DNA of 64,000 bases from Paeniglutamicibacter cryotolerans (GTDB lineage: Bacteria; Actinomycetota; Actinomycetes; Actinomycetales; Micrococcaceae): positions 1,054,001 through 1,118,000 of the forward strand of contig NZ_JACHVS010000001.1 of the NCBI RefSeq assembly GCF_014190875.1, written 5' to 3'. Under the pieces are notes generated by a model. That model was not told where the DNA came from, ran no database searches, and worked only from the letters and a program-made list of their open reading frames with translations. Shown here one piece after another: positions 1 to 64,000 of this stretch. Numbering within the stretch: the stretch's first letter is position 1; each line of letters starts with the position of its first letter. Position numbers and translations under genes: made by a program.

Positions 1-242
1 CCCAGCTCCGACGGGTTTTCCTTGCCGGCCATCGTCATCACGGAAATCACCAGCAGGCTGGCGACAAAGGCGATGCCGAAGGCGGTCAGGCCAATATCGA
101 TGCGCAGCGGCTTATCGGAGCCGCCGGTCGAGGAAATCATGGCCACCAGGCCTGCGACGATGCCCAGGACGAGGGAGAAGAACAACGGCGCCTTAATGCT
201 CTGCTGCCATGGCTTCTTCTGCTCGGAAGGATTTTTGCCCAC
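1..242 (-). CDS. Small membrane protein, 3' end cut off by window edge
   Basis: The reading frame opens with GTG at 242-240 behind a strong AGGAGG ribosome site about eight bases upstream, and runs without a stop to the window edge (80 codons). The N-terminus is hydrophilic and Lys/Gln-rich (GKNPSEQKKPWQQS). Two hydrophobic stretches follow (about residues 18-36 and 48-68), separated by a short loop containing SSTGGSDK. The function is not recognised. It lies just downstream of another membrane-protein gene on the same strand, so the two may be co-transcribed. Confidence 0.7.
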   Translation of the reverse strand, partial: MGKNPSEQKKPWQQSIKAPLFFSLVLGIVAGLVAMISSTGGSDKPLRIDIGLTAFGIAFVASLLVISVMTMAGKENPSEL

Positions 243-282
243 GGTAATAGCCTCCTAGGCGAACTTTTGGTTGGGTCCCAGT

Positions 283-849
283 CTAGCGGGAGTCGCTGGT
301 GGACTTGGCATCGTGCCGGTAGCCCAGGGCGGAAATCAACAGGAATACGCCGATGATCACCATGCCACCGCCAACCACGCCGCCGATGGCATGGGCATCC
401 ATGCTCAGCACGAACATCATCGAAACACCGATGCCCAGCTGTACCAATCCGGTCATGAGCTGGTCTTTCAACGGAAGGTAGTCGCTGCGGTGGCGCAACC
501 ACAGCAGCAGGTCCAGCACGCCGGACAGGGCGAATACCGCCGCTGCTGCGATGCCTATCACCAAGGGCTGCGGAATAAGCACGATGATGATCGCCGCGAC
601 CAGCCAGGCCGCGCACTCGATCGCCATCGGGGCCTTGAGGTAGGCGGGCGCCGAGTCGTTGCGGGCATAGTCCCAGGTGAACTTCGCGCTCACCAGCAGC
701 ACCGCGGCCACCGCGTAGGCAACGAAGGCTGCGGACGGCTCCTGCCAGAAGATGGTCAGGGCTGCGAAGACGACTGCCGTCAACGCGCGCCACAGCACGA
801 CCTTCCATACGGAAGCGGAAATTTCGGTGGAGAGTTTCAGTTCAGGCAC
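283..849 (-). CDS. HdeD/DUF308-like integral membrane protein
   Basis: This 188-residue protein is almost entirely hydrophobic, with about six predicted membrane segments between residues 13 and 180 and a short charged tail ending KSTSDSR. The size and the paired short helices resemble HdeD-like (DUF308) membrane proteins, but no diagnostic motif is visible, so the family is tentative. The start is GTG at 849-847. It has no clear ribosome site but a TAGACT hexamer six bases upstream, which suggests a leaderless message. Confidence 0.7.
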   Translation of the reverse strand: MPELKLSTEISASVWKVVLWRALTAVVFAALTIFWQEPSAAFVAYAVAAVLLVSAKFTWDYARNDSAPAYLKAPMAIECAAWLVAAIIIVLIPQPLVIGIAAAAVFALSGVLDLLLWLRHRSDYLPLKDQLMTGLVQLGIGVSMMFVLSMDAHAIGGVVGGGMVIIGVFLLISALGYRHDAKSTSDSR

Positions 850-855
850 TCCCCG

Positions 856-861
856 AGTCTA
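856..861 (-). promoter_or_regulatory. Putative -10 element, HdeD-like gene
   Basis: Minus-strand TAGACT lies six bases before the GTG at 849. No convincing -35 is seen. Confidence 0.4.
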
Positions 862-872
862 CCGGCGCTGCG

Positions 873-2090
873 CTAAGCCCCGTGCCGCATGCGCAGCAGC
901 TCCGGGCCCAGGTCGGAAATGGACGCGGCCCCCATGAGCTGCATGTTGACGCGGATTTCCTCGGCGAGTAATTCAATCACCCGGGCAACGCCCCGCTCCC
1001 CGCCAGCCATCAGCCCGTAAAGATAGGCCCTGCCGATCAAAACGAAATCGGCGCCAGCACACAACCCGGCGACGATGTCCGAACCGGACATGATGCCCGA
1101 GTCCAGCATGATTTCAATATCCGGACCAACCTCGGCACGGATCATCGGCAGGGCCAGCAGTGAGACCGGCGCGCGGTCCAGCTGGCGCCCGCCGTGGTTG
1201 GATACCACGAGGCCGTCGGCTCCGGCAAGAACGGACTTCCGGGCATCCTCGGTCGTCAACACGCCCTTGACTATGAGCTTGCCGGGCCAGATCGAACGGA
1301 TCCACTCCAGGTCGGCGAAGGAAAGCGTGGGGTCGAACATCGAGTTGATGAGCGTGGGCAGGTCGGTGGCACTGTTCGAGAGCGAGGCGAACTTCAGCGA
1401 GTCGGTGCTGAGGAAGTTGAACCACCATTCGGGTCGGTAGGAGGCATCGAGCACCGTCTTGAGGTTCAGTTTCGGCGGTATCACCATACCGTTGCGCACA
1501 TCGCGCAGCCGCTGGCCGGCCACCGGCGTATCCACAGTGACCAGCAGGGTGTCATAGCCCGCAAGCTGTGCCCGTTCGAGCAGCGCCCGCGACTTCTCCC
1601 GGTCCTTCCACAGGTAGAGCTGGAACCAGCGTCGGGATCCGGGCGCCGCCTCGGCGACCTCCTCCAACGAACGGGTTCCCATGGTGGATAGGGAGAACGG
1701 GATCCCGGCCGCCGCTGCCGCGCGAACGGCCCCGGTTTCGCCTTCCGCATGCATGAAACGGGTGAACCCGGTCGGGGCGATGCCAAAGGGAAGCGCCGAC
1801 CGGCCCCCGGCGATCGAGGTCGAGAGGTCCACCTCGGCCGTGCCGTGCAGGATGCGTGGGATCAGCTCGACCGCATCGAAGGCATCACGGCTGCGCCGAT
1901 AGGTCAGTTCGCGCTGGGCCGCTCCGTCGACATAGTCGAAGGCCGCTGTGGGGGTACGCCGTTTGGCGATGGTCCGCAGGTCCCAGACGTCGGCGGCCTT
2001 GGCCAGTCGCGTTGCTCGACGGTCGAAGTTGATGGCCTCGAACTGCATCAGTGAACGCAGTTCGGACATCTGGGGGAAGCGGCGTTTCAT
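873..2090 (-). CDS. lldD: FMN-dependent alpha-hydroxy-acid (L-lactate) dehydrogenase
   Basis: This 405-residue enzyme should oxidise L-lactate or a related 2-hydroxy acid to the keto acid using FMN, feeding electrons to the respiratory chain or oxygen. Family landmarks are visible: the N-terminal FDYVDGAAQRE, the substrate-side GIAPTGF, the FMN-binding QLYLWKD, and near residue 305 the active-site SNHGGRQLD with its catalytic His and substrate-binding Arg. LDSGIMSGSDIV and LIGRAYLYG near the end bind the FMN phosphate. The start ATG has CAGGAGT eight bases upstream. It is divergent from a FadR-type regulator, a classic lactate-responsive arrangement. Lactate 2-monooxygenase or mandelate dehydrogenase cannot be excluded by reading alone. 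Confidence 0.9.
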   Translation of the reverse strand: MKRRFPQMSELRSLMQFEAINFDRRATRLAKAADVWDLRTIAKRRTPTAAFDYVDGAAQRELTYRRSRDAFDAVELIPRILHGTAEVDLSTSIAGGRSALPFGIAPTGFTRFMHAEGETGAVRAAAAAGIPFSLSTMGTRSLEEVAEAAPGSRRWFQLYLWKDREKSRALLERAQLAGYDTLLVTVDTPVAGQRLRDVRNGMVIPPKLNLKTVLDASYRPEWWFNFLSTDSLKFASLSNSATDLPTLINSMFDPTLSFADLEWIRSIWPGKLIVKGVLTTEDARKSVLAGADGLVVSNHGGRQLDRAPVSLLALPMIRAEVGPDIEIMLDSGIMSGSDIVAGLCAGADFVLIGRAYLYGLMAGGERGVARVIELLAEEIRVNMQLMGAASISDLGPELLRMRHGA

Positions 2091-2171
2091 CGGTGGACTC
2101 CTGGGGTGCCGGGGCGGATAGGGGGTGTCGCTTGCGGGATGTGCCGCACTGGAGGAAAATAAAAGATCCCT

Positions 2172-2183
2172 GAAAGATATTTC
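2172..2183. promoter_or_regulatory. Candidate regulator operator between lldD and gntR-type gene
   Basis: The imperfect palindrome GAAAgataTTTC lies in the 162-bp divergent gap, where a FadR-type repressor would be expected to bind. It does not match the usual GntR TGGTnnnACCA core, so the assignment is weak. Confidence 0.25.
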
Positions 2184-2252
2184 TAGCAGATCGTCGTCCG
2201 GATCATGAAGAGATGACGTGATCGCCGGTTCGCGCCCCGAAGGAAACCACCC

Positions 2253-2912
2253 ATGGCAGAATCCCTGGCTACCCGCCTCGGCTCCCGTTTGCGGCAGCAG
2301 ATCCTCACCGGTGTCTTGGCTCCGGGGACCGTCGTCGTCGAGCCCCGCCTAGCCGCGGATTTCGCCGTATCCAAGACTCCGGTCCGCGAGGCGCTGCAGC
2401 AGCTGGCCTCCGAAGGGCTGCTGACCGTCCTTCCCAAGAAGGGCTACCTGGTCCGCACCATGGGCCTGAACGACGTGCAGGAAACCCTCGACCTGCGCAT
2501 GCTGCTCGAGCCGCATGCAGCCAGGAGCGCCGCGGGGTTCCTCACCGACGCGCTCGTCGCCGACCTGCGCCAGGACCTCGACGCGCAGCGGGAAGCCGCC
2601 GAAAGCGCCCCCCTGGCGGCCATGTCCGCCGCCCGCTCCTTCCATCGGCGTCTGGCCTCCGGGTCCCGCAACGGCCGCCTGGCCGCGGCGCTGGACAAGT
2701 GCCTGGACGAGACGGCGCGGGCACACCATGTCCTTCCCGGGTTGCAGGACTACATGGGCGCACCGGAAGAACAGGCCGAACACGAACTGATCTACGCGGC
2801 CGTCGCGGCCGGCGACCCGGTTGCCGCCGAGTCGGCGATGCGCGCCCACCTGCGCTCCATCCACGCCGCGATGGCCAGCCAATTCAACGCGCCGGGCAAC
2901 CTTTGGGGCTGA
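2253..2912 (+). CDS. GntR-family (FadR subfamily) transcriptional regulator
   Basis: This 219-residue regulator has an N-terminal winged helix (residues 1-75) containing the GntR signature around SKTPVREALQQLASEGL. A helical FCD effector domain follows (about 80-210). FCD metal and effector residues are present as LRMLLEPHAA, SFHRRLA and the repeated His pattern in the last third (EHELIY, AHLRSIH). FCD proteins sense small carboxylates. Divergent placement next to lldD suggests it senses lactate or a related acid and controls that gene and itself. The ribosome site GAAGGAAA precedes the ATG. Confidence 0.88.
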   Translation: MAESLATRLGSRLRQQILTGVLAPGTVVVEPRLAADFAVSKTPVREALQQLASEGLLTVLPKKGYLVRTMGLNDVQETLDLRMLLEPHAARSAAGFLTDALVADLRQDLDAQREAAESAPLAAMSAARSFHRRLASGSRNGRLAAALDKCLDETARAHHVLPGLQDYMGAPEEQAEHELIYAAVAAGDPVAAESAMRAHLRSIHAAMASQFNAPGNLWG

Positions 2913-2941
2913 ATCACCAAGCCGCTCCCCCCGGCCCCCGA

Positions 2942-4303
2942 TCAGGCTCCCAGCCGCATCCAGCCGTCGTTGCGCACCCGCCAGAGCAGCGTCGCCGCGC
3001 GCGCGCCCATGTAGCCGAAGCCGAATGCCAGCCAGAGCCACAGGATCGCCGAGGTCCCCGGGTGTTCGGCCGATCCGACCCACCAGATCAGCGGCCCGTA
3101 GACCATCAGGTTCACAAGGCCCGCCAGGGCCAGGTAACGGGCATCTCCGGCGCCGATCAATACCCCGTCCAGCACGAATACCAACCCGCACAGAGGTTGG
3201 CTGGCCGCCAACACCCATAGGCCGACGGCCGCCGCTGCCCGAACCGCCGGATCGGAGGTGAACAGCGCCCCGGCAAACGGCGCCGCGACTGCCAGCAGCA
3301 CCCCGGTCGCCACCCCGAAGACCAGCCCCCAGCGGCACATGATGCCGGTCAACCGCCGGGCCAAGACCTTGTCCCCGGCGCCTAGTTCCTTGCCGATCAG
3401 CGCCTGCGCCGCAATGGCCAGAGCATCGAGGGCGAAGGCAAGGAACGTGAAAATGGTGAAGACCAACTGGTGCGCCGCCAGGGTCAGCGTGCCCTGCGCC
3501 GTGGCTAACCAGACGGTAGCCAGGACGGCGATGCGCAGGCTGAGCGTACGCAGCATCAGCCACGAACCGACTTGCCCGGTGCTCAGCACGCCGGCGGCGT
3601 TCGGCAGCAGACCCGCCCCGGCCTTCCTGATCCGCGGGACCAGCAGCCACAGGTAGACGACTGCCATGCCCCATTGTGCGATGGACGTACCCAGCGCCGC
3701 ACCCGCTACCGACATCCCGGCCACATAGACCAGGGTGAAATTCAAGATGATGTTGGCCCCGAACCCGGCGCCGGCGACGAACAGCGGCGTCCGGGTGTCC
3801 TGCAGCCCACGCAGCACGCCGGTGGCGGCAAGCACCAGCAGCATCGCGGGGATTCCCGGGGTGGAGTACCTGATGTAGTCGACGGCGAACCCCGCCACCA
3901 CGCCGTCTGCTCCCAGGGATCCGGCCAGTGCGGGTGCGCTGAACCACCCGGCCACCGCCAGAGCCAGCCCGAGGCCAAGCGCCAGCCAGATGCCGTCGCG
4001 TCCCGCCGCCATGGCCCGGCCGAGCTGTCCGGCACCCACGGCCCGGGCCACGGCGGGGGTGGTGGAGTAGGCCAGGAAGACCATGAGGCCCACGGCCGTC
4101 TGCAGCACCGTCGCACCGAGTCCCGCGCCAGCCAGCTCATTGATGCCCAGGTGCCCGATGATCGCGGTATCGGCGAGCAGGAACAGCGGTTCGGCGATCA
4201 GGGCCCCGAGCGCGGGCAAGGCGAGGGCAAGGATCGTGCGCCCGGGTTTCTGCGGCACGCCGGATCCCGGTGGGGACGTGGTGGACATGGCTTCGGGCTT
4301 CAC
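2942..4303 (-). CDS. MATE-family multidrug/cation efflux transporter
   Basis: This 453-residue polytopic membrane protein has about twelve helices in the two six-helix bundles typical of MATE (DinF-like) exporters, which use a Na+ or H+ gradient to expel organic cations. The N-terminal half carries LALPALGALIAEPLFLLADT, the usual MATE opening with the helix-1 Asp. GTG at 4303 is preferred because TAGGCT stands six bases upstream. ATG at 4288 is an alternative. The preceding MFS gene ends four bases upstream, so it can also be read through from that operon. Confidence 0.87.
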   Translation of the reverse strand: MKPEAMSTTSPPGSGVPQKPGRTILALALPALGALIAEPLFLLADTAIIGHLGINELAGAGLGATVLQTAVGLMVFLAYSTTPAVARAVGAGQLGRAMAAGRDGIWLALGLGLALAVAGWFSAPALAGSLGADGVVAGFAVDYIRYSTPGIPAMLLVLAATGVLRGLQDTRTPLFVAGAGFGANIILNFTLVYVAGMSVAGAALGTSIAQWGMAVVYLWLLVPRIRKAGAGLLPNAAGVLSTGQVGSWLMLRTLSLRIAVLATVWLATAQGTLTLAAHQLVFTIFTFLAFALDALAIAAQALIGKELGAGDKVLARRLTGIMCRWGLVFGVATGVLLAVAAPFAGALFTSDPAVRAAAAVGLWVLAASQPLCGLVFVLDGVLIGAGDARYLALAGLVNLMVYGPLIWWVGSAEHPGTSAILWLWLAFGFGYMGARAATLLWRVRNDGWMRLGA

Positions 4304-4307
4304 TCCC

Positions 4308-5555
4308 CTAGCCTAGTGGGAGCGTGCCGGGTTTGGCCGATCGCAGTCCGGCCACGGCCAGCGCCGCTGCGATGACCAGGAGCACACCCACGCACAGGAC
4401 CAGGCCGTCCCAGCCGACGGCGGCAAACGCCAGCCCCACGGCCCATCCGAAGAGCGAGGAACCGGCGTAGTAGGCCAGGTTGTAAAGGCTGGCTGCTTGG
4501 GCACGGCCATCTGCCCCGAGCAATGGGATCCACCCGCTGGCCACGGCATGGGCCCCGAAGAAACCTGCAGTGAATACGAGCAGCCCGCCCAGGATGGCGG
4601 GCAGCCAATCGAGCAGCGTCACTGCCAGTCCGGCTGCCATGAGCCCGATGGCGCACAGCAGTACCGGAAGCCGTTGGAAGCGGGTGATCAGCGCCCCGGC
4701 GCGCCCCGAGGACCAGGTTCCGGAGAGATACGCCAGGAAGACCAGCGAGGCCATGGTCGCGGAGATTGAGAACGGCGGGGCCTCCAACCGGAAGCCCAGG
4801 TAGTTGTACACGGCCACGAAGCCGCCCATGAGCAGGAATCCCTGCGCGTAAAGCACCAGCAGGCGTGGGCGGCGCAGGTTCATCCACAGCTTCGCCCAGA
4901 CACTCGGAGCCCCGGGGGTACCGCGTGGCACCGGGATGAATCCCCGCGGTTTCGGCGCGCTCACCACGAACACGGTGGCCGCAGCAGCTGCCATCAGCGC
5001 CACCGCCAGCGTCCCGACGCGCCAGCCTGCCCACTCGCCCAGCGGACCGGCTACCAGGCGTCCGGCCAGGCCACCCAGGGCCGTGCCGGCGATATAGGTT
5101 CCAGCGGCCGCCGCAGAATGCAGCGCCGCCACCTCCTCGCTCAGATAGGCCAGGGCCACCGCCGGGATCCCACCCAGCGCCATTCCCTCGGCGAAGCGCA
5201 GCGCAAGGAGCACGCCGAATCCGCTGGAGGCCGGCACCAGTAATCCGAGCACCACGGCCGCCAGCACCGCCATCTTCATGGCCCGCAGCCGCCCGAACCG
5301 GTCGGCCACGGCCGACCAAGCGATCACCGAGCACGCCAGTCCGAGGGGCGCGGCGGAGACGGTCAGGGCCGCATCGGCCTCACTGACCCCCAGGTCGCGG
5401 GAGATGGCAGGAAGCACTCCCTGCGGGGAATACAGCTGGGAGAACGTGGCGACGCCGGCGGCAAAAAGTGCCAGAATCATCCGCCGGTAACCCGGGCTGC
5501 CGGGGACGTGCCCGGTCCTGGGGCGATCGGCGGCCGCAGAGGTGGAAGCCGACAT
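4308..5555 (-). CDS. MFS transporter (YnfM/Bcr-like exporter)
   Basis: This 415-residue protein has twelve predicted membrane segments. The loop between helices 2 and 3 carries a recognisable MFS motif A variant, SAVADRFGRLRAMK, and helix 1 has SQLYSPQGVLPAISRDLG, the pattern of YnfM-type exporters. The substrate is unknown. It starts three bases after the CPBP protease stop and ends four bases before the MATE start, so the three genes form one minus-strand operon of membrane proteins. No Shine-Dalgarno is visible, suggesting translational coupling. Confidence 0.85.
   Translation of the reverse strand: MSASTSAAADRPRTGHVPGSPGYRRMILALFAAGVATFSQLYSPQGVLPAISRDLGVSEADAALTVSAAPLGLACSVIAWSAVADRFGRLRAMKMAVLAAVVLGLLVPASSGFGVLLALRFAEGMALGGIPAVALAYLSEEVAALHSAAAAGTYIAGTALGGLAGRLVAGPLGEWAGWRVGTLAVALMAAAAATVFVVSAPKPRGFIPVPRGTPGAPSVWAKLWMNLRRPRLLVLYAQGFLLMGGFVAVYNYLGFRLEAPPFSISATMASLVFLAYLSGTWSSGRAGALITRFQRLPVLLCAIGLMAAGLAVTLLDWLPAILGGLLVFTAGFFGAHAVASGWIPLLGADGRAQAASLYNLAYYAGSSLFGWAVGLAFAAVGWDGLVLCVGVLLVIAAALAVAGLRSAKPGTLPLG
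4310..4315 (-). promoter_or_regulatory. Putative internal -10 element, MATE gene
   Basis: Minus-strand TAGGCT overlaps the end of the MFS gene and lies six bases before the MATE GTG. Confidence 0.35.
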
Positions 5556-5558
5556 CGG

Positions 5559-6323
5559 CTAGGACTGCAGCAGCGGCAGCAGCGTGTACGAGACGCTTAG
5601 TGCCACCGCGTTGTTGAAGAAATGCAGCACGTAGGAATACGCCATCGACCTGCCCGAGAGCACGTAGGCGACGGAAATCACCGCACCCAGTGTCACGTAC
5701 GGGATCGCCGAGGTGATCTCGAAGCTTCCGGAACCGACGAAGTGGATGCCGGCAAACAAGATGATGGAAATGACGACACAGACCCACACGTTCAGTTTCC
5801 GGCTGAGTTTGCCGATGAGCAGATGCCGGAAGATGTATTCCTCGACCAGTGGGCCCATCACCACGGCTACGAAGAACATGGTGGTGAAGGGAATCTCCCG
5901 GGTCATCCCCTCGATGGCAAGCTGGTTTTCGCTCTTCACCGCCTGCCCCATGAGGGTCAGCAGGATTGCCGTCACCATCAGCGAGCCGAACCAGGTCCCG
6001 GGAACCAGGAACCACTTGGCCCAGGGATTGTATCTGAAGGTGCGAGCCGAGTTCTTCAACGTCTTGAAGGCCATGATCATCGCCCCGGTGAACAGCACCA
6101 TGTAGGCGATCAGGTTCACGGCGAACAGCGCGGCTTCCTCGTTCCTGAAGGCGCCGGCGAAACCGGGGAGGGCCATGATCAAGCTGGCGCCCCCGGCCAC
6201 CATGAGCAGCAGGTACAACGCCACCATGACGGCATCGCCGACCCGGAACCGGCCCGGACCGAAGACCGGATGACGGCGGCGCGGGGTCTGCCCCAGCGAC
6301 GCGGGTGCAATCTGGTAAGCCAT
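5559..6323 (-). CDS. CPBP-family intramembrane glutamic endopeptidase
   Basis: This 254-residue membrane protein of about eight segments belongs to the CAAX protease and bacteriocin-processing (Abi) family. The conserved motifs are in order in the C-terminal half: EEYIFRH (EExxxR) near residue 162, FAGIHF (FxxxH) near 195 and HFFNN (HxxxN) near 238. These supply the catalytic Glu and His residues inside the membrane. The target is unknown; bacterial members process prenylated or secreted peptides or give bacteriocin self-immunity. It is the first gene of the CPBP-MFS-MATE operon and has a -10-like TAGTCT right before its ATG. Confidence 0.88.
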   Translation of the reverse strand: MAYQIAPASLGQTPRRRHPVFGPGRFRVGDAVMVALYLLLMVAGGASLIMALPGFAGAFRNEEAALFAVNLIAYMVLFTGAMIMAFKTLKNSARTFRYNPWAKWFLVPGTWFGSLMVTAILLTLMGQAVKSENQLAIEGMTREIPFTTMFFVAVVMGPLVEEYIFRHLLIGKLSRKLNVWVCVVISIILFAGIHFVGSGSFEITSAIPYVTLGAVISVAYVLSGRSMAYSYVLHFFNNAVALSVSYTLLPLLQS

Positions 6324-6329
6324 CTTTCC

Positions 6330-6335
6330 AGACTA
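6330..6335 (-). promoter_or_regulatory. Putative -10 element, CPBP-MFS-MATE operon
   Basis: Minus-strand TAGTCT lies six bases before the ATG at 6323. Confidence 0.4.
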
Positions 6336-6397
6336 GCGACCCGGCGTGTCCGGCGCACACATCGGGTCGCGGGAGCGTCGCCCCACGAGGGCAGCGC

Positions 6398-7054
6398 TCA
6401 GCCGAGCAGCAGGCCGGCCTCGGCCGCCAGGATGGGGGCCAGGTCGGCCAGCTGCATCTCGTCGATGGTGGCGCCCCGCAGGCCTGAGATTCCGGTGACC
6501 GAACGCAGCGTGATCCCGCGCAGGTCGGCGTGCTTGAGCTTGGAGCCGTTGACGATCAGCGAATCGATCCGGCAGCCGGGGAAGGAAACACGTTCCAACT
6601 GGGCCGAGCCCAAGTCCAGTTCCTCGATGATCACGTCACGGAAGACCACGTCCTTTAACTTGGCCGAGCGCAGGTTCACGTAGCCTAGCTTGCCCCCGTC
6701 GAAGAGGGTGGACCGGATCGATGCTCCGTGGAGTTCGGCGGAACCGATCCGGGTGCGGCGCAGTTCGGTGTTCCACCAGACGCTGCCCGCCGCCTGCAGC
6801 GAGGGGGCGTTCAGTTCCTCGAAGCGGCAGTCCCCGAAGCTGGCCCGCTGCAGCTCGGCGCCCTGCAAACCGACGCGCTTGAACACGCATTCGGTGAAGG
6901 CCGTATCCTCCAGGTCAAGGCCCGCGCCGTCGTCCGAATCGAAAAGCAGGCCCTCGCTGCGGCCGTCGACTTCCAAGGCGGTCAGGTCCCCGAAGCCGGT
7001 GGTGACAAGCTCGGGGAATTTGGGCAGGCGCGGAACCGTGGGTGCTTTGGACAT
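6398..7054 (-). CDS. Pentapeptide-repeat protein
   Basis: The 218-residue product is built from tandem five-residue repeats of the A(D/N)LxX type, seen from residue 50 to 200 as units such as AELQR, ASFGD, AELHG, ASIRS, AKLKD, AQLER, SKLKH and ADLRG. Such repeats fold into a right-handed square beta helix. Family members include DNA-mimic gyrase protectors (MfpA, Qnr), but many have no known role and the quinolone link is not shown here. The start at 7054 is chosen because TAGTCT stands seven bases upstream; a longer frame from 7111 would run into a terminator hairpin. Confidence 0.85.
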   Translation of the reverse strand: MSKAPTVPRLPKFPELVTTGFGDLTALEVDGRSEGLLFDSDDGAGLDLEDTAFTECVFKRVGLQGAELQRASFGDCRFEELNAPSLQAAGSVWWNTELRRTRIGSAELHGASIRSTLFDGGKLGYVNLRSAKLKDVVFRDVIIEELDLGSAQLERVSFPGCRIDSLIVNGSKLKHADLRGITLRSVTGISGLRGATIDEMQLADLAPILAAEAGLLLG

Positions 7055-7061
7055 GCGATTA

Positions 7062-7067
7062 AGACTA
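7062..7067 (-). promoter_or_regulatory. Putative -10 element, pentapeptide-repeat gene
   Basis: Minus-strand TAGTCT with a seven-base spacer to the ATG at 7054. Confidence 0.4.
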
Positions 7068-7079
7068 GCCCCCGGAACA

Positions 7080-7120
7080 CGACGGGGGATGCCGGGGGTG
7101 ACCCATAACATCCCCCGTCG
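7080..7120 (-). terminator. Hairpin after the ABC exporter operon
   Basis: A perfect 12-bp inverted repeat (CGACGGGGGATG at 7080-7091 and its complement at 7109-7120) with a 17-base loop sits 33 bases beyond the stop of the exporter operon. It has no U-tract, so it is either a GC-strong terminator without one or a transcript-stabilising stem. Confidence 0.65.
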
Positions 7121-7153
7121 GGACCCGCGCCGGCGCCGCCGAACCGCCCGCCG

Positions 7154-9184
7154 CTAGATGGCTGGTACCGCGGCGGAAGTGGATTCCGGCTCTGGTTCCG
7201 CACCGGAGGCCGGGCCGGCGAACTGGGACTCGTAGAGCCTGAAATAGGCACCCCGGGCAGCGAGCAGCTGCTCGTGGTCGCCCTGCTCCACGATGTGCCC
7301 GGACTCCATCACCAGGATGGTGTCGGCGTCGCGGATCGTGGAGAGCCGGTGCGCGATCACGAAGCTGGTCCGCTCGGTGCGCAGCGCTGCCATGGCCTGC
7401 TGCACCAGCAGTTCGGTGCGCGTATCCACCGACGAGGTCGCCTCGTCCAGGATCAGCAGCGACGGGTTGGCGATGAACGCCCGGGCGATGGTGATCAGCT
7501 GCTTCTCACCGGCGGAGACGTTCGTTCCCTCGTCCTCGATCACCGTGTCGTACCCCTCGGGCAGCGCCCGCACGAACCGGTCCACATAGGTGGCCTTCGC
7601 CGCGGCGTAGACCTCCTCGTCGGTGGCCTCCAAGCGCCCGTAGCGGATGTTCTCCCGGATGGTTCCGTTGAACAACCAGGCGTCCTGCAGCACCATGCCG
7701 ACCTTGGATCGCAGCTCCGCCCGAGACAGGTCGGTGATCCCGATCCCGTCGAGGGTGATCCGCCCGGAGTCGAGCTCGTAGAAGCGCATCACGAGATTCA
7801 CCAGCGTGGTCTTGCCGGCGCCGGTCGGGCCGACGATGGCCACCGTATGGCCCGGGTGTGCCTCGAAGGAAAGCCCCTCGATGAGCGGCTTGTCCGGGTC
7901 GTAGGAGAAGCCGACGTTCTCGAACTCGACCAGCCCGCTGGTGCGCTCGGGCAGGTGCGCGGTAGCCTCCTCGGCGCCTTCCTCCTGCGCATCGAGCAGT
8001 TCGAAGGTCCGCTCCGCCGAGGCGACACCGGACTGGAGCATGTTGGCCATGCCGGCCATCTGTCCCAGCGGCTGGGTGAACTCGCGCGAGTACTGGATGA
8101 ACGCGGTCGCATCCCCCAGGGACATCTGGCCCGAGGCGACGCGCAGGCCGCCGACCACGGCAATGCCGACGTAGGCCAGGTACGAGACGAACTGCATGAC
8201 CGGGAAGATCATCCCGGAGACGAACTGGGCGCCGAAGGAGGCCTTGTAGAGCTCCTCGTTGCGCTCGTCGAAACGCGCGATCATGTCGTTTTCGCGGCCG
8301 AAGACCTTCATCAGGTCGTGCCCGGAGAAGGATTCCTCGATCTGCCCGTTCAGCGAACCTGTGGACTTCCACTGCTTCTTGAAGAGCCCCTGCGCGCGCG
8401 AACCGATCAGCCCGGCCGCCACAGCCGAGAGCGGCAGGGCGATCAGCGCAATCAGGGCGAGCTGCCAGGAAACGATGAACATCATGACCACGATGCCGAT
8501 CACCGTCAGCGCGGACTGGATCAGCTGGCTGAAGGCCTGCTGGAGCGCGTTCTGGATGTTGTCCACGTCGTTGGTGACCCGGGAGAGCAGGTCACCGCGT
8601 TGGCGGGTGTCGAAGTAGTTCAGCGGCAGCCTGTTCAGCTTGCGTTCGACGTCCTTGCGCAGGTTGTAGACCACGCGCATGACCAGCTTGTTCAGCAGGT
8701 AGCCCTGCGCCCACATGAACACCGATGCCACGAAGTACATGGCCAGCACGATCATGATGTACCGTCCGAGCAGGATGAAGTCGATGCCTGCGCCGGGGAC
8801 AATGTCCATCCTGGACAGCATGTCGGCCCGGTCGTTCTGGCCCTCTGCACGCAGTCCGGCGATCAGCTGCGCCATGTCGGTGCCGGCCGGGATGCCGACG
8901 CCGAAGACTCCGGAGAAGATCACGTCCATGGCCTTGCCCAGGATCTTGGGCGCTATCACCGAAAGCACCACGCCGGCCATCACGAACAGCAGCACGACGG
9001 TGATGCCGGCCTTTTCGGGGACCAGCAGCCCCATCAGCCGTTTGGCCGAGGGCCAGAACTCCTTCGCCTTGCGCACCGACTGGGTGCCGCCGAAACCGTC
9101 GTCCATCTCCATCGGGGCGAAGTCCTCCGCCGATTCCTCCACGGCGATGGCCGAAGCGTACTTTGCCTTCTTGTTCCGTGCCAT
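7154..9184 (-). CDS. ABC exporter half-transporter, canonical ATP site subunit
   Basis: This 676-residue fused permease-ATPase has a charged cytoplasmic N-terminus of about 55 residues, a six-helix ABC type-1 exporter domain (about 60-400) and a nucleotide-binding domain. Walker A is GPTGAGKTT near 453, Walker B ILDEATSSVD near 579 keeps the catalytic Glu, and the switch His is present in IAHRLSTI. The signature loop is atypical, VSAGEKQ instead of LSGGQ. Together with the subunit directly upstream this matches the split of intact and degenerate sites known for heterodimeric exporters such as TM287/288, BmrCD and LmrCD, which export drugs or lipids. The genes abut with no gap. Confidence 0.92.
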   Translation of the reverse strand: MARNKKAKYASAIAVEESAEDFAPMEMDDGFGGTQSVRKAKEFWPSAKRLMGLLVPEKAGITVVLLFVMAGVVLSVIAPKILGKAMDVIFSGVFGVGIPAGTDMAQLIAGLRAEGQNDRADMLSRMDIVPGAGIDFILLGRYIMIVLAMYFVASVFMWAQGYLLNKLVMRVVYNLRKDVERKLNRLPLNYFDTRQRGDLLSRVTNDVDNIQNALQQAFSQLIQSALTVIGIVVMMFIVSWQLALIALIALPLSAVAAGLIGSRAQGLFKKQWKSTGSLNGQIEESFSGHDLMKVFGRENDMIARFDERNEELYKASFGAQFVSGMIFPVMQFVSYLAYVGIAVVGGLRVASGQMSLGDATAFIQYSREFTQPLGQMAGMANMLQSGVASAERTFELLDAQEEGAEEATAHLPERTSGLVEFENVGFSYDPDKPLIEGLSFEAHPGHTVAIVGPTGAGKTTLVNLVMRFYELDSGRITLDGIGITDLSRAELRSKVGMVLQDAWLFNGTIRENIRYGRLEATDEEVYAAAKATYVDRFVRALPEGYDTVIEDEGTNVSAGEKQLITIARAFIANPSLLILDEATSSVDTRTELLVQQAMAALRTERTSFVIAHRLSTIRDADTILVMESGHIVEQGDHEQLLAARGAYFRLYESQFAGPASGAEPEPESTSAAVPAI

Positions 9185-10918
9185 CTAGGCCGCCTCCTCC
9201 GCGCTCATCTGTGATGCAACGATTTCCTTGTAGGTCTCCGAGCTTTCCAGCAGCTCTGAGTGGGTTCCACGGGCGATGATCTCGCCATTGTCCAGGACCA
9301 GGATCTGGTCGGCCCCGGTGATCGTGGAGACGCGCTGGGCGACGATGATGACGGCCGCTTCGCTGGTCGGTTCCCGCAATGCCTCGCGCAGGCGGGCGTC
9401 CGTGGCCACGTCGAGCGCGGAGAACGAATCGTCGAACAGGTAGACGCTGGGCTTGGCGACGAGCGCCCGGGCGATGCACAGGCGCTGACGCTGGCCGCCG
9501 GAGACGTTCGTGCCGCCCTGGGCGATGCCCTCATCGAGCTGGCGGGGCTTTTCCGTCACGAAGTCGCGGGCCTGGGCCACGTGCAGCGCGTCCCAGAGCT
9601 CCTCGTCGGTGGCGTGTTCGTTGCCGAAACGCAGGTTGGAGGCGATGGTTCCGGAGAACAGGTAGGGGCGCTGCGGCACGCTGGCCACCCGCTCCGAGAT
9701 CTGGCCCCGGGTCATCGCCGAGACGGGGACCCCGTCAAGCAGCACCGAGCCGGAACCGGCGTCGTAGAGCCGCGGGATCAGGTTCAGCAGCGTGGTCTTG
9801 CCCGCGCCGGTGGAACCGATGATTGCCGTGGTCTTTCCCGGCTCGGCGGTGAAGTTCAGCCCGTTCAGCACCGGTGCCTCGGCACCGGGGTAGCCGAAGG
9901 AAACGTCGCGGAATTCCACGACTCCCTTGCGCGGGGCATCGGCCGTTTCCTCCGCGGGATCCGAGAGCGAGGGCCTGGTCTCCAGGACCTCGGTGATGCG
10001 CTCGGCGCAAACGGCAGCACGCGGGATCATCATCGCCATGAAGGTGCCCATCATGACGGCGCCGAGGATCTGCAGCAGGTACTGCAGGAAGGCGGTCAGC
10101 GAACCGATTTGCATGGCCCCGGAATCGACACGGTGTCCGCCGAACCAGAGCACGGAGGCCGTTGCCACATGCAAAATCATCCCGATGACCGGGAACATCA
10201 GCACGAACAGCTGGCCGACCTGCACGCCGACGCGGGTCAGCTTGGCGTTTGCTTCCTCGAAGCGTTCGGTTTCATACGGTTCGCGCACGAAGGCGCGCAC
10301 CACGCGGATGCCGATGAGCTGCTCGCGCAGCACGCCGTTGATCGCGTCGATGCGGTCCTGCATGAGCCGGAAGAGCGGCATCAGGAAGCGGATCAGGATG
10401 CCGACCACGATGATCAGGAAGGGCACCGAGACCCAGACCAGCCAGGAGAGTCCAACGTCCTCACGCAGCGCCATGATGATGCCGCCGATGCACATGATCG
10501 GGGCCGAGACCATGAAGTTCAGTCCCATCAGCACGAGCATCTGCACCTGCTGGACGTCGTTGGTGCAGCGCGTGATCAACGTCGGGGCGCCGAACTTGTT
10601 GACCTCTTGCGCGGAATAGGCGGAAACGGCGCGGAAGACGTTCCGGCGCAGGTCCCGGCCGATGGCCATGGCCGTCTTGGCGCCGAAGTACACAGCCACG
10701 ATGGCGGTGACGACCTGGATGAAGGCCACGGTCAGCATCACCGCACCGGTGCGCCAGATGAAGTCGATATCGCCCTGGACCACACCCTTGTCGATGATTT
10801 GGGCATTGAGGCTGGGCAGGTAGAGGGTGGCGATGGTCGTCGCCAGCTGGAAAATCAGGACGGCGATGATCCAGGGGGTATATGGTTTCGCGGTTCTGGT
10901 GATCAGTTGAAAGAGCAT
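9185..10918 (-). CDS. ABC exporter half-transporter, degenerate ATP site subunit
   Basis: This 577-residue permease-ATPase has six membrane helices (about 15-310) followed by a nucleotide-binding domain. Walker A is GSTGAGKTT near 370 and the signature is a standard VSGGQRQR. Walker B reads YLFDDSFSALD, so Asp replaces the catalytic Glu, and the switch position reads VAQRVSTI with Gln for His. These changes mark the non-hydrolysing site of a heterodimer whose partner is the next gene. The ATG has AAAGGA seven bases upstream. It is the first gene of a two-gene operon; the substrate is unknown. Confidence 0.92.
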   Translation of the reverse strand: MLFQLITRTAKPYTPWIIAVLIFQLATTIATLYLPSLNAQIIDKGVVQGDIDFIWRTGAVMLTVAFIQVVTAIVAVYFGAKTAMAIGRDLRRNVFRAVSAYSAQEVNKFGAPTLITRCTNDVQQVQMLVLMGLNFMVSAPIMCIGGIIMALREDVGLSWLVWVSVPFLIIVVGILIRFLMPLFRLMQDRIDAINGVLREQLIGIRVVRAFVREPYETERFEEANAKLTRVGVQVGQLFVLMFPVIGMILHVATASVLWFGGHRVDSGAMQIGSLTAFLQYLLQILGAVMMGTFMAMMIPRAAVCAERITEVLETRPSLSDPAEETADAPRKGVVEFRDVSFGYPGAEAPVLNGLNFTAEPGKTTAIIGSTGAGKTTLLNLIPRLYDAGSGSVLLDGVPVSAMTRGQISERVASVPQRPYLFSGTIASNLRFGNEHATDEELWDALHVAQARDFVTEKPRQLDEGIAQGGTNVSGGQRQRLCIARALVAKPSVYLFDDSFSALDVATDARLREALREPTSEAAVIIVAQRVSTITGADQILVLDNGEIIARGTHSELLESSETYKEIVASQMSAEEAA

Positions 10919-11141
10919 GTCTATGGGTCCTTTGAGCGGATCCGCCGGATCCCGGCCCTGCTGTAGTGGACCGCCGGCGGGCGCTGCCGCGCGGATCCCG
11001 GATCCGGCGGAGCATGCGCTACTCTACACGCGATCACCGACAGCTGGTCCGACCCCTGCGGCCCGGACCGGTCCGGGCCCGGCTAAGCTGTCCAGCAGGA
11101 CCGATCCGGCCCCCCCACCACACCGAAAGGACCATCCTTCC

Positions 11142-11903
11142 ATGGAGCACGAGCCAACGCCGCTGCCAGCACCCCGCACGATGCTCGTCACCGGGGCGGG
11201 GTCCGGGATCGGCCGCGCCGTGGCCCGGCGGATGCTCGCCGCCGGATGGAACCTGGTCCTGGCCGGGCGGCGCATCGGTGCCCTGGAGGACACGGCGGCC
11301 GGGTACTCCAACGCGCTGGTGATTCCCACCGACGTGTCGGTCCCGGCCGCGGTCGAGGCGCTCTTTGCCGAGGCGCAGCACAGGTTCGGGCGCATCGACG
11401 TGTTGTTTAATAACGCGGGCGCCTTCGGTCCGGCGGCCGACATCGGGGAACTGGATCCGGGCGAATGGGAAGCCGTTGCCGCGGTGAACCTCACCGGGGC
11501 CATGCTCTGCGCCGGGGCGGCATTCCGGGCCATGCGGGAGTGCGGCGGGCGGATCATCAACAATGGTTCGATCAGCGCCCAGGTGCCGCGCCCGCGGTCG
11601 GTGGCCTACGCCGTCACCAAACACGCGATTGCCGGGCTGACCAAATCGATCGAGCTGGACGGGCGCGCGTACGGAATCTGCGCCACCGAACTGGATATCG
11701 GCAACGCGGCATCGGGGATGATGCGCGACGTCGGGGCGCAGGCCGGGGCGTTGCAGGCCGATGGAAGCCGCCGCGTCGAGCCGGTCTTCGACCTGGAGCA
11801 GGCAGCCGCTGCAGTCGAGTTTGTGGCCACGCTGCCGGCCGGCACCTCGGTCAACCAGCTCACCATCACGGCCACTGGGATGCCTTTCATCGGGCGCGGC
11901 TGA
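11142..11903 (+). CDS. Short-chain dehydrogenase/reductase (SDR)
   Basis: This 253-residue classical SDR has an N-terminal Rossmann fold with the TGxxxGIG loop (TGAGSGIGRA, near residue 18), the structural NNAG near 91, and the catalytic Ser, Tyr and Lys in NNGSIS and YAVTK. AGRRIG after beta-2 suggests a preference for NADP(H). The substrate cannot be told. The frame extends upstream to 10917, but the start at 11142 is chosen because GAAAGGA lies before it and the conserved domain begins soon after. It is divergent from the ABC exporter. Confidence 0.88.
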   Translation: MEHEPTPLPAPRTMLVTGAGSGIGRAVARRMLAAGWNLVLAGRRIGALEDTAAGYSNALVIPTDVSVPAAVEALFAEAQHRFGRIDVLFNNAGAFGPAADIGELDPGEWEAVAAVNLTGAMLCAGAAFRAMRECGGRIINNGSISAQVPRPRSVAYAVTKHAIAGLTKSIELDGRAYGICATELDIGNAASGMMRDVGAQAGALQADGSRRVEPVFDLEQAAAAVEFVATLPAGTSVNQLTITATGMPFIGRG

Positions 11904-11960
11904 CCGGTTTCCCGGCCCACCCCACGCCGGGATGCCACTGGCGCGGCAGCGGGTAGGGGC

Positions 11961-12413
11961 TCAGGCGAAGTCGGCCAGCAGCCGATCGAGCTTGCCGAAG
12001 GACGATTCCCAGCCGGCCCGAGAGGGCTCGATGACTTCATCCGGCAATGGGCCCTGGACCAGCCGCAGGTGCGTACCTCCGGGCATATCGGAGAATTCAA
12101 TGCGCAGGTCGATGATCATGTGCAACGTCATATCGTGCGGGCCATCGCGGCCCACGAGCAGTTCACCGACGCGGACCTCGGTGAAGACCGCATCGACCGG
12201 TGAGGTGTGCTCCGGGTTCTCCAGCGAATGCATGACGAATTGCTGTACCCCGCCGACGCGGGCATCGATGACGCAGCTCCCGGGGTTGATGGCCCACCCC
12301 TGGGGTCCGAACCATTCGCTGAGGATCTCGGCCTCGGTGAAGGCCGCCCAGAGTGCGGCGCGGGGTGCTGCGAAGTCGCGTTCAATGATCAGATCCAACA
12401 TATCCATGCGCAT
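11961..12413 (-). CDS. SRPBCC-domain (AHSA1-like) protein
   Basis: This is a 150-residue START/Bet v1-fold protein. The typical AHSA1 opening IIERDFAAPRAALWAAFTEA is followed by WFGPQGW near residue 34 and, near the C-terminus, GWESSFGKLDRLL, where members of this family have the final long helix. Such proteins bind hydrophobic ligands or assist stress proteins, but no ligand is evident. ATG at 12413 or 12407 could be used. The longer frame to 12803 is antisense to the next gene and is rejected. Confidence 0.85.
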   Translation of the reverse strand: MRMDMLDLIIERDFAAPRAALWAAFTEAEILSEWFGPQGWAINPGSCVIDARVGGVQQFVMHSLENPEHTSPVDAVFTEVRVGELLVGRDGPHDMTLHMIIDLRIEFSDMPGGTHLRLVQGPLPDEVIEPSRAGWESSFGKLDRLLADFA

Positions 12414-12484
12414 GAGGTTACCCGCCGGCCGGGTTCCGCCACTAATGCTCGAACAGCGGGCCCATGACCCCGGGGCCCACGCAC

Positions 12485-12922
12485 CTAGTGCACCGGAGGG
12501 TCGGACATGGCGGCGCCGGTCTCCAGGTTGATCGGCAGCGATGAATGCTGGTGTCCGATGACCCAGCCCTCCGGAGACCGGTTCATCCCCACTGAAATGC
12601 GGTTGGTCATCGAGCGCAACCGGTGGCCCGACGCCGAGGTCCCGGTGAACGTGACATCGGCGAAACCATAGGCGACATCCGCCCCGATGCTGGTGTGCAC
12701 CCGAGTGAAGAGAACCTCCACCGACTCGTCCCCCAGCGAAGCAAACCAGCCGGTGGCCAGCTCCCGCCATTGCCCGGCTCCGGTGAACTCCCATTGACCC
12801 CATGCGTCAAAGACCTGAATATCCGGCGCATGGATGGCCATGAACGCATCGACGTCCTTGTCCGCTACTGCCCGCGCATACAGCTCGAACGCGTGGGTGA
12901 CCGGATTCTGTTCGTTGCCCAA
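12485..12922 (-). CDS. SnoaL/NTF2-like fold protein
   Basis: This 145-residue protein resembles the DUF4440/ketosteroid-isomerase-like group, with an N-terminal helix (THAFELYARAVADKDVDAFM), then IHAPDIQVFDAWG and a beta-rich remainder ending with GWVIGHQHSSLP. Members bind small ligands in a cone-shaped pocket, some as isomerases or cyclases; catalytic residues cannot be assigned here. The start is TTG at 12922, supported by AGAGGAG five to six bases upstream. It is divergent from the BNR-repeat gene and upstream of the SRPBCC gene on the same strand. Confidence 0.8.
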   Translation of the reverse strand: MGNEQNPVTHAFELYARAVADKDVDAFMAIHAPDIQVFDAWGQWEFTGAGQWRELATGWFASLGDESVEVLFTRVHTSIGADVAYGFADVTFTGTSASGHRLRSMTNRISVGMNRSPEGWVIGHQHSSLPINLETGAAMSDPPVH

Positions 12923-12993
12923 GATGGCTCCTCTGGCTTGGCCGGCTTGCTGGCCCGACAGGTCGACGGCGCCGGCTTGGGAGGTTTTTCCCC

Positions 12994-14133
12994 TTGAAAC
13001 GGGACATTACCAGTGCTGCACTTGTACGCATGGAAACCGCTCAACAGACAGTGCTTGCCATCGGAACCAAGAAGGGCCTCTGGCTCGCCACCAGCACCGA
13101 CCGCCGGGGCTGGGAGCTGACCGGCCCCCACTTCATGATGCAGGAGGTGGCTTCAACGGCCATCGACACCCGCGGCGGGCGGACCCGCATCCTGGCCGGG
13201 GTCAACGACTGGCATTGGGGTCCGGCCGTGGTGCATTCGGATGACCTCGGCGCCAGCTGGTCCGATCCGGAACAGGGAGCGATCAAATTCCCGGCGGATA
13301 CCGGGGCTGCCTTGGCCCGGATCTGGCACCTGCGTCCCGATACCGAGGGGCGCCCGGGTTCGGTCTGGGCCGGCTGCGAACCAATTTCAGTGTTCCGCTC
13401 CATCGATGGAGGCGAACACTTCGAACTGAACCGCGGGCTCTGGAACCACCCGCACCGTGAGCTTTGGGGTGCCGGGTTTGGCGGCGCCGCAGTGCATAGC
13501 ATCGTCCCGCATCCGGATGACGACGCCATCGTGCATGCGGCCATGAGCACTGGGGGGGTATACCGCAGCAATGACGGCGGCGCCTCCTGGACCCCTAAAA
13601 ACAAGGGCATCAAGGCCCCCTTCCAGCCGGATCAGTGGCCCGAGTTCGGCCAGTGCGTGCACCGCATAGTGGGGGACGCTGGGAACCCAGAGCGTCTCTA
13701 CGCGCAAAACCACCACGGGGTCTACCGCACCGACGATGCAGGCGAACAATGGATCGACATCGCCCCGGGGCTTCCGGCCGACTTCGGATTCGTGTTCCTG
13801 GCCCACCCGCATACCCCTTCAACTATCTGGACTATCCCCTTGAAGGCCGACGGCGAGCGCAACCCGGTCAACGGCAGGCTCTCGGCGTACCGCTCCACCG
13901 ATGCCGGCGCGCATTGGCAGGAGCAGCATGTGGGACTGCCGGAACACGAATACAACGCGGTGCTGCGCGATGCAGCCGCGGTGGATGACCATCGTGAATC
14001 CGCCGGGGTGTACTTCGGGACCAGGGCCGGAGAGGTGTTTGCCAGCAATGACGAGGGCGCCACTTTCACGCAGGTGGCTTCCCGGTTGCCCGACGTGTTG
14101 AGCGTGCGCGCCGCCCTGGTGGTGGGGCGCTGA
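12994..14133 (+). CDS. BNR/sialidase-fold beta-propeller protein
   Basis: This 379-residue protein contains at least five Asp-box (BNR) units, SxDxGxxW-like: HSDDLGASW, RSIDGGEHF, RSNDGGASW, RSTDAGAHW and ASNDEGATF, plus RTDDAGEQW. They predict a beta-propeller like that of sialidases and photosystem assembly factors. There is no signal peptide and no sialidase Arg triad could be recognised, so enzymatic activity is unproven and the location is probably cytoplasmic. TTG at 12994 is chosen because GGGAGG lies nine bases upstream; ATG at 13030 has none. It overlaps the next gene by one base (TGATG), so the two are translationally coupled. Confidence 0.82.
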   Translation: MKRDITSAALVRMETAQQTVLAIGTKKGLWLATSTDRRGWELTGPHFMMQEVASTAIDTRGGRTRILAGVNDWHWGPAVVHSDDLGASWSDPEQGAIKFPADTGAALARIWHLRPDTEGRPGSVWAGCEPISVFRSIDGGEHFELNRGLWNHPHRELWGAGFGGAAVHSIVPHPDDDAIVHAAMSTGGVYRSNDGGASWTPKNKGIKAPFQPDQWPEFGQCVHRIVGDAGNPERLYAQNHHGVYRTDDAGEQWIDIAPGLPADFGFVFLAHPHTPSTIWTIPLKADGERNPVNGRLSAYRSTDAGAHWQEQHVGLPEHEYNAVLRDAAAVDDHRESAGVYFGTRAGEVFASNDEGATFTQVASRLPDVLSVRAALVVGR

Positions 14134-14420
14134 TGGGCTCCATCATCGTGGAACTGCCGCAGATCCTGTCGGCTTGCCTGGACGGGGAGCGCCGCCGGGA
14201 AATGCTCCTTGCCGGGGAATCAACCATCGGCCGGGTGCTGGAGGAGCTCGGTAACGGGCACCCGGGGTTTGTGCGGCGGGTCCGGGACGAGACCGGAGCC
14301 GTGCGCCGCTATGTGAATGTGTTCGTGGGCCGGGACAACATTCGTGACTTGGACGGGCTGGCCACCACGGTGCGGGATGGGGATACTGTCATGATCATCG
14401 CCTCGGTGGCCGGGGGCTGA
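14133..14420 (+). CDS. MoaD/ThiS-like ubiquitin-fold protein
   Basis: This 95-residue protein has the ubiquitin-like fold seen in sulfur carriers: beta-strand IIVELPQIL, helix region STIGRVLEELG, the conserved YVNVFVGRDNIR, then DGLATTVRDGDTVMIIASVAGG. The C-terminal Gly-Gly is the residue pair that is adenylated and thiocarboxylated in MoaD, ThiS and CysO. No E1-like (MoeB/ThiF) or synthase partner lies nearby. Its tight coupling to the propeller gene suggests a shared function rather than a role in thiamine or molybdopterin synthesis. Confidence 0.85.
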   Translation: MGSIIVELPQILSACLDGERRREMLLAGESTIGRVLEELGNGHPGFVRRVRDETGAVRRYVNVFVGRDNIRDLDGLATTVRDGDTVMIIASVAGG

Positions 14421-14478
14421 GCACTCGGTTGCCGCCACGGTGCGTTAATCTGGAAGCCATCGCCCCGAAGGAGCCGAC

Positions 14479-15588
14479 GTGCCCCAGTCCCCCCGTTCGG
14501 TCCGGCTCAAGCCGCTGGCCGACTACCTCATCCGCCACCACTCCCGGATCGATGCAGCTGTGGCCGGGTTGCCCCCGTCAGCATTTTCCTTCGTCATGGC
14601 CACCGGCATCCTCTCCACCGGGCTGGACCTGGGGGGGCAGGCGGTTGCCGCCTGGACGTTGTTCTGGATCGCCGTGGCTGCCGGGGCGATGCTGACTATC
14701 GGATTCGTGTGGCGGGCCATTTCGCATCCGGACCGGTTCATGGCCGACCTGTGGAACCCGGGCACCATGTTCGGGTACTTCACCATCGTGGCAGCAGCCA
14801 ACGTGCTGGGCCTGCACTATGACATGGCCGGGTACCCCGCTGCGGGACGCCTGCTGGCCGTCCTGGCGGGGATCTTCTGGCTGTTCCTGACCTATGCCAT
14901 CCCGGCGAGCCTGCTCCTGCGCGAACGGCAACGCCCGGTGCTCGATGATGCAAACGGCAGCTGGTTCCTCTGGGTGGTTGCCACCCAGTCGATGGCAACT
15001 GCGTTGGCAGTGGTGGCACTGACCACCAAGACCCAGTTCGTGGGCGCCGTGGCGACCGGCATGTGGGGAGTGGGGGTCATGCTGTACCTGATCATCGCGA
15101 CACTTGTCACGCTGCGGATGCTCACCCGCCCGAACAAGCCCGAGAACCTGAGCCCAACCTACTGGATCTTCATGGGCGCCACGGCGATCACGGTGCTCGC
15201 CGGGGCCAAGGTGCTGGCCATGCCTGCAGATTTCGCCGCCTCAATCAGCACCGACGGGTTCGTGGCTGGCGCTTCCTACGTCCTCTGGTCCGTGGGCATG
15301 TGGTGGATTCCCCTGCTGCTTGTTTTCGGTTTCTGGCGCCATGCCGTGCGCAGGTACCCACTGCGTTACGAAACGAGCTTGTGGGCCATCGTCTTCCCGC
15401 TGGGGATGTTATCGGCGGCCACCATCTTCTTCGGTGCCAACGAACAGATCCCCGAAATGATCTGGACCGGCAAGGCCGGGGTCTGGGTTGCAGTAGCCGC
15501 ATGGATCGCGGCAACGAGCCTGATGGTGGGAAAATACATCAGCTGGCTCCGGGCGGGAATGCTGCCTCGGGCCGGCAAACGCCCCTGA
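14479..15588 (+). CDS. TehA/SLAC1-type (TDT family) transporter
   Basis: This 369-residue membrane protein has ten predicted helices and the family opening PPSAFSFVMATGILSTG near residue 33. The group includes the tellurite-resistance channel TehA, C4-dicarboxylate carriers such as Mae1, sulfite pumps and plant SLAC1 anion channels, so anion or dicarboxylate transport is expected but the substrate is open. GTG start with AAGGAG upstream. It follows the ThiS-like gene by 58 bases and may be a separate unit. Confidence 0.87.
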   Translation: MPQSPRSVRLKPLADYLIRHHSRIDAAVAGLPPSAFSFVMATGILSTGLDLGGQAVAAWTLFWIAVAAGAMLTIGFVWRAISHPDRFMADLWNPGTMFGYFTIVAAANVLGLHYDMAGYPAAGRLLAVLAGIFWLFLTYAIPASLLLRERQRPVLDDANGSWFLWVVATQSMATALAVVALTTKTQFVGAVATGMWGVGVMLYLIIATLVTLRMLTRPNKPENLSPTYWIFMGATAITVLAGAKVLAMPADFAASISTDGFVAGASYVLWSVGMWWIPLLLVFGFWRHAVRRYPLRYETSLWAIVFPLGMLSAATIFFGANEQIPEMIWTGKAGVWVAVAAWIAATSLMVGKYISWLRAGMLPRAGKRP

Positions 15589-15632
15589 GCGCCGGTCGCC
15601 ACTGGCCTCTCGCGGCCCGTCGGCGCCGGGGC

Positions 15633-15638
15633 TATGCT
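15633..15638 (+). promoter_or_regulatory. Putative -10 element, pirin gene
   Basis: TATGCT lies six bases before the pirin ATG at 15645. Confidence 0.4.
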
Positions 15639-15644
15639 GACCGC

Positions 15645-16643
15645 ATGAGCAACCTGGATCAACGTCCCGACGAAGTCACGTGTGAAAAGGGCGGTGGCCC
15701 CGGACGGGACGAGCTGTTGGAACCGCGGTTTGTTCCGCTGGGTGGACCACGGGCAATGACGGTGCGCCGTACCCTGCCGCAGAAGCGGCGCAGCCTCATC
15801 GGAGCCTGGTGCTTCCTTGACCACTATGGTCCGGACCCGGTCGGGGAGCCCGGGGGCATGTCGGTCCCCCGCCACCCGCATACCGGCCTGCAGACCGTCT
15901 CCTGGCTGTTCACCGGGGCCATCGAGCACCGTGATTCGGCCGGGTTCCACGCCATTGTCCGCCCCGGCGAGCTGAACCTGATGACTGCCGGTCGCGGCAT
16001 CAGCCACTCGGAGTTCTCCACTCCGGAAACCACTGTGCTGCACGGCGCTCAGCTCTGGGTGGCGCTGCCGGACCATGCCCGGAGCATCGCACCGGGCTTC
16101 GAGCACTATCGGCCTGAACCCGTCAGCGGGCCCGGCTCTGAAGTGCGGGTCTTTCTGGGGGCGGTGGGAGTTGATACCGGGGTCGCCTCCTCCCCGGTCA
16201 TCGCGCACACCCCGCTGATCGGAGCCGAGATCCTACTCGAACCGGGCGCGGGCGTCGATATCGCCGTCGAGTCCACCCACGAACACGGGGTCCTGCTCGA
16301 TTCCGGGTCCTTGGCGGTCAACGGAACCGATTCCCCCGTAGACCACCTCCTGTATGTGGCCCCGGGACACCGGGTCCTGCGGCTGCGGGCCGGCGGGAGC
16401 GCTGTCAGGGCACTACTGATCGGCGGCGAACCACTGGGCGAGAAGATCCTGATGTGGTGGAACTTCGTCGGCCGCACCCACGAGGAGGTCGCCGCCTACC
16501 GCAGCCAATGGCAGGCGGAGATCGGCGCCGAGGCTCCTGCCGATCCCGGGCTTGCCCCGCGGTTCGGTGATTTTCCCGCCGGCACGGCCGCTCCCCTTCC
16601 CGCGCCGGTACTGCCCGGCGTCCGCCTCCGGCCGCGCGACTGA
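15645..16643 (+). CDS. Pirin-family bicupin protein
   Basis: This 332-residue protein has two cupin domains. The first carries the metal-binding pattern PRHPHTGLQTVSWL (two His near residues 73-75) and, about 45 residues on, GRGISHSEFS with the third His and the Glu that coordinate Fe in pirins. The second half contains the pirin C-terminal domain with LIGGEPLGEKILMWWNFVG. Pirins include quercetin dioxygenases and redox-sensing regulators; the role here is unknown. The start at 15645 is preferred over in-frame upstream codons because a -10-like hexamer precedes it and the conserved region starts shortly after. Confidence 0.88.
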   Translation: MSNLDQRPDEVTCEKGGGPGRDELLEPRFVPLGGPRAMTVRRTLPQKRRSLIGAWCFLDHYGPDPVGEPGGMSVPRHPHTGLQTVSWLFTGAIEHRDSAGFHAIVRPGELNLMTAGRGISHSEFSTPETTVLHGAQLWVALPDHARSIAPGFEHYRPEPVSGPGSEVRVFLGAVGVDTGVASSPVIAHTPLIGAEILLEPGAGVDIAVESTHEHGVLLDSGSLAVNGTDSPVDHLLYVAPGHRVLRLRAGGSAVRALLIGGEPLGEKILMWWNFVGRTHEEVAAYRSQWQAEIGAEAPADPGLAPRFGDFPAGTAAPLPAPVLPGVRLRPRD

Positions 16644-16655
16644 ACGGAACCGGCA

Positions 16656-17066
16656 ATGGACGCCGACAAGGCAGCGGAATTGAAGGAGCAGCTGAAGCGG
16701 ATGCGACGCTCGCTGGCCTCGCGCCTCGACCAGGGCGATCAGCTCGAGGTGCCCCGGGAGGTGGAGCACTTCGTGCTCTTCGGCTCCCGGGAGGCCGTCG
16801 CCGAAGCCACGGCGCGGCTGCGTCACGCCGGATGGGACGTCGAGGTCACGGAGGATGGTGGCGGGCGGGGGTCCACGATGCGCGCCTACCGCGAGGAGGC
16901 GGTGGACGCCGGGACTGCCGAACACTCGGTGCGTACCGTCTTCGCCATCGCCACCGAAGCGGGCGGAAGCTACGACGGCTACGGTGCCAGGATTGTCTTC
17001 GCCGACAACGGCGAACGCCCGGGATTCCTGCGCAGGATCCTTGGCCAGGAAGGAGAAGGCAGATGA
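16656..17066 (+). CDS. RraB-like ribonuclease E inhibitor-domain protein
   Basis: This 136-residue protein has a Lys/Arg-rich N-terminal helix, then HFVLFGSREAVAEATARL and GWDVEVTED, and later the family marker YDGYG near residue 109. This matches the RraB fold (PF06877), whose E. coli member binds and inhibits RNase E. In actinobacteria the target is not established. It lies 12 bases after the pirin stop and overlaps the next gene by four bases. Confidence 0.8.
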   Translation: MDADKAAELKEQLKRMRRSLASRLDQGDQLEVPREVEHFVLFGSREAVAEATARLRHAGWDVEVTEDGGGRGSTMRAYREEAVDAGTAEHSVRTVFAIATEAGGSYDGYGARIVFADNGERPGFLRRILGQEGEGR

Positions 17067-17410
17067 GTGGCATCAGGATGCACCACGCCGAGGAACGCAG
17101 GCGCTATGACCTGCTCGACGGCGATGCGGTCATCGGCTCGGCCCACTACAGGGAGCTCTTCGAGACGGCAGCTGACGGAACGGCACGGGTGGAACGCATC
17201 TTCTTCCAGACACTGGTCGACGACGCCTATTCCGGGCAGGGGCTGGCCGGCCGGCTGACGGCCTTCGCGCTGTCCGACTCGGTGGCCTCCGGCACCCGGA
17301 TCGTTGCCGTTTGCCCGTATATCAAGGCCTACCTGGCCAAGCACGATGCATTCGACGGGAACGTGATTCCGGTACGGCCCGACCACCTGGATGCGCTGCC
17401 GCAGGAGTGA
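17063..17410 (+). CDS. Small GNAT N-acetyltransferase (YjdJ/GTNAT type)
   Basis: This 115-residue protein belongs to the short acetyltransferase group (PF14542). The acetyl-CoA pyrophosphate loop is visible as AYSGQGLAGRLTAFAL near residues 57-72, preceded by beta-strand IFFQTLVD and followed by VAVCPYIKAYLAKH. The family lacks the N-terminal substrate region of larger GNATs, and its substrates are mostly unknown. ATG overlaps the RraB-like stop (ATGA), so it is translationally coupled. Confidence 0.87.
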   Translation: MSGIRMHHAEERRRYDLLDGDAVIGSAHYRELFETAADGTARVERIFFQTLVDDAYSGQGLAGRLTAFALSDSVASGTRIVAVCPYIKAYLAKHDAFDGNVIPVRPDHLDALPQE

Positions 17411-17521
17411 GACCGCCTTCGTGCTCACTCCTGCGGCACACCTCGAGACGCTCGGGCAGGCGCCCACTTCCTGCGTCCCGGCCCCGTGCGGTGCCATGCG
17501 TGCCGTGTTCGGCTGGTCCGT

Positions 17522-18916
17522 TCATGTGCCCGCACCAACCTTGGGAAGTCCCTTGTGCCCCGGGACAACGCGGTGCCCCAGCGAGAGGAAGACCACGGAA
17601 ATGACCAAGGTGAAGGCAAAGACTGCTGCGAAGGAATCAATCGATGCGAACGAGGTGAAGACCAGCCCCGCCGCTACAAGCGACAGCGCCGCACCCAGCG
17701 AATCGGCAATGGCCAGCGCCGAGGAGTTGAACCCCTGCGTGCCCGTGGTCGAGTAGGCAAGCGTCAGCACGCTCAACCGCGGGTAGACCAGGCCCATGCC
17801 GCCCCCACCCAGTACCCAGGCGCCAACGGCCACCAGCGCCGGCAGCTGGAACACCACCGTCACCAGCACCAGGGCGATAGCGGCAGTGGCCAGGCAGGAC
17901 CCGATCCCCACTGCCCGGGCATGCGGCAGCCGTTCGCCCATGCGTCCCTGGACCGCCGATGCCAAAGACCAAGCCAGTGCACCACCGGTCAGGGCCAACC
18001 CGGCGATGGAGGGGCTCAGTCCGTAGTGGTCCATGAGCATGTAGGGCACATAGACCTCGGCCCCAAAGAAGGCGCCGGCCGCGAGCGACCGGATCAGGAT
18101 CGTTGCCGGAAGTCCACGGACGGCCCGCAACGTCCCTTTCGGAAGCAAGGGACGCACGGCAACCAGGGTGATGACGACGGAGACTGCCATCAGGTAGGTC
18201 CCGACCTCCGGCACCTCTGCCAGCAGGTTCATGCCCAACACAGCCACCACCGCGAGCCCGGCCCAGCCGAGCGAGGCGAACGAAAACGGTTTTCCCTCGG
18301 CGGCGGGGCTCGAGTCCATGGAGCGCAGCGAGGGAACCACGGCAATCATCGCAATGAGAACCAGGCCCACGACACCAAGGAACACCCAGCGCCAGCCGAT
18401 GTGCTCAGCGACCAGACCCGCGGCGAGCGGACCGACCAACGAGGGCACCACCCATGCAGCGGCAAAGGCAGCAAAGATCTTAGGGTGCATGATCGGCGGA
18501 TACACCCGCGCGACCACCACGTACAGGGCAACGGTAATCGCGCCGCCGCCCAATCCCTGCACCAACCGCCCCACGACCAGCAGCTCCATGTTCCCGGCCA
18601 GCCCACAGATCAGCAGTCCGGCGATGAACACCGCGACCGAGGCGTAGAGCGGGCCGGCGGGCCCGTTCCGGTCGGACCAGCCGCCGGCGATCACCATGCC
18701 GAGCACGCCGCTGGCCAGAGGTCCGGCAAAGGCCAGCGCATACAGCGAAGCGCCATTGAGCTGCTCACTGACCACCGGCATCACGGTGGTCACGGCGAGG
18801 GATTCGAATCCGACGAGGAAGACCAGCGAAAAGCTGCCGATGGTTGCCCAAAGGTATGCGGGGCTCAACAGCCCACGGTCGGACACGCCGGCATTCGGCG
18901 GAAAAGCAGAGGTCAT
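17522..18916 (-). CDS. MFS drug-transporter-like permease
   Basis: This 464-residue protein has about fourteen predicted membrane helices, like DHA2-type drug/proton antiporters. A motif-A-like loop reads GGWSDRNGPAG after helix 2, and MELLVVGRLVQGLGGGAI is the motif-B-like segment with its Arg. The substrate is not predictable. The frame could extend to TTG at 19012, but that would overlap the dnaB terminator; ATG at 18916 is preceded by TATGCT at six bases and is preferred. Confidence 0.87.
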   Translation of the reverse strand: MTSAFPPNAGVSDRGLLSPAYLWATIGSFSLVFLVGFESLAVTTVMPVVSEQLNGASLYALAFAGPLASGVLGMVIAGGWSDRNGPAGPLYASVAVFIAGLLICGLAGNMELLVVGRLVQGLGGGAITVALYVVVARVYPPIMHPKIFAAFAAAWVVPSLVGPLAAGLVAEHIGWRWVFLGVVGLVLIAMIAVVPSLRSMDSSPAAEGKPFSFASLGWAGLAVVAVLGMNLLAEVPEVGTYLMAVSVVITLVAVRPLLPKGTLRAVRGLPATILIRSLAAGAFFGAEVYVPYMLMDHYGLSPSIAGLALTGGALAWSLASAVQGRMGERLPHARAVGIGSCLATAAIALVLVTVVFQLPALVAVGAWVLGGGGMGLVYPRLSVLTLAYSTTGTQGFNSSALAIADSLGAALSLVAAGLVFTSFASIDSFAAVFAFTLVISVVFLSLGHRVVPGHKGLPKVGAGT

Positions 18917-18922
18917 GTACTG

Positions 18923-18928
18923 AGCATA
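18923..18928 (-). promoter_or_regulatory. Putative -10 element, MFS gene
   Basis: Minus-strand TATGCT with a six-base spacer to the ATG at 18916. Confidence 0.4.
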
Positions 18929-18965
18929 TGCCCATGTGGGGTCGCTATGGGGAGCGGAAACAAAC

Positions 18966-18995
18966 GGGGGCACCACCCGTGAAGGTGGTGCCCCC
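18966..18995 (-). terminator. Terminator of dnaB
   Basis: A perfect 12-bp stem (GGGGGCACCACC and its complement) with a six-base loop starts 18 bases after the dnaB stop. On the minus strand it is followed by GTTTGTTTCC, a modest U-rich tail. Confidence 0.85.
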
Positions 18996-19013
18996 GGGAA
19001 GGTTTCCGACAAG

Positions 19014-20387
19014 CTACATTCCGGAGTCCTGCGCCATGTTGTTGAACCGCGAGTAGTGGCCCTGGAAGGCGAGCACCATGGTCTTGGTCGGGCCGTTACG
19101 GTGTTTGGCGACGATCACGTCGGCCTCGCCGGCACGGGGCGATTCCTTGTCGTAGATGTCCTCGCGGTGCAGAAGGATGACCATATCCGCGTCCTGCTCG
19201 ATGGAACCGGATTCACGCAGGTCAGAGATCATTGGTTTCTTGTCGGTCCGCTGTTCGGAGCCACGGTTCAGCTGCGAGAGGGCGATGACCGGAACGTCGA
19301 GTTCCTTGGCCATCAGCTTCAGCGCACGCGAGAACTCAGAGACTTCCTGCTGTCGGGATTCCACACGCTTACCGGAGCTCATCAGCTGGAGGTAGTCCAG
19401 GATGATGAGCTTGAGGTCGTGCTTCTGCTTCAGCCGGCGGCATTTGGCTCGGATTTCCATCAGCGACATGTTCGGGGAATCGTCGATGAAAAACGGGGCG
19501 TCATTCAACCGGCCCATGGTGGTGGCGATCTTGCCCCACTGCTCGTCCTTGATCGTCCCCTTACGCAGGTCCTGCAGGCCGATGCTGGCCTCAGCGGACA
19601 GCAGACGCATCGCGATCTCGTTACGTCCCATTTCCAGGGAGAAGAAGACAGTAGTCATATTGTTCTTAATGGCCGCCGACCGAGCAAAATCCAGTGCGAA
19701 AGTGGATTTGCCGACGGCTGGTCTCGCGGCAATGACGATCATCTGCCCGCCGTGCAGACCCTGGGTCAGTTCATCGAATTCATAGAATCCGGTGGGTACG
19801 CCGGTCAGGCCGGTGCCCTTGCTGCCAGCCGACTCGATCTCATCGACGGTACCTTCGATGATGTCGCGCAGCGGCACATAATCCTCGGCGGTGCGCTTCT
19901 CGGCGACCTTGTAGATCTCCGCCTGCGCCTCGTTGACGATGTCATCAACCTCGCCGTCATGCGAATAGCCGAGCTGGACAATCTTGGTCCCGGCCTCCAC
20001 TAGGCGGCGCAGTACGGCGCGCTCGCGCACGATTTCGGCATAGAAACCTGCGTTGGCCGCGGTGGGTACCGACTGGATCAGCGTGTGCAGGTAGGCGGGT
20101 CCGCCGATGCGGGTGATTTCACCGCGCTTGGTCAGCAGGTCGGACACCGTGACCGCATCGGCTGGCTCGCCGCGACCATAGAGGTCGATGATTGCTTCGT
20201 AAATGGCCTCGTGTGCCGGACGGTAGAAGTCGGGCCCGCGGAGCACCTCGACACAGTCGGCGATGGCATCCTTGGACAGCATCATGCCGCCCAAGACGCT
20301 CTGTTCGGCGACGAGATCCTGCGGGGGCGTGCGTCCATATTCGATTTCCCTGGACTCGGATGCAGAATCTGTGTGCGTTAGCGACAC
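19014..20387 (-). CDS. dnaB: Replicative DNA helicase DnaB
   Basis: This 457-residue hexameric helicase unwinds the fork and recruits primase. The N-terminal domain (about 25-130) opens with PQDLVAEQSVLGGMML, and the RecA-like domain contains Walker A RPAVGKST near residue 220, Walker B LIILDYLQLM near 320 and the Arg-finger region SDLRESGSIEQDADM. The frame is continuous, with no intein, unlike the helicases of many mycobacteria. GTG at 20387 is chosen for the GGGAAG site six to eight bases upstream. The gene has its own 500-bp upstream region with DnaA-box-like sites. Confidence 0.96.
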   Translation of the reverse strand: MSLTHTDSASESREIEYGRTPPQDLVAEQSVLGGMMLSKDAIADCVEVLRGPDFYRPAHEAIYEAIIDLYGRGEPADAVTVSDLLTKRGEITRIGGPAYLHTLIQSVPTAANAGFYAEIVRERAVLRRLVEAGTKIVQLGYSHDGEVDDIVNEAQAEIYKVAEKRTAEDYVPLRDIIEGTVDEIESAGSKGTGLTGVPTGFYEFDELTQGLHGGQMIVIAARPAVGKSTFALDFARSAAIKNNMTTVFFSLEMGRNEIAMRLLSAEASIGLQDLRKGTIKDEQWGKIATTMGRLNDAPFFIDDSPNMSLMEIRAKCRRLKQKHDLKLIILDYLQLMSSGKRVESRQQEVSEFSRALKLMAKELDVPVIALSQLNRGSEQRTDKKPMISDLRESGSIEQDADMVILLHREDIYDKESPRAGEADVIVAKHRNGPTKTMVLAFQGHYSRFNNMAQDSGM

Positions 20388-20471
20388 GGTACTTCCCTTC
20401 AAGCTTCGCGGGTTCCCTGAACTCCGCAATGTCCTTCAAGTGTCTCAGGTTCATCCGACAGCTGGGGCGGT

Positions 20472-20817
20472 TTCCCCACAGCCTGCGCCACCGGCAGAGC
20501 CCTGTGGAAATAGGTAGGGAACGTTGCCACCATAGACCCCTTTTCTGGCAATCCCAACAGAGTTATGCACAGGGGGTGTGCATAACCTGTGCGTGAGGCG
20601 GCGTGTCGTGTGTACAGCCTGGGGAGAACCCTGTGGATTACCAACTTTTTTTATCGAATAAAGTCTTCTGACTAGGTGTTGTATGTATTTTAGGCTGTGG
20701 GTAAGAAATACTTTCCCCGACCGTCATGCCACGCTCTTTATCCGAGAACCGTCGAGAATCCAGCTTTTCTGTCAGATTAATTACACTCTTTCCACGCTTA
20801 CCCACAACTTATCCACA
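20472..20817. promoter_or_regulatory. Cluster of DnaA-box-like sites and AT-rich stretch upstream of dnaB
   Basis: The 508-bp gap between dnaB and the DUF1801 gene holds one perfect DnaA box, TTATCCACA at 20809-20817. One-mismatch forms are TTACCCACA (20798-20806), its complement TGTGGGTAA (20696-20704), TTATGCACA (20563-20571), its complement TGTGCATAA (20577-20585) and TGTGGATTA (20632-20640). Weaker sites are at 20472-20480 and 20503-20511. Between 20641 and 20795 the sequence is conspicuously AT-rich for this genome. It could be a DnaA-regulated dnaB promoter, a DnaA-titration locus or origin-like DNA. Confidence 0.6.
20563..20585. repeat. Perfect inverted repeat of a DnaA-box-like nonamer
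   Basis: TTATGCACA, five G residues, then TGTGCATAA form a 9-bp perfect palindrome within the dnaB upstream region. Confidence 0.8.
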
Positions 20818-20895
20818 GACACGCCCGACGCGAGCCGCTTTAGCGTGCCCCGCCGGCCTTGCCGAGCCAACTCGGACGCTAGGATACTTCCCTGC

Positions 20896-21318
20896 ATGCC
20901 CACCACCAAGACGCTTCCCACGCCCGTGGACCCCCATGAATTCATTGCCGGGGTCGCCCACCCGCAACGCCGGGCAGACGCCCTCGTCCTCATGGAAATG
21001 ATGGAATCGGTGACCGGGCATCCGGGAACCATGTGGGGCCCGAGCATCATCGGGTCCGATAGCTACCACTATCGCTATGACAGCGGGCATGAGGGCGACG
21101 CCGCGATGATCGGTTTTTCCCCGCGGGCCTCGAGCCTCTCGCTCTACGGTCTGACCAATGCGCCACGGGCGCCCGAGCTGCTCGAGAAACTGGGCAAGAG
21201 CCGACGCGGGGCCTCCTGCCTGTACGTGAACAAACTCGCCGATGTCGATATTGACGCCCTACGCAAGCTGATGGAACACGGATATCAACACATGAAAAAG
21301 GAGCATGGCTCCACGTAA
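20896..21318 (+). CDS. DUF1801-domain protein
   Basis: This 140-residue protein matches the DUF1801 (YdhG-like) fold: an N-terminal helical part (RRADALVLMEMMESVTGHPG), then the characteristic MWGPSIIGSDSYHYRYDSG, and a C-terminal half with LYGLTNAPRAPELLEKLGK and CLYVNKLADVDIDALRKLM. The function is unknown; related proteins are frataxin-like in shape. ATG at 20896 is chosen because homologous sequence begins soon after and TAGGAT lies ten bases upstream. Confidence 0.85.
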   Translation: MPTTKTLPTPVDPHEFIAGVAHPQRRADALVLMEMMESVTGHPGTMWGPSIIGSDSYHYRYDSGHEGDAAMIGFSPRASSLSLYGLTNAPRAPELLEKLGKSRRGASCLYVNKLADVDIDALRKLMEHGYQHMKKEHGST

Positions 21319-22196
21319 GGGGACGTCTCGTCTCGTAGTTCCCCAGAGGATGAACGCCCGACACGCGCCTTGGGTGTCAGTCATGTTGCGCCTGGCCGCT
21401 GCAGAGATGGCGCCAACGTAGTCCTCGCTGCCTTTCTTGCCTTCATTAACCTGAGCCTCCCAGCCGGAGTGCCGGGCGTTGAACCGACTCCCAGCTCAAG
21501 GCCGCTACCCGCTGGACAAACGCATTCGCGGTCGTGGCCGTCTGGGCATAGTCGACGTCCGCACGATGGCACCGCCTATGGTGTGGCCAGCAACCGGTCC
21601 GGTTAAGGGCCCGACAGCACCTTCGCGCCGCCGCTCTCCCAACTAATTCATGCCCAGGGCCACCTTCACGCTGCAACGTGGCATTCCAGATGCGGCCAAC
21701 TCGAATGAACTCCACTCCGATCACCTCTCCAGGAGCGTCGCCAAGTGCCGTTTCCCCTGATCCTTCAGGCCTCTTCAAAGATTCCCGGCCACCCTTCGGC
21801 GTCCCGATCCCTGGCGAGACGCCAGATGCCGGGTCCGGCGTGGAGATCGGCACGGCGGACTGCGTGGAATCTGTCGCGCTGGCCTGCGGCGGAGACCCGG
21901 CGTTGCATCTGGCAAGCAAGAAACCGCTGCCTGCCGCAAAAACTACGGCCCACGACGGCCCCGGGGAACGGGATCGCATCGATGACGCTCCATCGCCCCC
22001 CCTCTCGCTTCTGACGGCATGCATCTGCCCCCGTGACACGAACTGAAGTTTCCGTCACGCTACTCCAGAAGAATCCTTGATGACCATGGCACACGCCACA
22101 GGGGGCCGTTCAGTCCAAGGTGCCCAGCTCATGCTTGGTCAGAGGATTGCGGAGGGCCGAGCGGTCGATGGACGCGGGGAAGGGCGTTAGCCGCCG
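21319..22196. other. Long stretch without a convincing gene
   Basis: No reading frame here shows a recognisable domain, a ribosome site or consistent coding bias. The open frames (plus strand near 21370-21606 and 21678-22046, minus strand 21446-22039) are rich in Arg, Ala, Gly and Pro, as random frames are in GC-rich DNA. A short imperfect inverted repeat (GTGAC...GTCAC, 22033-22058) is the only structure noted. It may be a decayed gene or non-coding DNA. Confidence 0.6.
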
Positions 22197-22706
22197 CTAG
22201 GAGGCCAGGGCCTGCGCTTCCAAACGGCGGAACGCCGAGCCGTGGAAGACCAGTGGGTCGTTGGCCTCCTCCAGCGTGGAGAATCCATGCACCCGCAGCA
22301 GCACCACCTGGTGGTCACCGGCCGGGACCTCCTGCTCCACCGAGCAGTCCAGCCACAGGCTGGCGTCCTGCAGGAACAGGGAGCCTTCGTCCGTCGAGTC
22401 CAGACGCAGGTCGGCAAAGCGGTCCCCGGCCTTGGAGGCGATCTGGCGGCATGCCAGGTCGTGTCCCGCACCCAGGATCGAGACCCCGATACGGCCAGCC
22501 TGACGCACGACCGGCCAGGTCTTGGACGTATTCTGCACCGCGAACATCACCAGCGGTGGATCCATGGAGACGCCGACGGTAAAGGTCGAGGCGATGATGC
22601 CTTGCGGTTCTCCATCGATGATGGCGCAGAGCGCGGCAACGCCCGAGGGGTGCTGGGAGAAGGCGTGTCGCAGGGATTCCTGGTCGAGTTCCCGGTTCAG
22701 GGACAT
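22197..22706 (-). CDS. Flavin reductase family protein (FMN-binding split barrel)
   Basis: This 169-residue protein carries the flavin-reductase pattern: FSQHPSGVAALCAIIDGEPQ near residue 14, then GIIASTFTVGVSMDPPLVMFAV with the Ser/Thr residues contacting FMN phosphate, and RIGVSILGAGH. Such proteins supply reduced FMN to two-component monooxygenases. ATG at 22706 is chosen for AAGGAA upstream. A SAM-IV-like riboswitch in its leader points to a role in sulfur or methionine-linked metabolism, for example sulfonate or thioether oxidation, with the monooxygenase partner outside this neighbourhood. Confidence 0.88.
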   Translation of the reverse strand: MSLNRELDQESLRHAFSQHPSGVAALCAIIDGEPQGIIASTFTVGVSMDPPLVMFAVQNTSKTWPVVRQAGRIGVSILGAGHDLACRQIASKAGDRFADLRLDSTDEGSLFLQDASLWLDCSVEQEVPAGDHQVVLLRVHGFSTLEEANDPLVFHGSAFRRLEAQALAS

Positions 22707-22772
22707 GGGCGTTTCCTTGTCAGTCGGCCCACCGGATGGAGGGTGCCGAACATGGCCACCCCTTACGGCGTG

Positions 22773-22882
22773 CGGTACTTGCCGCCGGTTTTCCGGGGGC
22801 CGAATCCTCACCTGGAGCACCCCACTACCGTGAGAGGGTTGCCGGCCAACAAGCCAGGGCTGTTCGTTGACGCTCTTGATTC
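22773..22882 (-). promoter_or_regulatory. SAM-IV-like riboswitch in flavin reductase leader
   Basis: Read on the minus strand, GAATC (22882-22878) pairs with GATTC (22806-22802) to close P1. Inside lies the core GGCCGGCAACCCTCT, the GTGGGGTGCTCC of P3 and the GGTGAGGA stretch, which I recognise from the actinobacterial SAM-I/SAM-IV clan. The P3 loop CGGTA (22830-22826) can pair with TACCG at 22777-22773 downstream of P1, the pseudoknot expected in SAM-IV. SAM binding should switch off the reductase gene, whose ATG is 67 bases further on. Confidence 0.85.
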
Positions 22883-22976
22883 ACTACCCACGGTAGGAGA
22901 GCCGGCCCACATCAGTCAAAGGCTGTGGCGCATTGTGTCCTCACGCTTCGATCTGCTGGCTTCCCGTTAAAAAAGC

Positions 22977-23002
22977 GAGACCCCGCAAAAATGCGGGGTC
23001 TC
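22977..23002 (-). terminator. Intrinsic terminator of the rpsF-ssb-rpsR-rplI operon
   Basis: A perfect 11-bp stem (GAGACCCCGCA and its complement) with a four-base loop is followed on the minus strand by GCTTTTTT, a textbook U-tract. Confidence 0.93.
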
Positions 23003-23045
23003 ACCGGTCTCGGCCGCAAGCGGTCGGGGCCATCGTGCCCAAATA

Positions 23046-23498
23046 CTACTTGGCGGCGACGATCTGCAGGTTGAGGGTCGCAGCGACGTTCTCGTGCAGG
23101 CGAACGGTAGCGGTGTAGCTGCCGATCGACTTGATGTGGTCGTTGATCTCGACCTTGCGCTTGTCGACGTTTCCGAGGCCAGCGGCCTCGAATGCCTTCG
23201 CGATGTCTTCGGTCTTTACAGTGCCGAAGAGGCGGCCGGTTGCGCCGGCCTTGACGGCGATCTTAACCGACTTGGAGGACAGCGAAGCAGCAAGTGCCTG
23301 AGCATCTTCCAGGGAAGCAACGGCCTGAGCTGCACGTGCTGCCTTGATCGACTCCACCTGCTTCTCACCACCCTTGCTCCAGGTGATTGCGAAACCGCGC
23401 GGCAGAAGGAAGTTACGTGAGTAACCGTTCTTCACCTCGACGATGTCGCCTGCGGCACCAAGGCCGGTGACTTCGTGGGTCAGAATGAGCTTTGCCAT
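23046..23498 (-). CDS. rplI: 50S ribosomal protein L9 (bL9)
   Basis: The 150-residue protein has the N-terminal rRNA-binding domain opening [21 protein letters not shown] and the hallmark [14 protein letters not shown] near residue 24. A long linker helix and the C-terminal domain follow ([16 protein letters not shown]). Last gene of the rpsF operon, followed by a strong terminator. Confidence 0.98.
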
Positions 23499-23513
23499 GT
23501 TGTTTACCTTCCC

Positions 23514-23753
23514 TTAGCCGCGGCCAGCGCCGGAGTAAGGAAGCAGAGCAACCTCACGCGCGTTCTTGATGGCCTGTGCAATCTTGCGCTGTTCCTGAAC
23601 GGAGACACCGGTGACGCGACGGGCACGGATCTTTCCGCGGTCAGAGATGAACTTGCGCAGCAATGCTACGTCCTTGTAGTCGATGACGGTAACGTCAGCG
23701 GCCTTCAAGGGGTTGGACTTTGGTTTGGGCTTACGGAGTTCAGCCTTAGCCAT
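23514..23753 (-). CDS. rpsR: 30S ribosomal protein S18 (bS18), zinc-free form
   Basis: The 79-residue protein matches bS18 with [39 protein letters not shown] and the basic C-terminus. It contains no cysteine, so it is the C-minus form that does not bind zinc; a zinc-binding paralogue may be present elsewhere under Zur control. It lies between ssb and rplI in the standard order. Confidence 0.97.
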
Positions 23754-23815
23754 CGTGGAGCTCCTTTATCTTGTGGAGCCCGCAGAGGAACTCTGCGGGA
23801 TGGTGAATATTTTGG

Positions 23816-24406
23816 TTAGAAGGGCGGTTCGTCGGAACCGGGGTTGCTGCCCCATCCGCCGTTGTTTCCTCCGGCAGGAGCACCCCAGGGATCGGCTGCA
23901 GGCGCATTCCAGTTGCCACCGCCGGATCCGCCGGCGTTGCCGCCACCGAAACCAGGGTTGCCGCCGGCGTTGCCGCCACCGAACCCGCCAGCGTTGCCGC
24001 CGGCATTTCCGCCGCCGAAGCCTCCGCCGCCACCGCCGGAGCGCTGGGTGCGGGTGACCTTGGCAGATGCGTACCGCAGCGACGGGCCGATTTCATCGAC
24101 CTCTAGCTCGGTAACGGTACGCTTTTCGCCTTCTTTTGTTTCGTATGAACGCGACTTGAGGCGACCCTGGGCAACGACTCGCATGCCCTTGGTCAACGTC
24201 TCAGCGACGTTTTCGGCAGCCTCGCGCCACACCGATGCACGGAGGAACAGCGTGTCGCCGTCCTTCCACTCATTGGACTGGCGGTCGAAGGTCCGCGGGG
24301 TCGAAGCAATGGTGAAGTTCGCCACTGCCGACCCGGACGGGGTGAAACGTAGTTCTGGGTCACCGGTGAGATTACCGATAACCGTAATGACGGTCTCGCC
24401 TGCCAT
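23816..24406 (-). CDS. ssb: Single-stranded DNA-binding protein
   Basis: This 196-residue SSB has an OB-fold (residues 1-115) opening [22 protein letters not shown] flexible Gly/Asn-rich linker (about 120-185) is made of near-repeats of FGGGNAGGN, and the acidic tip DEPPF binds partner proteins. The linker is encoded by visibly repetitive DNA (roughly 23920-24040), a place where length may vary between strains. Confidence 0.97.
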
Positions 24407-24449
24407 GGAAGCCTCCTACTGTTCTGTTCTTACAAGGGAACGACGCAGA

Positions 24450-24755
24450 TTACTCTGCGACGACCTTCTGCTCTTCCGGACGGGTGATCTTGGTGCGCAG
24501 GATGGTCTCATTGAGGCTCAGCTGGCGATCAAGTTCCGCGGAAGTAGCGGGGGTAGCGGTGAAGTTAACCACTACGTAGATGGCTTCCGACTTCTTCTGA
24601 ATGTCGTAGGCCAGGCGGCGACGGCCCCAGATGTCAACGTTTTCGATGGTTCCACCATCGTTACGGACAACGTCCAGGAACTTGCCGATGGTCGGTTCAA
24701 CGGTGCGTTCGTCGACCTCGGGGTCGAGGAGCACCATCAATTCATATGCGCGCAT
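24450..24755 (-). CDS. rpsF: 30S ribosomal protein S6 (bS6)
   Basis: The 101-residue protein opens [16 protein letters not shown] and contains the family segment [23 protein letters not shown] at 24755 is fixed by a near-perfect ribosome site, AAAGGAGGTGG. First gene of the rpsF-ssb-rpsR-rplI operon; TAGGAT in the 294-bp divergent gap upstream may be its -10. Confidence 0.98.
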
Positions 24756-25036
24756 GTGAACCCACCTCCTTTGGGCTAAACGGTCGCGGTAGTTCCGCAA
24801 CAGGAGGTTCTTTGCGATGGCTGTCCCGGCACGCCCGGATGTGGGCACGACAGAAACAGCCTTGTTCATCCTAACGGATTCCGGGTCCGCCCGGGACCGT
24901 CGGGGCCCGATCGCGTGCAGAATCACACCCACCGCACCCACCCCGGGTGATTATTGTGAGATCCGCCGGCCCGCATGACGCCGCGCGGCACCACCCTCGA
25001 ATGCACGAAAACGAAACATGTGCTGCGGCAAGGCCC

Positions 25037-25042
25037 TACGCT
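25037..25042 (+). promoter_or_regulatory. Putative -10 element, ktrB
   Basis: TACGCT with a seven-base spacer to the ATG at 25050, which has no ribosome site. Confidence 0.4.
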
Positions 25043-25049
25043 GGGAATC

Positions 25050-26414
25050 ATGCACGCAGCAGCACTCCCCCGGGCCCTAGGCAGAGCCCTTCTTCCTCGC
25101 CACCCGGCCCAGGCCATAGCCCTGGGCTTCGGTACGGCGATCTTGCTCGGGACGACGCTGCTGATGCTGCCGATTTCCAAGGTGGGACCCGGGGGCGCCG
25201 ATTTCCTGTCAGCGCTTTTCACCGCGACCTCTGCGGTGTGCGTCACCGGGCTGGCGGTCGTCGACACGGCCACCTACTGGACGCCGTTCGGCCAGGTAGC
25301 AATCCTGTTGATGATCCAGCTGGGTGGATTCGGCATCATGTCCTTCGCCTCGCTGCTGGCCGTGCTGATGGCCCGCCGGCTGGGGCTGAAGTCCCGAATC
25401 TCTGCGGCCACGGAGACCAAGAGCCGCGGTTTCGGTGACGTCCGCTCCGTGTTGCTCGGGGTACTGAAGACCACCATCGTGGTTGAACTCATCGTTGCAG
25501 CGCTGCTGGCGCTTCGTTTCGGCTTCGGCTATGGATCCTCACCCTGGCATGCCCTCTGGCAGGGGGTCTTCCACTCGGTGTCCGCCTTCAACAACGCCGG
25601 CTTCGCGCTCTTCAGCGACAATCTGATGGGTTTTGTCGGAGATCCGTGGATCTGCCTGCCCATTGCCGCCGCCATCATCGTCGGCGGACTGGGCTTCCCG
25701 GTGCTCTTCGAACTGCACCGCCAATACCGCAAGCCGCTGCACTGGACGATGAACACCAAGCTGGTGCTCTCCGGTACCGCGATCCTGCTCACCACGGGGA
25801 CAGCATTCATCACGGCGCTGGAGTGGGACAACCCCGGGACGCTAGGCCGGCTGTCATCGGCTGACAAGCTGCTGGCCGGGTTCTTCCAGTCGGTGATGAC
25901 CCGCACCGCTGGCTTCAACTCCGTCGATCTGAGTCAGATGGACCCGGCTACCTGGCTCGGCATGGACATTCTGATGTTCATCGGCGGCGGGCCAGCTGGA
26001 ACCGCGGGCGGATTGAAGATCACCACGTTCGCCGTGCTGTTCTTCATCCTGCTCACCGAGATCCGGGGCGGTACCGCTGTCAATGTCTTTGGTAAGCGCC
26101 TCTCCCGGTCGGTACACCGCCAGGCGATCACCATCGTGTTGCTGGCCGTCGCATTGGTCGTGGGTTCGACGATGACGCTGATGCTGATCACCGATTTCAG
26201 CTTCGATGCCCTGCTCTTCGAGACCATCTCTGCCTTTGCGACGGTGGGGCTCTCCACCGGAATCACCGCCGCACTGCCTCCAGCCGGCCAGCTGCTGTTG
26301 GTCCTGCTGATGTTTGTCGGGCGGTTGGGGCCGGTCACGCTGGCTTCCGCACTGGCCCTGCGTTCACGTCAACTGCTCTATGAATTCCCGAAAGAGAGGC
26401 CACTCATTGGCTAG
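25050..26414 (+). CDS. ktrB: Potassium uptake channel subunit, TrkH/KtrB type
   Basis: This 454-residue membrane protein carries the four repeated membrane-pore-membrane units of K+ translocating subunits. The four selectivity-filter Gly positions are visible in SAVCVTGLAVVD (about residue 68), FNNAGFAL (about 190), MTRTAGFNSVD (about 285) and ATVGLSTG (about 396). The compact length without extra N-terminal helices fits KtrB. The following gene encodes the matching gating subunit, so together they form a Na+- or H+-coupled K+ uptake system. ATG at 25050 is chosen over the upstream in-frame start. Confidence 0.93.
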   Translation: MHAAALPRALGRALLPRHPAQAIALGFGTAILLGTTLLMLPISKVGPGGADFLSALFTATSAVCVTGLAVVDTATYWTPFGQVAILLMIQLGGFGIMSFASLLAVLMARRLGLKSRISAATETKSRGFGDVRSVLLGVLKTTIVVELIVAALLALRFGFGYGSSPWHALWQGVFHSVSAFNNAGFALFSDNLMGFVGDPWICLPIAAAIIVGGLGFPVLFELHRQYRKPLHWTMNTKLVLSGTAILLTTGTAFITALEWDNPGTLGRLSSADKLLAGFFQSVMTRTAGFNSVDLSQMDPATWLGMDILMFIGGGPAGTAGGLKITTFAVLFFILLTEIRGGTAVNVFGKRLSRSVHRQAITIVLLAVALVVGSTMTLMLITDFSFDALLFETISAFATVGLSTGITAALPPAGQLLLVLLMFVGRLGPVTLASALALRSRQLLYEFPKERPLIG

Positions 26415-27105
26415 GCATCCGCTGTTTTCACCCAAATCCATTGAACGCATCACCGAGGCAGACTCGGTGGTGGTGCTCGGCCTCGGCCGCTTCGGCGGTG
26501 CCCTGGCGCTGGAGTTGGTCGCTGCCGGCACCGAGGTGCTGGGCATCGACCTCGACGAGGACATCGTGCAGTCGTATAACGGCCGACTCACCCACGTGGT
26601 GCGGGCCGATTCCACTCGCGAGGAGGTGCTGCGCCAGCTTTCGGTGCACGAGTTCGACCGAGCCGTCGTGGGCATCGGCAGCGACCTGGAGGCCAGCATC
26701 CTGACCACCTCGCTGCTGCTGCGTTTCAAACGCCCGACCATCTGGGCCAAGGCAGTCTCCGAGGCACATGGGCAGATCCTCGAACAGCTCGGCGTCGAGC
26801 ACGTGATCAGCCCCGAGCAGGACATGGGGCGCAGGGTGGCCCACCTGGTCCGCGGGGCGATGCTGGACTACGTCGAATTCGAGGACGGATTCGCGATGGT
26901 CAAGACGCGGCCGCCACGTGAGGCCCTGGGCCAACCGCTGGGCGCCACCGGGATCCGGTCGCGGCACCACATCACGGTTGTCGCGGTCAAGCGCCGCAGC
27001 GGCGAGTGGGACTACACCACGCCGCAGACTGTGCTGAACGCGGACGATGAGATTATCGTCGCCGGTGCCACTGCAGCCGCCGAGCGGTTCGCTACATTGC
27101 TGTAG
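26407..27105 (+). CDS. ktrA: Potassium channel gating subunit (TrkA/KtrA, RCK)
   Basis: This 232-residue protein has an RCK N-lobe with the Rossmann loop GLGRFGGALALEL near residue 22 and the adenosine-binding acidic IDLDEDI, followed by a C-terminal TrkA_C lobe (about 145-230). KtrA rings bind ATP/ADP, often also c-di-AMP through the C-lobe, and gate KtrB. The TTG at 26407 overlaps the ktrB stop by eight bases and has GAGAGG seven bases upstream. ATG at 26380 is an in-frame alternative. Confidence 0.92.
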   Translation: MARHPLFSPKSIERITEADSVVVLGLGRFGGALALELVAAGTEVLGIDLDEDIVQSYNGRLTHVVRADSTREEVLRQLSVHEFDRAVVGIGSDLEASILTTSLLLRFKRPTIWAKAVSEAHGQILEQLGVEHVISPEQDMGRRVAHLVRGAMLDYVEFEDGFAMVKTRPPREALGQPLGATGIRSRHHITVVAVKRRSGEWDYTTPQTVLNADDEIIVAGATAAAERFATLL

Positions 27106-27117
27106 CGGGCGCTCCGC

Positions 27118-28404
27118 TCAAGCGGCGTAGAAGGCCGCTGCCACCTTCGCCAGGCGTAGCGGGTCCTCGACGCCACACAGCTCGCGGGCCGAATGCATGG
27201 AAAGCAGGGCGATGCCGATGTCGGCGGTCCTGATGCCCAGCCGGGTGGCCGTCAGCGGTCCGATTGTCGAACCGCACGGCATCTGGTTGTTGGAGACGAA
27301 CTCCTGGTAGGGCACCGCGGCCGTGGCACAGAGGCCGGCGAAGAACGCGGCACCCACCCCGTCGGTGGCGTAGCGTTGGTTCGCATTGATCTTCAGCAGT
27401 GGGCCGGCCCCCAGCAGCGGGCGGTTGGCCGGGTCGTGGCGTCCCGGATAGTTCGGATGCACCGAATGCCCGGCATCCGCCGACAGGCAGAAGGAATCCG
27501 CGTAGGCGCGTGCCCGATCCTCGGTGCCCGCGTCGAGCCCGGCTCCGATGCGTTCGAGCACCTCGGCCAGGAACGGGCCGCAAGCCCCGGAGCGCGAGGC
27601 CGAACCAATTTCCTCGTGGTCGAAGGCCGCCAGCATGGCGATGTGCTCTCCGGCACCGGTTCCGGCGTGGTCGATCAGCGCCGTCAGCGAGGCGTGCATC
27701 GAGGAGAGGTTGTCCAATCGGCCGCAGGCGAAGAACTCGCCGTCGGCGCCGAAGACGACACCCGGCTGGGCATCTGCGATGACCACGTCGTAGCCGCCGA
27801 TGGCCTCCGGATCCGTCCCTGCCTCGGCCGCCAGCACGCCGAGCAGGTCCGCCTGCCCCGGATCTCCGATGCCCCAGACCGGGTTCATGTGCGTCTGCTT
27901 GTCCAGCGCCAACCCCTCGTTGACGCCTCGGTCCAGATGGATGGCCAGTTGCGGGAAGCGCAGCAGCGGGGCCGTGCGGGTCAGCACCGTAGTGCCGTCG
28001 AGCAGTGCCAGCCTGCCCGCGAGCAGCAGCTCGCGGTCCAGCCAGGAATTCAGCAGCGGGCCGCCGTAAACCTCGACGCCGGCCTGCAGCCAGCCATGCG
28101 CGCCGGTGGTCGGCTTGGGCTTGAGCTTGAAGGAAGGCGAATCGGTGTGCGAGCCCAGCACGTGGAAACCCGTGGTGGCGGTGGCGGATTCCGGCCGGCA
28201 CCAGGCGATGATCGCACCGTCGCGCACCACGTAGTAGTTGCCGCATTCCCGGGGCCAGGGCGCCGATTCGTCGAGCCCGGTGAATCCCGCCGCATCCAGC
28301 CGGCGGGCGGCCTCGGCCGCCGCGTGGAAGCTGGAGGGAGACTCGGCGACAAAGGCCGCCAGGTCGTTGACGTGTCCAAGTGCAGCTGCTGCTGGCTGGG
28401 CCAT
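27118..28404 (-). CDS. apeB: M18-family aminopeptidase
   Basis: This 428-residue zinc aminopeptidase of the aspartyl-aminopeptidase family forms large dodecameric shells and removes acidic or other N-terminal residues. Metal ligands and catalytic acids are visible in order: LGSHTDSP near residue 84, CGRLDNLSS near 227, FDHEEIGS near 262 and the final LLSMHSAREL near 402. The domain insertion typical of M18 lies between residues 95 and 220. It is convergent with ktrA, 12 bases apart. Confidence 0.95.
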   Translation of the reverse strand: MAQPAAAALGHVNDLAAFVAESPSSFHAAAEAARRLDAAGFTGLDESAPWPRECGNYYVVRDGAIIAWCRPESATATTGFHVLGSHTDSPSFKLKPKPTTGAHGWLQAGVEVYGGPLLNSWLDRELLLAGRLALLDGTTVLTRTAPLLRFPQLAIHLDRGVNEGLALDKQTHMNPVWGIGDPGQADLLGVLAAEAGTDPEAIGGYDVVIADAQPGVVFGADGEFFACGRLDNLSSMHASLTALIDHAGTGAGEHIAMLAAFDHEEIGSASRSGACGPFLAEVLERIGAGLDAGTEDRARAYADSFCLSADAGHSVHPNYPGRHDPANRPLLGAGPLLKINANQRYATDGVGAAFFAGLCATAAVPYQEFVSNNQMPCGSTIGPLTATRLGIRTADIGIALLSMHSARELCGVEDPLRLAKVAAAFYAA

Positions 28405-28451
28405 ATGTGTTTTCCCCTTGGTGCTGCTGGGTGGGTGGACCGGAACCGGGA

Positions 28452-28616
28452 CTAGAGCCGTTGGCGTCGCACCGCGATGACCATGGCAACCAGTCCCAGC
28501 ACGATGCTAGCCCAACCGGCGATGCCCCAAGCCAGGACGGTCACCGCATAGGCCCCGCCGACCAGGAGTACCACGGCCGCCAGGAACCAGGGGCTGCGCA
28601 GGAATTCAATGTTCAC
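28452..28616 (-). CDS. 54-residue membrane protein at end of ABC/two-component operon
   Basis: GTG at 28616, with AGGGAG five bases upstream, opens a frame whose product is a short polar start (NIEFLRSP) and two back-to-back hydrophobic helices (about 9-28 and 31-47), ending with the basic RRQRL. The ribosome site begins within ten bases of the response regulator stop, so it is the last gene of a five-gene operon (ATPase, permease, kinase, regulator, this). It could be an accessory of the transporter or sensor. No family is recognised. Confidence 0.7.
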   Translation of the reverse strand: MNIEFLRSPWFLAAVVLLVGGAYAVTVLAWGIAGWASIVLGLVAMVIAVRRQRL

Positions 28617-28625
28617 GGGTGCTCC

Positions 28626-29366
28626 CTAGTAGTCCAGGCCCTGGCTGGGGATGACCAGCCCCGTCTCGTAGGCGTAGACGACGGCTTGGACCCGGTCGCG
28701 CAGGTGCAGCTTGGTCAGGATCCGGCGCACGTGGGTTTTCACTGTTGCCTCGGAGAGGAAGAAGCGGTGCGCGATTTCGGCGTTGGACAGGCCCTCGGAG
28801 ATGGTTCCGAGCACCTCGAGTTCGCGCGGGGTGAGGTCCTCGAGCAGGGGATCGCGTTTCGGCGGCGCCACGTGTCCCGCGCTGCCGTCTGCGCCTTTGC
28901 GCACATACGTTTCCAGCAGCCGGGCCGTGACGCGCGGGGCGACCACGGCATCGCCGCTGGCCACCAGCCGGACGGCATTGACCAGTTCCTCGGGTGCGAC
29001 GTCCTTGAGCAGGAACGCCGAGGCACCGGCGCGCAGCGCGGAGAACGCGTATTCGTCCAGGTCGAAGGTGGTCAGGATGATGATCCGGGCGGCGGATCCG
29101 GAATCGACGATCAGGCCGGTGGCCTCGATGCCGTCCATGACGGGCATGCGCACGTCCATCAGCACCACGTCGGGCTTCAGTTCCCCGGCCAGGCGAACGG
29201 CTTCGGCCCCGTCTGAGGCTTCGCCGAGGATGCGAAGGTCGGATTCACCCTCCAGGATCAGCCGGAAGCCCATGCGCAGCAGGGGCTGGTCATCGACCAA
29301 CAGCACCCCGATGGTGCCGTCGCTGCTCGGTAGTTCGGGCGCGATGCCCCGGTCCTCAGACTTCAT
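28626..29366 (-). CDS. NarL/LuxR-type response regulator
   Basis: This 246-residue regulator has a receiver domain with the acidic pair in LLVDDQP, phospho-acceptor Asp in VVLMDVRMPVMDG and the switch Lys in FLLKD. The C-terminal LuxR helix-turn-helix shows LTPRELEVLGTISEGLSNAE and SEATVKTHVRRIL. The start overlaps the kinase stop by 11 bases, so the pair is co-translated. With an ABC-2 transporter in the same operon it probably controls that transporter. Confidence 0.93.
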   Translation of the reverse strand: MKSEDRGIAPELPSSDGTIGVLLVDDQPLLRMGFRLILEGESDLRILGEASDGAEAVRLAGELKPDVVLMDVRMPVMDGIEATGLIVDSGSAARIIILTTFDLDEYAFSALRAGASAFLLKDVAPEELVNAVRLVASGDAVVAPRVTARLLETYVRKGADGSAGHVAPPKRDPLLEDLTPRELEVLGTISEGLSNAEIAHRFFLSEATVKTHVRRILTKLHLRDRVQAVVYAYETGLVIPSQGLDY

Positions 29367-30669
29367 GGCTGCCTTCGTTAGGTGGTGCGGGGGTGGTGCC
29401 GGGTGAATGTTCGGGGAACGGCAGGATCGCGTGGACGATCCAGCCGCCGTGCGGGCCCGGGCCTGCGTAGAGCGAGCCGCCGAAAAGCGCGGCCCGTTCG
29501 GCCATGCCGCGCACTCCCTGGCCCGAGCCGATGGTTTCATTGCGGGTTCCGGCCTGGGCCCCGTTATCGGTGATGCGCAGCCGGGCAGTGCCGTCGTCGA
29601 CCTCGATCTCGACGCCGACCCGGGTCGCGGAACGGGAGTAGCGCAGCACGTTGGTGAGCGATTCCTGCACGATCCGGTAGACGGTCAGCTGGAACGTGGT
29701 GTCCTCCGGCAGCTGCGGACCGGTCTGGGTGAAGGTGAGCGGGAGCCCGGCGACGCGGAATCCCTCGAGCATGTCCTGCAGCGACCCGGCAGCGGGCTGC
29801 GGGGACCGCAGGCCGGCATCACCGGCGCGCAACACCCCAATGACCCGGCGCATGTCGGCCAGCGCGCCGCGACCGGTGGAGGAGAGCTCGCGCAGCACCT
29901 GGCCGGCGCGCTCCGGATCGCGCTTGATGACCACCGCAGCGCCATCGGACAGGGCGATCATCACCGAGAGCGAATGCGCCACCACATCGTGCATTTCCCG
30001 CGCGATGCGGTTGCGCTCCCCGGCCTGGGCCAGCATCTGCGCACGGGCGGCCCAGTTCGCCAGCTCGGCATCGTGCAGCCTGTTGTTGCGGATCGCCGCG
30101 CCGATGCCCACCGCCACGATGTTCATCAGCATGGTCAGCCCGACGGCGATCAGGAAGACGACGTTTCTGCCGCCGAACTCGGTGATCGAGCGCAGTTCCG
30201 CGGCGCTGTCGGCGAGCAGCGTGGGGAAGACGAATACGGCGAAGACCAGGGTCTGCACCGCCGAGATCAGCACCGTCATGATGAACATGCGCCGGGCGGC
30301 ATACTTGGTCGCCGCCGTGTAGAGCGCTATCCACAGCCCGATGTTGTTCCCGGAATAGGCCGGGTCGAAGACGGTGGCCACGGCGTCGATCACGAAAACG
30401 GCGACCAGCACGCTCAGCGGGAAGCGCCGACGCAGGAACAGCGCGGCGCCGAGCAAGCCGATCAGCACCACCGCCGACCAGGCCCCGCGCTCGGCGGCCG
30501 CCACCAGTTCGAAGCTGCTGGCCAGCAGGAAGCCGGCCACTACGCCCAGGTCCAGCAGCAGCGGGTGCCGGCGCAGGAACCGCCGGTAGGGACCGATCCG
30601 TGATTCGGAGAGCTCGGCGAAGGAGGCGCCGGGGACTTCCGATGCCTCCTGCGTCCGGATCTTGTTCAT
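29356..30669 (-). CDS. NarL-type sensor histidine kinase (HisKA_3)
   Basis: This 437-residue kinase has a cytoplasmic N-terminus, about five membrane helices (residues 40-190), a dimerisation/phospho-acceptor helix with REMHDVVAHSLSV carrying the phosphorylated His near residue 225, and an HATPase domain with VQESLTNVLRYS (N box) and GVRGMAERA (G box). It lacks a large extracellular sensor, as in intramembrane-sensing kinases that watch membrane stress or the partner transporter. ATG at 30669 has a -10-like TAAGCT seven bases upstream. Confidence 0.92.
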   Translation of the reverse strand: MNKIRTQEASEVPGASFAELSESRIGPYRRFLRRHPLLLDLGVVAGFLLASSFELVAAAERGAWSAVVLIGLLGAALFLRRRFPLSVLVAVFVIDAVATVFDPAYSGNNIGLWIALYTAATKYAARRMFIMTVLISAVQTLVFAVFVFPTLLADSAAELRSITEFGGRNVVFLIAVGLTMLMNIVAVGIGAAIRNNRLHDAELANWAARAQMLAQAGERNRIAREMHDVVAHSLSVMIALSDGAAVVIKRDPERAGQVLRELSSTGRGALADMRRVIGVLRAGDAGLRSPQPAAGSLQDMLEGFRVAGLPLTFTQTGPQLPEDTTFQLTVYRIVQESLTNVLRYSRSATRVGVEIEVDDGTARLRITDNGAQAGTRNETIGSGQGVRGMAERAALFGGSLYAGPGPHGGWIVHAILPFPEHSPGTTPAPPNEGSHEV

Positions 30670-30676
30670 GACCTTG

Positions 30677-30682
30677 AGCTTA
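30677..30682 (-). promoter_or_regulatory. Putative internal -10 element, sensor kinase gene
   Basis: Minus-strand TAAGCT lies seven bases before the kinase ATG and would let kinase and regulator be expressed without the transporter. Confidence 0.35.
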
Positions 30683-30703
30683 GTGCGCTTCGATGGTGTC
30701 GGC

Positions 30704-31576
30704 TCAGATGTCGCGGCGCTGCAGCACCAGCGCGGCAACGGCCAGCGGAATGATCGCCCAGCCCGCCACGGCGGTCGCCGCCTGCCAGGTCTCCATGCCG
30801 TTACCCATCATGGCCGGGGTGGTCAGGTTCGAGATGGCGCTCGTGGGCAGGTAGTTGCCCAACTTGTTGACCCAATACAGCGGGATGGCCATGGCAATCG
30901 AGGGCACCACGAAGACGATACCCACCATCGACATGATGCCGCCGGCCGAGTTGCGCAGCAGCGAACCCAGCGAGAACCCGATGGATGCCACCATCGAGAC
31001 GCCCAGGGCGCCGATCCAGAGCGAGCGCACGAAGACCGGGTTGGCCAGCGACTGCTCCATCCCGGCGCCGGACAGGATCGGTCCGATCGCCAGGTAGGCG
31101 AGCAGCGTCGCCACGACCGACACCACGAAGGAGACGGCCATGATCAGCAGGGCCTTGGTCCAGAACACCGGCTGGCGCCGGGGTACCGCGGTGAACGTTG
31201 ATCGGGCCGAACCGGTGGCGAACTCGGAGCTGATCATCATGACCGCCAGTGCACCCATGACCAGCGTGGCCATGCTGACCCCGGCCCCGGCGATGGATCC
31301 GACCATCTCCTCCATTCCGGCCGAACCACCCATCTGGGCGGCCATTTCCGGATTCCCGGACACCATGTCCTGGGTCATGCCCACGCCGACGGCGACCAGC
31401 ATCGCGATGCCGACGATCACCACCACCGAGGACAGGATCAGGATCAGGGTCGAGCGCAGCGAGGTGAGCTTGATCCATTCGCCATGCAGCACGCCGGCCA
31501 GGGAAACCCCTGCGGTACCCGCCGACGGTGTTGCGTGCCGCGCATCCTTGCGTGAAACGGGGGTCATCGCACTCAT
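30704..31576 (-). CDS. ABC-2 type transporter permease
   Basis: This 290-residue protein starts with a polar segment, then GEWIKLTSLRSTLILILSS, the usual elbow helix and first membrane segment of ABC-2 permeases. Six membrane helices follow, with a large loop rich in Met, Gly and Gln (about 75-100). It pairs with the ATPase encoded one base upstream. The substrate could be a peptide, an antibiotic or a lipid. Start at 31576, or ATG at 31567. Confidence 0.9.
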   Translation of the reverse strand: MSAMTPVSRKDARHATPSAGTAGVSLAGVLHGEWIKLTSLRSTLILILSSVVVIVGIAMLVAVGVGMTQDMVSGNPEMAAQMGGSAGMEEMVGSIAGAGVSMATLVMGALAVMMISSEFATGSARSTFTAVPRRQPVFWTKALLIMAVSFVVSVVATLLAYLAIGPILSGAGMEQSLANPVFVRSLWIGALGVSMVASIGFSLGSLLRNSAGGIMSMVGIVFVVPSIAMAIPLYWVNKLGNYLPTSAISNLTTPAMMGNGMETWQAATAVAGWAIIPLAVAALVLQRRDI

Positions 31577-31577
31577 C

Positions 31578-32525
31578 TCAGATCTGCTTTCCGGGCATGG
31601 CGCCCTGTGCCGCGGGAGCCTGCAGGCTCGAGTGGTATTCCACTTCGTCCTTGGTCAGGTCCATGTAGGCCTGTTCCAATGACTGCTGGGTGGGTGTCAG
31701 TCCGTAGACCAGGATCCGCGCATCGAGAGCGCGGGCCGCGATGGTGCGCGAATCGACGCCGGCCACCTGCAGCGTGAACTCATCGACGCGGGTGATCTGG
31801 ACGTGGTCGGCGGCGAGCGCGTTCATCAGCTCGACTGCCGAATCGGTGCGCACCAGTGCCCCGGAGGTGCCCTGCCCGTTGAGGATCGCCTCGATCGGGG
31901 CATCGGCGATGATCCGGCCGCGGCCGATCACAATCAGGTGGTCCGCCGTCAGCGACATTTCGCTCATCAGGTGCGAGGAGAGGAAGACCGTCTTGCCCTG
32001 CGCCGCCTGGCTGCGGGCCAGGTTTCGTACCCAGAGCACGCCCTCGGGATCCAACCCGTTGACCGGTTCGTCGAGGATCAGCGTCTGCGGATCACCCAAC
32101 AGCGCTGCGGCAATGCCCAGGCGCTGGCCCATGCCGAGCGAGAACCCGCCCACACGCTTCCTGGCCACGGCACCCAGGCCGGTCAGTTCGATGACCTCGT
32201 CGACCCGCTTCAGCGGGATCGAGTGGGTGGCTGCCAGTGCGCGCAGGTGCGAGCGGGCGCTGCGTGACTTGTGCACCGACTTGGCATCGAGCAGTGCGCC
32301 GACCTCGCGCAGCGGTGCCGCATGCCGGGCGAAGGGGCGCCCATTGACGGTGACCCTTCCGGCGCTGGGACGGTCGAGGCCCACGATCATGCGCATCGTG
32401 GTGGATTTCCCGGCGCCGTTGGGGCCGAGGAACCCGGTCACGCGACCGGGTTGGACGGTGAAGGAGACGGAATCCACCGCGCGCTTGCGGCCATAGTTCT
32501 TGGCCAGTTCCTGTGCTTCGATCAT
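31578..32525 (-). CDS. ABC transporter ATP-binding protein (DrrA/CcmA type)
   Basis: This 315-residue ATPase shows Walker A GPNGAGKSTT near residue 41, the signature FSLGMGQRLGIA near 140, Walker B LILDEPVNGLD near 162 and the H-loop SSHLMSEM. The C-terminal 90 residues form the accessory domain common to DrrA-like proteins. ATG at 32525 is preferred because TAGCGT lies seven bases upstream. First gene of the transporter and two-component operon. Confidence 0.93.
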   Translation of the reverse strand: MIEAQELAKNYGRKRAVDSVSFTVQPGRVTGFLGPNGAGKSTTMRMIVGLDRPSAGRVTVNGRPFARHAAPLREVGALLDAKSVHKSRSARSHLRALAATHSIPLKRVDEVIELTGLGAVARKRVGGFSLGMGQRLGIAAALLGDPQTLILDEPVNGLDPEGVLWVRNLARSQAAQGKTVFLSSHLMSEMSLTADHLIVIGRGRIIADAPIEAILNGQGTSGALVRTDSAVELMNALAADHVQITRVDEFTLQVAGVDSRTIAARALDARILVYGLTPTQQSLEQAYMDLTKDEVEYHSSLQAPAAQGAMPGKQI

Positions 32526-32532
32526 GAGTTCA

Positions 32533-32538
32533 ACGCTA
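32533..32538 (-). promoter_or_regulatory. Putative -10 element, ABC/two-component operon
   Basis: Minus-strand TAGCGT with a seven-base spacer to the ATG at 32525. Confidence 0.4.
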
Positions 32539-32692
32539 CAGATCCGGGCCGCTTTCGACGCCGCCCGCAGGGATGATTTCGCGCCTCCGGCCCGTCCCCC
32601 TTCCGGAGGAGGGGCCACCTCCCCGGGGGGCCACGCGGCTCCGGGTTGGGTAGAATTGGCACAGGAACCCGCAGACTCAGGATAGTAGGAAA

Positions 32693-33628
32693 GTGGCAGC
32701 TTGTTGCACCCCCGCCCGTGGGCCTTCGGGTGCCCCCTCCGGCGCTGTCCCCCCAGTCCTCCCCGGCTCCGGCGCCCACCACGAACAGGTGCTCATCGGC
32801 CCCGGTTCCTTCCTGATGGGCGACGCGTTCAATGAGGGATATGCCTCGGACGGCGAACTACCGGTACACCGGGTGGGGCTGGACGCCTTCTCCATCGATG
32901 CCACGGCGGTCACCAACACCCAGTTCGCCCGGTTCATCGATGCCACCGGATACCGGACCGAGGCGCAGGTCTATGGTTCCTCGGCCGTTTTCCACCTGCT
33001 GGTGAACGCCCCGGCCAGGGACGTGCTCGGCCCGGTCCCCGGCGCCGGATGGTGGATCACCGTCAGGGGTGCCGACTGGGCCCACCCCTTCGGGGCCAAT
33101 TCCGCCGCCGCCGAACTGCCCGATCACCCGGTGGTCCACGTTTCCCACAACGATGCGCTGGCGTATTGCGCCTGGTCCGGGCGCCTGCTGCCGACCGAGG
33201 CCCAGTGGGAATACGCTGCCCGCGGCGGGCTGGAATCCGCCCGTTACGCCTGGGGCGATGAGCTGCTGGGCCCAGGCGGCGAACACCGGGCAAACATCTG
33301 GCAGGGCACCTTCCCCACCATCAATACGACGGCCGACGGGTTCCTGGGTACCGCACCGGTGCGCAGCTTCGCCGCCAACGGCTACGGGCTCTACGAAATG
33401 GCCGGGAATGTGTGGGAATGGTGCGGGGATTGGTTCCTGCCCCGCTACTACGCCCGTTCCGGTCCCGACAACCCTCCAGGCCCACCGTTTGGCACCGGCC
33501 GGGTCATGCGCGGCGGTTCATACCTCTGCCACGACTCGTACTGCAACCGCTACCGGGTGGCCGCCCGCAGCTCGAACACGCCGGACTCATCCTCCGGAAA
33601 CTGCGGCTTCCGCACCGTGGCGGCGTAG
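32693..33628 (+). CDS. Formylglycine-generating enzyme (FGE/SUMF1 type)
   Basis: This 311-residue protein matches FGE along its length: GPGSFLMGDAFNEGY near 37, TNTQFARFIDATGY, GRLLPTEAQWEYAARGG, NVWEWCGDWF and RGGSYLCHDSYCNRYR. Cys279 and Cys284 correspond to the two active-site cysteines of human SUMF1 and actinobacterial FGE, so it should be a true copper-dependent enzyme converting Cys in CxPxR motifs to formylglycine. No sulfatase is in the window. Residues 5-9 read CTPAR, itself a CxPxR motif. The GTG start has AGGA ten bases upstream. Confidence 0.92.
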   Translation: MAACCTPARGPSGAPSGAVPPVLPGSGAHHEQVLIGPGSFLMGDAFNEGYASDGELPVHRVGLDAFSIDATAVTNTQFARFIDATGYRTEAQVYGSSAVFHLLVNAPARDVLGPVPGAGWWITVRGADWAHPFGANSAAAELPDHPVVHVSHNDALAYCAWSGRLLPTEAQWEYAARGGLESARYAWGDELLGPGGEHRANIWQGTFPTINTTADGFLGTAPVRSFAANGYGLYEMAGNVWEWCGDWFLPRYYARSGPDNPPGPPFGTGRVMRGGSYLCHDSYCNRYRVAARSSNTPDSSSGNCGFRTVAA

Positions 33629-33640
33629 TCCCGCCAGGGC

Positions 33641-35311
33641 TCAGGAAGCGGCGGCGGTTCCCGGGGCCAGCAGCCGTTGCAAGGCGACGCCGTCGGGCAC
33701 GCCCAGGCCCGTGCACGCATCCCATCCCGGCGCGGCCTTGTAGGAGCCGTTGTCACCGACGGTAATGTCCCTCAAGCCCACCGCGGGAGCATCCGGCGCA
33801 TTCGGATAGAGCACCGGCTGCAACAGTCCGAACCCGCTGGCCCTCTCCCCGCAGAGCAGCACCACCAGGGCTGCCCACAAGGGCGCGACGGCGCTGGTGC
33901 CGCCGAAGACCAGGTCGGCGCCGTCCACCCGCACCCGGTAACCGGTCTGCGGGTCCGCAACCGCTGCCACGTCGGGCACGCCGCGCCCCCGCGGCAGCGC
34001 CGGTGCGGTGGAACCCGCCTTCACGAGGACGTGTTGTTGCCAGGCGGGCAGCGCGAACACGTCACTGACCCCGCCGCCGGTGGCCGAGCTGGCAGAGTCG
34101 TTCCAGACGGTTTCGCTCGATACCACGCCGGTGGCCGGATCCGCCTCGAGCCGGGTTCCCCCGCACGCCAACACGTGGGGACTGGATGCGGGGAAGTCGA
34201 CGTGGTTGCGCCCGTCCTGTTCAGCATCGGCGCTTCCGTTATCCCCCGCGGCCACGGTGACGGTGATCCCCAGCATGGCGGCGTCAATGAAGGCATCGTC
34301 CATCGCGGTGCGGGCCTGCTCGGTCCATTGGTCCTCGCTCTGTCCCCAGCTGATGCTCATGGCCGCCGGGGGCGGTGAGGCATGGGTGGCCGCCGCGATG
34401 GCGTCGAGGAATCCGGCATCGGTATTCGGGGCGAAATAGACGGCCATGGCTGCGGCTGGTGCCAGCGACCCGGCCACCTCGATGTCCAGCAGCACCTCGC
34501 CATCTGCGCCCTGCGGGTCACCGCCGGGCACGTTCACCGCTCCGTCGATTCCGACGGCCGTGACCACGGGGCCGGTGATGCCCAGCGACGTGAAATAGGC
34601 ATCCAGGTCCGCCTGTTCGAATCCCCCGCCCAGTTCGATGATGGCAAGGCCTTGGCCCTTCCCCCCTTCAGCCGCAGGGAAGCCGTAGATGGCGCCCAGC
34701 TCCAGGGGCGTGTAGCTGGTGTTTTCAGCGCCGGCGTGGGCTACGTAAAAGGGGGCGCGGGCCGATGGCCGGTCATCCAGGCCAAGCACCGCTGTGATGA
34801 CCGAGTCCAGTTCCGCCGGCACGCTCAGCCCGCCGGTACGGTGGCGATGGGTGGTGGTTGTGTGATCGGGCCCGAGGCTGGAGACCCGCTCCAGCTGCGT
34901 CCCGAAGATGGTGCACAGCAGTTCAACCGTGCCCGACACACGCAGCCGGCGGGAGGCAGCATCGGTTTCACTGACCACGGCGCCCAGCGCCGTCAGCGTG
35001 GAGGTGGCCAGCTCGATGTCGGCAGTCGATGCCCCATGCTCCGTCCGTCCGCCGACCCCGGCGAAGGCAGCCGAAAGTGCGTCTCCAGGCACCGGTTCGG
35101 CGCGGCGCAGCACCACGGTGACAGTGATTTCCTGCCCGTACAGCTCCGACTGGCGGGCATCGGGAAGCCGCAGTGCCCGCGGGGCCGGTTCCCGGTGGCT
35201 GCCGGGCAGCGGCACCAGTTCCGGGCCGGTACGTTCCCCGGCATGGCGCCCGTGGTGCGGGTCCGCCGGCGTTTGGTTGTTCCGGTTCGTGCCTGATTCA
35301 TCGATGGGCAT
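33641..35311 (-). CDS. Sedolisin (S53 family) serine-carboxyl peptidase
   Basis: This 556-residue kumamolisin-like protease has an N-terminal propeptide (about 40-200, Pro-kumamolisin activation domain) that must be removed. Catalytic residues are visible: Glu and Asp four apart in DGEVLLDIEV, Asp in AAGDNGSAD and the nucleophile in GGTSAVAP near residue 480. DITVGDNG near the end is the calcium site. Such enzymes work at acid pH, usually outside the cell. No signal peptide follows the chosen ATG at 35311, which has GAGAAGG upstream; an in-frame extension to 35602 begins with a hydrophobic stretch. Confidence 0.9.
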   Translation of the reverse strand: MPIDESGTNRNNQTPADPHHGRHAGERTGPELVPLPGSHREPAPRALRLPDARQSELYGQEITVTVVLRRAEPVPGDALSAAFAGVGGRTEHGASTADIELATSTLTALGAVVSETDAASRRLRVSGTVELLCTIFGTQLERVSSLGPDHTTTTHRHRTGGLSVPAELDSVITAVLGLDDRPSARAPFYVAHAGAENTSYTPLELGAIYGFPAAEGGKGQGLAIIELGGGFEQADLDAYFTSLGITGPVVTAVGIDGAVNVPGGDPQGADGEVLLDIEVAGSLAPAAAMAVYFAPNTDAGFLDAIAAATHASPPPAAMSISWGQSEDQWTEQARTAMDDAFIDAAMLGITVTVAAGDNGSADAEQDGRNHVDFPASSPHVLACGGTRLEADPATGVVSSETVWNDSASSATGGGVSDVFALPAWQQHVLVKAGSTAPALPRGRGVPDVAAVADPQTGYRVRVDGADLVFGGTSAVAPLWAALVVLLCGERASGFGLLQPVLYPNAPDAPAVGLRDITVGDNGSYKAAPGWDACTGLGVPDGVALQRLLAPGTAAAS

Positions 35312-35675
35312 GGAAAACACCTTCTCCCTACGGCCGATGCTACGACCGTTTCCGTGCACCAACAATGCTTTGCTCCCAACCACTGGTTTCCCTTGCCCGG
35401 CGCAACGTCGGACAGCGGTGGGCTGCACCCCGCCCTTCTCGGAGTCCCCACCGGTGGCACCGGGCGGTGTTTGTTCCAGCGGGGCGGTTCCGCGGTGCTT
35501 GGTGGCCGGTGGATGGACCGGGGCATCCGGGCCCAAGAGCGTCTGTAGGAGGCTGTAACCCAGCGGCGCGGCAAACAAGGACAAGGCCGTGCAGCCCATC
35601 AACCCCGCCGGCCTGCACGGCGTTGGCCCCGTGGACCATCAGGCCAGGTGGCCCACGGCGGCCAGGTTTTTGGAT
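35312..35675. other. 364-bp gap upstream of the S53 peptidase
   Basis: It contains the in-frame extension mentioned for the peptidase (back to 35602) and otherwise no supported gene. No clear promoter, hairpin or riboswitch was recognised. Confidence 0.5.
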
Positions 35676-36338
35676 TCAGCTCAGGGCCCCCTCCCCCAGC
35701 CCGGCGTCACGCGCTCTGGCAATCGCCTTGGACCGCGAATTGACTTGGAGTTTCGTGAAGATGAGCGATACAACGTTACGTACCGTCTTTTCACTCAAGC
35801 CCTGGGCCCGGGCTATCTCCGCATTGTCCCGGCCCCGGGCCATGTCACCGAGCACGAGGCGTTCACGCGGCGTCAGCCCGGGGAAGGCCAACGGCTTCAA
35901 GGCGGCGGCACCGACGTAAAAGGCCCTTAATCGACCAGTGATTTCCGCGGAAAACAAAGCCTCCCCGTGGGCCACCGAACGTACAGCGCGCTCTACCGTA
36001 TCAGCGTCGGCCCCCTTCAACAGGTAGCCGATGGCACCGGAGCGCAAGGCCGTCATCACCCACTGGTCATCGTCGAACATCGTCAAGATGCAGATCCGCA
36101 ACCCGGGGTCGATGTCCAATAGGCGAGCAGTCAGCTCGGCACCGTTGCCGTCTGGCAGCTGAAGGTCCACCAGCACCACATCTGCTCCGGATCCCGGAAT
36201 CAGCTCCAGCGCCTGAGCGGCGGTGGCCGCCTCGGCCACGAGCAAGAAACCCGCGGCATCCAGGATCGCCGACAGGCCCTTCCTGAACGTCGGGTGGTCC
36301 TCCACCATCGCCACCTTGATCACCGGTGCAGCGCTCAT
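35676..36338 (-). CDS. NarL/LuxR-type response regulator
   Basis: This 220-residue regulator has a receiver with EDHPTF, phospho-acceptor Asp in VVLVDLQLPDGNG and Lys in YLLKGAD. The LuxR domain has LTPRERLVLGDMARGRDNAE and SEKTVRNVVSLIF. The recognition helix EKTVRNVV differs from the other three regulators here, in which ATVKTH, STVKTH or the like appears, so a different target is expected. It overlaps the kinase stop by four bases. Confidence 0.92.
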   Translation of the reverse strand: MSAAPVIKVAMVEDHPTFRKGLSAILDAAGFLLVAEAATAAQALELIPGSGADVVLVDLQLPDGNGAELTARLLDIDPGLRICILTMFDDDQWVMTALRSGAIGYLLKGADADTVERAVRSVAHGEALFSAEITGRLRAFYVGAAALKPLAFPGLTPRERLVLGDMARGRDNAEIARAQGLSEKTVRNVVSLIFTKLQVNSRSKAIARARDAGLGEGALS

Positions 36339-38302
36339 CGGACCACCCAGGGTTCGGGAGCGGCCGGGGCCGCCGGAAGCACCACGGTGACCCGGGTACC
36401 GCCCGTGGGCACCGCCACCAGCTCCCAGCTCCCACCAAGTTCAGTGGCCCGTTCACACATAGAATCCAGGCCGAGCCCGGAGTGGGCGACGACGCCTCCC
36501 CGCGGCCCGATCCCGTCGTCCTCGATGTGTACCACCAGCTCCGCTGCGCGGTATTCAAGTGTCACGCCGGCAGTGCGTGCACCGGCATGCTTGATCACAT
36601 TAGTCAGGGCCTCCTGGGCAATCCGGTAGGCAGCGACCTCGGTCGCAGCCGGCAGCGGCCGTGGTTCCCCGGTCTCGGCCACACTCACTTCCAGCCCGGT
36701 CGCGGGGTGCAGCCGGGAAATCGCGGCCACCAGCCCCAGGTCATCTAGGGCTGGTGGCCGCAGCCCCTGGACTAGGCTCCTGATATCGGCCACCGCCCTG
36801 CTCAGGTCGACCGAGGCCCCGGCGAGCAGTTCTGCGGCACGGGCCGGACGGGTATCGGCAGTCTTTTGGGCCGCGGCCACCGACAACGTCACCCCGGCAA
36901 TCAAGGGGCCCAGCCCGTCATGCAGGTCCCTGCGCAACCTCCGCCGCTCCTCCTCCCGGGCGGTCAGCACCTCGCGGCGCGATCGGTGCAGGTCGGCTGT
37001 CAGCATGGCCTCGTGGGTGATCAACGCAAGCACCGGTTCCAAATGTCCAATGAGCCGCAGATCCGCCGGATGCACTGCAGCTGCCCCGCGACGCGGCGGT
37101 AACTGCAGCCGCGCAATCGGCATGCCTCGCCAGTACAGCTCGACGGCAACCGTCGAGCTCGCCGGGGCCGGTCCCGTGGCGCCCTCTGGCACGATGGCCA
37201 GGCCCGGGGAGTGGAGGGCTTCGGCCAGAAGCCGGCCCACCACTTCCAAGGCGCGGCTTCCGTCACCCGCCCCGGCGGCAGCCGCTGAAAGTCCGGCGCC
37301 CAGACGTCGGTGTTCGGGTCGGCCTAGGGCAAAAACCCGTTCCACGCGGTGCCCGATCCCCCGGCGCAACGGATCGAACACGCTCGCTACGACCAGCGCG
37401 GCCACGAAGGCAGCCGCCACTTGCCCGTCAGCGGCCCCGAACAGGACCCCGACCCCGACCACCGAAAGCACATAGGCGGCCCAGAGCAGACCGAACAGGA
37501 CAAGGCCCACGATGGCTCGGGTAACCAGGACCGGAATGTCGAAGAGCGAACGCTGCAAGACCGCCCACAGGATCGCGGCGAGGTATCCGGTCGCAGCCAG
37601 CGGCGCCACCCACCAGGGGCCAGCGGCGCCCGCTGCCAGCAGCAGGATCCCAGCCAGCGAAACCACCCCGAGCTTCCGCCTCAACCCGGTATCTGCGCCA
37701 TGCCAGCGGGCCACGATGCTCGCCACCGAGCCGAGGCTGACCATGGCCAGCAAGAGGGCCAGCGGCGCATCGAAGTATTCGAGGGCTGGCCATGGCATGG
37801 CCCGGGCCCACCAGGGATTGGGAAGCTGCGGATAAGCAGGGGAATGGGGGCCGGCCATCAACAACGCAGTGAGCAACACCGTGGCGCCCAGCGAACCGCG
37901 CCACCACCAGGACCAGAACCGGCCAGGCAGCGGGCGGCCATCGGGGAAGACCTGGGGTAGCAGGCCGAGCCCCAACATCGTGAACGGCGCCCATGACCAG
38001 CCGTTGACCCACGCGCTCCACGGTGCCCAACCAGCCGGTTCGGGACGGGCCACCCCGAGGCCGGTAAGCATTCCTGACACCAGGAAGACCCCGGCGAAGA
38101 AGCCGCTGGCCAGCATCAGCCAGCCCACCCGGTTGCCCTGGGCATGGGAGACCAGCAGCAGCCCCAACGGGGCGCCGAAAAGCGCGATCGCTGTTTCCAC
38201 GCCCGTCTGCTGCCAGGTGCCCTCGGACAAGGAGAGGATCCCGGCCGCCACTGCGCATGCGGACAGCAGCCCGGCCAACACCTTCAGGAGTCCGGACATC
38301 AT
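36335..38302 (-). CDS. Large membrane sensor histidine kinase with GAF-like region
   Basis: This 655-residue kinase has an N-terminal membrane domain of about ten helices (residues 5-310), a GAF-like region (about 330-440), a HisKA_3 helix with RRDLHDGLGPLIAGVTL holding the phospho-acceptor His near 475, and a C-terminal HATPase with AQEALTNVIKHA and LGLDSMCERA. Actinobacterial kinases of this layout are mostly uncharacterised. It starts at ATG 38302 or the adjoining ATG at 38299, with GGAGGG upstream. Confidence 0.9.
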   Translation of the reverse strand: MMSGLLKVLAGLLSACAVAAGILSLSEGTWQQTGVETAIALFGAPLGLLLVSHAQGNRVGWLMLASGFFAGVFLVSGMLTGLGVARPEPAGWAPWSAWVNGWSWAPFTMLGLGLLPQVFPDGRPLPGRFWSWWWRGSLGATVLLTALLMAGPHSPAYPQLPNPWWARAMPWPALEYFDAPLALLLAMVSLGSVASIVARWHGADTGLRRKLGVVSLAGILLLAAGAAGPWWVAPLAATGYLAAILWAVLQRSLFDIPVLVTRAIVGLVLFGLLWAAYVLSVVGVGVLFGAADGQVAAAFVAALVVASVFDPLRRGIGHRVERVFALGRPEHRRLGAGLSAAAAGAGDGSRALEVVGRLLAEALHSPGLAIVPEGATGPAPASSTVAVELYWRGMPIARLQLPPRRGAAAVHPADLRLIGHLEPVLALITHEAMLTADLHRSRREVLTAREEERRRLRRDLHDGLGPLIAGVTLSVAAAQKTADTRPARAAELLAGASVDLSRAVADIRSLVQGLRPPALDDLGLVAAISRLHPATGLEVSVAETGEPRPLPAATEVAAYRIAQEALTNVIKHAGARTAGVTLEYRAAELVVHIEDDGIGPRGGVVAHSGLGLDSMCERATELGGSWELVAVPTGGTRVTVVLPAAPAAPEPWVVR

Positions 38303-38349
38303 CGCCAGCCCTCCGCCCCTTCAGCTTCCAGTGCCCCGGTCTGATGACC

Positions 38350-39066
38350 CTAGCCCAGCTCCCCGGCATCCGCCCAGCATTCCTCCCCGGTTTTCAACAC
38401 CGCCCACGCAGTTCCACCGGCAAAGGCCAGGAACAGGACGTGCCAGTCGATGAAGGGCAGCGGCGGCAACACGAAGTCGGCGATCAGGAACGCCAGCAGG
38501 GACAGCGTGGCCCACAGCGGAATGATGCGCGAGCGGAGGAAGGCGACGGCGCTGAGGATGATTCCCAGTGGGTTCACGATCATGAACAACGCGAATACGC
38601 CCAGGAACACCCATGAGCCGGACTGCCCGTTGATGGCCGCCAAGACCGGGGCAGGGATCTCCGGCGATGACTCGGCGGCCACCGAGTACAGCACCAGCAC
38701 CGAGGCGGTCATCACGAAGAAGGCCCCCAGCCCCACGATGCTCGCACCCCAAGCGACGCGGGAAAGCACCGGGGCCCGGCGGCTGGCCAACCGCAGCAGG
38801 CCCCCGAAACCCAGCAGCATCAGGGGAATCGCCAGCAGGTTCAACGACGTGGCCACCAGGCCCAAGCCAGGGTTCTCGACGAGGGCCACGCTCCGCTCTC
38901 CACCCGCGGCATCGAGCCAGAACTGGATCAGCACCGAGGCCAGCAAATTCAGGACCCCGCCTATGATCAGGGCGGTAGCGGTTCCCCTCTTGGTGAAGAA
39001 GCGCAGGGCAGACCAATCCGCCTGCGGGCGGATGATGGAGGGCGCGGGACTGCTTTCGGGGATCAT
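38350..39066 (-). CDS. Integral membrane protein of unknown function
   Basis: This 238-residue protein has a polar start (to residue 25) and about six to seven hydrophobic helices. FFTKRGTATALIIGGVLNLL opens the first and PLPFIDWHVLFLAFAGG lies near the end. No family motif is recognised. ATG at 39066 is fixed by CAGGAGA eight bases upstream. It precedes the large kinase by 48 bases on the same strand and could supply or sense its signal. Confidence 0.8.
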   Translation of the reverse strand: MIPESSPAPSIIRPQADWSALRFFTKRGTATALIIGGVLNLLASVLIQFWLDAAGGERSVALVENPGLGLVATSLNLLAIPLMLLGFGGLLRLASRRAPVLSRVAWGASIVGLGAFFVMTASVLVLYSVAAESSPEIPAPVLAAINGQSGSWVFLGVFALFMIVNPLGIILSAVAFLRSRIIPLWATLSLLAFLIADFVLPPLPFIDWHVLFLAFAGGTAWAVLKTGEECWADAGELG

Positions 39067-39088
39067 CGGTTCGTCTCCTGTTCTCGCT

Positions 39089-39108
39089 GGCCCGGATGAT
39101 TCCGGGCC
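39089..39108. repeat. Small inverted repeat in leader of 38350-39066 gene
   Basis: GGCCCGGA, four bases, TCCGGGCC: an 8-bp perfect hairpin or operator 23 bases upstream of the ATG, inside a 242-bp gap otherwise without recognised signals. Confidence 0.45.
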
Positions 39109-39308
39109 CGTGGAACCCCAGTGTGGGCGCGGAGGTGTCCCGCCCGGCAGGGGCAGGCGTCCCTCGGACCCGGGAAGAAAGTGCGCACTCCGGCACCGCA
39201 TGATGCCCGCCTACTCGAATGGAATCGATCCGTGGCGTCCCAGCGATGTACGGGTTCGTGCCTACGCTGCCAACGCCCAGAGGTCCCACGGCGGTGAAAC
39301 CGGGCCGG

Positions 39309-39965
39309 TCAATGACCCCGCGGGCCGAACAGCCGGGCAAGCCAGCCGCGCCGTGCCGGGGTTGGCGCGGCGGCCGCCGGATCGGGTGCCGCCACCGCAC
39401 TGCGCTCCGTGCGACGGTCCCGCCAGGCCGTGATTTCCGCATCGATGCCGCGCAGCCTGGTGATCACCGGCGGTCCCCCGGCCAGCTGGCGGCGGGCCTC
39501 GATGATGCGGGAATTGAAGTCGGTGAGGATCTCGCGGACCCGCGCCTCGGACCCCTCGGCATCGAGCAGCTCGTCCAGCTCGGCGTCCTCCTTGCGCAAC
39601 ATCAGCGCCGGCGGACCGATTCCGCTGACCTGTTCGCGTTGCAGCATCCCCTTGATCCACCAGTCGGGATCGGAGTTGGTACCGAGTCCGGGGATCGGTT
39701 TACCGGCATAGGCCAAGTTGTCGAAGTCCCCGCGAGCCATCGCCGCGTCAATGGCCGAATTAGCCACTTCCCAGACCTCGTCCGTTTCGTGGAAGCGCGT
39801 CGGGGCGGTGTCTGCGTCGGCCTCGGGTTCCCCGAAGCGGCGGCCGGTGGACTGCGCGTATTCGTCCACCGGCACCGGATCGGCCGCTTCCTGCCGGGAG
39901 TCGCGGTAGCGCGCCGCTTCCAATGCATGGTCCCTAGCCCGTGCTGGATCGCTATGTCGTCCCAT
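39309..39965 (-). CDS. DUF1992 (DNAJC28-like) protein
   Basis: This 218-residue protein has the DUF1992 core: ANSAIDAAMARGDFDNLAYA near residue 60 and GKPIPG, followed by PDWWIKGMLQREQ. This domain is shared with eukaryotic DNAJC28 but lacks a J-domain here. The C-terminal 50 residues are Ala/Pro/Arg-rich. The function is unknown. ATG at 39965 is supported by GGCGG upstream and a basic opening GRHSDPARARD. Confidence 0.85.
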   Translation of the reverse strand: MGRHSDPARARDHALEAARYRDSRQEAADPVPVDEYAQSTGRRFGEPEADADTAPTRFHETDEVWEVANSAIDAAMARGDFDNLAYAGKPIPGLGTNSDPDWWIKGMLQREQVSGIGPPALMLRKEDAELDELLDAEGSEARVREILTDFNSRIIEARRQLAGGPPVITRLRGIDAEITAWRDRRTERSAVAAPDPAAAAPTPARRGWLARLFGPRGH

Positions 39966-40054
39966 GGTGCCGCCTGCCTTCCGTCGACCGAGCGCTGATG
40001 TCTTAACGGTAGCCATGCAGGCAGGGTGCGGACAACGAAACGGGCCACCCGCAG

Positions 40055-40723
40055 CTAGCCGATTCCCGCCGCATGCAGGCACAAGGCGATTTGCACCCGG
40101 TTGTCGGCGGGCAGCTTCTCCAGGATCCGGCCGATATGCGTCTTGACGGTGGAGAGGCTGATGAAATGCAGTGCCGCAATCTCCGCGTTGGTCATCCCTT
40201 CGGAGATGGCCCGGGCGATCTCGGACTCCCGTTCGGTGAGCCTGGCGATCCGTTGGCGCGCCTCGGCCTGACCGGGATCCGGGGCCCTGCGGGTGAGGGC
40301 ATCGATGAGCTGCCGGGTCACCGAGGGGGACAGCATCGGCCGGCCGGACGCCACCTGGTGGACGGCTGCGACCAGCTCGGCCGGTGGCGTGTCCTTGAGC
40401 AGGAATCCCGCGGCACCGCTCGTCAGTGCCCGTATCACCATGTCATCGGCGTCGAAAGTGGTCAGCATCAGGATCCTGAGCCCCGGATCGCGTTCGAGCA
40501 GGACTTTGCAGGTCTCGAGCCCGTCGAGCACCGGCATCCGGATATCCATCAGCACCACATCGGGTGCCGTGGCGCTGACGGCATCCAGCGCCTGCCGTCC
40601 GTCGCCGCATTCACCGACGATGCTGATTCCCGGGTCGCCCTCGAGGATCAGCCTCAATCCGACGCGGACGAGCGTTTCATCGTCGACCAGCAGCACCCGT
40701 ACCGGGGATTTCAGTTCTTCCAT
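40055..40723 (-). CDS. NarL/LuxR-type response regulator
   Basis: This 222-residue regulator has receiver motifs LLVDDETLVR, VVLMDIRMPVLDG and FLLKD, and a LuxR domain with LTERESEIARAISEGMTNAE and SLSTVKTHIGRIL. It overlaps the kinase gene by 13 bases. No transporter gene accompanies this pair, so its target is not evident. Confidence 0.93.
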   Translation of the reverse strand: MEELKSPVRVLLVDDETLVRVGLRLILEGDPGISIVGECGDGRQALDAVSATAPDVVLMDIRMPVLDGLETCKVLLERDPGLRILMLTTFDADDMVIRALTSGAAGFLLKDTPPAELVAAVHQVASGRPMLSPSVTRQLIDALTRRAPDPGQAEARQRIARLTERESEIARAISEGMTNAEIAALHFISLSTVKTHIGRILEKLPADNRVQIALCLHAAGIG

Positions 40724-41937
40724 GGCAGCCAGGCCTCCAGCACGAATCGATCGTCGGCATCGGGGCCGGCTTCCAGTTTCCCGCCAGCGAGTTCGGCCCG
40801 TTCGGCGAGTCCTTCCAGGCCCAGGCCGGAGGGCGGTGCCATGCTCCTCCGCCCGGCGACTTCCGATCCCGCGGCCGATACCAACGGGTTTTCCACACGC
40901 ACCGTGACGCGTCCGACCGGACGAACGCCGAGCGTCACCGACACCGGCGCTCCGGGGGCATGGCGCCGGGCATTGGTCAGGGCCTCCTGGATGATCCGGT
41001 AGAGGTGTCGGCCGGTGGCTTCGGGCAGCAGCACCGGATCCGCTTCCAGCTCGACAGGCAGCGACAGTCCCACCACGGTTCCGGCCCCCCGGTTCTCATC
41101 GAGCAACCGCCCGAGGTCGGCCAGCGAGGGTTGCGGCAGCGACACCTCGACGGCGGAGCCGATGGATTCGGTGCGCAGCAGGCCCAGCACCTCGCGCAGT
41201 TCACCCAGCGCCAGATGCGCGTTCTCCCGGATCACCCCGGCGGCATCCCTGGTCCGGCCGGGCCCCAGATCGCTGCGGTACTCGAGCGCACCGGCGTGCA
41301 GCGCCACCAGGGAGAGGCGGTGGGCCAGCACGTCGTGCATTTCCCGGGCGATGCGGGTCCGCTCGTTGGCGCGTGCGGCATCCAGCTGGGCCCGCTGTTC
41401 GCGCAGCGAACCGGCCGCTTGTTCACGCAGCGTGACCAGCAATTGCCGGCGGCCACCGAGGTACAGGCCGATGAGGATCAGGACTCCGGTGCCCACCATC
41501 ATGATCACCAGCATCAGCCACCAGGGGTCCTGCGAACCGGGGAACACGATCTGCTCCGCGGTGAGCGCCGATGCAACGAAGACGGCCGAGACAACACCGA
41601 TTTCCCCGACCCGGCGCCGGGTCGCCAGCGAAATCACCGCCATCATCGCAAGTCCGGCCCCGAGTGCGGAGAATCCGGACATTGCACCGATGGCCAGGCT
41701 CACGGGCATCGGGAAACGGTGGCGCAGGGGGTACAGGACCAGAAGGAACACCCCGAACAGCATGTCCAGTGCGATCCAGCCCCCGGTGCTCCCGCCGGCT
41801 CCCAGCTCCGGTTCCACCCCATGGGCCAGGGCAAAGGCCGTCATCCCCACGGACAGCGCCAGGACCAGGCGCCAGGCACCTCCCCAGAGACGGCGCGGAA
41901 GGGCCGCCGCGGGAGTCGTTGCTGGTTCAGTGCTCAT
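40711..41937 (-). CDS. NarL-type sensor histidine kinase
   Basis: This 408-residue kinase has five to six N-terminal membrane helices (residues 20-165), a coiled linker, the phospho-acceptor segment RIAREMHDVLAHRLSLVALH near 205, and an HATPase domain with IIQEALTNARRHA and LGLEGLAERAELAGG. There is no separate sensor domain, which suggests membrane or intramembrane sensing. ATG at 41937 lies seven bases after TAACAT. Confidence 0.92.
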   Translation of the reverse strand: MSTEPATTPAAALPRRLWGGAWRLVLALSVGMTAFALAHGVEPELGAGGSTGGWIALDMLFGVFLLVLYPLRHRFPMPVSLAIGAMSGFSALGAGLAMMAVISLATRRRVGEIGVVSAVFVASALTAEQIVFPGSQDPWWLMLVIMMVGTGVLILIGLYLGGRRQLLVTLREQAAGSLREQRAQLDAARANERTRIAREMHDVLAHRLSLVALHAGALEYRSDLGPGRTRDAAGVIRENAHLALGELREVLGLLRTESIGSAVEVSLPQPSLADLGRLLDENRGAGTVVGLSLPVELEADPVLLPEATGRHLYRIIQEALTNARRHAPGAPVSVTLGVRPVGRVTVRVENPLVSAAGSEVAGRRSMAPPSGLGLEGLAERAELAGGKLEAGPDADDRFVLEAWLPWKN

Positions 41938-41944
41938 TTATCCC

Positions 41945-41950
41945 ATGTTA
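41945..41950 (-). promoter_or_regulatory. Putative -10 element, kinase/regulator pair
   Basis: Minus-strand TAACAT with a seven-base spacer to the ATG at 41937. Confidence 0.4.
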
Positions 41951-42068
41951 TCGAGCCGGTGCTCCTACCGGCATCGGCCGAAAGAACCAGATGGCACCGT
42001 CCCGACGGCGGCAAAAGATGATCCGGAAGATCGATGCCCGGGGCGCCGTACTGTTGAAGAATTGATCC

Positions 42069-43169
42069 ATGAGCACTGAAAACGGGTTCCCGGCACCGGC
42101 CGGACCGCCGCCCGAATTGAACGGCGGACAGCCCGCGACACCGGCCCCCTGGCAGGTTCCCGGCTACCAGCAGCCCCCGGCCTACCACCAGGCACCACCG
42201 GCGCCGCCGAGGACCAGGAATCCGGCTGGACCGCTGCCCTACCACCGATTGGGCCGCGCCTGGGCGGGATACCGCTGGTACAAACCGCTGCTGGTGGGCT
42301 TGATCGCCGTCGGCCTGTATGTGGGAGCCCTGTTCCTGCTGACGCTGGCCGGGTTCTTCGCCGCCCTGCTCAACCCGGTTTTCGCCGGGCAGCTGGCCGG
42401 ACTCGATGACGCCCTGTTGAACATGGACATGACGAATCCACTGGTTTTCGTCCTGTCCCTGGGCACGATCATCCTGATGCTGCCGGCGATCCTGCTGGCC
42501 ACGCGCATCCTCGGGGCCCGGCCCACGGGCCTGCTCTCCTCCGTCGCCGGAAGGCTGCGCTGGGGCTGGCTGGGCTGCTGCCTGGCCATGGCCCTGGGCG
42601 TGATGGCCGTGAGCTACACCATCAGCTTCATCATCGGCACGATCCAGGGCGAGCCCTTCGCACCGGAGTTCGGGTCGGGCCGGATGTGGCTGATGATCGG
42701 GCTCACCCTGCTGCTCGTGCCGGTCCAGGCCGCGGCAGAGGAGTACGTGTTCCGCGGCTACCTGATGCAGTGCATCGGCGGCTGGCTGCGCCACCCGGCC
42801 TTCGCCATCGCGCTGCCGATCCCACTGTTCGTGTTCGGCCACGACTACGATCTCTATGGACAACTCGACGTGGGCCTCTTCGCGCTGGCGGCGGGCTGGA
42901 TTTCCTGGCGGACCGGAGGGCTGGAGGCGGCCCTCGGGCTGCACATCGTGAACAATGTGGTGATCTTCGGACTCGGCGCAGTGGCGCTGGCCGATGTGAA
43001 TGCCAAGGCGGGCAGCCTGCCCTCGCTGATCGCCTCCGCACTCACCATGGGCGCCTATGTGTGGGTCGTGGTGCACGTCGCGACACGCCGCAAGATCGCC
43101 CGCCTACGCGAGCCGGAACCCGGGAAACTGCGGCCGGCTCCGTGGCAGCGGCCGGCCGTCAGCGGATAA
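42069..43169 (+). CDS. CPBP-family intramembrane endopeptidase, Pro-rich N-terminus
   Basis: This 366-residue protein opens with a 60-residue Pro/Ala/Gln-rich cytoplasmic segment, then eight or so membrane helices. The CPBP motifs are complete: EEYVFRGY near residue 224, FVFGHDY near 258 and HIVNN near 295. Its C-terminus overlaps the end of the convergent response regulator gene by 11 bases. The substrate is unknown. No clear ribosome site is seen before the ATG. Confidence 0.88.
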
Positions 43170-43791
43170 GCCGCAGCGCCCGGGCCCGGTCGATGGCCGC
43201 GGTACGGTTATCGACGGCGAGCTTGGAGTAGATGTGGATCAGGTGTGTCTTGACCGTTGATTCGGAGATGAACAGCTCCCGGGCGATCTCCTTGTTGCTC
43301 ATCCCGCGGGCCAGCAGCGCCAGCAGTTCGAGTTCGCGCGGGCTCAGCTCCGCCGCATCGCGCTCCCCCGGTGCCATGCGTGCCGCTACACCGGCAGCGA
43401 GCACCTGCTTGCCATCGGCCGCAGCCCGCACCGCGGCGACGAGTTCAGCCAGCGGGGCGTCCTTGAGCAGGTAGCCCGCCGCTCCCGCCTCGAGCGCCGC
43501 CCTGATGTCGGCATCCGAATCATAGGTGGTCAGGATGAGCACCGGCGGCCCGCCGGCGGCGGTGATCCGGGCAGTGGCCTGGACCCCGTCCATGCCTTCC
43601 ATCTGCAGGTCCATCAGCACCACGTCGACGCGTTCGCCCAGGGTCCGCAGCCGGGCGAGCTGGGCGATGGCATCGGCCCCGTCGGAGGCCTCGGCCAGCA
43701 CCAGCAGCCCGCCCTGTTCGGTCAAGACGGCACGCAAGCCGGCCCGGACCACGGGATGGTCATCGACCAACAGGACCTGCAAGCTATCCAT
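43159..43791 (-). CDS. NarL/LuxR-type response regulator
   Basis: This 210-residue regulator shows receiver motifs [23 protein letters not shown] and YLLKD, and a LuxR domain with [20 protein letters not shown] and [16 protein letters not shown] at 43791 is chosen for the GAAGGAG site. The same frame runs further upstream but there it is antisense-like to the kinase and lacks domain content. It overlaps the kinase by eight bases. Confidence 0.93.
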
Positions 43792-45082
43792 GGGGAACTC
43801 CTTCGGTGGCGGGCAGCGGGATTCGCACGGCAATGACCGTTCCCTCGCCGGGGGTCGATTCAATCTCCAGTGTTCCCTCGAACGGAGCCAGGCGTTCACG
43901 CAGGCCGGCCAGGCCGTAGCCGGTCCCGTCGGCGCGCGGACCCCGCGGCAGCGCGGCTGTGTCGAGTCCGATGCCGTCGTCGAACACGTCGAGGGTGACG
44001 GCATCGGGCAGGTAGCCCAGGCTGAGCACGGCGCGGGAGGCTCCTGCGTGGGAGGCGATATTGGCCAGGCCGGACTGGGCTGCACGCAGCAGTGCCTCGG
44101 CAACCGGCTCGGGAAGCCCGCGCGCCGTTCCGTCCTGCGCGAAGCTGCATTCGAGTTCACCGCCCGCTGCACGCACATTGCGTTCCGTCGCGGCGCACAG
44201 CCGCTCGAGCGCCGCGGCCAGCGAGCCCTCCTGGGCCGCATCGCCCGAGAGCCCGCGCACGAATCCGCGGGCCTCGGCGAGGTTCTCGGCGGCTGTCTGC
44301 CCGATGGTTTCCAGCCGCTGCGCCGCCAGGTCGGTGTTTCCAGATTCCAGTGCGGCGCTGGCGGCACGGGAGACCAGCACGATGCTGGAGAGCCCCTGGG
44401 CGAGCGTGTCATGGATTTCCCGGGCCAACCGGGCGCGTTCGGAAAGGGTTCCGGCCCGGCGTTCCTGCTCGGCGAGCGCCGCACGCGTCTCGCGCAGCTC
44501 TGCCAGAGCCAGGCGCTGGTTCACGCCCTCCTGGTAGAGCGCCCGGTAGGCCATGCCCATGATCACGGCGAAGACCGCGCCGAGCGCCGGGCCCAGCACC
44601 TGGGCCAGACTGAGCGAACCCGAGTGGTACCAGCCGCCGGCGATGTCGACCGCGGTCAGCAGCACCACGGCGAACAGCGCATGGCGCAGGCCCAGGATGT
44701 GCAAATGCAGGAAGAAGAGCGGGAATGCGAGCCAGGCGAAACCGGAGCTGAGGTAGAGCAGGATGACCCAGAGGACCACCACCCCGCCGAGCCACCAGAT
44801 GGCCCAGCGGCCCGGATGGGCGGCCAGGCCCGCGGCATGGCGTTTCTCGCGCAGCGTTCCGGCCAGATAGAGCGCTGCCAGCAGTCCGCTGAGCACCACC
44901 ACGGTGACCCGCCGGACCGCCGATTCCCCGGAGCCGAGGACCCCGAGCAGCCCAATGCCCAACAGCACGGCGAAGCTCACGTGGAGTCCGACGCGCAGGA
45001 CCCGCAGCACCATGGCGCCGGCGGTCCCGGGAGCGGGCAACGAATCCGGCATCTTACGCGGCCGGGACACGGAGGTAGTCAC
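43784..45082 (-). CDS. NarL-type sensor histidine kinase
   Basis: This 432-residue kinase has about six membrane helices (residues 24-180), a linker coiled coil rich in Ala, Glu and Arg, the phospho-acceptor segment [19 protein letters not shown] near 225, and an HATPase domain containing [13 protein letters not shown] and [10 protein letters not shown]. The His-Asp-Thr form of the box differs from the other kinases here (His-Asp-Val or His-Asp-Gly). GTG at 45082 lies seven bases after TAGGCT. Confidence 0.92.
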
Positions 45083-45089
45083 ACCACCC

Positions 45090-45095
45090 AGCCTA
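45090..45095 (-). promoter_or_regulatory. Putative -10 element, kinase/regulator pair
   Basis: Minus-strand TAGGCT with a seven-base spacer to the GTG at 45082. Confidence 0.4.
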
Positions 45096-45166
45096 GTTCG
45101 GGCACGGTAGCGGGGGAATCAACCAAAGGGTTGAATTCTCTGCCGCTGCGGGCCGGGGAAAGCGGC

Positions 45167-46573
45167 TCAGCGGATTCCGAACTCCCGGCGCAGCGCGCTC
45201 TTGGCTGCCAGGTGGCCGTTCATGCCGTGCACGGCGGGGCCCGGCGGGGTGGAGCTGGAGGCCAGGTAGATGCCCTTCGCCGGGGTCTTCCACGGGTCGG
45301 CCGACAGCACCGGGCGCCGCACCATGCCCAGCAGGTCGGTGGCCCCGCCGGAGATATCCCCGCCGACCAGATTCGGGTTCTGCGCCTGCAGCCCGGGCGC
45401 CGTGACCACCTCGGCATGCAGCACCGTATCGGCGAAGCCCGGCGCGACGGCCTCGATCTGGGCGGTCATGATCGCGCCCATGTCGCTCGGATCCGCATTG
45501 GGCACATGGCAGTAGGCCCAGAGCACGTGCTGTCCCGCCGGCGCGCGGGAGGGGTCGAACCGGCTGGGCTGGGACACTATCGCATAGGGTGCGCGGGAGA
45601 TGGCGGTGCGCACGCGGCGTTCCTCGCGCCGCACCATGGACGCTGTTCCGCCCAGGTGGATGGTGCCCGCGTCGGCGAGTTCCGGTACGGACCACGGAAC
45701 CGGGGCGTTGAGCACGTAGTGCACCACGCAGGAGCCCGGTGGCCGCCGGGTTGACCGCAGTGCCCGCGCATAGCGTTCGGGCAGCACGGGTGCGGCGATC
45801 TCGGCGAGCGCCTCGGGCGAGGTGTCGAACAGGACGACCCGTTCCCCGACCTCGGCCAGGTGGCGCACCTCGGTATCCAGCTCGATGCTGCCACCGGCCA
45901 GCACCAGCATTGCAGCCAGCGCGTTCGAGATGGCCTGGGACCCGCCGACGGGAATGGGCCAGCCGCCGGCATGCGCCGTGGCGCCCAGGAAGAGCCCGGC
46001 ACCGGTGGACGCCGGGCCGCGACCGCCGCCTGCGGCATGGGCGCTGAGCCCGGCGAGCAGCGCCGCCGATGACTCGCCGGTGCCCGGCCCGGGGACCATC
46101 AGCGCAGCGGCACGCACCCCGAAGACGGCGAGCGCCGCCGGATGCCGCGGGATCCTGAGCAGCTCGTGCATCAGCGTGTCTGCGGTGGCGTCGATCCGTT
46201 CCACGATCGGCCCGAGCAGCCGGCGGTAGCCGGGCCCCTGGGCACCGAGCCCCGCTACCGTTCGGTCGAGCTCGCGCCAGGAAAGTGCCGCCCGGCCCCC
46301 GGGCAGCGAGTGCGCGAAAGAGAGTGCGGGCACCACGAAATCGACCCGCTCGCGCAGCCCGATCTCGGTGAAGTACGGGGAGGCCAGCGCCATCGGGTGC
46401 ACGGCCGAACCCACGTCGTGGACGGCCCCGGGGTATCCGAGTTCCAGCGTCCGGGCGGCGCCTCCGACCTGGCTGTTTCGTTCGATCAGCCGCACCGAAA
46501 GTCCGGCGCGGGCCAGGGTCAGTGCAGCGGCCAGGCCGTTGGGGCCGGCTCCGATGACTGCCACATCAGCCAT
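45167..46573 (-). CDS. Phytoene-desaturase-like FAD-dependent oxidoreductase
   Basis: This 468-residue flavoprotein has the N-terminal ADP-binding fold with GAGPNGLAAALTLARAG (GxGxxG) and LIERNSQVGGAAR. The closing motif near the C-terminus includes GIYLASSSTPPGPAVHGMNG, where the family binds FAD. It resembles CrtI/RetSat-like amine-oxidase-fold enzymes. No other carotenoid gene is nearby, so carotenoid desaturation is not assured. It overlaps the upstream GT87 gene by eight bases, linking it to a membrane glycosyltransferase. Confidence 0.85.
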   Translation of the reverse strand: MADVAVIGAGPNGLAAALTLARAGLSVRLIERNSQVGGAARTLELGYPGAVHDVGSAVHPMALASPYFTEIGLRERVDFVVPALSFAHSLPGGRAALSWRELDRTVAGLGAQGPGYRRLLGPIVERIDATADTLMHELLRIPRHPAALAVFGVRAAALMVPGPGTGESSAALLAGLSAHAAGGGRGPASTGAGLFLGATAHAGGWPIPVGGSQAISNALAAMLVLAGGSIELDTEVRHLAEVGERVVLFDTSPEALAEIAAPVLPERYARALRSTRRPPGSCVVHYVLNAPVPWSVPELADAGTIHLGGTASMVRREERRVRTAISRAPYAIVSQPSRFDPSRAPAGQHVLWAYCHVPNADPSDMGAIMTAQIEAVAPGFADTVLHAEVVTAPGLQAQNPNLVGGDISGGATDLLGMVRRPVLSADPWKTPAKGIYLASSSTPPGPAVHGMNGHLAAKSALRREFGIR

Positions 46574-48014
46574 CGGCGCCCACGCTCCGGCGTTTGAGCG
46601 GCCAGGTGAACCTGTCCGCCGCGCCAGCGAAGGGGCCGGCCTGTGGATCGTCCTGCCCGACCCGGCGCACCGGGTCGAAATCGGGGTTCATGATCGAGTG
46701 TGCCACCCGGTACATCAGGTAGCCGGTGGCAATCATGTGGCCCAGCACGGCAAAGACGTAGAACGACGGAGGGAAGGTGTTCGAGGCCTGGATGTCCGCC
46801 GTTTCGGCGTACAGGTACATCCAGATCGCCCAGAAGTGCAGCACCTCAATCAGCTGCCACACCAGGAAGTCGCGCCAGCGCGGCCAGGCCAGCGCCGCCA
46901 GCGGCACCAGCCAGATGACGAATTGCGGGGAATAGACCTTGTTGAACAGGATGAAGGCGCCAACGATCAGGAAGAGCAGCGGCGCGAAGCGCGGACGCCG
47001 CGGCGCGACCAGGCCCAACACCAGCACGCCGACGCAGGAAAGGAAGAACAGGGTGAAGGCGAGCACGTTGATCATGGAGGCATCCAGCGATGGCATCCCG
47101 GGCACCACGGCGGCCGTGAGGTTCCAGGCGTGCCAGATCGAGGACAGCCCGGCACCGCGGTCCCCGGTGAAGGTCAGGAAGTAGCTCCACGAATCGAAGT
47201 TGGCGATCGCCGCGGGAAGGTTCACGCCAACCCAGGCCACGGCCGCCCCTGCGAGCGAGAGCCAGAGCGGGCGCAGCCGTCCGCTGCGGATCGCCAGCAC
47301 GATGACGGCGCCGAAGAAGAGCACCGGGTAGAGCTTCATGGCGGTGCCCAGCCCGACCAGGACACCCGCCACGAACGGCATGTTGCGCGACCAGGCCAGC
47401 ATGGCCAGGGCCAGGAACATCACCGCCCACATGTCCCAGTTGATCGTCGAGGCCAGGATGATCCCCGGCGCGAGCGCCACCATGGCGGCATCCCATGGCC
47501 GCCGACCGGCACTGCGCGCGGTGGCTATCACCACGACAAACCAGAGCAGCACGGCGAAGAACACGTTCAGGTCGTAGAACGCCAGCGTGCGGTCGTAGTT
47601 CCCCGCCGGTACCAGCGCAGCGGTCAAAGAGGCGACGACAGACATCAGGACCGGATATTCGAATTGCGCGCCGGCGGCAAAGGGGGCGAACGCGTTGTCG
47701 GCGAAACCGCGGGCGTGGAAGAGCGCTGCCCAGTCCGAATAGCAGGCCCACTGGTAGGAGTTCTCCCCGCCCCAGCCGTAGAGCCGGCACATGTTCTTGG
47801 AGAGCACCGCGAGGATCGCCGCGATGCCGGTCAGCAGGATCAGCACGCGCTCGATGCGCCAGAATCCGGGGGTCACCCGGCCCGGGTCGGTATGCCGGCC
47901 CAGCGGGCCGCCCACCACCTCGGTGAGCTGGCGCAGCAACGGGTCGTTGCGGGTCGGCACGGTGATGCGGACCGGTCCGCGGCGGGGCTCCGGGACGGCG
48001 GTGTTCTCTGGCAT
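46566..48014 (-). CDS. GT87/DUF2029-type membrane glycosyltransferase
   Basis: This 482-residue protein has about eleven membrane helices and the layout of polyprenyl-phosphomannose-dependent mannosyltransferases (GT87, e.g. mycobacterial PimE). FEYPVLMSVVAS in the first third and NWDMWAVMFLALAM near residue 195 are typical, and MKLYPVLFFGAVI follows. Substrate and sugar are inferred from family only. ATG at 48014 is preferred because TAGGCT stands seven bases upstream; the frame extends to 48068. Confidence 0.83.
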   Translation of the reverse strand: MPENTAVPEPRRGPVRITVPTRNDPLLRQLTEVVGGPLGRHTDPGRVTPGFWRIERVLILLTGIAAILAVLSKNMCRLYGWGGENSYQWACYSDWAALFHARGFADNAFAPFAAGAQFEYPVLMSVVASLTAALVPAGNYDRTLAFYDLNVFFAVLLWFVVVIATARSAGRRPWDAAMVALAPGIILASTINWDMWAVMFLALAMLAWSRNMPFVAGVLVGLGTAMKLYPVLFFGAVIVLAIRSGRLRPLWLSLAGAAVAWVGVNLPAAIANFDSWSYFLTFTGDRGAGLSSIWHAWNLTAAVVPGMPSLDASMINVLAFTLFFLSCVGVLVLGLVAPRRPRFAPLLFLIVGAFILFNKVYSPQFVIWLVPLAALAWPRWRDFLVWQLIEVLHFWAIWMYLYAETADIQASNTFPPSFYVFAVLGHMIATGYLMYRVAHSIMNPDFDPVRRVGQDDPQAGPFAGAADRFTWPLKRRSVGADG

Positions 48015-48021
48015 GTGTTTC

Positions 48022-48027
48022 AGCCTA
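48022..48027 (-). promoter_or_regulatory. Putative -10 element, GT87 gene
   Basis: Minus-strand TAGGCT with a seven-base spacer to the ATG at 48014. Confidence 0.4.
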
Positions 48028-48122
48028 TCGGGCGGCACTGTCGGCGGGTGTCCGCGGCGAAACGACATGCCCCGCTCACCCGTTGTTCACCCACCGGTGG
48101 CCAGCACGTTGGAATCGCTGCG

Positions 48123-48128
48123 TAGCGT
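48123..48128 (+). promoter_or_regulatory. Putative -10 element, sialic-acid-type operon
   Basis: TAGCGT with a seven-base spacer to the GTG at 48136, which has no ribosome site. It is divergent from the GT87 promoter about 100 bases away. Confidence 0.4.
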
Positions 48129-48135
48129 CCTTCTT

Positions 48136-49392
48136 GTGAGCACGAATGAAGCACCGCAGACCCTGGTGGTGATCCCCGCACGTGGAGGATCCAAGGGCGT
48201 CCCGCTGAAGAACCTGAGCAGGATCGGCGGGAGCACGCTCTTGGCCCGGGCCATCGGATCGGCGCTTGCCACCCCGTCAGTCAGCGACGTGGTGGTCAGC
48301 ACGGATCATCCCGGGATCAAGGCCGAGGCCCTCGCCCACGGTGCCGCAGTGATCGACCGCCCGGCAGAGATTGCCGGTGATGCCGCTAGTAGCGAATCGG
48401 TCCTGCTGCATGCCCTGCACGTGAGCACCAGGCGGCCCGATCTCATCGTGCTGCTGCAGTGCACCTCGCCCTTCATCGATCCGGCCGGCCTCGAGGCGGC
48501 CATCGCCACCGTCACCGCGAAACGGGCCGACGTCTGCTTCGCCGTCGCACCGGACCACGGTTTCCATTGGGCGCCGGGTCCCGTCGGGGCCATCGCCCTG
48601 GGCCACGACGCGGCCCATCGACCGCGGCGCCAGGACCGCGCACCGCGCTTCCGCGAAACCGGGGCGTTCTATGTGATGGACGTGTCCGGGTTCCTGGAGC
48701 ACCGGCACCGCTTCTTCGGCACCCTGGCGATGCACGAGGTCCCCGCCGCCACGGCGCTGGACATCGATGCGGAGGACGACCTGCTCCTGGCCCGGGCCCT
48801 CGCCGACATGGCCGCCGACCGGGCCCCGGGGCACCGGGCGCCGGCGCTCGAGGTCGACGCGCTGGTCACCGACTTCGACGGGGTCCATACCCACGACACG
48901 GCGCTGCTGGGCCAGGACGGCACCGAGTCGGTGTCCGTCTCGCGCTCCGACGGGATGGGCGTGGCCCGGCTGCGGGCCGCCGGGATCAGGCAGCTGATCC
49001 TGTCCACCGAAACCAATCCGGTGGTTGCTGCCCGCGGGGCGAAGCTGCGCATCCCGGTCCTGCAGGGCATCACCGACAAGGCCACCGCGCTGCGCGACTG
49101 GATGGCCGAGAGGGCCCTGGACCCGGCCCGCGTCGCCTACCTGGGCAATGACGTGAACGATATCGGCGCCATGGCGCTGGTCGGCTGGCCGCTGGCTGTC
49201 GCCGATGCCCGGCCCGAGGCGCGCGCAGCCGCCCGCCACGTGCTGGAGCGCAACGGCGGGGACGGCGCGGTGCGCGAAGCCGCCGAGCTGATCCTGTCCA
49301 CCCGCGCCGCCCAGACCACCCAGACCACCCACCCGGACAGTACCCCGGAGGCGTTCGCCCCCGGACCCCTAGGAAGAGGAAACGCATCATGA
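48136..49392 (+). CDS. neuA: CMP-nonulosonate cytidylyltransferase fused to HAD phosphatase
   Basis: This 418-residue fusion activates a sialic-acid-like sugar with CTP. The N-terminal domain (about 8-230) has the cytidylyltransferase P-loop IPARGGSKGVPLKNL, LLQCTSPFI and ATALDIDAEDD. The C-terminal domain (about 240-390) is a KdsC-like capless HAD phosphatase with DALVTDFDGVHTHD (nucleophile and acid Asp), STE (motif II) and LGNDVNDIGAM (motif IV). A fused phosphatase suggests that a 9-phospho sugar is made first, as in the animal route. GTG at 48136 is chosen from homologous start and promoter position. It overlaps neuB by four bases. Confidence 0.9.
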   Translation: MSTNEAPQTLVVIPARGGSKGVPLKNLSRIGGSTLLARAIGSALATPSVSDVVVSTDHPGIKAEALAHGAAVIDRPAEIAGDAASSESVLLHALHVSTRRPDLIVLLQCTSPFIDPAGLEAAIATVTAKRADVCFAVAPDHGFHWAPGPVGAIALGHDAAHRPRRQDRAPRFRETGAFYVMDVSGFLEHRHRFFGTLAMHEVPAATALDIDAEDDLLLARALADMAADRAPGHRAPALEVDALVTDFDGVHTHDTALLGQDGTESVSVSRSDGMGVARLRAAGIRQLILSTETNPVVAARGAKLRIPVLQGITDKATALRDWMAERALDPARVAYLGNDVNDIGAMALVGWPLAVADARPEARAAARHVLERNGGDGAVREAAELILSTRAAQTTQTTHPDSTPEAFAPGPLGRGNAS

Positions 49393-50285
49393 GCATCACA
49401 GCCATCCCCGCCATCGCACCCGTCGCCATCGGCGATGCGGTCCTGGGCACCAACCGTTCCGTCTACGTCATCGGCGAGATCGGCATCAACCACAACGGAG
49501 ACCTGCAAATCGCCAAGCAGCTGATCGACGTGGCAGCCGCCGCCGGCGCCAACGCGGTGAAGTTCCAGAAGCGCACCCCGGAGATCTCCACGCCGATGGA
49601 CATGCGCTCCAAGATCCGCTCCACGCCTTGGGGCGAGATGACATACCTGGACTACCGCTACCGGGTCGAATTCGATGCCGCGCAGTACCGGGACCTGATC
49701 CGCTACGCGGCGAACCTGGGCCTGCACGCCTTCGCTTCCCCCTGGGACGTGCCCTCGGTTCACTTCATGGAGGAACAGGGCGTGGTGACGCACAAGGTCG
49801 CCTCGGCCTCGGTCACCGACCTGGAGCTGCTGCGTGCCCTGGCCGAAACACGCAAGCCGATCATCCTCTCCACCGGCATGTCCACGATCGAGCAGATCGA
49901 TGCCGCGGTGGAGACTTTGGGCACCAACAACCTGGTGCTCATGCACGCCACCTCCACCTACCCGCTGCCTCCTGAGGAGGCCAACCTGCGCACCATCGAG
50001 ACGTTGCGCGAACGCTACCGGGTGCCGGTGGGCTATTCCGGGCACGAGCGCGGCCTGCAGATCTCCCTTGCCGCCGTCGCGCTGGGCGCCGTCACCGTCG
50101 AACGCCACATCACCCTGGATAGGACCATGTGGGGCTCGGACCAGGCATCGTCGCTGGAGCCCAAGGGCTTCGAAGCGCTGATCCGGGATATCCGGATCCT
50201 GGAGACCGCCATGGGCGACGGGGTCAAGCGCGTCTTTCCGGGCGAGCTGGCCCCGCTCTCGCGGCTGCGCCGCGTCGACGCCTGA
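49389..50285 (+). CDS. neuB: N-acetylneuraminate synthase-like protein (NeuB), no SAF domain
   Basis: This 298-residue TIM-barrel enzyme condenses PEP with a mannosamine-type sugar. Motifs are EIGINHNGD near residue 33, KFQKRTPE near 62, SPWDVPS, KVASAS and the metal-binding His in GYSGHERG and ERHITLD. It ends shortly after PLSRLRR, so the C-terminal antifreeze-like SAF domain of standard NeuB (about 340 residues) is absent. The ribosome site AGGAAGAGG precedes ATG. Sugar specificity (Neu5Ac, KDN or other) and use of a free or 6-phosphate acceptor are open. Confidence 0.92.
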   Translation: MSITAIPAIAPVAIGDAVLGTNRSVYVIGEIGINHNGDLQIAKQLIDVAAAAGANAVKFQKRTPEISTPMDMRSKIRSTPWGEMTYLDYRYRVEFDAAQYRDLIRYAANLGLHAFASPWDVPSVHFMEEQGVVTHKVASASVTDLELLRALAETRKPIILSTGMSTIEQIDAAVETLGTNNLVLMHATSTYPLPPEEANLRTIETLRERYRVPVGYSGHERGLQISLAAVALGAVTVERHITLDRTMWGSDQASSLEPKGFEALIRDIRILETAMGDGVKRVFPGELAPLSRLRRVDA

Positions 50286-50308
50286 GCGGGAAGGACAACG
50301 CCATCACC

Positions 50309-51394
50309 ATGGAGCACCCGGTCCGGATCAGCATCATCGTCCCCGCCCGGGACCAGGCCCCGTACATCTGCGATGCCCTGTCCTCCCTCACTGCGGCGGC
50401 CGATGACCGGTACGGCCTGGAGGTCCTGGTGGTGGATGACGGTTCAACTGACGGCACCGGGGAGCTGGCTGCCGCGTTCGCGCAGCGCCTCCCCGGGCTG
50501 CGGATCCTGCGCAACGAGGTGCCCACCGGCGTCTCCAACGCCCGCAATGCGGGCCTGGCAGCCGCCACCGGGGAGCTGATCGGGTTCCTCGACCCCGACG
50601 ACTGGCTGGCCCCGGGCCAGCTGGCGCGGGCCGCCGATGAGCTGCTGGAACTGAACGTGGACTTCGTGCGGTTCGGCCACGTGCGGGTTGCCGGGTCCAA
50701 GCGCACGCTGCACCATCCGCCGCAGGCCCGCACCTCCACGGTGCTCGATCCACGCTCGGACATCGGCCCGATCGAGGCCGCCTCCATGGTCGACTACTGC
50801 TTCGTGTGGGCCGGGCTCTACAGGCGCACGGCGCTGGAAGCCATGGGCCCGTACTTCGAACCCGACACGCACACCGCCGAGGACCGGCTGTGGATCTGGA
50901 AGCTGCACCTGAGTGCCCGCTCCTACGCGGTGATCGATGCCCCGGGCATCTTCTACCGGCGCGGACTGCCCGGTTCGCTCACGCAGGTCCACGACGAGCG
51001 CCAACTGGACTTCGCCCCCGTATACGCCAAGCTCTTTGCGCTGCTGGCGTCCGACCCGGACGCCGGGGCACTATGGCCCAAGGCGGTGCGCCAGTTCCTG
51101 GCCATCGGCTGCCACCACCTGAACCGCCCGGGCCAGTCCGATGACCTTTGCACCTCCCTGCACCGGGTGCTGCGCACCTCGCTGGCCGGCCTGCCGAAGA
51201 TCCGGCTGGTGGACGGCTTGGCGGCGCTGGACCCCCGGCGCCGGGCGCAGCTGCTGCCGCTGTGCCCCGCGGGGACGGCCGCTGGCCTGCACCAGTACCG
51301 GGAGCCGACGGCGCCGGCGCCCGCCCCCCGCCGGATGCCGGTGGTTCTCGGCGCGCCCGGTCCCTCCCCCGAACAGATCAGGACCCTTCCATGA
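50309..51394 (+). CDS. Glycosyltransferase family 2
   Basis: This 361-residue GT-A enzyme opens RISIIVPARDQAPYI, with nucleotide-binding VVDDGSTDGTG near residue 42 and the metal-binding FLDPDDW (DxD) near 95; EDRLWIWKLHL near 195 carries the likely catalytic acid. No membrane segment is seen, so it is cytoplasmic. The C-terminal 60 residues are Pro/Ala-rich. It follows neuB by 23 bases and overlaps the next gene by four. It probably builds the acceptor glycan for the sialyltransferases. Confidence 0.9.
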   Translation: MEHPVRISIIVPARDQAPYICDALSSLTAAADDRYGLEVLVVDDGSTDGTGELAAAFAQRLPGLRILRNEVPTGVSNARNAGLAAATGELIGFLDPDDWLAPGQLARAADELLELNVDFVRFGHVRVAGSKRTLHHPPQARTSTVLDPRSDIGPIEAASMVDYCFVWAGLYRRTALEAMGPYFEPDTHTAEDRLWIWKLHLSARSYAVIDAPGIFYRRGLPGSLTQVHDERQLDFAPVYAKLFALLASDPDAGALWPKAVRQFLAIGCHHLNRPGQSDDLCTSLHRVLRTSLAGLPKIRLVDGLAALDPRRRAQLLPLCPAGTAAGLHQYREPTAPAPAPRRMPVVLGAPGPSPEQIRTLP

Positions 51395-52803
51395 CCCGGC
51401 TGCTGGTTGCCTCCACGCTCTACCAGGTGGCCTCGCTGGCCGCGATGATCGATGCCGGCGCGTTCACCGACGACCGGGACCGGGTGCTGGTGCTCGCCAA
51501 CGGCGCCGCCACCCCGGAGTTGAGCGGGCGGATCCAGGACGGTTGCGGCTTCGAGCTGTTGGCTTCGCGCTTCGAGAGGCATGTCGACCTCACCGACCTC
51601 CTGCTGCCCCGGCGCCCCGCGCACTTCGACCCGCGCACCGAGGATCTGCCGATGTGGCAGGGCCTGTTACGTTCACATTGGGCCCTGGGTACCGGCCCGG
51701 TCGACCTGGTGGTGGAATCCATCCAGGTCAACCCGGCCGTCGCGCTCTGCCGGATTTTCCACACGGCGGGCATCACCGTGCATTCGGACGGGCTGATGTC
51801 CTACGGGCCCACCCGCAACGAGCTGCCGCGGCAGCTCGCCCAGCGGCTCGACGCGTTGATCTACGTCGACCTGGTCCCGGGTCTGCTGCCTGCGCTGCTG
51901 CACGAACACGATCCGTTGCTTCGCGCCGTACCCGCCGGGTACCTGCGCGCCGTCTTCGAGCAGCTGGCAGCCGCCGACGATTCGCCGCTCCCCGGTCCGG
52001 GATCCCCGGACGGCGGTGGCGCGCTGGTGCTCGGCCAGTACCTGGCCGGACTGGGCCTGATCGACACCGGCCAGGAGGCCTCGCTGCATCGGGACATGCT
52101 CGCCGCCGCCGACCGCGGCATCACCGATGTCTATTTCAAGGCGCACCCCAGCGCCGGTCCCGGAGCAGCGACCCGGCTGGCTGCCGATGCCCGGGAGCTG
52201 GGCATCGCCCTGCACATCATCGATTCGCCGATGCTGGCCGAGGCGCTGCTGGTGAGGCTGCGTCCGGCGCTGGTGGTCAGCGCGTTCTCCACCGGCCTGG
52301 CCACCGCCGCCTACCTGTTCGGCATCCGGGTTGAAGCCGTCGGCACGGCGGGGCTGCTGCGGGAGCTCGCGCCGTACCAAAACAGCAACCGGATCCCGTT
52401 GACGCTCATCCATGCGCTCTTCGTCCAGGGAATCTGCGCACCGATCGCCACCGATCCGTCCCATCCGGGGCGGCTGCAGGAACTGGCCGATACCGTGGCC
52501 TACTGCATGCAGGCCCAGCGGCTGCCCGGGCTGCGCGGAACCGCAAGCGCCTTCCTGGCCCGGAATCCCCGGGACATCCCGGTGTATTTCAAGCGACGCC
52601 GGCTCACCGCGCTTGGACTGCCCGGGGCGCTGGAACCGGTGGTGCGGCTGCCGGTAGCCGCACCACCGGTACCGGTCGGGCAGCTCGCCACAGCGGGGCA
52701 GCTGGCGCGCGAGGCGCGGCGGGCGGCACGCTGCGCCCGCACCACCACGCTGCAGGCCCTGGCCGGTTCCCTGGACCGGGCCGCCTCGAAGATCCGCCCA
52801 TAG
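51391..52803 (+). CDS. Alpha-2,8-polysialyltransferase-like protein
   Basis: This 470-residue protein resembles the bacterial polysialyltransferase family. It opens TRLLVASTLYQVASLAAMID. Sialyltransferase-type signatures are seen in order: HSDGLMSYG near residue 132 (acidic-Asp-Gly motif), KAHPSAGPG near 250 (HP motif that binds CMP) and SAFSTGLATAAYL near 292 (Ser/Thr motif). With neuA and neuB upstream it should use a CMP-activated nonulosonate. Linkage and polymerising ability are not predictable from the sequence. Confidence 0.8.
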   Translation: MTRLLVASTLYQVASLAAMIDAGAFTDDRDRVLVLANGAATPELSGRIQDGCGFELLASRFERHVDLTDLLLPRRPAHFDPRTEDLPMWQGLLRSHWALGTGPVDLVVESIQVNPAVALCRIFHTAGITVHSDGLMSYGPTRNELPRQLAQRLDALIYVDLVPGLLPALLHEHDPLLRAVPAGYLRAVFEQLAAADDSPLPGPGSPDGGGALVLGQYLAGLGLIDTGQEASLHRDMLAAADRGITDVYFKAHPSAGPGAATRLAADARELGIALHIIDSPMLAEALLVRLRPALVVSAFSTGLATAAYLFGIRVEAVGTAGLLRELAPYQNSNRIPLTLIHALFVQGICAPIATDPSHPGRLQELADTVAYCMQAQRLPGLRGTASAFLARNPRDIPVYFKRRRLTALGLPGALEPVVRLPVAAPPVPVGQLATAGQLAREARRAARCARTTTLQALAGSLDRAASKIRP

Positions 52804-52806
52804 TCC

Positions 52807-53835
52807 ATGGCGGCCCGCATCCTCCCCGCCCCGACCGAGGTCACCCGGCCGCGCTTCGGCCGCGCCGAGGCCTGGGTCGAATCTCCGCTGCAGCTGCTGT
52901 CGGCCATCGAGGCCCACGGCGCCGGGCTGCTGGGCACCAGCACCCGGATCCACCCGCGCGGCGGGGGCACCGGGCTGGATGCGACGCTGCGCACGCTGAT
53001 CTCCAGCGCGCCGGCGGGCATCGAATTCGCCCGGCATTCGCTGGCGCTCCCCTCCCCCGCAGTGCCCGAGATCGACCGCTGGGTCACCGGGGACGCGTAC
53101 TCGGGCAAGTTCCAGCAGGCACTACTGGGCCGCTTGGCCGTGCGCGAGGTGGTGGTGATCGATGACGGACTGGTCACGCGGAGCCTGCTGCGCACCCTGT
53201 GCGCCAACGAACCCACCCCGCTGGTGCGCCAACGGTCCGCGGCCAACCCAGCCCGTTCGGCCCTGGGCCTTGCCGCCTGGTACCGGATGCGGGCGCTGGC
53301 CCGCACCGGACGGCTCCTGGTCTTCACGGCGCTTCCAGTGGAAGCCGGGCTCGAGGCCCGGTTCCGGGAGCTCGGCGGCCACCTGGAACGGCACCGCTTC
53401 GAATGGCTCGGAACCCAACCAGTGGCCGAACACTTCCACCAGCGCACGCTCGTCGTCGGTTCGGCGCTGGCAGCCGACGGGCTGATCGACCCCGGCCCGT
53501 ACCTGCACTGGGTCAACGGGCTGTGCGCCGACGGACCGCTGGCCTACTTCCCGCACCGCCGGGAGCGGCCCGGTTTCCTGTCCGAGCTGGCCCGGAACCC
53601 GCTGATCACCCTACATGCGCACACCATCCCGGTAGAGATGCGCCTGCGCGGCCTGCGCACCGGGCAGACGGTGCGGGCGCTTCCATCCACCGTGTTGCCC
53701 TCGCTGCGGCTGCTGCTGCGCCCGAACGGGGTCCGCGTCGAGGGACGCGCGGTGCCGGACCACTGGTGGACCGATGAAGCGGCCCCGGGACTGCGCGAAC
53801 ACTTGAGCACATCACTTCAGGAAGAGGGACCATGA
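52807..53835 (+). CDS. Putative sialyltransferase-like protein (GT52-like)
   Basis: This 342-residue protein is not firmly recognised. It carries EAWVESPLQLLSAIEAHGAG near its start, a pattern shared with GT52/LsgA-like and polysialyltransferase-like proteins. VVVIDDGLVTRSLL near residue 118 fits the DDG motif of bacterial sialyltransferases, and YFPHRRERP near 240 could stand in for the HP motif. It lies between the polysialyltransferase-like gene (three-base gap) and the next transferase (ATGA overlap), strong support for a role in the same glycan. Confidence 0.6.
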   Translation: MAARILPAPTEVTRPRFGRAEAWVESPLQLLSAIEAHGAGLLGTSTRIHPRGGGTGLDATLRTLISSAPAGIEFARHSLALPSPAVPEIDRWVTGDAYSGKFQQALLGRLAVREVVVIDDGLVTRSLLRTLCANEPTPLVRQRSAANPARSALGLAAWYRMRALARTGRLLVFTALPVEAGLEARFRELGGHLERHRFEWLGTQPVAEHFHQRTLVVGSALAADGLIDPGPYLHWVNGLCADGPLAYFPHRRERPGFLSELARNPLITLHAHTIPVEMRLRGLRTGQTVRALPSTVLPSLRLLLRPNGVRVEGRAVPDHWWTDEAAPGLREHLSTSLQEEGP

Positions 53836-55046
53836 ACACCACCCGCCCCGTGATCACAGCCGTCGCCGACAGCGACTCCTACCTGAAACTGGCCTGCGCC
53901 ACCCTGGAAAAACTGGGCCCGGGCTGGGACCGCAAGGTTCTGCTGGTGCGCAGCCCGCTGCTGCCCACCACCGAGCAGCTGGGTGCCGCCACACTGGGCA
54001 CCTTCATGGAGGGCATCAACCCGAGGATCCTGCCCATGGGCGCCCTGCCGCAGGCATTGCGGGGCTCAGGAGTCGTCTTCGCCGCCGCCACCGGTCCGAT
54101 AGTGCAGGAGCTCTTTGCCCGGATCACCGCCGCCGCACCCGACGGAATCCGACGCAGCGCCCTAGTCTCGGCGCTGCCCGGAGTCGCCCTGCCGGCCACC
54201 AAGAAGGCGATGCGCTTCCGCTCCCTGGCCGATGCCTTCATCACCCACAGCCATGCCGAGGCCGAGGCCTTCTCCGGACTATGTGCCGAGCTGGGAACGG
54301 CGGCCCCCGAACGGATCCTGGTCGCCAAGCTCCCGTTCCTGCATTCACGCGGCTTTCCGGCACCGGACCCGGCACCCGTCACCCGGCTGGTTTTCGCCGC
54401 GCAGGCCAAGGTCCCGTCGGCGAAGGCGGAACGCGAGCAGCTGCTGCTGGCACTGGACCGCGCCTCGCGGCTGAACCCGCAGGTGGAGGTGCTGGTCAAG
54501 GTACGTGCCTGGCCGGGCGAACCGCAGACCCACCTCGAGCCGTTCCCCTACGACGAACTGCACGACGAGCTGTTGCGCAGCGGTCGGCTCGCATCGTCCC
54601 GGGTGCGCTTCCGGGCCGGGTCGATGGCAGCGCTGTTGACCCCGGGCACGGCGCTGGCCACCGTCTCCTCCACCGCGGCGCTGGAATCGCTGGACCGGGG
54701 CCTGCGCACGCTGATCCTGTCCGACTTCGGCGTCAACCAGCGGCTGCTCAACGCGGTATTCGAGGGCAGCGGACTGCTGGGAACCCTCGACGACGCGGCG
54801 GCCATGGATTTCGGCCGGCCGGGGACCGCCTGGCTGCGGGAAAACTACTTCCATGCCGCCGACGTCGAGCCGGAGGCCGCGCTGCGCTCGCTTGCCCTGC
54901 GGGCCGCCGGTTCCGGATTCCGGATCGCCCCGGAGCGGATCGCCCTGGCCGCCGGCATCTCCCGCAAGGCAAAGGTCCGCACAGCGCTGCCGCGGCCCGC
55001 ACTGCGTGCGGTGCGCCGGTTGCGGCGGATGCTGCAGGGAATTTAG
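53832..55046 (+). CDS. DUF6716-like putative glycosyltransferase
   Basis: This 404-residue protein resembles a group annotated as putative glycosyltransferases (DUF6716) near sialic acid genes in actinobacteria; I recall this from annotation and cannot check it. Visible features are VVFAAATGPIVQEL, the GT-B-like LVKVRAWPGEPQTH near residue 225 and VSSTAALESLDRGLRTLILS near 275, a typical nucleotide-binding C-lobe. The C-terminus is basic (about 375-404), compatible with membrane association. Last gene of the operon. Confidence 0.65.
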   Translation: MNTTRPVITAVADSDSYLKLACATLEKLGPGWDRKVLLVRSPLLPTTEQLGAATLGTFMEGINPRILPMGALPQALRGSGVVFAAATGPIVQELFARITAAAPDGIRRSALVSALPGVALPATKKAMRFRSLADAFITHSHAEAEAFSGLCAELGTAAPERILVAKLPFLHSRGFPAPDPAPVTRLVFAAQAKVPSAKAEREQLLLALDRASRLNPQVEVLVKVRAWPGEPQTHLEPFPYDELHDELLRSGRLASSRVRFRAGSMAALLTPGTALATVSSTAALESLDRGLRTLILSDFGVNQRLLNAVFEGSGLLGTLDDAAAMDFGRPGTAWLRENYFHAADVEPEAALRSLALRAAGSGFRIAPERIALAAGISRKAKVRTALPRPALRAVRRLRRMLQGI

Positions 55047-55062
55047 GGGTCCGCCGGCCCCT

Positions 55063-55551
55063 TTACTTGCACTCCGGCAGGCCCGATGCGCGGGCGGCGT
55101 CCCCGACCCGTTGGAGCATGTCGCCCAGGGCGAGGGCCTCTTCCCGGCTGAGCACGTCAAAGAGCGTGGAGCGGACGAATCGCACGTGGTCGGGAGCGGC
55201 GGCGTCGATCATTTCCCGGCCCTGCTCCGTGAGGACCAGGTCGGCCCCGCGCCCGTCGCCCTCGATGGCACGGCGTCGGAGCAGCCCCTTGGCCTCCATC
55301 CGGCGCACCAGATGCGAGATACGGCTGCGTTCCCACCCCAGCTCCCGCGCCAGTTCCCCGGCGCGCAGGGCGCCACAGGTGTCTTGTGAAAGTGCGGCGA
55401 GCACCGAGTACTCTCCCGTGGACAAACTTGAATCACGCATCAATTGCCGGTCGAGCGCCGCGGGAAACTGCCATAGCAGCTGCCTGAAATGCAGCCAGGT
55501 CTCGCGTTCTTCGGAGTTCAGCCATTGCACAGCCTCGTTAGTGTCGCTCAT
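55063..55551 (-). CDS. MarR-family transcriptional regulator
   Basis: This 162-residue winged-helix regulator shows LSTGEYSVLAALSQ near residue 43, recognition region RAGELARELGWERSRISHLVRRMEAKGL and the wing RRRAIEGDGRGADLVLTEQG. Such proteins bind phenolic or oxidant signals and repress neighbouring genes. ATG at 55551 is chosen because GAGGGAAG stands four to six bases upstream; GTG at 55554 is too close. It is divergent from an FMN reductase, with a palindrome between them. Confidence 0.9.
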   Translation of the reverse strand: MSDTNEAVQWLNSEERETWLHFRQLLWQFPAALDRQLMRDSSLSTGEYSVLAALSQDTCGALRAGELARELGWERSRISHLVRRMEAKGLLRRRAIEGDGRGADLVLTEQGREMIDAAAPDHVRFVRSTLFDVLSREEALALGDMLQRVGDAARASGLPECK

Positions 55552-55570
55552 CACGCTTCCCTCAATGTTG

Positions 55571-55582
55571 TTGACACGTCAA
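55571..55582. promoter_or_regulatory. Candidate MarR operator
   Basis: TTGAC-AC-GTCAA, a 5-bp perfect inverted repeat, is placed 20 bases upstream of the marR-type gene, where autorepression would act. Confidence 0.5.
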
Positions 55583-55653
55583 TCATTACCGTCCATGCTT
55601 GAAGCAACAAGTATTTAGTTCGCCGCCCGAAACGGCCGGTGCCACCCAGTGAA

Positions 55654-55659
55654 TAGGAT
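55654..55659 (+). promoter_or_regulatory. Putative -10 element, FMN reductase gene
   Basis: TAGGAT with a seven-base spacer to the ATG at 55667; it could instead serve as a weak AGGA ribosome site. Confidence 0.35.
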
Positions 55660-55666
55660 TCAGCAC

Positions 55667-56242
55667 ATGACCAAGATTGCCATCGTCACCGGTTCCACCC
55701 GTCCGGGCCGCAACAATCTGGGCGTTGCCCAGTGGGTCCTGGACCAGGCCAACCTGCGCGGCGACGCCGACTACGAACTGGTCGACATCGCGGACTTCAA
55801 CCTGCCGGTGCTCGACGAGGCCTACCCGGCCGGCTACCAGAACTACCAGAACGACCACACCAAGGCCTTTGGCGCCAAGCTGGCCGAGTTCGACGGCTTC
55901 ATCTTCATCACCCCGGAATACAACCACTCAGTGGCCCCAGCCCTGGCCAACGCCCTGTCCTACGTGAACGTCGAATTGGCCAACAAGGCAGCGGGCATCG
56001 TCGGCTACGGTTCGGCCTTCGGCGCACGCGCCGTCGAGCACCTGCGCGGGATCCTCTCCGAACTGCAGGTGGCCCACGTGCAAAAGACCGGCATGTTCTC
56101 CCTGTTCACCGACTTCGAGAATTTTTCCGCCTTCAAGCCCACCGAATTCGGCGTGGCTTCGATGGCTCCGATGTTCGACCAGCTGGTTCCCTGGACCGTC
56201 GCCATGAAATCGGTCCGCGAAGCCGCCCTGGTTTCCGCCTAG
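55667..56242 (+). CDS. NADPH-dependent FMN reductase-type oxidoreductase
   Basis: This 191-residue flavodoxin-fold protein has the FMN phosphate loop VTGSTRPGRNN near residue 8, the isoalloxazine-contacting TPEYNHSVAPALANAL near 85 and VGYGSAFGARAVEHLR near 110. Such enzymes reduce quinones, azo dyes, nitro compounds or flavin with NAD(P)H. The divergent MarR gene suggests induction by a quinone or phenolic stress. ATG at 55667 is preferred over the in-frame 55649. Confidence 0.9.
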   Translation: MTKIAIVTGSTRPGRNNLGVAQWVLDQANLRGDADYELVDIADFNLPVLDEAYPAGYQNYQNDHTKAFGAKLAEFDGFIFITPEYNHSVAPALANALSYVNVELANKAAGIVGYGSAFGARAVEHLRGILSELQVAHVQKTGMFSLFTDFENFSAFKPTEFGVASMAPMFDQLVPWTVAMKSVREAALVSA

Positions 56243-56269
56243 CAGGTGAACATCGCGGGATCCGTTCCC

Positions 56270-56331
56270 GCGGCAATCGCCGTGCACAACAGTGGCTCCG
56301 TTCAACCACTGATGCGCATGGCGATTGCCGC
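56270..56331. terminator. Nested hairpin between convergent FMN reductase gene and fhs
   Basis: Outer arms GCGGCAATCGCC (56270-56281) and its exact complement (56320-56331) enclose an inner perfect CAGTGG (56290-56295) / CCACTG (56306-56311). No U-tract follows on either strand. It probably acts as a bidirectional terminator, or is a mobile intergenic repeat. Confidence 0.6.
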
Positions 56332-56345
56332 TTAATCGGGCCGTC

Positions 56346-58034
56346 CTAGAACAGCCCGACGGCACGCCCCTGCGCATCGACGTCCATGCGCATTGCGGCC
56401 GGAACCTTGGGCAGGCCCGGCATGGTCATCACCGATCCGGTCAGCGCCACGATGAATCCGGCGCCGGTCTTCGGGATCAGGTCGCGCACGTGCAGCGTGA
56501 AGCCCTCCGGGGCGCCGAGCAGGCTCGCATCGTCGGAGAACGAATACTGGGTCTTGGCCATGCAGACTGGCATCGCATCCCAGCCATTGGCATGGATCCG
56601 CTCCAACGCCCGGCGCGCCTCGGCCGAATACTCGACCCCGGCGCCACCGTAGATCTCGCGGACGATCGTCGAGATCTTTTCCTCCACGGACAGCTCCAGC
56701 TCGTACAGCGGGCTGAATTCCTGCGGCTTCTGGATCGCCGCAAGGACCTTCTGCGCCAGTTCGGCACCGCCGGCGGCGCCACGGCCCCAAACCTCGGCCA
56801 CCGCCGCCTCGACTCCCCGCTCTCGGCACCACTGAATCACCACATCGAGCTCGGCCTCGGTATCGGTGTGGAACCGGTTGACCGCCACCACGGGGGTGAC
56901 CCCGAACTTCCCGATGTTTGTCACGTGCCGCTCCAGGTTGCACAATCCGGCCCGCACCGCGTCTACGTTCTCGGCGCCGAGCGCGTCCTTGGCCACCCCG
57001 CCATGCATCTTCAGGGCCCGCACGGTGGCCACCACGACGGCTGCCGACGGTTCGAACCCGGCGAAGCGGGCCTTGATGTCCATGAACTTCTCGGCACCGA
57101 GGTCGGCTCCGAAGCCGGCCTCCGTGACCACGACATCGGCCAGTGCCCGGGCGGTGTTCGTCGCGATGACGGAGTTGCAGCCGTGGGCGATGTTGGCGAA
57201 GGGTCCGCCATGGATCAGCGCGGGCGTCCCGGCCATGGTCTGGACGAGGTTGGGCTTCAGCGCATCCTTGAGCAGCATGGTCATCGCGCCCTGCGCGTTC
57301 AGGTCGGCAACGGTGACCGGCTTCCGGTCGAAGGTATAGCCGACGGTAATGGCCGCAAGGCGCTCACGCAGGTCATCGATGCCCGTGGCGAGGCAGAAGA
57401 CGGCCATCACCTCGGAGGCGACGGTGATGTCGAACCCGGCCTCGCGCGGCATGCCCTCGGTGGGGCCGCCGAGCCCGATGACGATCTGGCGCAGCGCGCG
57501 GTCGTTCACGTCGAGCACGCGCCTGAAGGTGATCCGGCGCGGGTCGATGCCCAATTCGTTTCCGCGGTGCAGGTGGTTGTCGACCAGGGCCATGAGCAGG
57601 TTGTTGGCGCTGGTAATGGCATGGAAGTCGCCGGTGAAGTGCATGTTGATGTCTTCCATCGGCAGCACCTGCGAGTACCCGCCGCCGGTGGCCCCGCCCT
57701 TCATCCCGAAGATCGGCCCCAGCGAGGGTTCGCGCAGCGCAATCATGGTCCGGGTTCCGGTAGCGGACAGGGCGTCGCCCAGTCCGACGGTGACAGTCGA
57801 TTTACCCTCACCGGCGGGCGTCGGTGACATCGCACTGACCAGCACGACCCTTCCCCGGGCGGTTCCGGTGCGCTCGTGCAGCAGACCCGTGTCGATCTTC
57901 GCCTTGTAACGGCCGTACAGCTCCAGCGCCTCCTCTGGGATTCCAGCCCGCTGCGCAATATCCTGGATCGGTTCCAGGTTTGCCCGCGAGGCAATCCCCA
58001 GGTCACTCATGTCCATTTCAGACAACGCCGTCAT
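56346..58034 (-). CDS. fhs: Formate-tetrahydrofolate ligase
   Basis: This 562-residue enzyme makes 10-formyl-THF from formate, THF and ATP for one-carbon metabolism. Markers are the ATP-binding [15 protein letters not shown] near residue 72, [20 protein letters not shown] near 101 and [21 protein letters not shown] and VRALKMHGG further on. The length is normal and the frame intact. The leader has no clear riboswitch. Confidence 0.97.
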
Positions 58035-58108
58035 CGATTTGCCTACTTTCTTCCGGCCCTGGGCCGCTCACGAGCTTTGGATCCCGCTGGAACCTCTGTG
58101 ACTTCAAG

Positions 58109-58270
58109 TTACCAGCAGGCGGCCCGGGGAGGCAGCGGAGAGTCTCCTTTTAAGCGGCAAAGCCCGCCGGGGAAGCCGGCGGGCTTTGCGGTGCGGAATC
58201 CTGCGGTTTTCATCTCTACCTCACCGGTGGTTGTGATGGCCAGGGCCTGACGGATGCTGATATCTGTCAT
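58109..58270 (-). CDS. Doubtful fourth short ORF, overlapping the terminator
   Basis: ATG at 58270 overlaps the stop of the 39-residue ORF (TAATG), so it could be reached by coupled translation. The frame (53 residues, opening TDISIRQALAITTTGEVEM) runs through the downstream hairpin, which argues against it being a full gene. Confidence 0.2.
   Translation of the reverse strand: MTDISIRQALAITTTGEVEMKTAGFRTAKPAGFPGGLCRLKGDSPLPPRAACW
58157..58189 (-). terminator. Strong hairpin ending the short-ORF operon
   Basis: A perfect 14-bp stem (GCAAAGCCCGCCGG and complement) with a five-base loop lies 81 bases after the last good short ORF and 123 bases upstream of fhs. The minus-strand tail CGCTTAAAA is only weakly U-rich. 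Confidence 0.75.
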
Positions 58271-58389
58271 TAGCGCAGGCGGACAACCATTTCGATGGGC
58301 AGTTTCCTCTCATCGGCGATGCGGTGCGAGGGGTTGTATTCGGTGGCCAGCCACTTGGGCAGGCGCGGTTTGCGGCTTTCGGACTTCAT
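58270..58389 (-). CDS. 39-residue basic protein, short-ORF operon gene 3
   Basis: ATG at 58389 follows a near-perfect ribosome site (AGGGAGGTGA), five bases after the stop of the preceding ORF. The product begins KSESRKPRLPKWLA, continues with EYNPSHRIADERKL and ends MVVRLR; it is hydrophilic and basic. Third-position GC is high, as in real genes of this genome. No family is recognised, and it does not match the small ribosomal proteins I know. Confidence 0.6.
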   Translation of the reverse strand: MKSESRKPRLPKWLATEYNPSHRIADERKLPIEMVVRLR

Positions 58390-58394
58390 GCGAT

Positions 58395-58541
58395 TCACCT
58401 CCCTCCCTTCAGGTCATGGGTGCGGGTGGGATTCCGGGGTACCCTGGCGGCTGGGCGCGCGCGCAGGACCTCGGGTCCGGTGAAGATGAATTCAGCCGTG
58501 GGAAATCGGCTGGTCGCGATCTTTTTGATCGGGTTCGGCAT
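58395..58541 (-). CDS. 48-residue basic protein, short-ORF operon gene 2
   Basis: ATG at 58541 has AGAGGAA about seven bases upstream. The product opens PNPIKKIATSRFPTAEFIF, continues TGPEVLRARPAARVP and ends with HDLKGGR; it is basic with several Pro. The end of its frame encodes the ribosome site of gene 3. No family recognised. A longer frame to 58811 exists but would swallow gene 1, so the internal ATG is preferred. Confidence 0.5.
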   Translation of the reverse strand: MPNPIKKIATSRFPTAEFIFTGPEVLRARPAARVPRNPTRTHDLKGGR

Positions 58542-58621
58542 GGCGGGTGTTCCTCTGGATTGGCCTCGACGTGAAACGGAGGCCTCGGGAACGGGTATGC
58601 GTCCTGGGGCGAGAAAAATCC

Positions 58622-58726
58622 CTAGCAGGAAGCCGTTCCGGAGGCGGAGGTGATGGCACGGGTTCGGTAACCGGTGCTGCCGGAGACTGCACGCAGTCCC
58701 ATCAGGGCAATTGAATTCATCATCAT
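58622..58726 (-). CDS. 34-residue Ser/Thr-rich peptide, short-ORF operon gene 1
   Basis: Three ATG codons in a row (58726, 58723, 58720) follow an excellent ribosome site, AAAAGGAGGTGG. The peptide opens MMMNSIALMGLRAVSG and ends GTASC, with ten Ser/Thr in its last 20 residues and a single terminal Cys. This is the look of a modified-peptide precursor or a leader peptide, but no modification enzyme lies nearby. No family recognised. Confidence 0.5.
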   Translation of the reverse strand: MMMNSIALMGLRAVSGSTGYRTRAITSASGTASC

Positions 58727-58773
58727 TTCCACCTCCTTTTCGGAAGAACGTGCCGAGTGGGTCGGCGCCAATA

Positions 58774-58807
58774 GAATCCGCGGATTCCGAAGTCTCATTG
58801 AGACTTC
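58774..58807. promoter_or_regulatory. Two adjacent palindromes upstream of the short-ORF operon
   Basis: GAATCCGCGGATTC (58774-58787) is a 14-bp perfect palindrome. One base on, GAAGTCTCA and TGAGACTTC (58789-58807) form a 9-bp perfect inverted repeat around one base. They stand 48-81 bases before the first ATG, as operators would. Confidence 0.65.
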
Positions 58808-58885
58808 TCAATCACAAGTATCAGGCTATACGCGCAGGGCCCCCACGACAACGGGCTTCCTTAAAAGATTCCGTTTTTTTCCACG

Positions 58886-58917
58886 AGTTCGGCGTGTCCA
58901 ACGCAACACGCCGAACT
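58886..58917 (-). terminator. Hairpin at the end of the histidine phosphatase gene
   Basis: A perfect 11-bp stem AGTTCGGCGTG / CACGCCGAACT with a ten-base loop overlaps the last two bases of the stop codon. Downstream on the minus strand is A-rich rather than U-rich. Confidence 0.6.
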
Positions 58918-59509
58918 AAAGTCCCCAGGCTTCGACGGCGGGGGTATCCCGATCCCATCCGAGGCGGCAGACCTCCGCGGTTCCCAACAGGAAGTGCCGC
59001 CCCATGCCGGGTTCCATCCCCAACCAGCGTGCGGCGAGGATGCGGCTGAAATGTCCGTGGGAGAACACGATGGCATTCCCGCCCGCATCCAGTTGCGTGC
59101 ACACGCGGTCGACGAGCGCATCGGCCCGCGCAGACACCTGCGCCAGGGTCTCCCCGTTGGGCACGCCCTGGTCCCAGATCAGGTATCCCGGACGATCCCG
59201 GCGGATCTGCGCCGATTCGACGCCCTCGTAGTCGCCGTAGTCCCATTCCCGTGCCAGCGGCGTTCTTTCGGCGGCATCGAAACCCGCCAGTGCGGCAGTC
59301 TCCACGGCCCGCAGCAGCGGGCTGGTGAGCACCAGCCCGAATCCGATCCCGGCGAGCTGGGCCGCCCGCAGGACGTCCCCCGCCCGGTCGGCTTGCAGAC
59401 GCCCCTCCTGCGTCAGCTCAAGGTCCGTCAGCCCCGTGTAGCGGCCGCTGCGAGACCATTCGGTTTCGCCGTGGCGCACCACCCAAAGCCGCGGATGTTC
59501 CTGGGTCAT
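58916..59509 (-). CDS. Histidine phosphatase (phosphoglycerate-mutase-like)
   Basis: This 197-residue protein carries the phospho-His motif VVRHGETEWS near residue 10, the second Arg in LTSPLLRAVETA, GVPNGETLAQV and the second catalytic His in FSHGHFSRIL. It is likely a phosphatase of the GpmB/SixA group; the substrate is unknown. ATG overlaps the stop of the CCA-adding enzyme (ATGA), so it is co-translated with it. Confidence 0.9.
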   Translation of the reverse strand: MTQEHPRLWVVRHGETEWSRSGRYTGLTDLELTQEGRLQADRAGDVLRAAQLAGIGFGLVLTSPLLRAVETAALAGFDAAERTPLAREWDYGDYEGVESAQIRRDRPGYLIWDQGVPNGETLAQVSARADALVDRVCTQLDAGGNAIVFSHGHFSRILAARWLGMEPGMGRHFLLGTAEVCRLGWDRDTPAVEAWGL

Positions 59510-60969
59510 GGCGCTTCCACTCCCCTGACGGGCTCCGGCGCGGATTCGGGCTGCTCGGACCACCAGGCAAAGAGCTCGCGCTCGGCGGTATCCCGATCCA
59601 TCGGTCCGTTGTCCATGCGCAGTTCCAGCAGGTACCGGTAGGCGCGGCCGACCACCGGTCCGGGCTTGATGCCCAGCAGCTCCATGATCACAGCGCCGTC
59701 GAGGTCCGGGCGCACCGACTCCAGTTCCTCCTTGGCCATCAGCTCCTCGATCCGCTGCTCCAAGTCGTCGTAGGCGAAGGCCAGCCGTTCGGCCTTCTTG
59801 CGGTTCCTGGTGGTCACGTCCGAACGGGTCAACCGGTGCAGCCGCGGCAGCAGTTCCCCGGCATCGGTGACGTAACGGCGCACCGCCGAATCGCTCCAAC
59901 CGGCCTCGCCGTAGCCGTAGAACCGCATGTGCAGTTCTACCAGCCGGGCAACGGCCTTAATGCTGTCGTTGTCGAAGCGCAGTGCGCGCATCCGGGCTTT
60001 GACCAGTTTCGAGCCGACCACGTCGTGGTGGCGGAAGCTGACCGCGCCGGTGGGTTCGAAGCGTCGGGTCGCGGGCTTGCCCACGTCGTGCATCAACGCG
60101 GCAAAACGCAGCACGAAGTCAGGTCCGGGGACCGCACCGTCGGGGCCCGTTTCATGCCCCGCTGCCTGTTCAAGTACCTGCAACGAGTGCTGGTAGACGT
60201 CCTTGTGCCGGTGGTGCTCGTCGACCTCCAGCTTCAGCGCCGCTACCTCGGGCAGCACCAGCTCGGCGAGGCCGGTGTCCACCAGCAGGTCGATGCCGGT
60301 TCGAGGGTCGGCGCCGTTGATCAATTTGACGAGTTCGTCACGGACCCGCTCGGCGGAGATGATCGAGATGCGTTCGGCCATGTCGGTCATGGCCGTCCGT
60401 ACTTCGTCGGCGACCGTGATGCCCAGCTGCGAGGCGAAGCGTGCGGCACGCATCATGCGCAACGGGTCATCGGAGAAGGAGAGCGAGGGCGGGCCCGGGG
60501 TGCGCACGATGCGCGCCTCGAGGTCGATGGCCCCGTTGTAGGGGTCGACGAGCTCGAGTGACGGCAAGCGCAGGGCCATCGCGTTCATGGTGAAGTCACG
60601 CCGGTAGAGGTCGTCGGTGAGCGAGGTTCCGAAGGCCACCAGGGGCTTGCGCGAATCGGGGTCATAGGATTCGGCGCGGTAGGTAGTCACCTCGATGGTG
60701 TCCTTGCCCTTGCGCAAGGCGATGGTGCCGAAGGCGCGCCCCACCTCCCAGGTGGCGTCGGCCCAGCCGGCCACCACGGCCAGCGTCTGGTCCGGCGTGG
60801 CGTCGGTGGTGAAATCGAGGTCCGGAGACACCCTCCCGAGGAAGAGGTCGCGGACGGGACCGCCCACGAGGGACAGCTCGTGACCGGCATCGAGGAACAG
60901 GCGGCCAAGGTCCATGACCACGGATGGCAGAAGGGCCTGAAGTGAGGAGGAGTGCGGAAGCTGCAGCAT
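59506..60969 (-). CDS. cca: CCA-adding tRNA nucleotidyltransferase
   Basis: This 487-residue protein adds or repairs the 3' CCA of tRNA. The N-terminal nucleotidyltransferase has LVGGPVRDLFLG near residue 35, the metal pair in PDLDFTTDA and RRDFTMNAMAL, and the C-terminal half has an HD domain (VDEHHRHKDVYQHS, ALMHDVGKPATRR). Presence of the HD domain fits a CCA-adding enzyme of the actinobacterial type. It is divergent from the NUDIX/murJ genes, the usual order near the origin in this group. Confidence 0.95.
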   Translation of the reverse strand: MLQLPHSSSLQALLPSVVMDLGRLFLDAGHELSLVGGPVRDLFLGRVSPDLDFTTDATPDQTLAVVAGWADATWEVGRAFGTIALRKGKDTIEVTTYRAESYDPDSRKPLVAFGTSLTDDLYRRDFTMNAMALRLPSLELVDPYNGAIDLEARIVRTPGPPSLSFSDDPLRMMRAARFASQLGITVADEVRTAMTDMAERISIISAERVRDELVKLINGADPRTGIDLLVDTGLAELVLPEVAALKLEVDEHHRHKDVYQHSLQVLEQAAGHETGPDGAVPGPDFVLRFAALMHDVGKPATRRFEPTGAVSFRHHDVVGSKLVKARMRALRFDNDSIKAVARLVELHMRFYGYGEAGWSDSAVRRYVTDAGELLPRLHRLTRSDVTTRNRKKAERLAFAYDDLEQRIEELMAKEELESVRPDLDGAVIMELLGIKPGPVVGRAYRYLLELRMDNGPMDRDTAERELFAWWSEQPESAPEPVRGVEAP

Positions 60970-61008
60970 AGTTCTTTAAGCGTGCCAGATATTTTCCCGG
61001 AAGCCATG

Positions 61009-61064
61009 CCGGGTCGTGTTTCCCGAGCACCCCGGCGACAAATTGCCCGGGAAACACGACCCGG
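61009..61064. repeat. 17-bp perfect inverted repeat between cca and the NUDIX gene
   Basis: CCGGGTCGTGTTTCCCG (61009-61025) and its exact complement (61048-61064) with a 22-base loop lie 40 bases upstream of cca and 53 bases upstream of the NUDIX start. Because the genes diverge, it is not at a transcript end and may be an operator or an RNA stem in a leader. Confidence 0.75.
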
Positions 61065-61116
61065 GGCGCGCGAGCTGCGCGCCCAAGGCAACTACGGGCG
61101 CTAAAAGGTAGATAAA

Positions 61117-61671
61117 GTGGACTCCATGGCTCATCCAGTTCCCAGCGCCCCGAAGCGCACGCCGTTGACTGCGTCAATGGCCCATGCGCAGGCGCAGGTG
61201 AGTCCGGGGCATCACACCCTTCCCACGGTGGAGGAGGTTTCGGCAGGCGGAGTGGTCATCGACATCACCGATCCGGCGCTTCCGGTGGCCATCATCGCCC
61301 GCTATAACCGCGGTGGCCGGCTTGAATGGTGCCTGCCCAAGGGCCATCCCGAGGGCCTTGAATCCAATGAGGAAGCCGCGGTCCGTGAGATCGAGGAGGA
61401 GACCGGCATTGCCGGGCACGTCCTCGCCCCGCTGGGCAGCGTCGACTACTGGTTCACCGTCTCCAGCTACCGGGTGCACAAGACTGTCCACCACTACCTC
61501 CTGCGGGCCACCGGCGGGAACCTGACCATTGAAAACGATCCCGACCACGAAGCAGTGGACGTGGCCTGGGTCCCCATTGCAGAACTAGGTAAGCGATTGT
61601 CCTTCCCGAACGAACGCCGGATTGCCGAATTGGCCCGCGAAGTTCTCCCGCACCATGTCCCAGGCTTCTAG
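61117..61671 (+). CDS. NUDIX hydrolase
   Basis: This 184-residue protein has a complete Nudix box, GHPEGLESNEEAAVREIEEE followed by TGIAG, near residues 80-103, and opens with a 45-residue polar extension. VSAGGVVIDI is the first strand of the fold. Substrates of this group are nucleoside diphosphate derivatives. GTG at 61117 follows AAAGG; ATG at 61126 is an alternative. It overlaps murJ by 17 bases. Confidence 0.88.
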   Translation: MDSMAHPVPSAPKRTPLTASMAHAQAQVSPGHHTLPTVEEVSAGGVVIDITDPALPVAIIARYNRGGRLEWCLPKGHPEGLESNEEAAVREIEEETGIAGHVLAPLGSVDYWFTVSSYRVHKTVHHYLLRATGGNLTIENDPDHEAVDVAWVPIAELGKRLSFPNERRIAELAREVLPHHVPGF

Positions 61672-63376
61672 CACCCGCAACGGCCCGTCCGGCGCCGCAC
61701 CCGCCACCGGAAAGAAGGGCGGCAACTCCAAGGCCTACGCCCTCATGGCCTCCGGGACCATGGTCTCGCGCGGGTTGGGCTTCCTCCGTACGGCCCTGCT
61801 GACCTATGCCATCGGCGCCCTGACGCTGGCCGACATCTTCGAGAAGGCGAACGTCATCCCGACGATCATCTTCATGTTGCTGGCCGGCGGCATCTTCAAC
61901 GTCGTGCTGGTCCCGCAGCTGATCAAGGTCAGCAAGCGGGCAGACCGCGGCTCCGACTACACCAGCCGGCTAATCACCCTCACCGTGGTGGTGATGGGTG
62001 CCGCCACCATTTTGCTGACGCTGCTGGCCGGGCCGATCATCAAGATCCTGACCCTGAACTGGTCGGATGCGGAACTGGCCCTGGGCACCACGTTCACCTA
62101 CTGGTGCATGCCGCAGGTCTTCTTCTACGGCGTCTACGCGGTGGTCGGGCAGGTGCTCAACGCCCACGGACGCTTTGGCGCCTACATGTGGGCGCCCGTC
62201 GCGAACAACGTGGTCCAGCTGGCCGTCATCGGCACCTTCATCGGGCTCTTCGGAGCCTACGACGGTGCCAACCGGCAGGTGGAGGACTGGACATCCCAAC
62301 AGACGGTGCTGCTGGCCGGAGGTTCGACGCTGGGCATCGCCATCCAAGCACTCGTCCTGTTCTGGCCGCTGGCACGCACCGGGCTGGGTATCCGGCCGAA
62401 GTTTGGCTGGCGCGGCATGGGTCTGCGCCACGTGGGCAAGTTGGCCGCCTGGACGCTGTCGGCCATGGCGATCGGCAATATCTCCTCGCTGATGTTCTCC
62501 CGCCTGGTCTCCGGGGCGACGGCCGTCCGTGCCGAGATGAGCCTCGTCGCTGGTGCATCGGTCCAGGGCGAGGTCCAGCTGAACATCACCCAGCTGATCA
62601 CCGTGCTCCCGCACTCGATCTTCGCGCTGTCGCTGGCAACGGTGCTCTTCAACGAGTTCACCAAGGCCTTCCACGATAACCGCCACCAGGAGATCGCCCC
62701 GTTGCTCTCCCGCGGCCTGCGCAGCACGGCAGTGCCCGTGGTCTTCGCTTCCATCGCCTTCATCGTGCTCGCTGGGCCGCTGGGCCGAATCTTCGCCAGC
62801 TCGGCCAGCACGGCAAACCAGACGGGTGCGGCGATCGGCCAGCTGCTGGTGCTCACGGCGCTCGGCCTGCCGTTCAAGAGCATCTCGTTCTTCCTGATGC
62901 GCGTCTTCTACGCCGAGGAGGACACGCGCACCCCGATGATCATCCAGTCGGTGGTGGCGGTCCTCGGCGTGGCGACCGCCTACCTGTTGGCGCTGGTCGT
63001 GCCGATGACGAAGATCGCCATCGTGATCGCGCTGCTGTTCGGACTCATGAACATCCTCTCCGCCGTAATCGCCCACGTGCTCGTCGTGCGCCGCTACGGC
63101 GACTACGGCACCGGTGAAGTTGCCGACGCGTATATCAGGATCGGTTGGATGTCGGCGCTCTCCGGCGTCGTCGGCGCCGTGGTCCTGGCTCTGATGGGCG
63201 GCTACAACTACGGCTTCGCGTGGGATTCCATCGGGCACGCGGTCCTGAGCATCGCCATCTCCGGCAGCTGCATGCTGGTGGTGTTCCTGGTGCTGTTGCG
63301 CACCGCCAGGTCTCCGGAGCTCGAGGAATTCCTGGGGCCGCTGGCCCGAAGGATCCCCTCGCTGCGCCGCCACTGA
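61655..63376 (+). CDS. murJ: Lipid II flippase MurJ
   Basis: This 573-residue membrane protein has a polar 35-residue start and about fourteen helices, with ASGTMVSRGLGFLRTALLTY as the MurJ helix 1 and the Arg-containing central cavity helices (NVIPTIIFMLLAGGIFNVVL, SISFFLMRVFYA). It flips lipid II for peptidoglycan synthesis. Unlike mycobacterial MurJ, no kinase-like domain is attached; a pseudokinase-like gene follows separately. ATG at 61655 lies inside the NUDIX gene end. Confidence 0.94.
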   Translation: MSQASSTRNGPSGAAPATGKKGGNSKAYALMASGTMVSRGLGFLRTALLTYAIGALTLADIFEKANVIPTIIFMLLAGGIFNVVLVPQLIKVSKRADRGSDYTSRLITLTVVVMGAATILLTLLAGPIIKILTLNWSDAELALGTTFTYWCMPQVFFYGVYAVVGQVLNAHGRFGAYMWAPVANNVVQLAVIGTFIGLFGAYDGANRQVEDWTSQQTVLLAGGSTLGIAIQALVLFWPLARTGLGIRPKFGWRGMGLRHVGKLAAWTLSAMAIGNISSLMFSRLVSGATAVRAEMSLVAGASVQGEVQLNITQLITVLPHSIFALSLATVLFNEFTKAFHDNRHQEIAPLLSRGLRSTAVPVVFASIAFIVLAGPLGRIFASSASTANQTGAAIGQLLVLTALGLPFKSISFFLMRVFYAEEDTRTPMIIQSVVAVLGVATAYLLALVVPMTKIAIVIALLFGLMNILSAVIAHVLVVRRYGDYGTGEVADAYIRIGWMSALSGVVGAVVLALMGGYNYGFAWDSIGHAVLSIAISGSCMLVVFLVLLRTARSPELEEFLGPLARRIPSLRRH

Positions 63377-63515
63377 CCCGCCCGCACCGGGACCTCGGAT
63401 AACCCACCCTGTGTGAAGCGTCGCGATTTCCCGAGGAATACAGCCCGCACCGGTAGCATGGGACTGGGCGTCCAAGAGGACGCCGCGCATCGCCGAGCAA
63501 TCACGGGAGTCAATC

Positions 63516-64000
63516 GTGTCGCAACCCATCGACGCAGGATCCGTACTAGGCGGACGGTACCAAGTCACTGAACTGATACTGACCTCCGCCGACGGGGACC
63601 TCGTCCTGGACGGGATCGATCAGGTCCTCAACCGCCCGGTCAGCATCCTGCTTGGTTCGGCCGAGAACTCCAGCCAGCTGACCGCCAGCGCCCGTGAGAT
63701 AGCCAACGGCGCTCGCTTCGCTGCCATGCAGGTCCTGGACCTCGGAATCTCCGGGGGCCGCTCCTACTTGGTCACCAACCTGGCCGATGCCGCAGACCTG
63801 CTCGACTTGGTCATCCAGACCGATGCCCCCTATGTCGAGCCTTTCTTCACCGACACCCTGGGTTCCGAGATCTTCGGCGTTTCCCGCTCCACCGAGCCGC
63901 AGACATACGCCGACGACGAGGAATACTACGAGGATCTGGACGCTCAGGAAGAGGGCCGCCCGGCCATGCTGGGCCGTCTCCCGGAGTTCAATCTGAACGA
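63516..64000 (+). CDS. Pseudokinase-like protein downstream of murJ, 3' end outside window
   Basis: GTG at 63516 with GGAG nearby opens a frame continuing past the window edge (161 codons seen). The N-terminus LGGRYQVTELILTSADGDLV resembles the first two strands of a Ser/Thr kinase lobe. The Gly-rich loop is degenerate, and where kinases have the ATP-binding Lys (VALK) this reads VSILL. An acidic linker (DDEEYYEDLDAQEE) follows at about 130. In mycobacteria a pseudokinase domain is fused to MurJ; here it would be a separate protein. Confidence 0.65.
   Translation, partial: MSQPIDAGSVLGGRYQVTELILTSADGDLVLDGIDQVLNRPVSILLGSAENSSQLTASAREIANGARFAAMQVLDLGISGGRSYLVTNLADAADLLDLVIQTDAPYVEPFFTDTLGSEIFGVSRSTEPQTYADDEEYYEDLDAQEEGRPAMLGRLPEFNLN

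Follow-up and report, generated by a model that had tools for sequence, protein, structure and literature searches.

What do three very short open reading frames (ORFs) on the minus strand of the window, i.e. the whole 64,000 nucleotide stretch of Paeniglutamicibacter cryotolerans DNA that was analysed, encode, and how might their expression be arranged? A preliminary description had listed minus-strand ORFs of 34, 48 and 39 codons with ribosome sites, a strong hairpin terminator downstream and palindromes upstream, and all of these are present. ORF1 (58726-58622, minus strand, 34 codons) starts at AAAAGGAGGTGGAA-ATG with the Shine-Dalgarno (SD) sequence AAAAGGAGGTGG, ORF2 (58541-58395, minus strand, 48 codons) starts at GAGGAACACCCGCC-ATG and has the core AEFIFTGPEVLRAR, and the basic ORF3 (58389-58270, minus strand, 39 codons) starts at GGGAGGGAGGTGAATCGC-ATG, ends in ...LPIEMVVRLR and has a second in-frame start upstream, a GTG at 58398. 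The intrinsic-terminator-like hairpin (GCAAAGCCCGCCGG..CCGGCGGGCTTTGC) lies at 58189-58157 on the minus strand, and the part of our DNA query that covers it matches relatives at 93-98%. That description was incomplete, as it lacked the TANNNT promoter element, the start palindrome as such, the hairpin over the ORF2 ribosome site and a fourth frame, ORF4 (58213-58109, minus strand), in which an ATG after GAGGTAGAG opens the frame MKTAGFRTAKPAGFPGGLCRLK... that crosses the terminator hairpin with no stop before it. The upstream neighbour is a histidine phosphatase gene that ends at 58916, with a CCA/poly-A-polymerase-type gene behind it, and the downstream neighbour is the formate-tetrahydrofolate ligase gene (fhs, start 58034); Pfam backs all three adjacent genes (His_Phos_1, PolyA_pol/HD and FTHFS).

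On searching 59 genomes at the DNA level, the stretch of the unit was found to be kept in 15 of 15 genomes of the same genus (Paeniglutamicibacter, g1), the matches being concentrated at two places, the leader with the ORF1 start and the terminator. All three ORFs can be read in the 15 genomes, apart from ORF1 of G005, where a run of N intervenes, and they recur with conserved peptides, i.e. beyond chance; loci of named relatives include those of Paeniglutamicibacter antarcticus, P. sulfureus and Arthrobacter sp. MYb227. A profile of ORF3 matched 36 of 295 genomes of the family (15 in g1, 3 in g18, 17 in g23 and 1 weak match in g13), and going by this profile the unit is kept in two further genera, g18 and g23. 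The 30 loci referred to below are the fetched subset of the profile matches in g1, g18 and g23. One DNA match in g5 from the 59-genome search (L019) was set aside, being by eye a chance match to an unrelated stretch. Diverged forms of the unit were recognised by eye at the same place, downstream of the CCA gene, in further genera, for example L118 (g48), L116 and L139 (g5), L110 (g49), L115 (g47) and L129 and L131 (g11). The divergence between genera is strong; in L118 the ORF2 frame reads ..SELLISGPAVLTAR.. and that of ORF3 ..LEMIHRVR, followed by fhs. It may be noted that at L118 (G062, 591-803) the unit leads straight into fhs with neither ORF4 nor a terminator. Another such form is L135 (G065, g51, 235-408), where a 57-codon frame, which would be leaderless, begins with the leader GTGATTGG... 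at the point where transcription presumably starts; it is followed by ORF4, the terminator and fhs, ORF2 and ORF3 not being recognised. No unit was recognised in several of the 40 family stretches taken downstream of the CCA gene. The 26 best-scoring loci from the order's other families (1.5 kb downstream of the CCA gene) lack the palindrome pattern and hold a few short ORFs with an SD that form no recognisable unit, and the leader pattern at 1 mismatch occurs in 3 of 396 genomes of the order, all inside the family. The microprotein operon was seen in this family only.

To judge the coding status, dN/dS was obtained from Nei-Gojobori counts over all within-genus pairs; these pairs are not independent and the values are descriptive. 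The g1 set has 13 sequences without G000 and G005 (the latter omitted for its Ns) and 14 with G000, the g23 set comprises 12 of the 17 genomes with matches (those among the 30 loci) and the g18 set has 3 sequences. For ORF2 the values are 0.37 in g1 (13 sequences), 0.43 with G000 (14), 0.23 in g23 (12) and 0.67 in g18 (3), and for ORF3 0.24, 0.27, 0.14 and 0.37 in the same order. When the reading frame is shifted, the two shifted frames of ORF2 and ORF3 give pN/pS of 0.80-2.54 against 0.27-0.70 in frame. ORF2 and ORF3 are therefore under in-frame purifying selection at the sequence level and are real microproteins. Frameshifts and missing purifying selection in relatives, named beforehand as the outcome that would speak against the unit, were looked for, and the result favours ORF2 and ORF3; the proposal of an operon of tiny genes without a known family is backed by their conservation and selection. 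Pfam, NCBIfam and PHROGs, each given a part of the ORFs, returned no significant match for those scanned (best E 0.12 and 0.16), the best being Pfam Tugs at E 0.12, which falls short of the cut-off and concerns one diverged ORF3. Structure prediction from 4-row alignments reached a mean pLDDT of 58.9 and 61.1, values too low to warrant a fold search. A light search of the literature, covering titles and the beginnings of abstracts, brought up no paper on this unit.

ORF1 behaves differently across the genera, with dN/dS of 0.39 in g1 (0.44 with G000), 1.02 in g23 and 1.86 in g18. In the latter two genera it is without amino-acid constraint (pN/pS 1.01 for the 12 g23 sequences and 1.77 for g18, with only 3 sequences); it may matter as a protein in g1, and elsewhere there is no such constraint. 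Probably ORF1 is a translated leader ORF. Near its 3′ end, at 58644-58636, there is a CCTCCGGAA-like stretch complementary to its own ribosome site, which is largely kept in g1 and g23 even where the remaining ORF1 peptide varies.

Ahead of ORF1, a -10-like element (TAGCCT, 58828-58823, minus strand) stands 7 bases before the presumed transcript start, where the palindrome GTGATTGAGAAGTCTCAATGAGA (58815-58793, minus strand) would form the 5′ end of the transcript. The arrangement TANNNT-7 bases-GTGATTGRGANNTCTCAATGA is found in 30 of 30 loci. Searching the genome with the leader pattern (22 bases, up to 3 mismatches) gave one place, found on both strands, by which an operator shared by a regulon was rejected; the palindrome may still be a local operator. 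A relaxed promoter and palindrome pattern was met in other genomes of the family, in 12 of the 40 stretches that follow the CCA gene (8 of 27 genera); the opposite strand gave 0 of 40 and resampled stretches 2 of 800. Since this pattern was written after reading the loci, the 12 of 40 is partly circular and the controls show chance rarity only. Covariation of the leader palindrome within g1, g18 and g23 is weak, as 202 of 500 shuffles reach its count of both-side changes (alignment A7, 13 of 16 distinct leader segments). A leaderless ORF of 6 codons at the transcript start (GTG ATT GRG ANN TCT CAA TGA) was also considered; it is open in the 30 loci of g1, g18 and g23, and by eye it is not kept as such in other genera. 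In g1, g18 and g23 it is the coding positions that change, the other bases being invariant, so that a palindrome or hairpin fits better than this ORF. The palindrome could be an operator or a 5′-terminal RNA hairpin.

Between ORF1 and ORF2, the region over the ORF2 ribosome site (SD2; 58592-58549, minus strand) has GUUCC and GGAAC arms that are kept in relatives. In the comparison of this hairpin 93.5% of the cells are paired and 3 pairs have changes on both sides; 30 of 500 shuffles reach 3 such pairs and none of 500 reaches the 5 cells, whereas further pair types are no more numerous than in the shuffles, and with a slide of +1 the covariation score rises slightly (from 0.091 to 0.100). The alignment used (A6) holds 17 segments chosen out of 25 distinct ones, the P. 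cryotolerans window's own being left out, and it has flaws: through misalignment the two g18 rows consist mostly of gaps, and a g23 row is shifted by one position. In the fold predicted for P. cryotolerans itself, the partner of the SD2 site lies further upstream. Across the loci, SD2 is paired in the predicted fold in 27 of the 28 where the motif was located, and the ORF3 site (SD3) in 30 of 30; with the upstream part resampled, pairing is still obtained in 839 of 1120 cases for SD2 and 1005 of 1200 for SD3, and pairing of the SD as such is therefore close to expectation. The fold z-scores in P. cryotolerans are -0.2 (SD2) and 0.4 (SD3). The comparison speaks more for the SD2 hairpin than the predicted folds do, and control of ORF2 by the hairpin is moderately supported. 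The stop of ORF1 lies 14-29 bases before the SD2 arm, and a terminating ribosome may therefore not open the hairpin. In g23 loci (e.g. L047) a T run comes after the SD2 hairpin, and a transcription terminator between ORF1 and ORF2 is possible there. As for ORF3, its start lies close to the end of ORF2 in all 30 loci, at most 8 bases ahead of it and at most 5 bases beyond it, and its ribosome site is formed by the last codons of ORF2. From this geometry it follows that ORF2 and ORF3 would be translationally coupled.

At the 3′ end of the unit, all 30 loci have an ORF4 frame that stays open across the hairpin and meets no stop ahead of it. The start codon is ATG in 29 of these loci and GTG in G002, and P. 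cryotolerans has an additional overlapping UAAUG start at 58270. A stricter program that requires an SD finds ORF4 in 29 of 30 loci against 333 of 6000 (5.6%) resampled cases, the resampling being first-order and of the 75 bases preceding. Many loci also have a second start, lacking an SD, whose different frame enters the hairpin and ends directly behind it. Outside g1, g18 and g23, 20 loci were given to the program, the hairpin was found in 16 and a crossing ORF at 10, of which L103 is to be discarded since its hairpin lies in the next gene. L100, L101, L105, L109, L110, L115 and L139 share with g1 the ..GL.. reading of the 3′ arm; in L113 and L129 a different frame crosses the hairpin, the L129 start being inside ORF3, and L135 has by eye a g1-like ORF4. 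No crossing ORF was found at 6 of the 16 hairpins (L114, L116, L119, L131, L138 and L106; in L116 the hairpin picked by the program is not the terminator), and the g48 unit has no ORF4. The ORF4 peptide is without constraint in g1 (dN/dS 1.35, or 1.28 with G000), and in g23 (0.51) and g18 (0.43) the hairpin weighs on the count. On the basis of sequence and precedent, a stop-less mRNA end is predicted at ORF4.

The alternative that survives best concerns this end alone, namely that the ORF4 start precedes the terminator by descent, that termination is inefficient or occurs further downstream, and that the mRNA carries a real stop. In its favour, the units examined are all related by descent, g1 has a weak U-tract behind the hairpin, and of the 18 strong hairpins in the window 3 have an SD and an open start, one being that of ORF4, so the combination arises by chance at 2 of the 17 others. 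Against this, the frame is retained while the N-terminal residues and the hairpin sequence change, the distance from start to hairpin is 26 or 29 bases, the resampling yields the low figure given above and the stop positions beyond the hairpin vary. We consider a real stop on the mRNA rather unlikely. The P. cryotolerans genome has a tmRNA (155 bits) and three release-factor-domain ORFs (loci L166 and L168-L170). One of these, a short open frame of 142 aa, is perhaps ArfB-like, and a further rescue factor is therefore not obviously needed.

The position of fhs raises another explanation, in which the short ORFs and the terminator form a leader that controls read-through into fhs. In the window, in the 3 g18 loci and in g51 this gene comes next downstream in the same orientation, and in g48 it comes after the unit without an intervening terminator. 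An attenuator of fhs would have this gene co-directional and directly downstream consistently, while we found it so in 4 of 30 loci; in the other 26 it lies about 1.1-1.3 kb further on (6 g1 loci) or is absent from the flank of about 1.4 kb that was examined (20 loci), and in G007 the stretch after the terminator looked by eye like a convergent gene. As ORF2 and ORF3 are moreover selected as proteins, an fhs attenuator is very unlikely. Equally improbable is a conserved regulatory RNA, a small RNA or one of riboswitch type, that contains the ORFs only incidentally. The 5′ palindrome, the both-side changes of the SD2 hairpin and the conserved terminator would suit it, yet selection on ORF2 and ORF3 acts in frame, with shifted-frame controls near or above 1, the ribosome sites before the ORFs are retained, and Rfam gave nothing above gathering scores for the window positions 55000-61000 and 7 loci (three weak matches). 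Least credible of all is a peptide-product cluster (bacteriocin, modified peptide or small toxin operon), which the several short and partly basic ORFs under one promoter and their strong divergence between genera would fit, given that neither a modification enzyme nor a transporter is found among the three adjacent genes, that the unit is present in every same-genus genome searched, and that one relative's ORF3 had no plasmid match and one relative's ORF2 no phage match. The earlier suggestion that ORF1 is a modified-peptide precursor is not supported, its C-terminal Cys being present in 14 of 14 readable g1 peptides and replaced by Ser, Phe, Ile or Arg in g18 and g23, with no modification enzymes adjoining.

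We return to the reading that we somewhat favour, a microprotein operon that is autonomous and translationally coupled and whose 3′ end is predicted to be stop-less, like those of brfA and arfA. Transcription would start at the palindrome and ORF1 would be translated as a leader. The SD2 hairpin would limit translation of ORF2 until ribosomes or another signal open it, and ORF3 would be translated through its coupling to ORF2. As the transcript is expected to end within ORF4, ribosomes translating this frame would arrive at a stop-less 3′ end and call in trans-translation, by which mRNA and output would be held down until rescue capacity runs short. Our preferred guess for the role of ORF2 and ORF3 is in translation stress. 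In its full form, with the stop-less ORF4 as a sensor of trans-translation and with ORF2 and ORF3 freed at rescue overload to act on the ribosome, this proposal is speculative and on balance unlikely. The two protein families of ORF2 and ORF3 are described in none of the libraries searched; these proteins fall below the usual gene-length cut-offs, and close relatives keep them at a single chromosomal position. Confirmation of the stop-less ORF4 would mean that a programmed stop-less mRNA end exists apart from the protein it controls, and would offer a handle on how actinobacteria sense ribosome rescue.

Parts of the unit resemble known systems. As in translationally coupled small-protein operons, the start of ORF3 is near the end of ORF2 and its ribosome site lies in the last codons of ORF2, except that ORF2 and ORF3 match no known family in the libraries searched. 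Actinobacteria also have leader-ORF attenuators, of the whiB7 type and with cysteine-responsive leader ORFs. With these the unit shares a short first ORF followed by a hairpin over the next ribosome site, and in g23 the T run behind this hairpin is terminator-like; it differs in that the controlled genes are microproteins, ORF1 has no run of Cys codons and the unit has its own terminator. A further likeness is to the rescue factors of other bacteria. In published accounts, brfA of B. subtilis has a terminator inside its coding frame and is repressed by trans-translation (PMC6881298), and arfA of E. coli gives a stop-less mRNA (PMC6881298, PMC10107115). ORF4 likewise contains an intrinsic terminator in its coding frame without a prior stop, as read from the sequence of all 30 loci, and its mRNA is expected to lack a stop codon and so to be open to trans-translation. 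In brfA and arfA the stop-less ORF is itself the rescue factor, whereas here it is a separate fourth ORF, short, with a variable N-terminal part and unconstrained in g1, and the selected proteins ORF2 and ORF3 are encoded upstream of it. The ORF2 and ORF3 peptides scanned against Pfam and NCBIfam had no significant match to a known rescue factor. If the stress proposal is true, actinobacteria would have arrived independently, with unrelated proteins, at a logic like that of ArfA and BrfA, here with sensor and effectors as separate genes on one mRNA.
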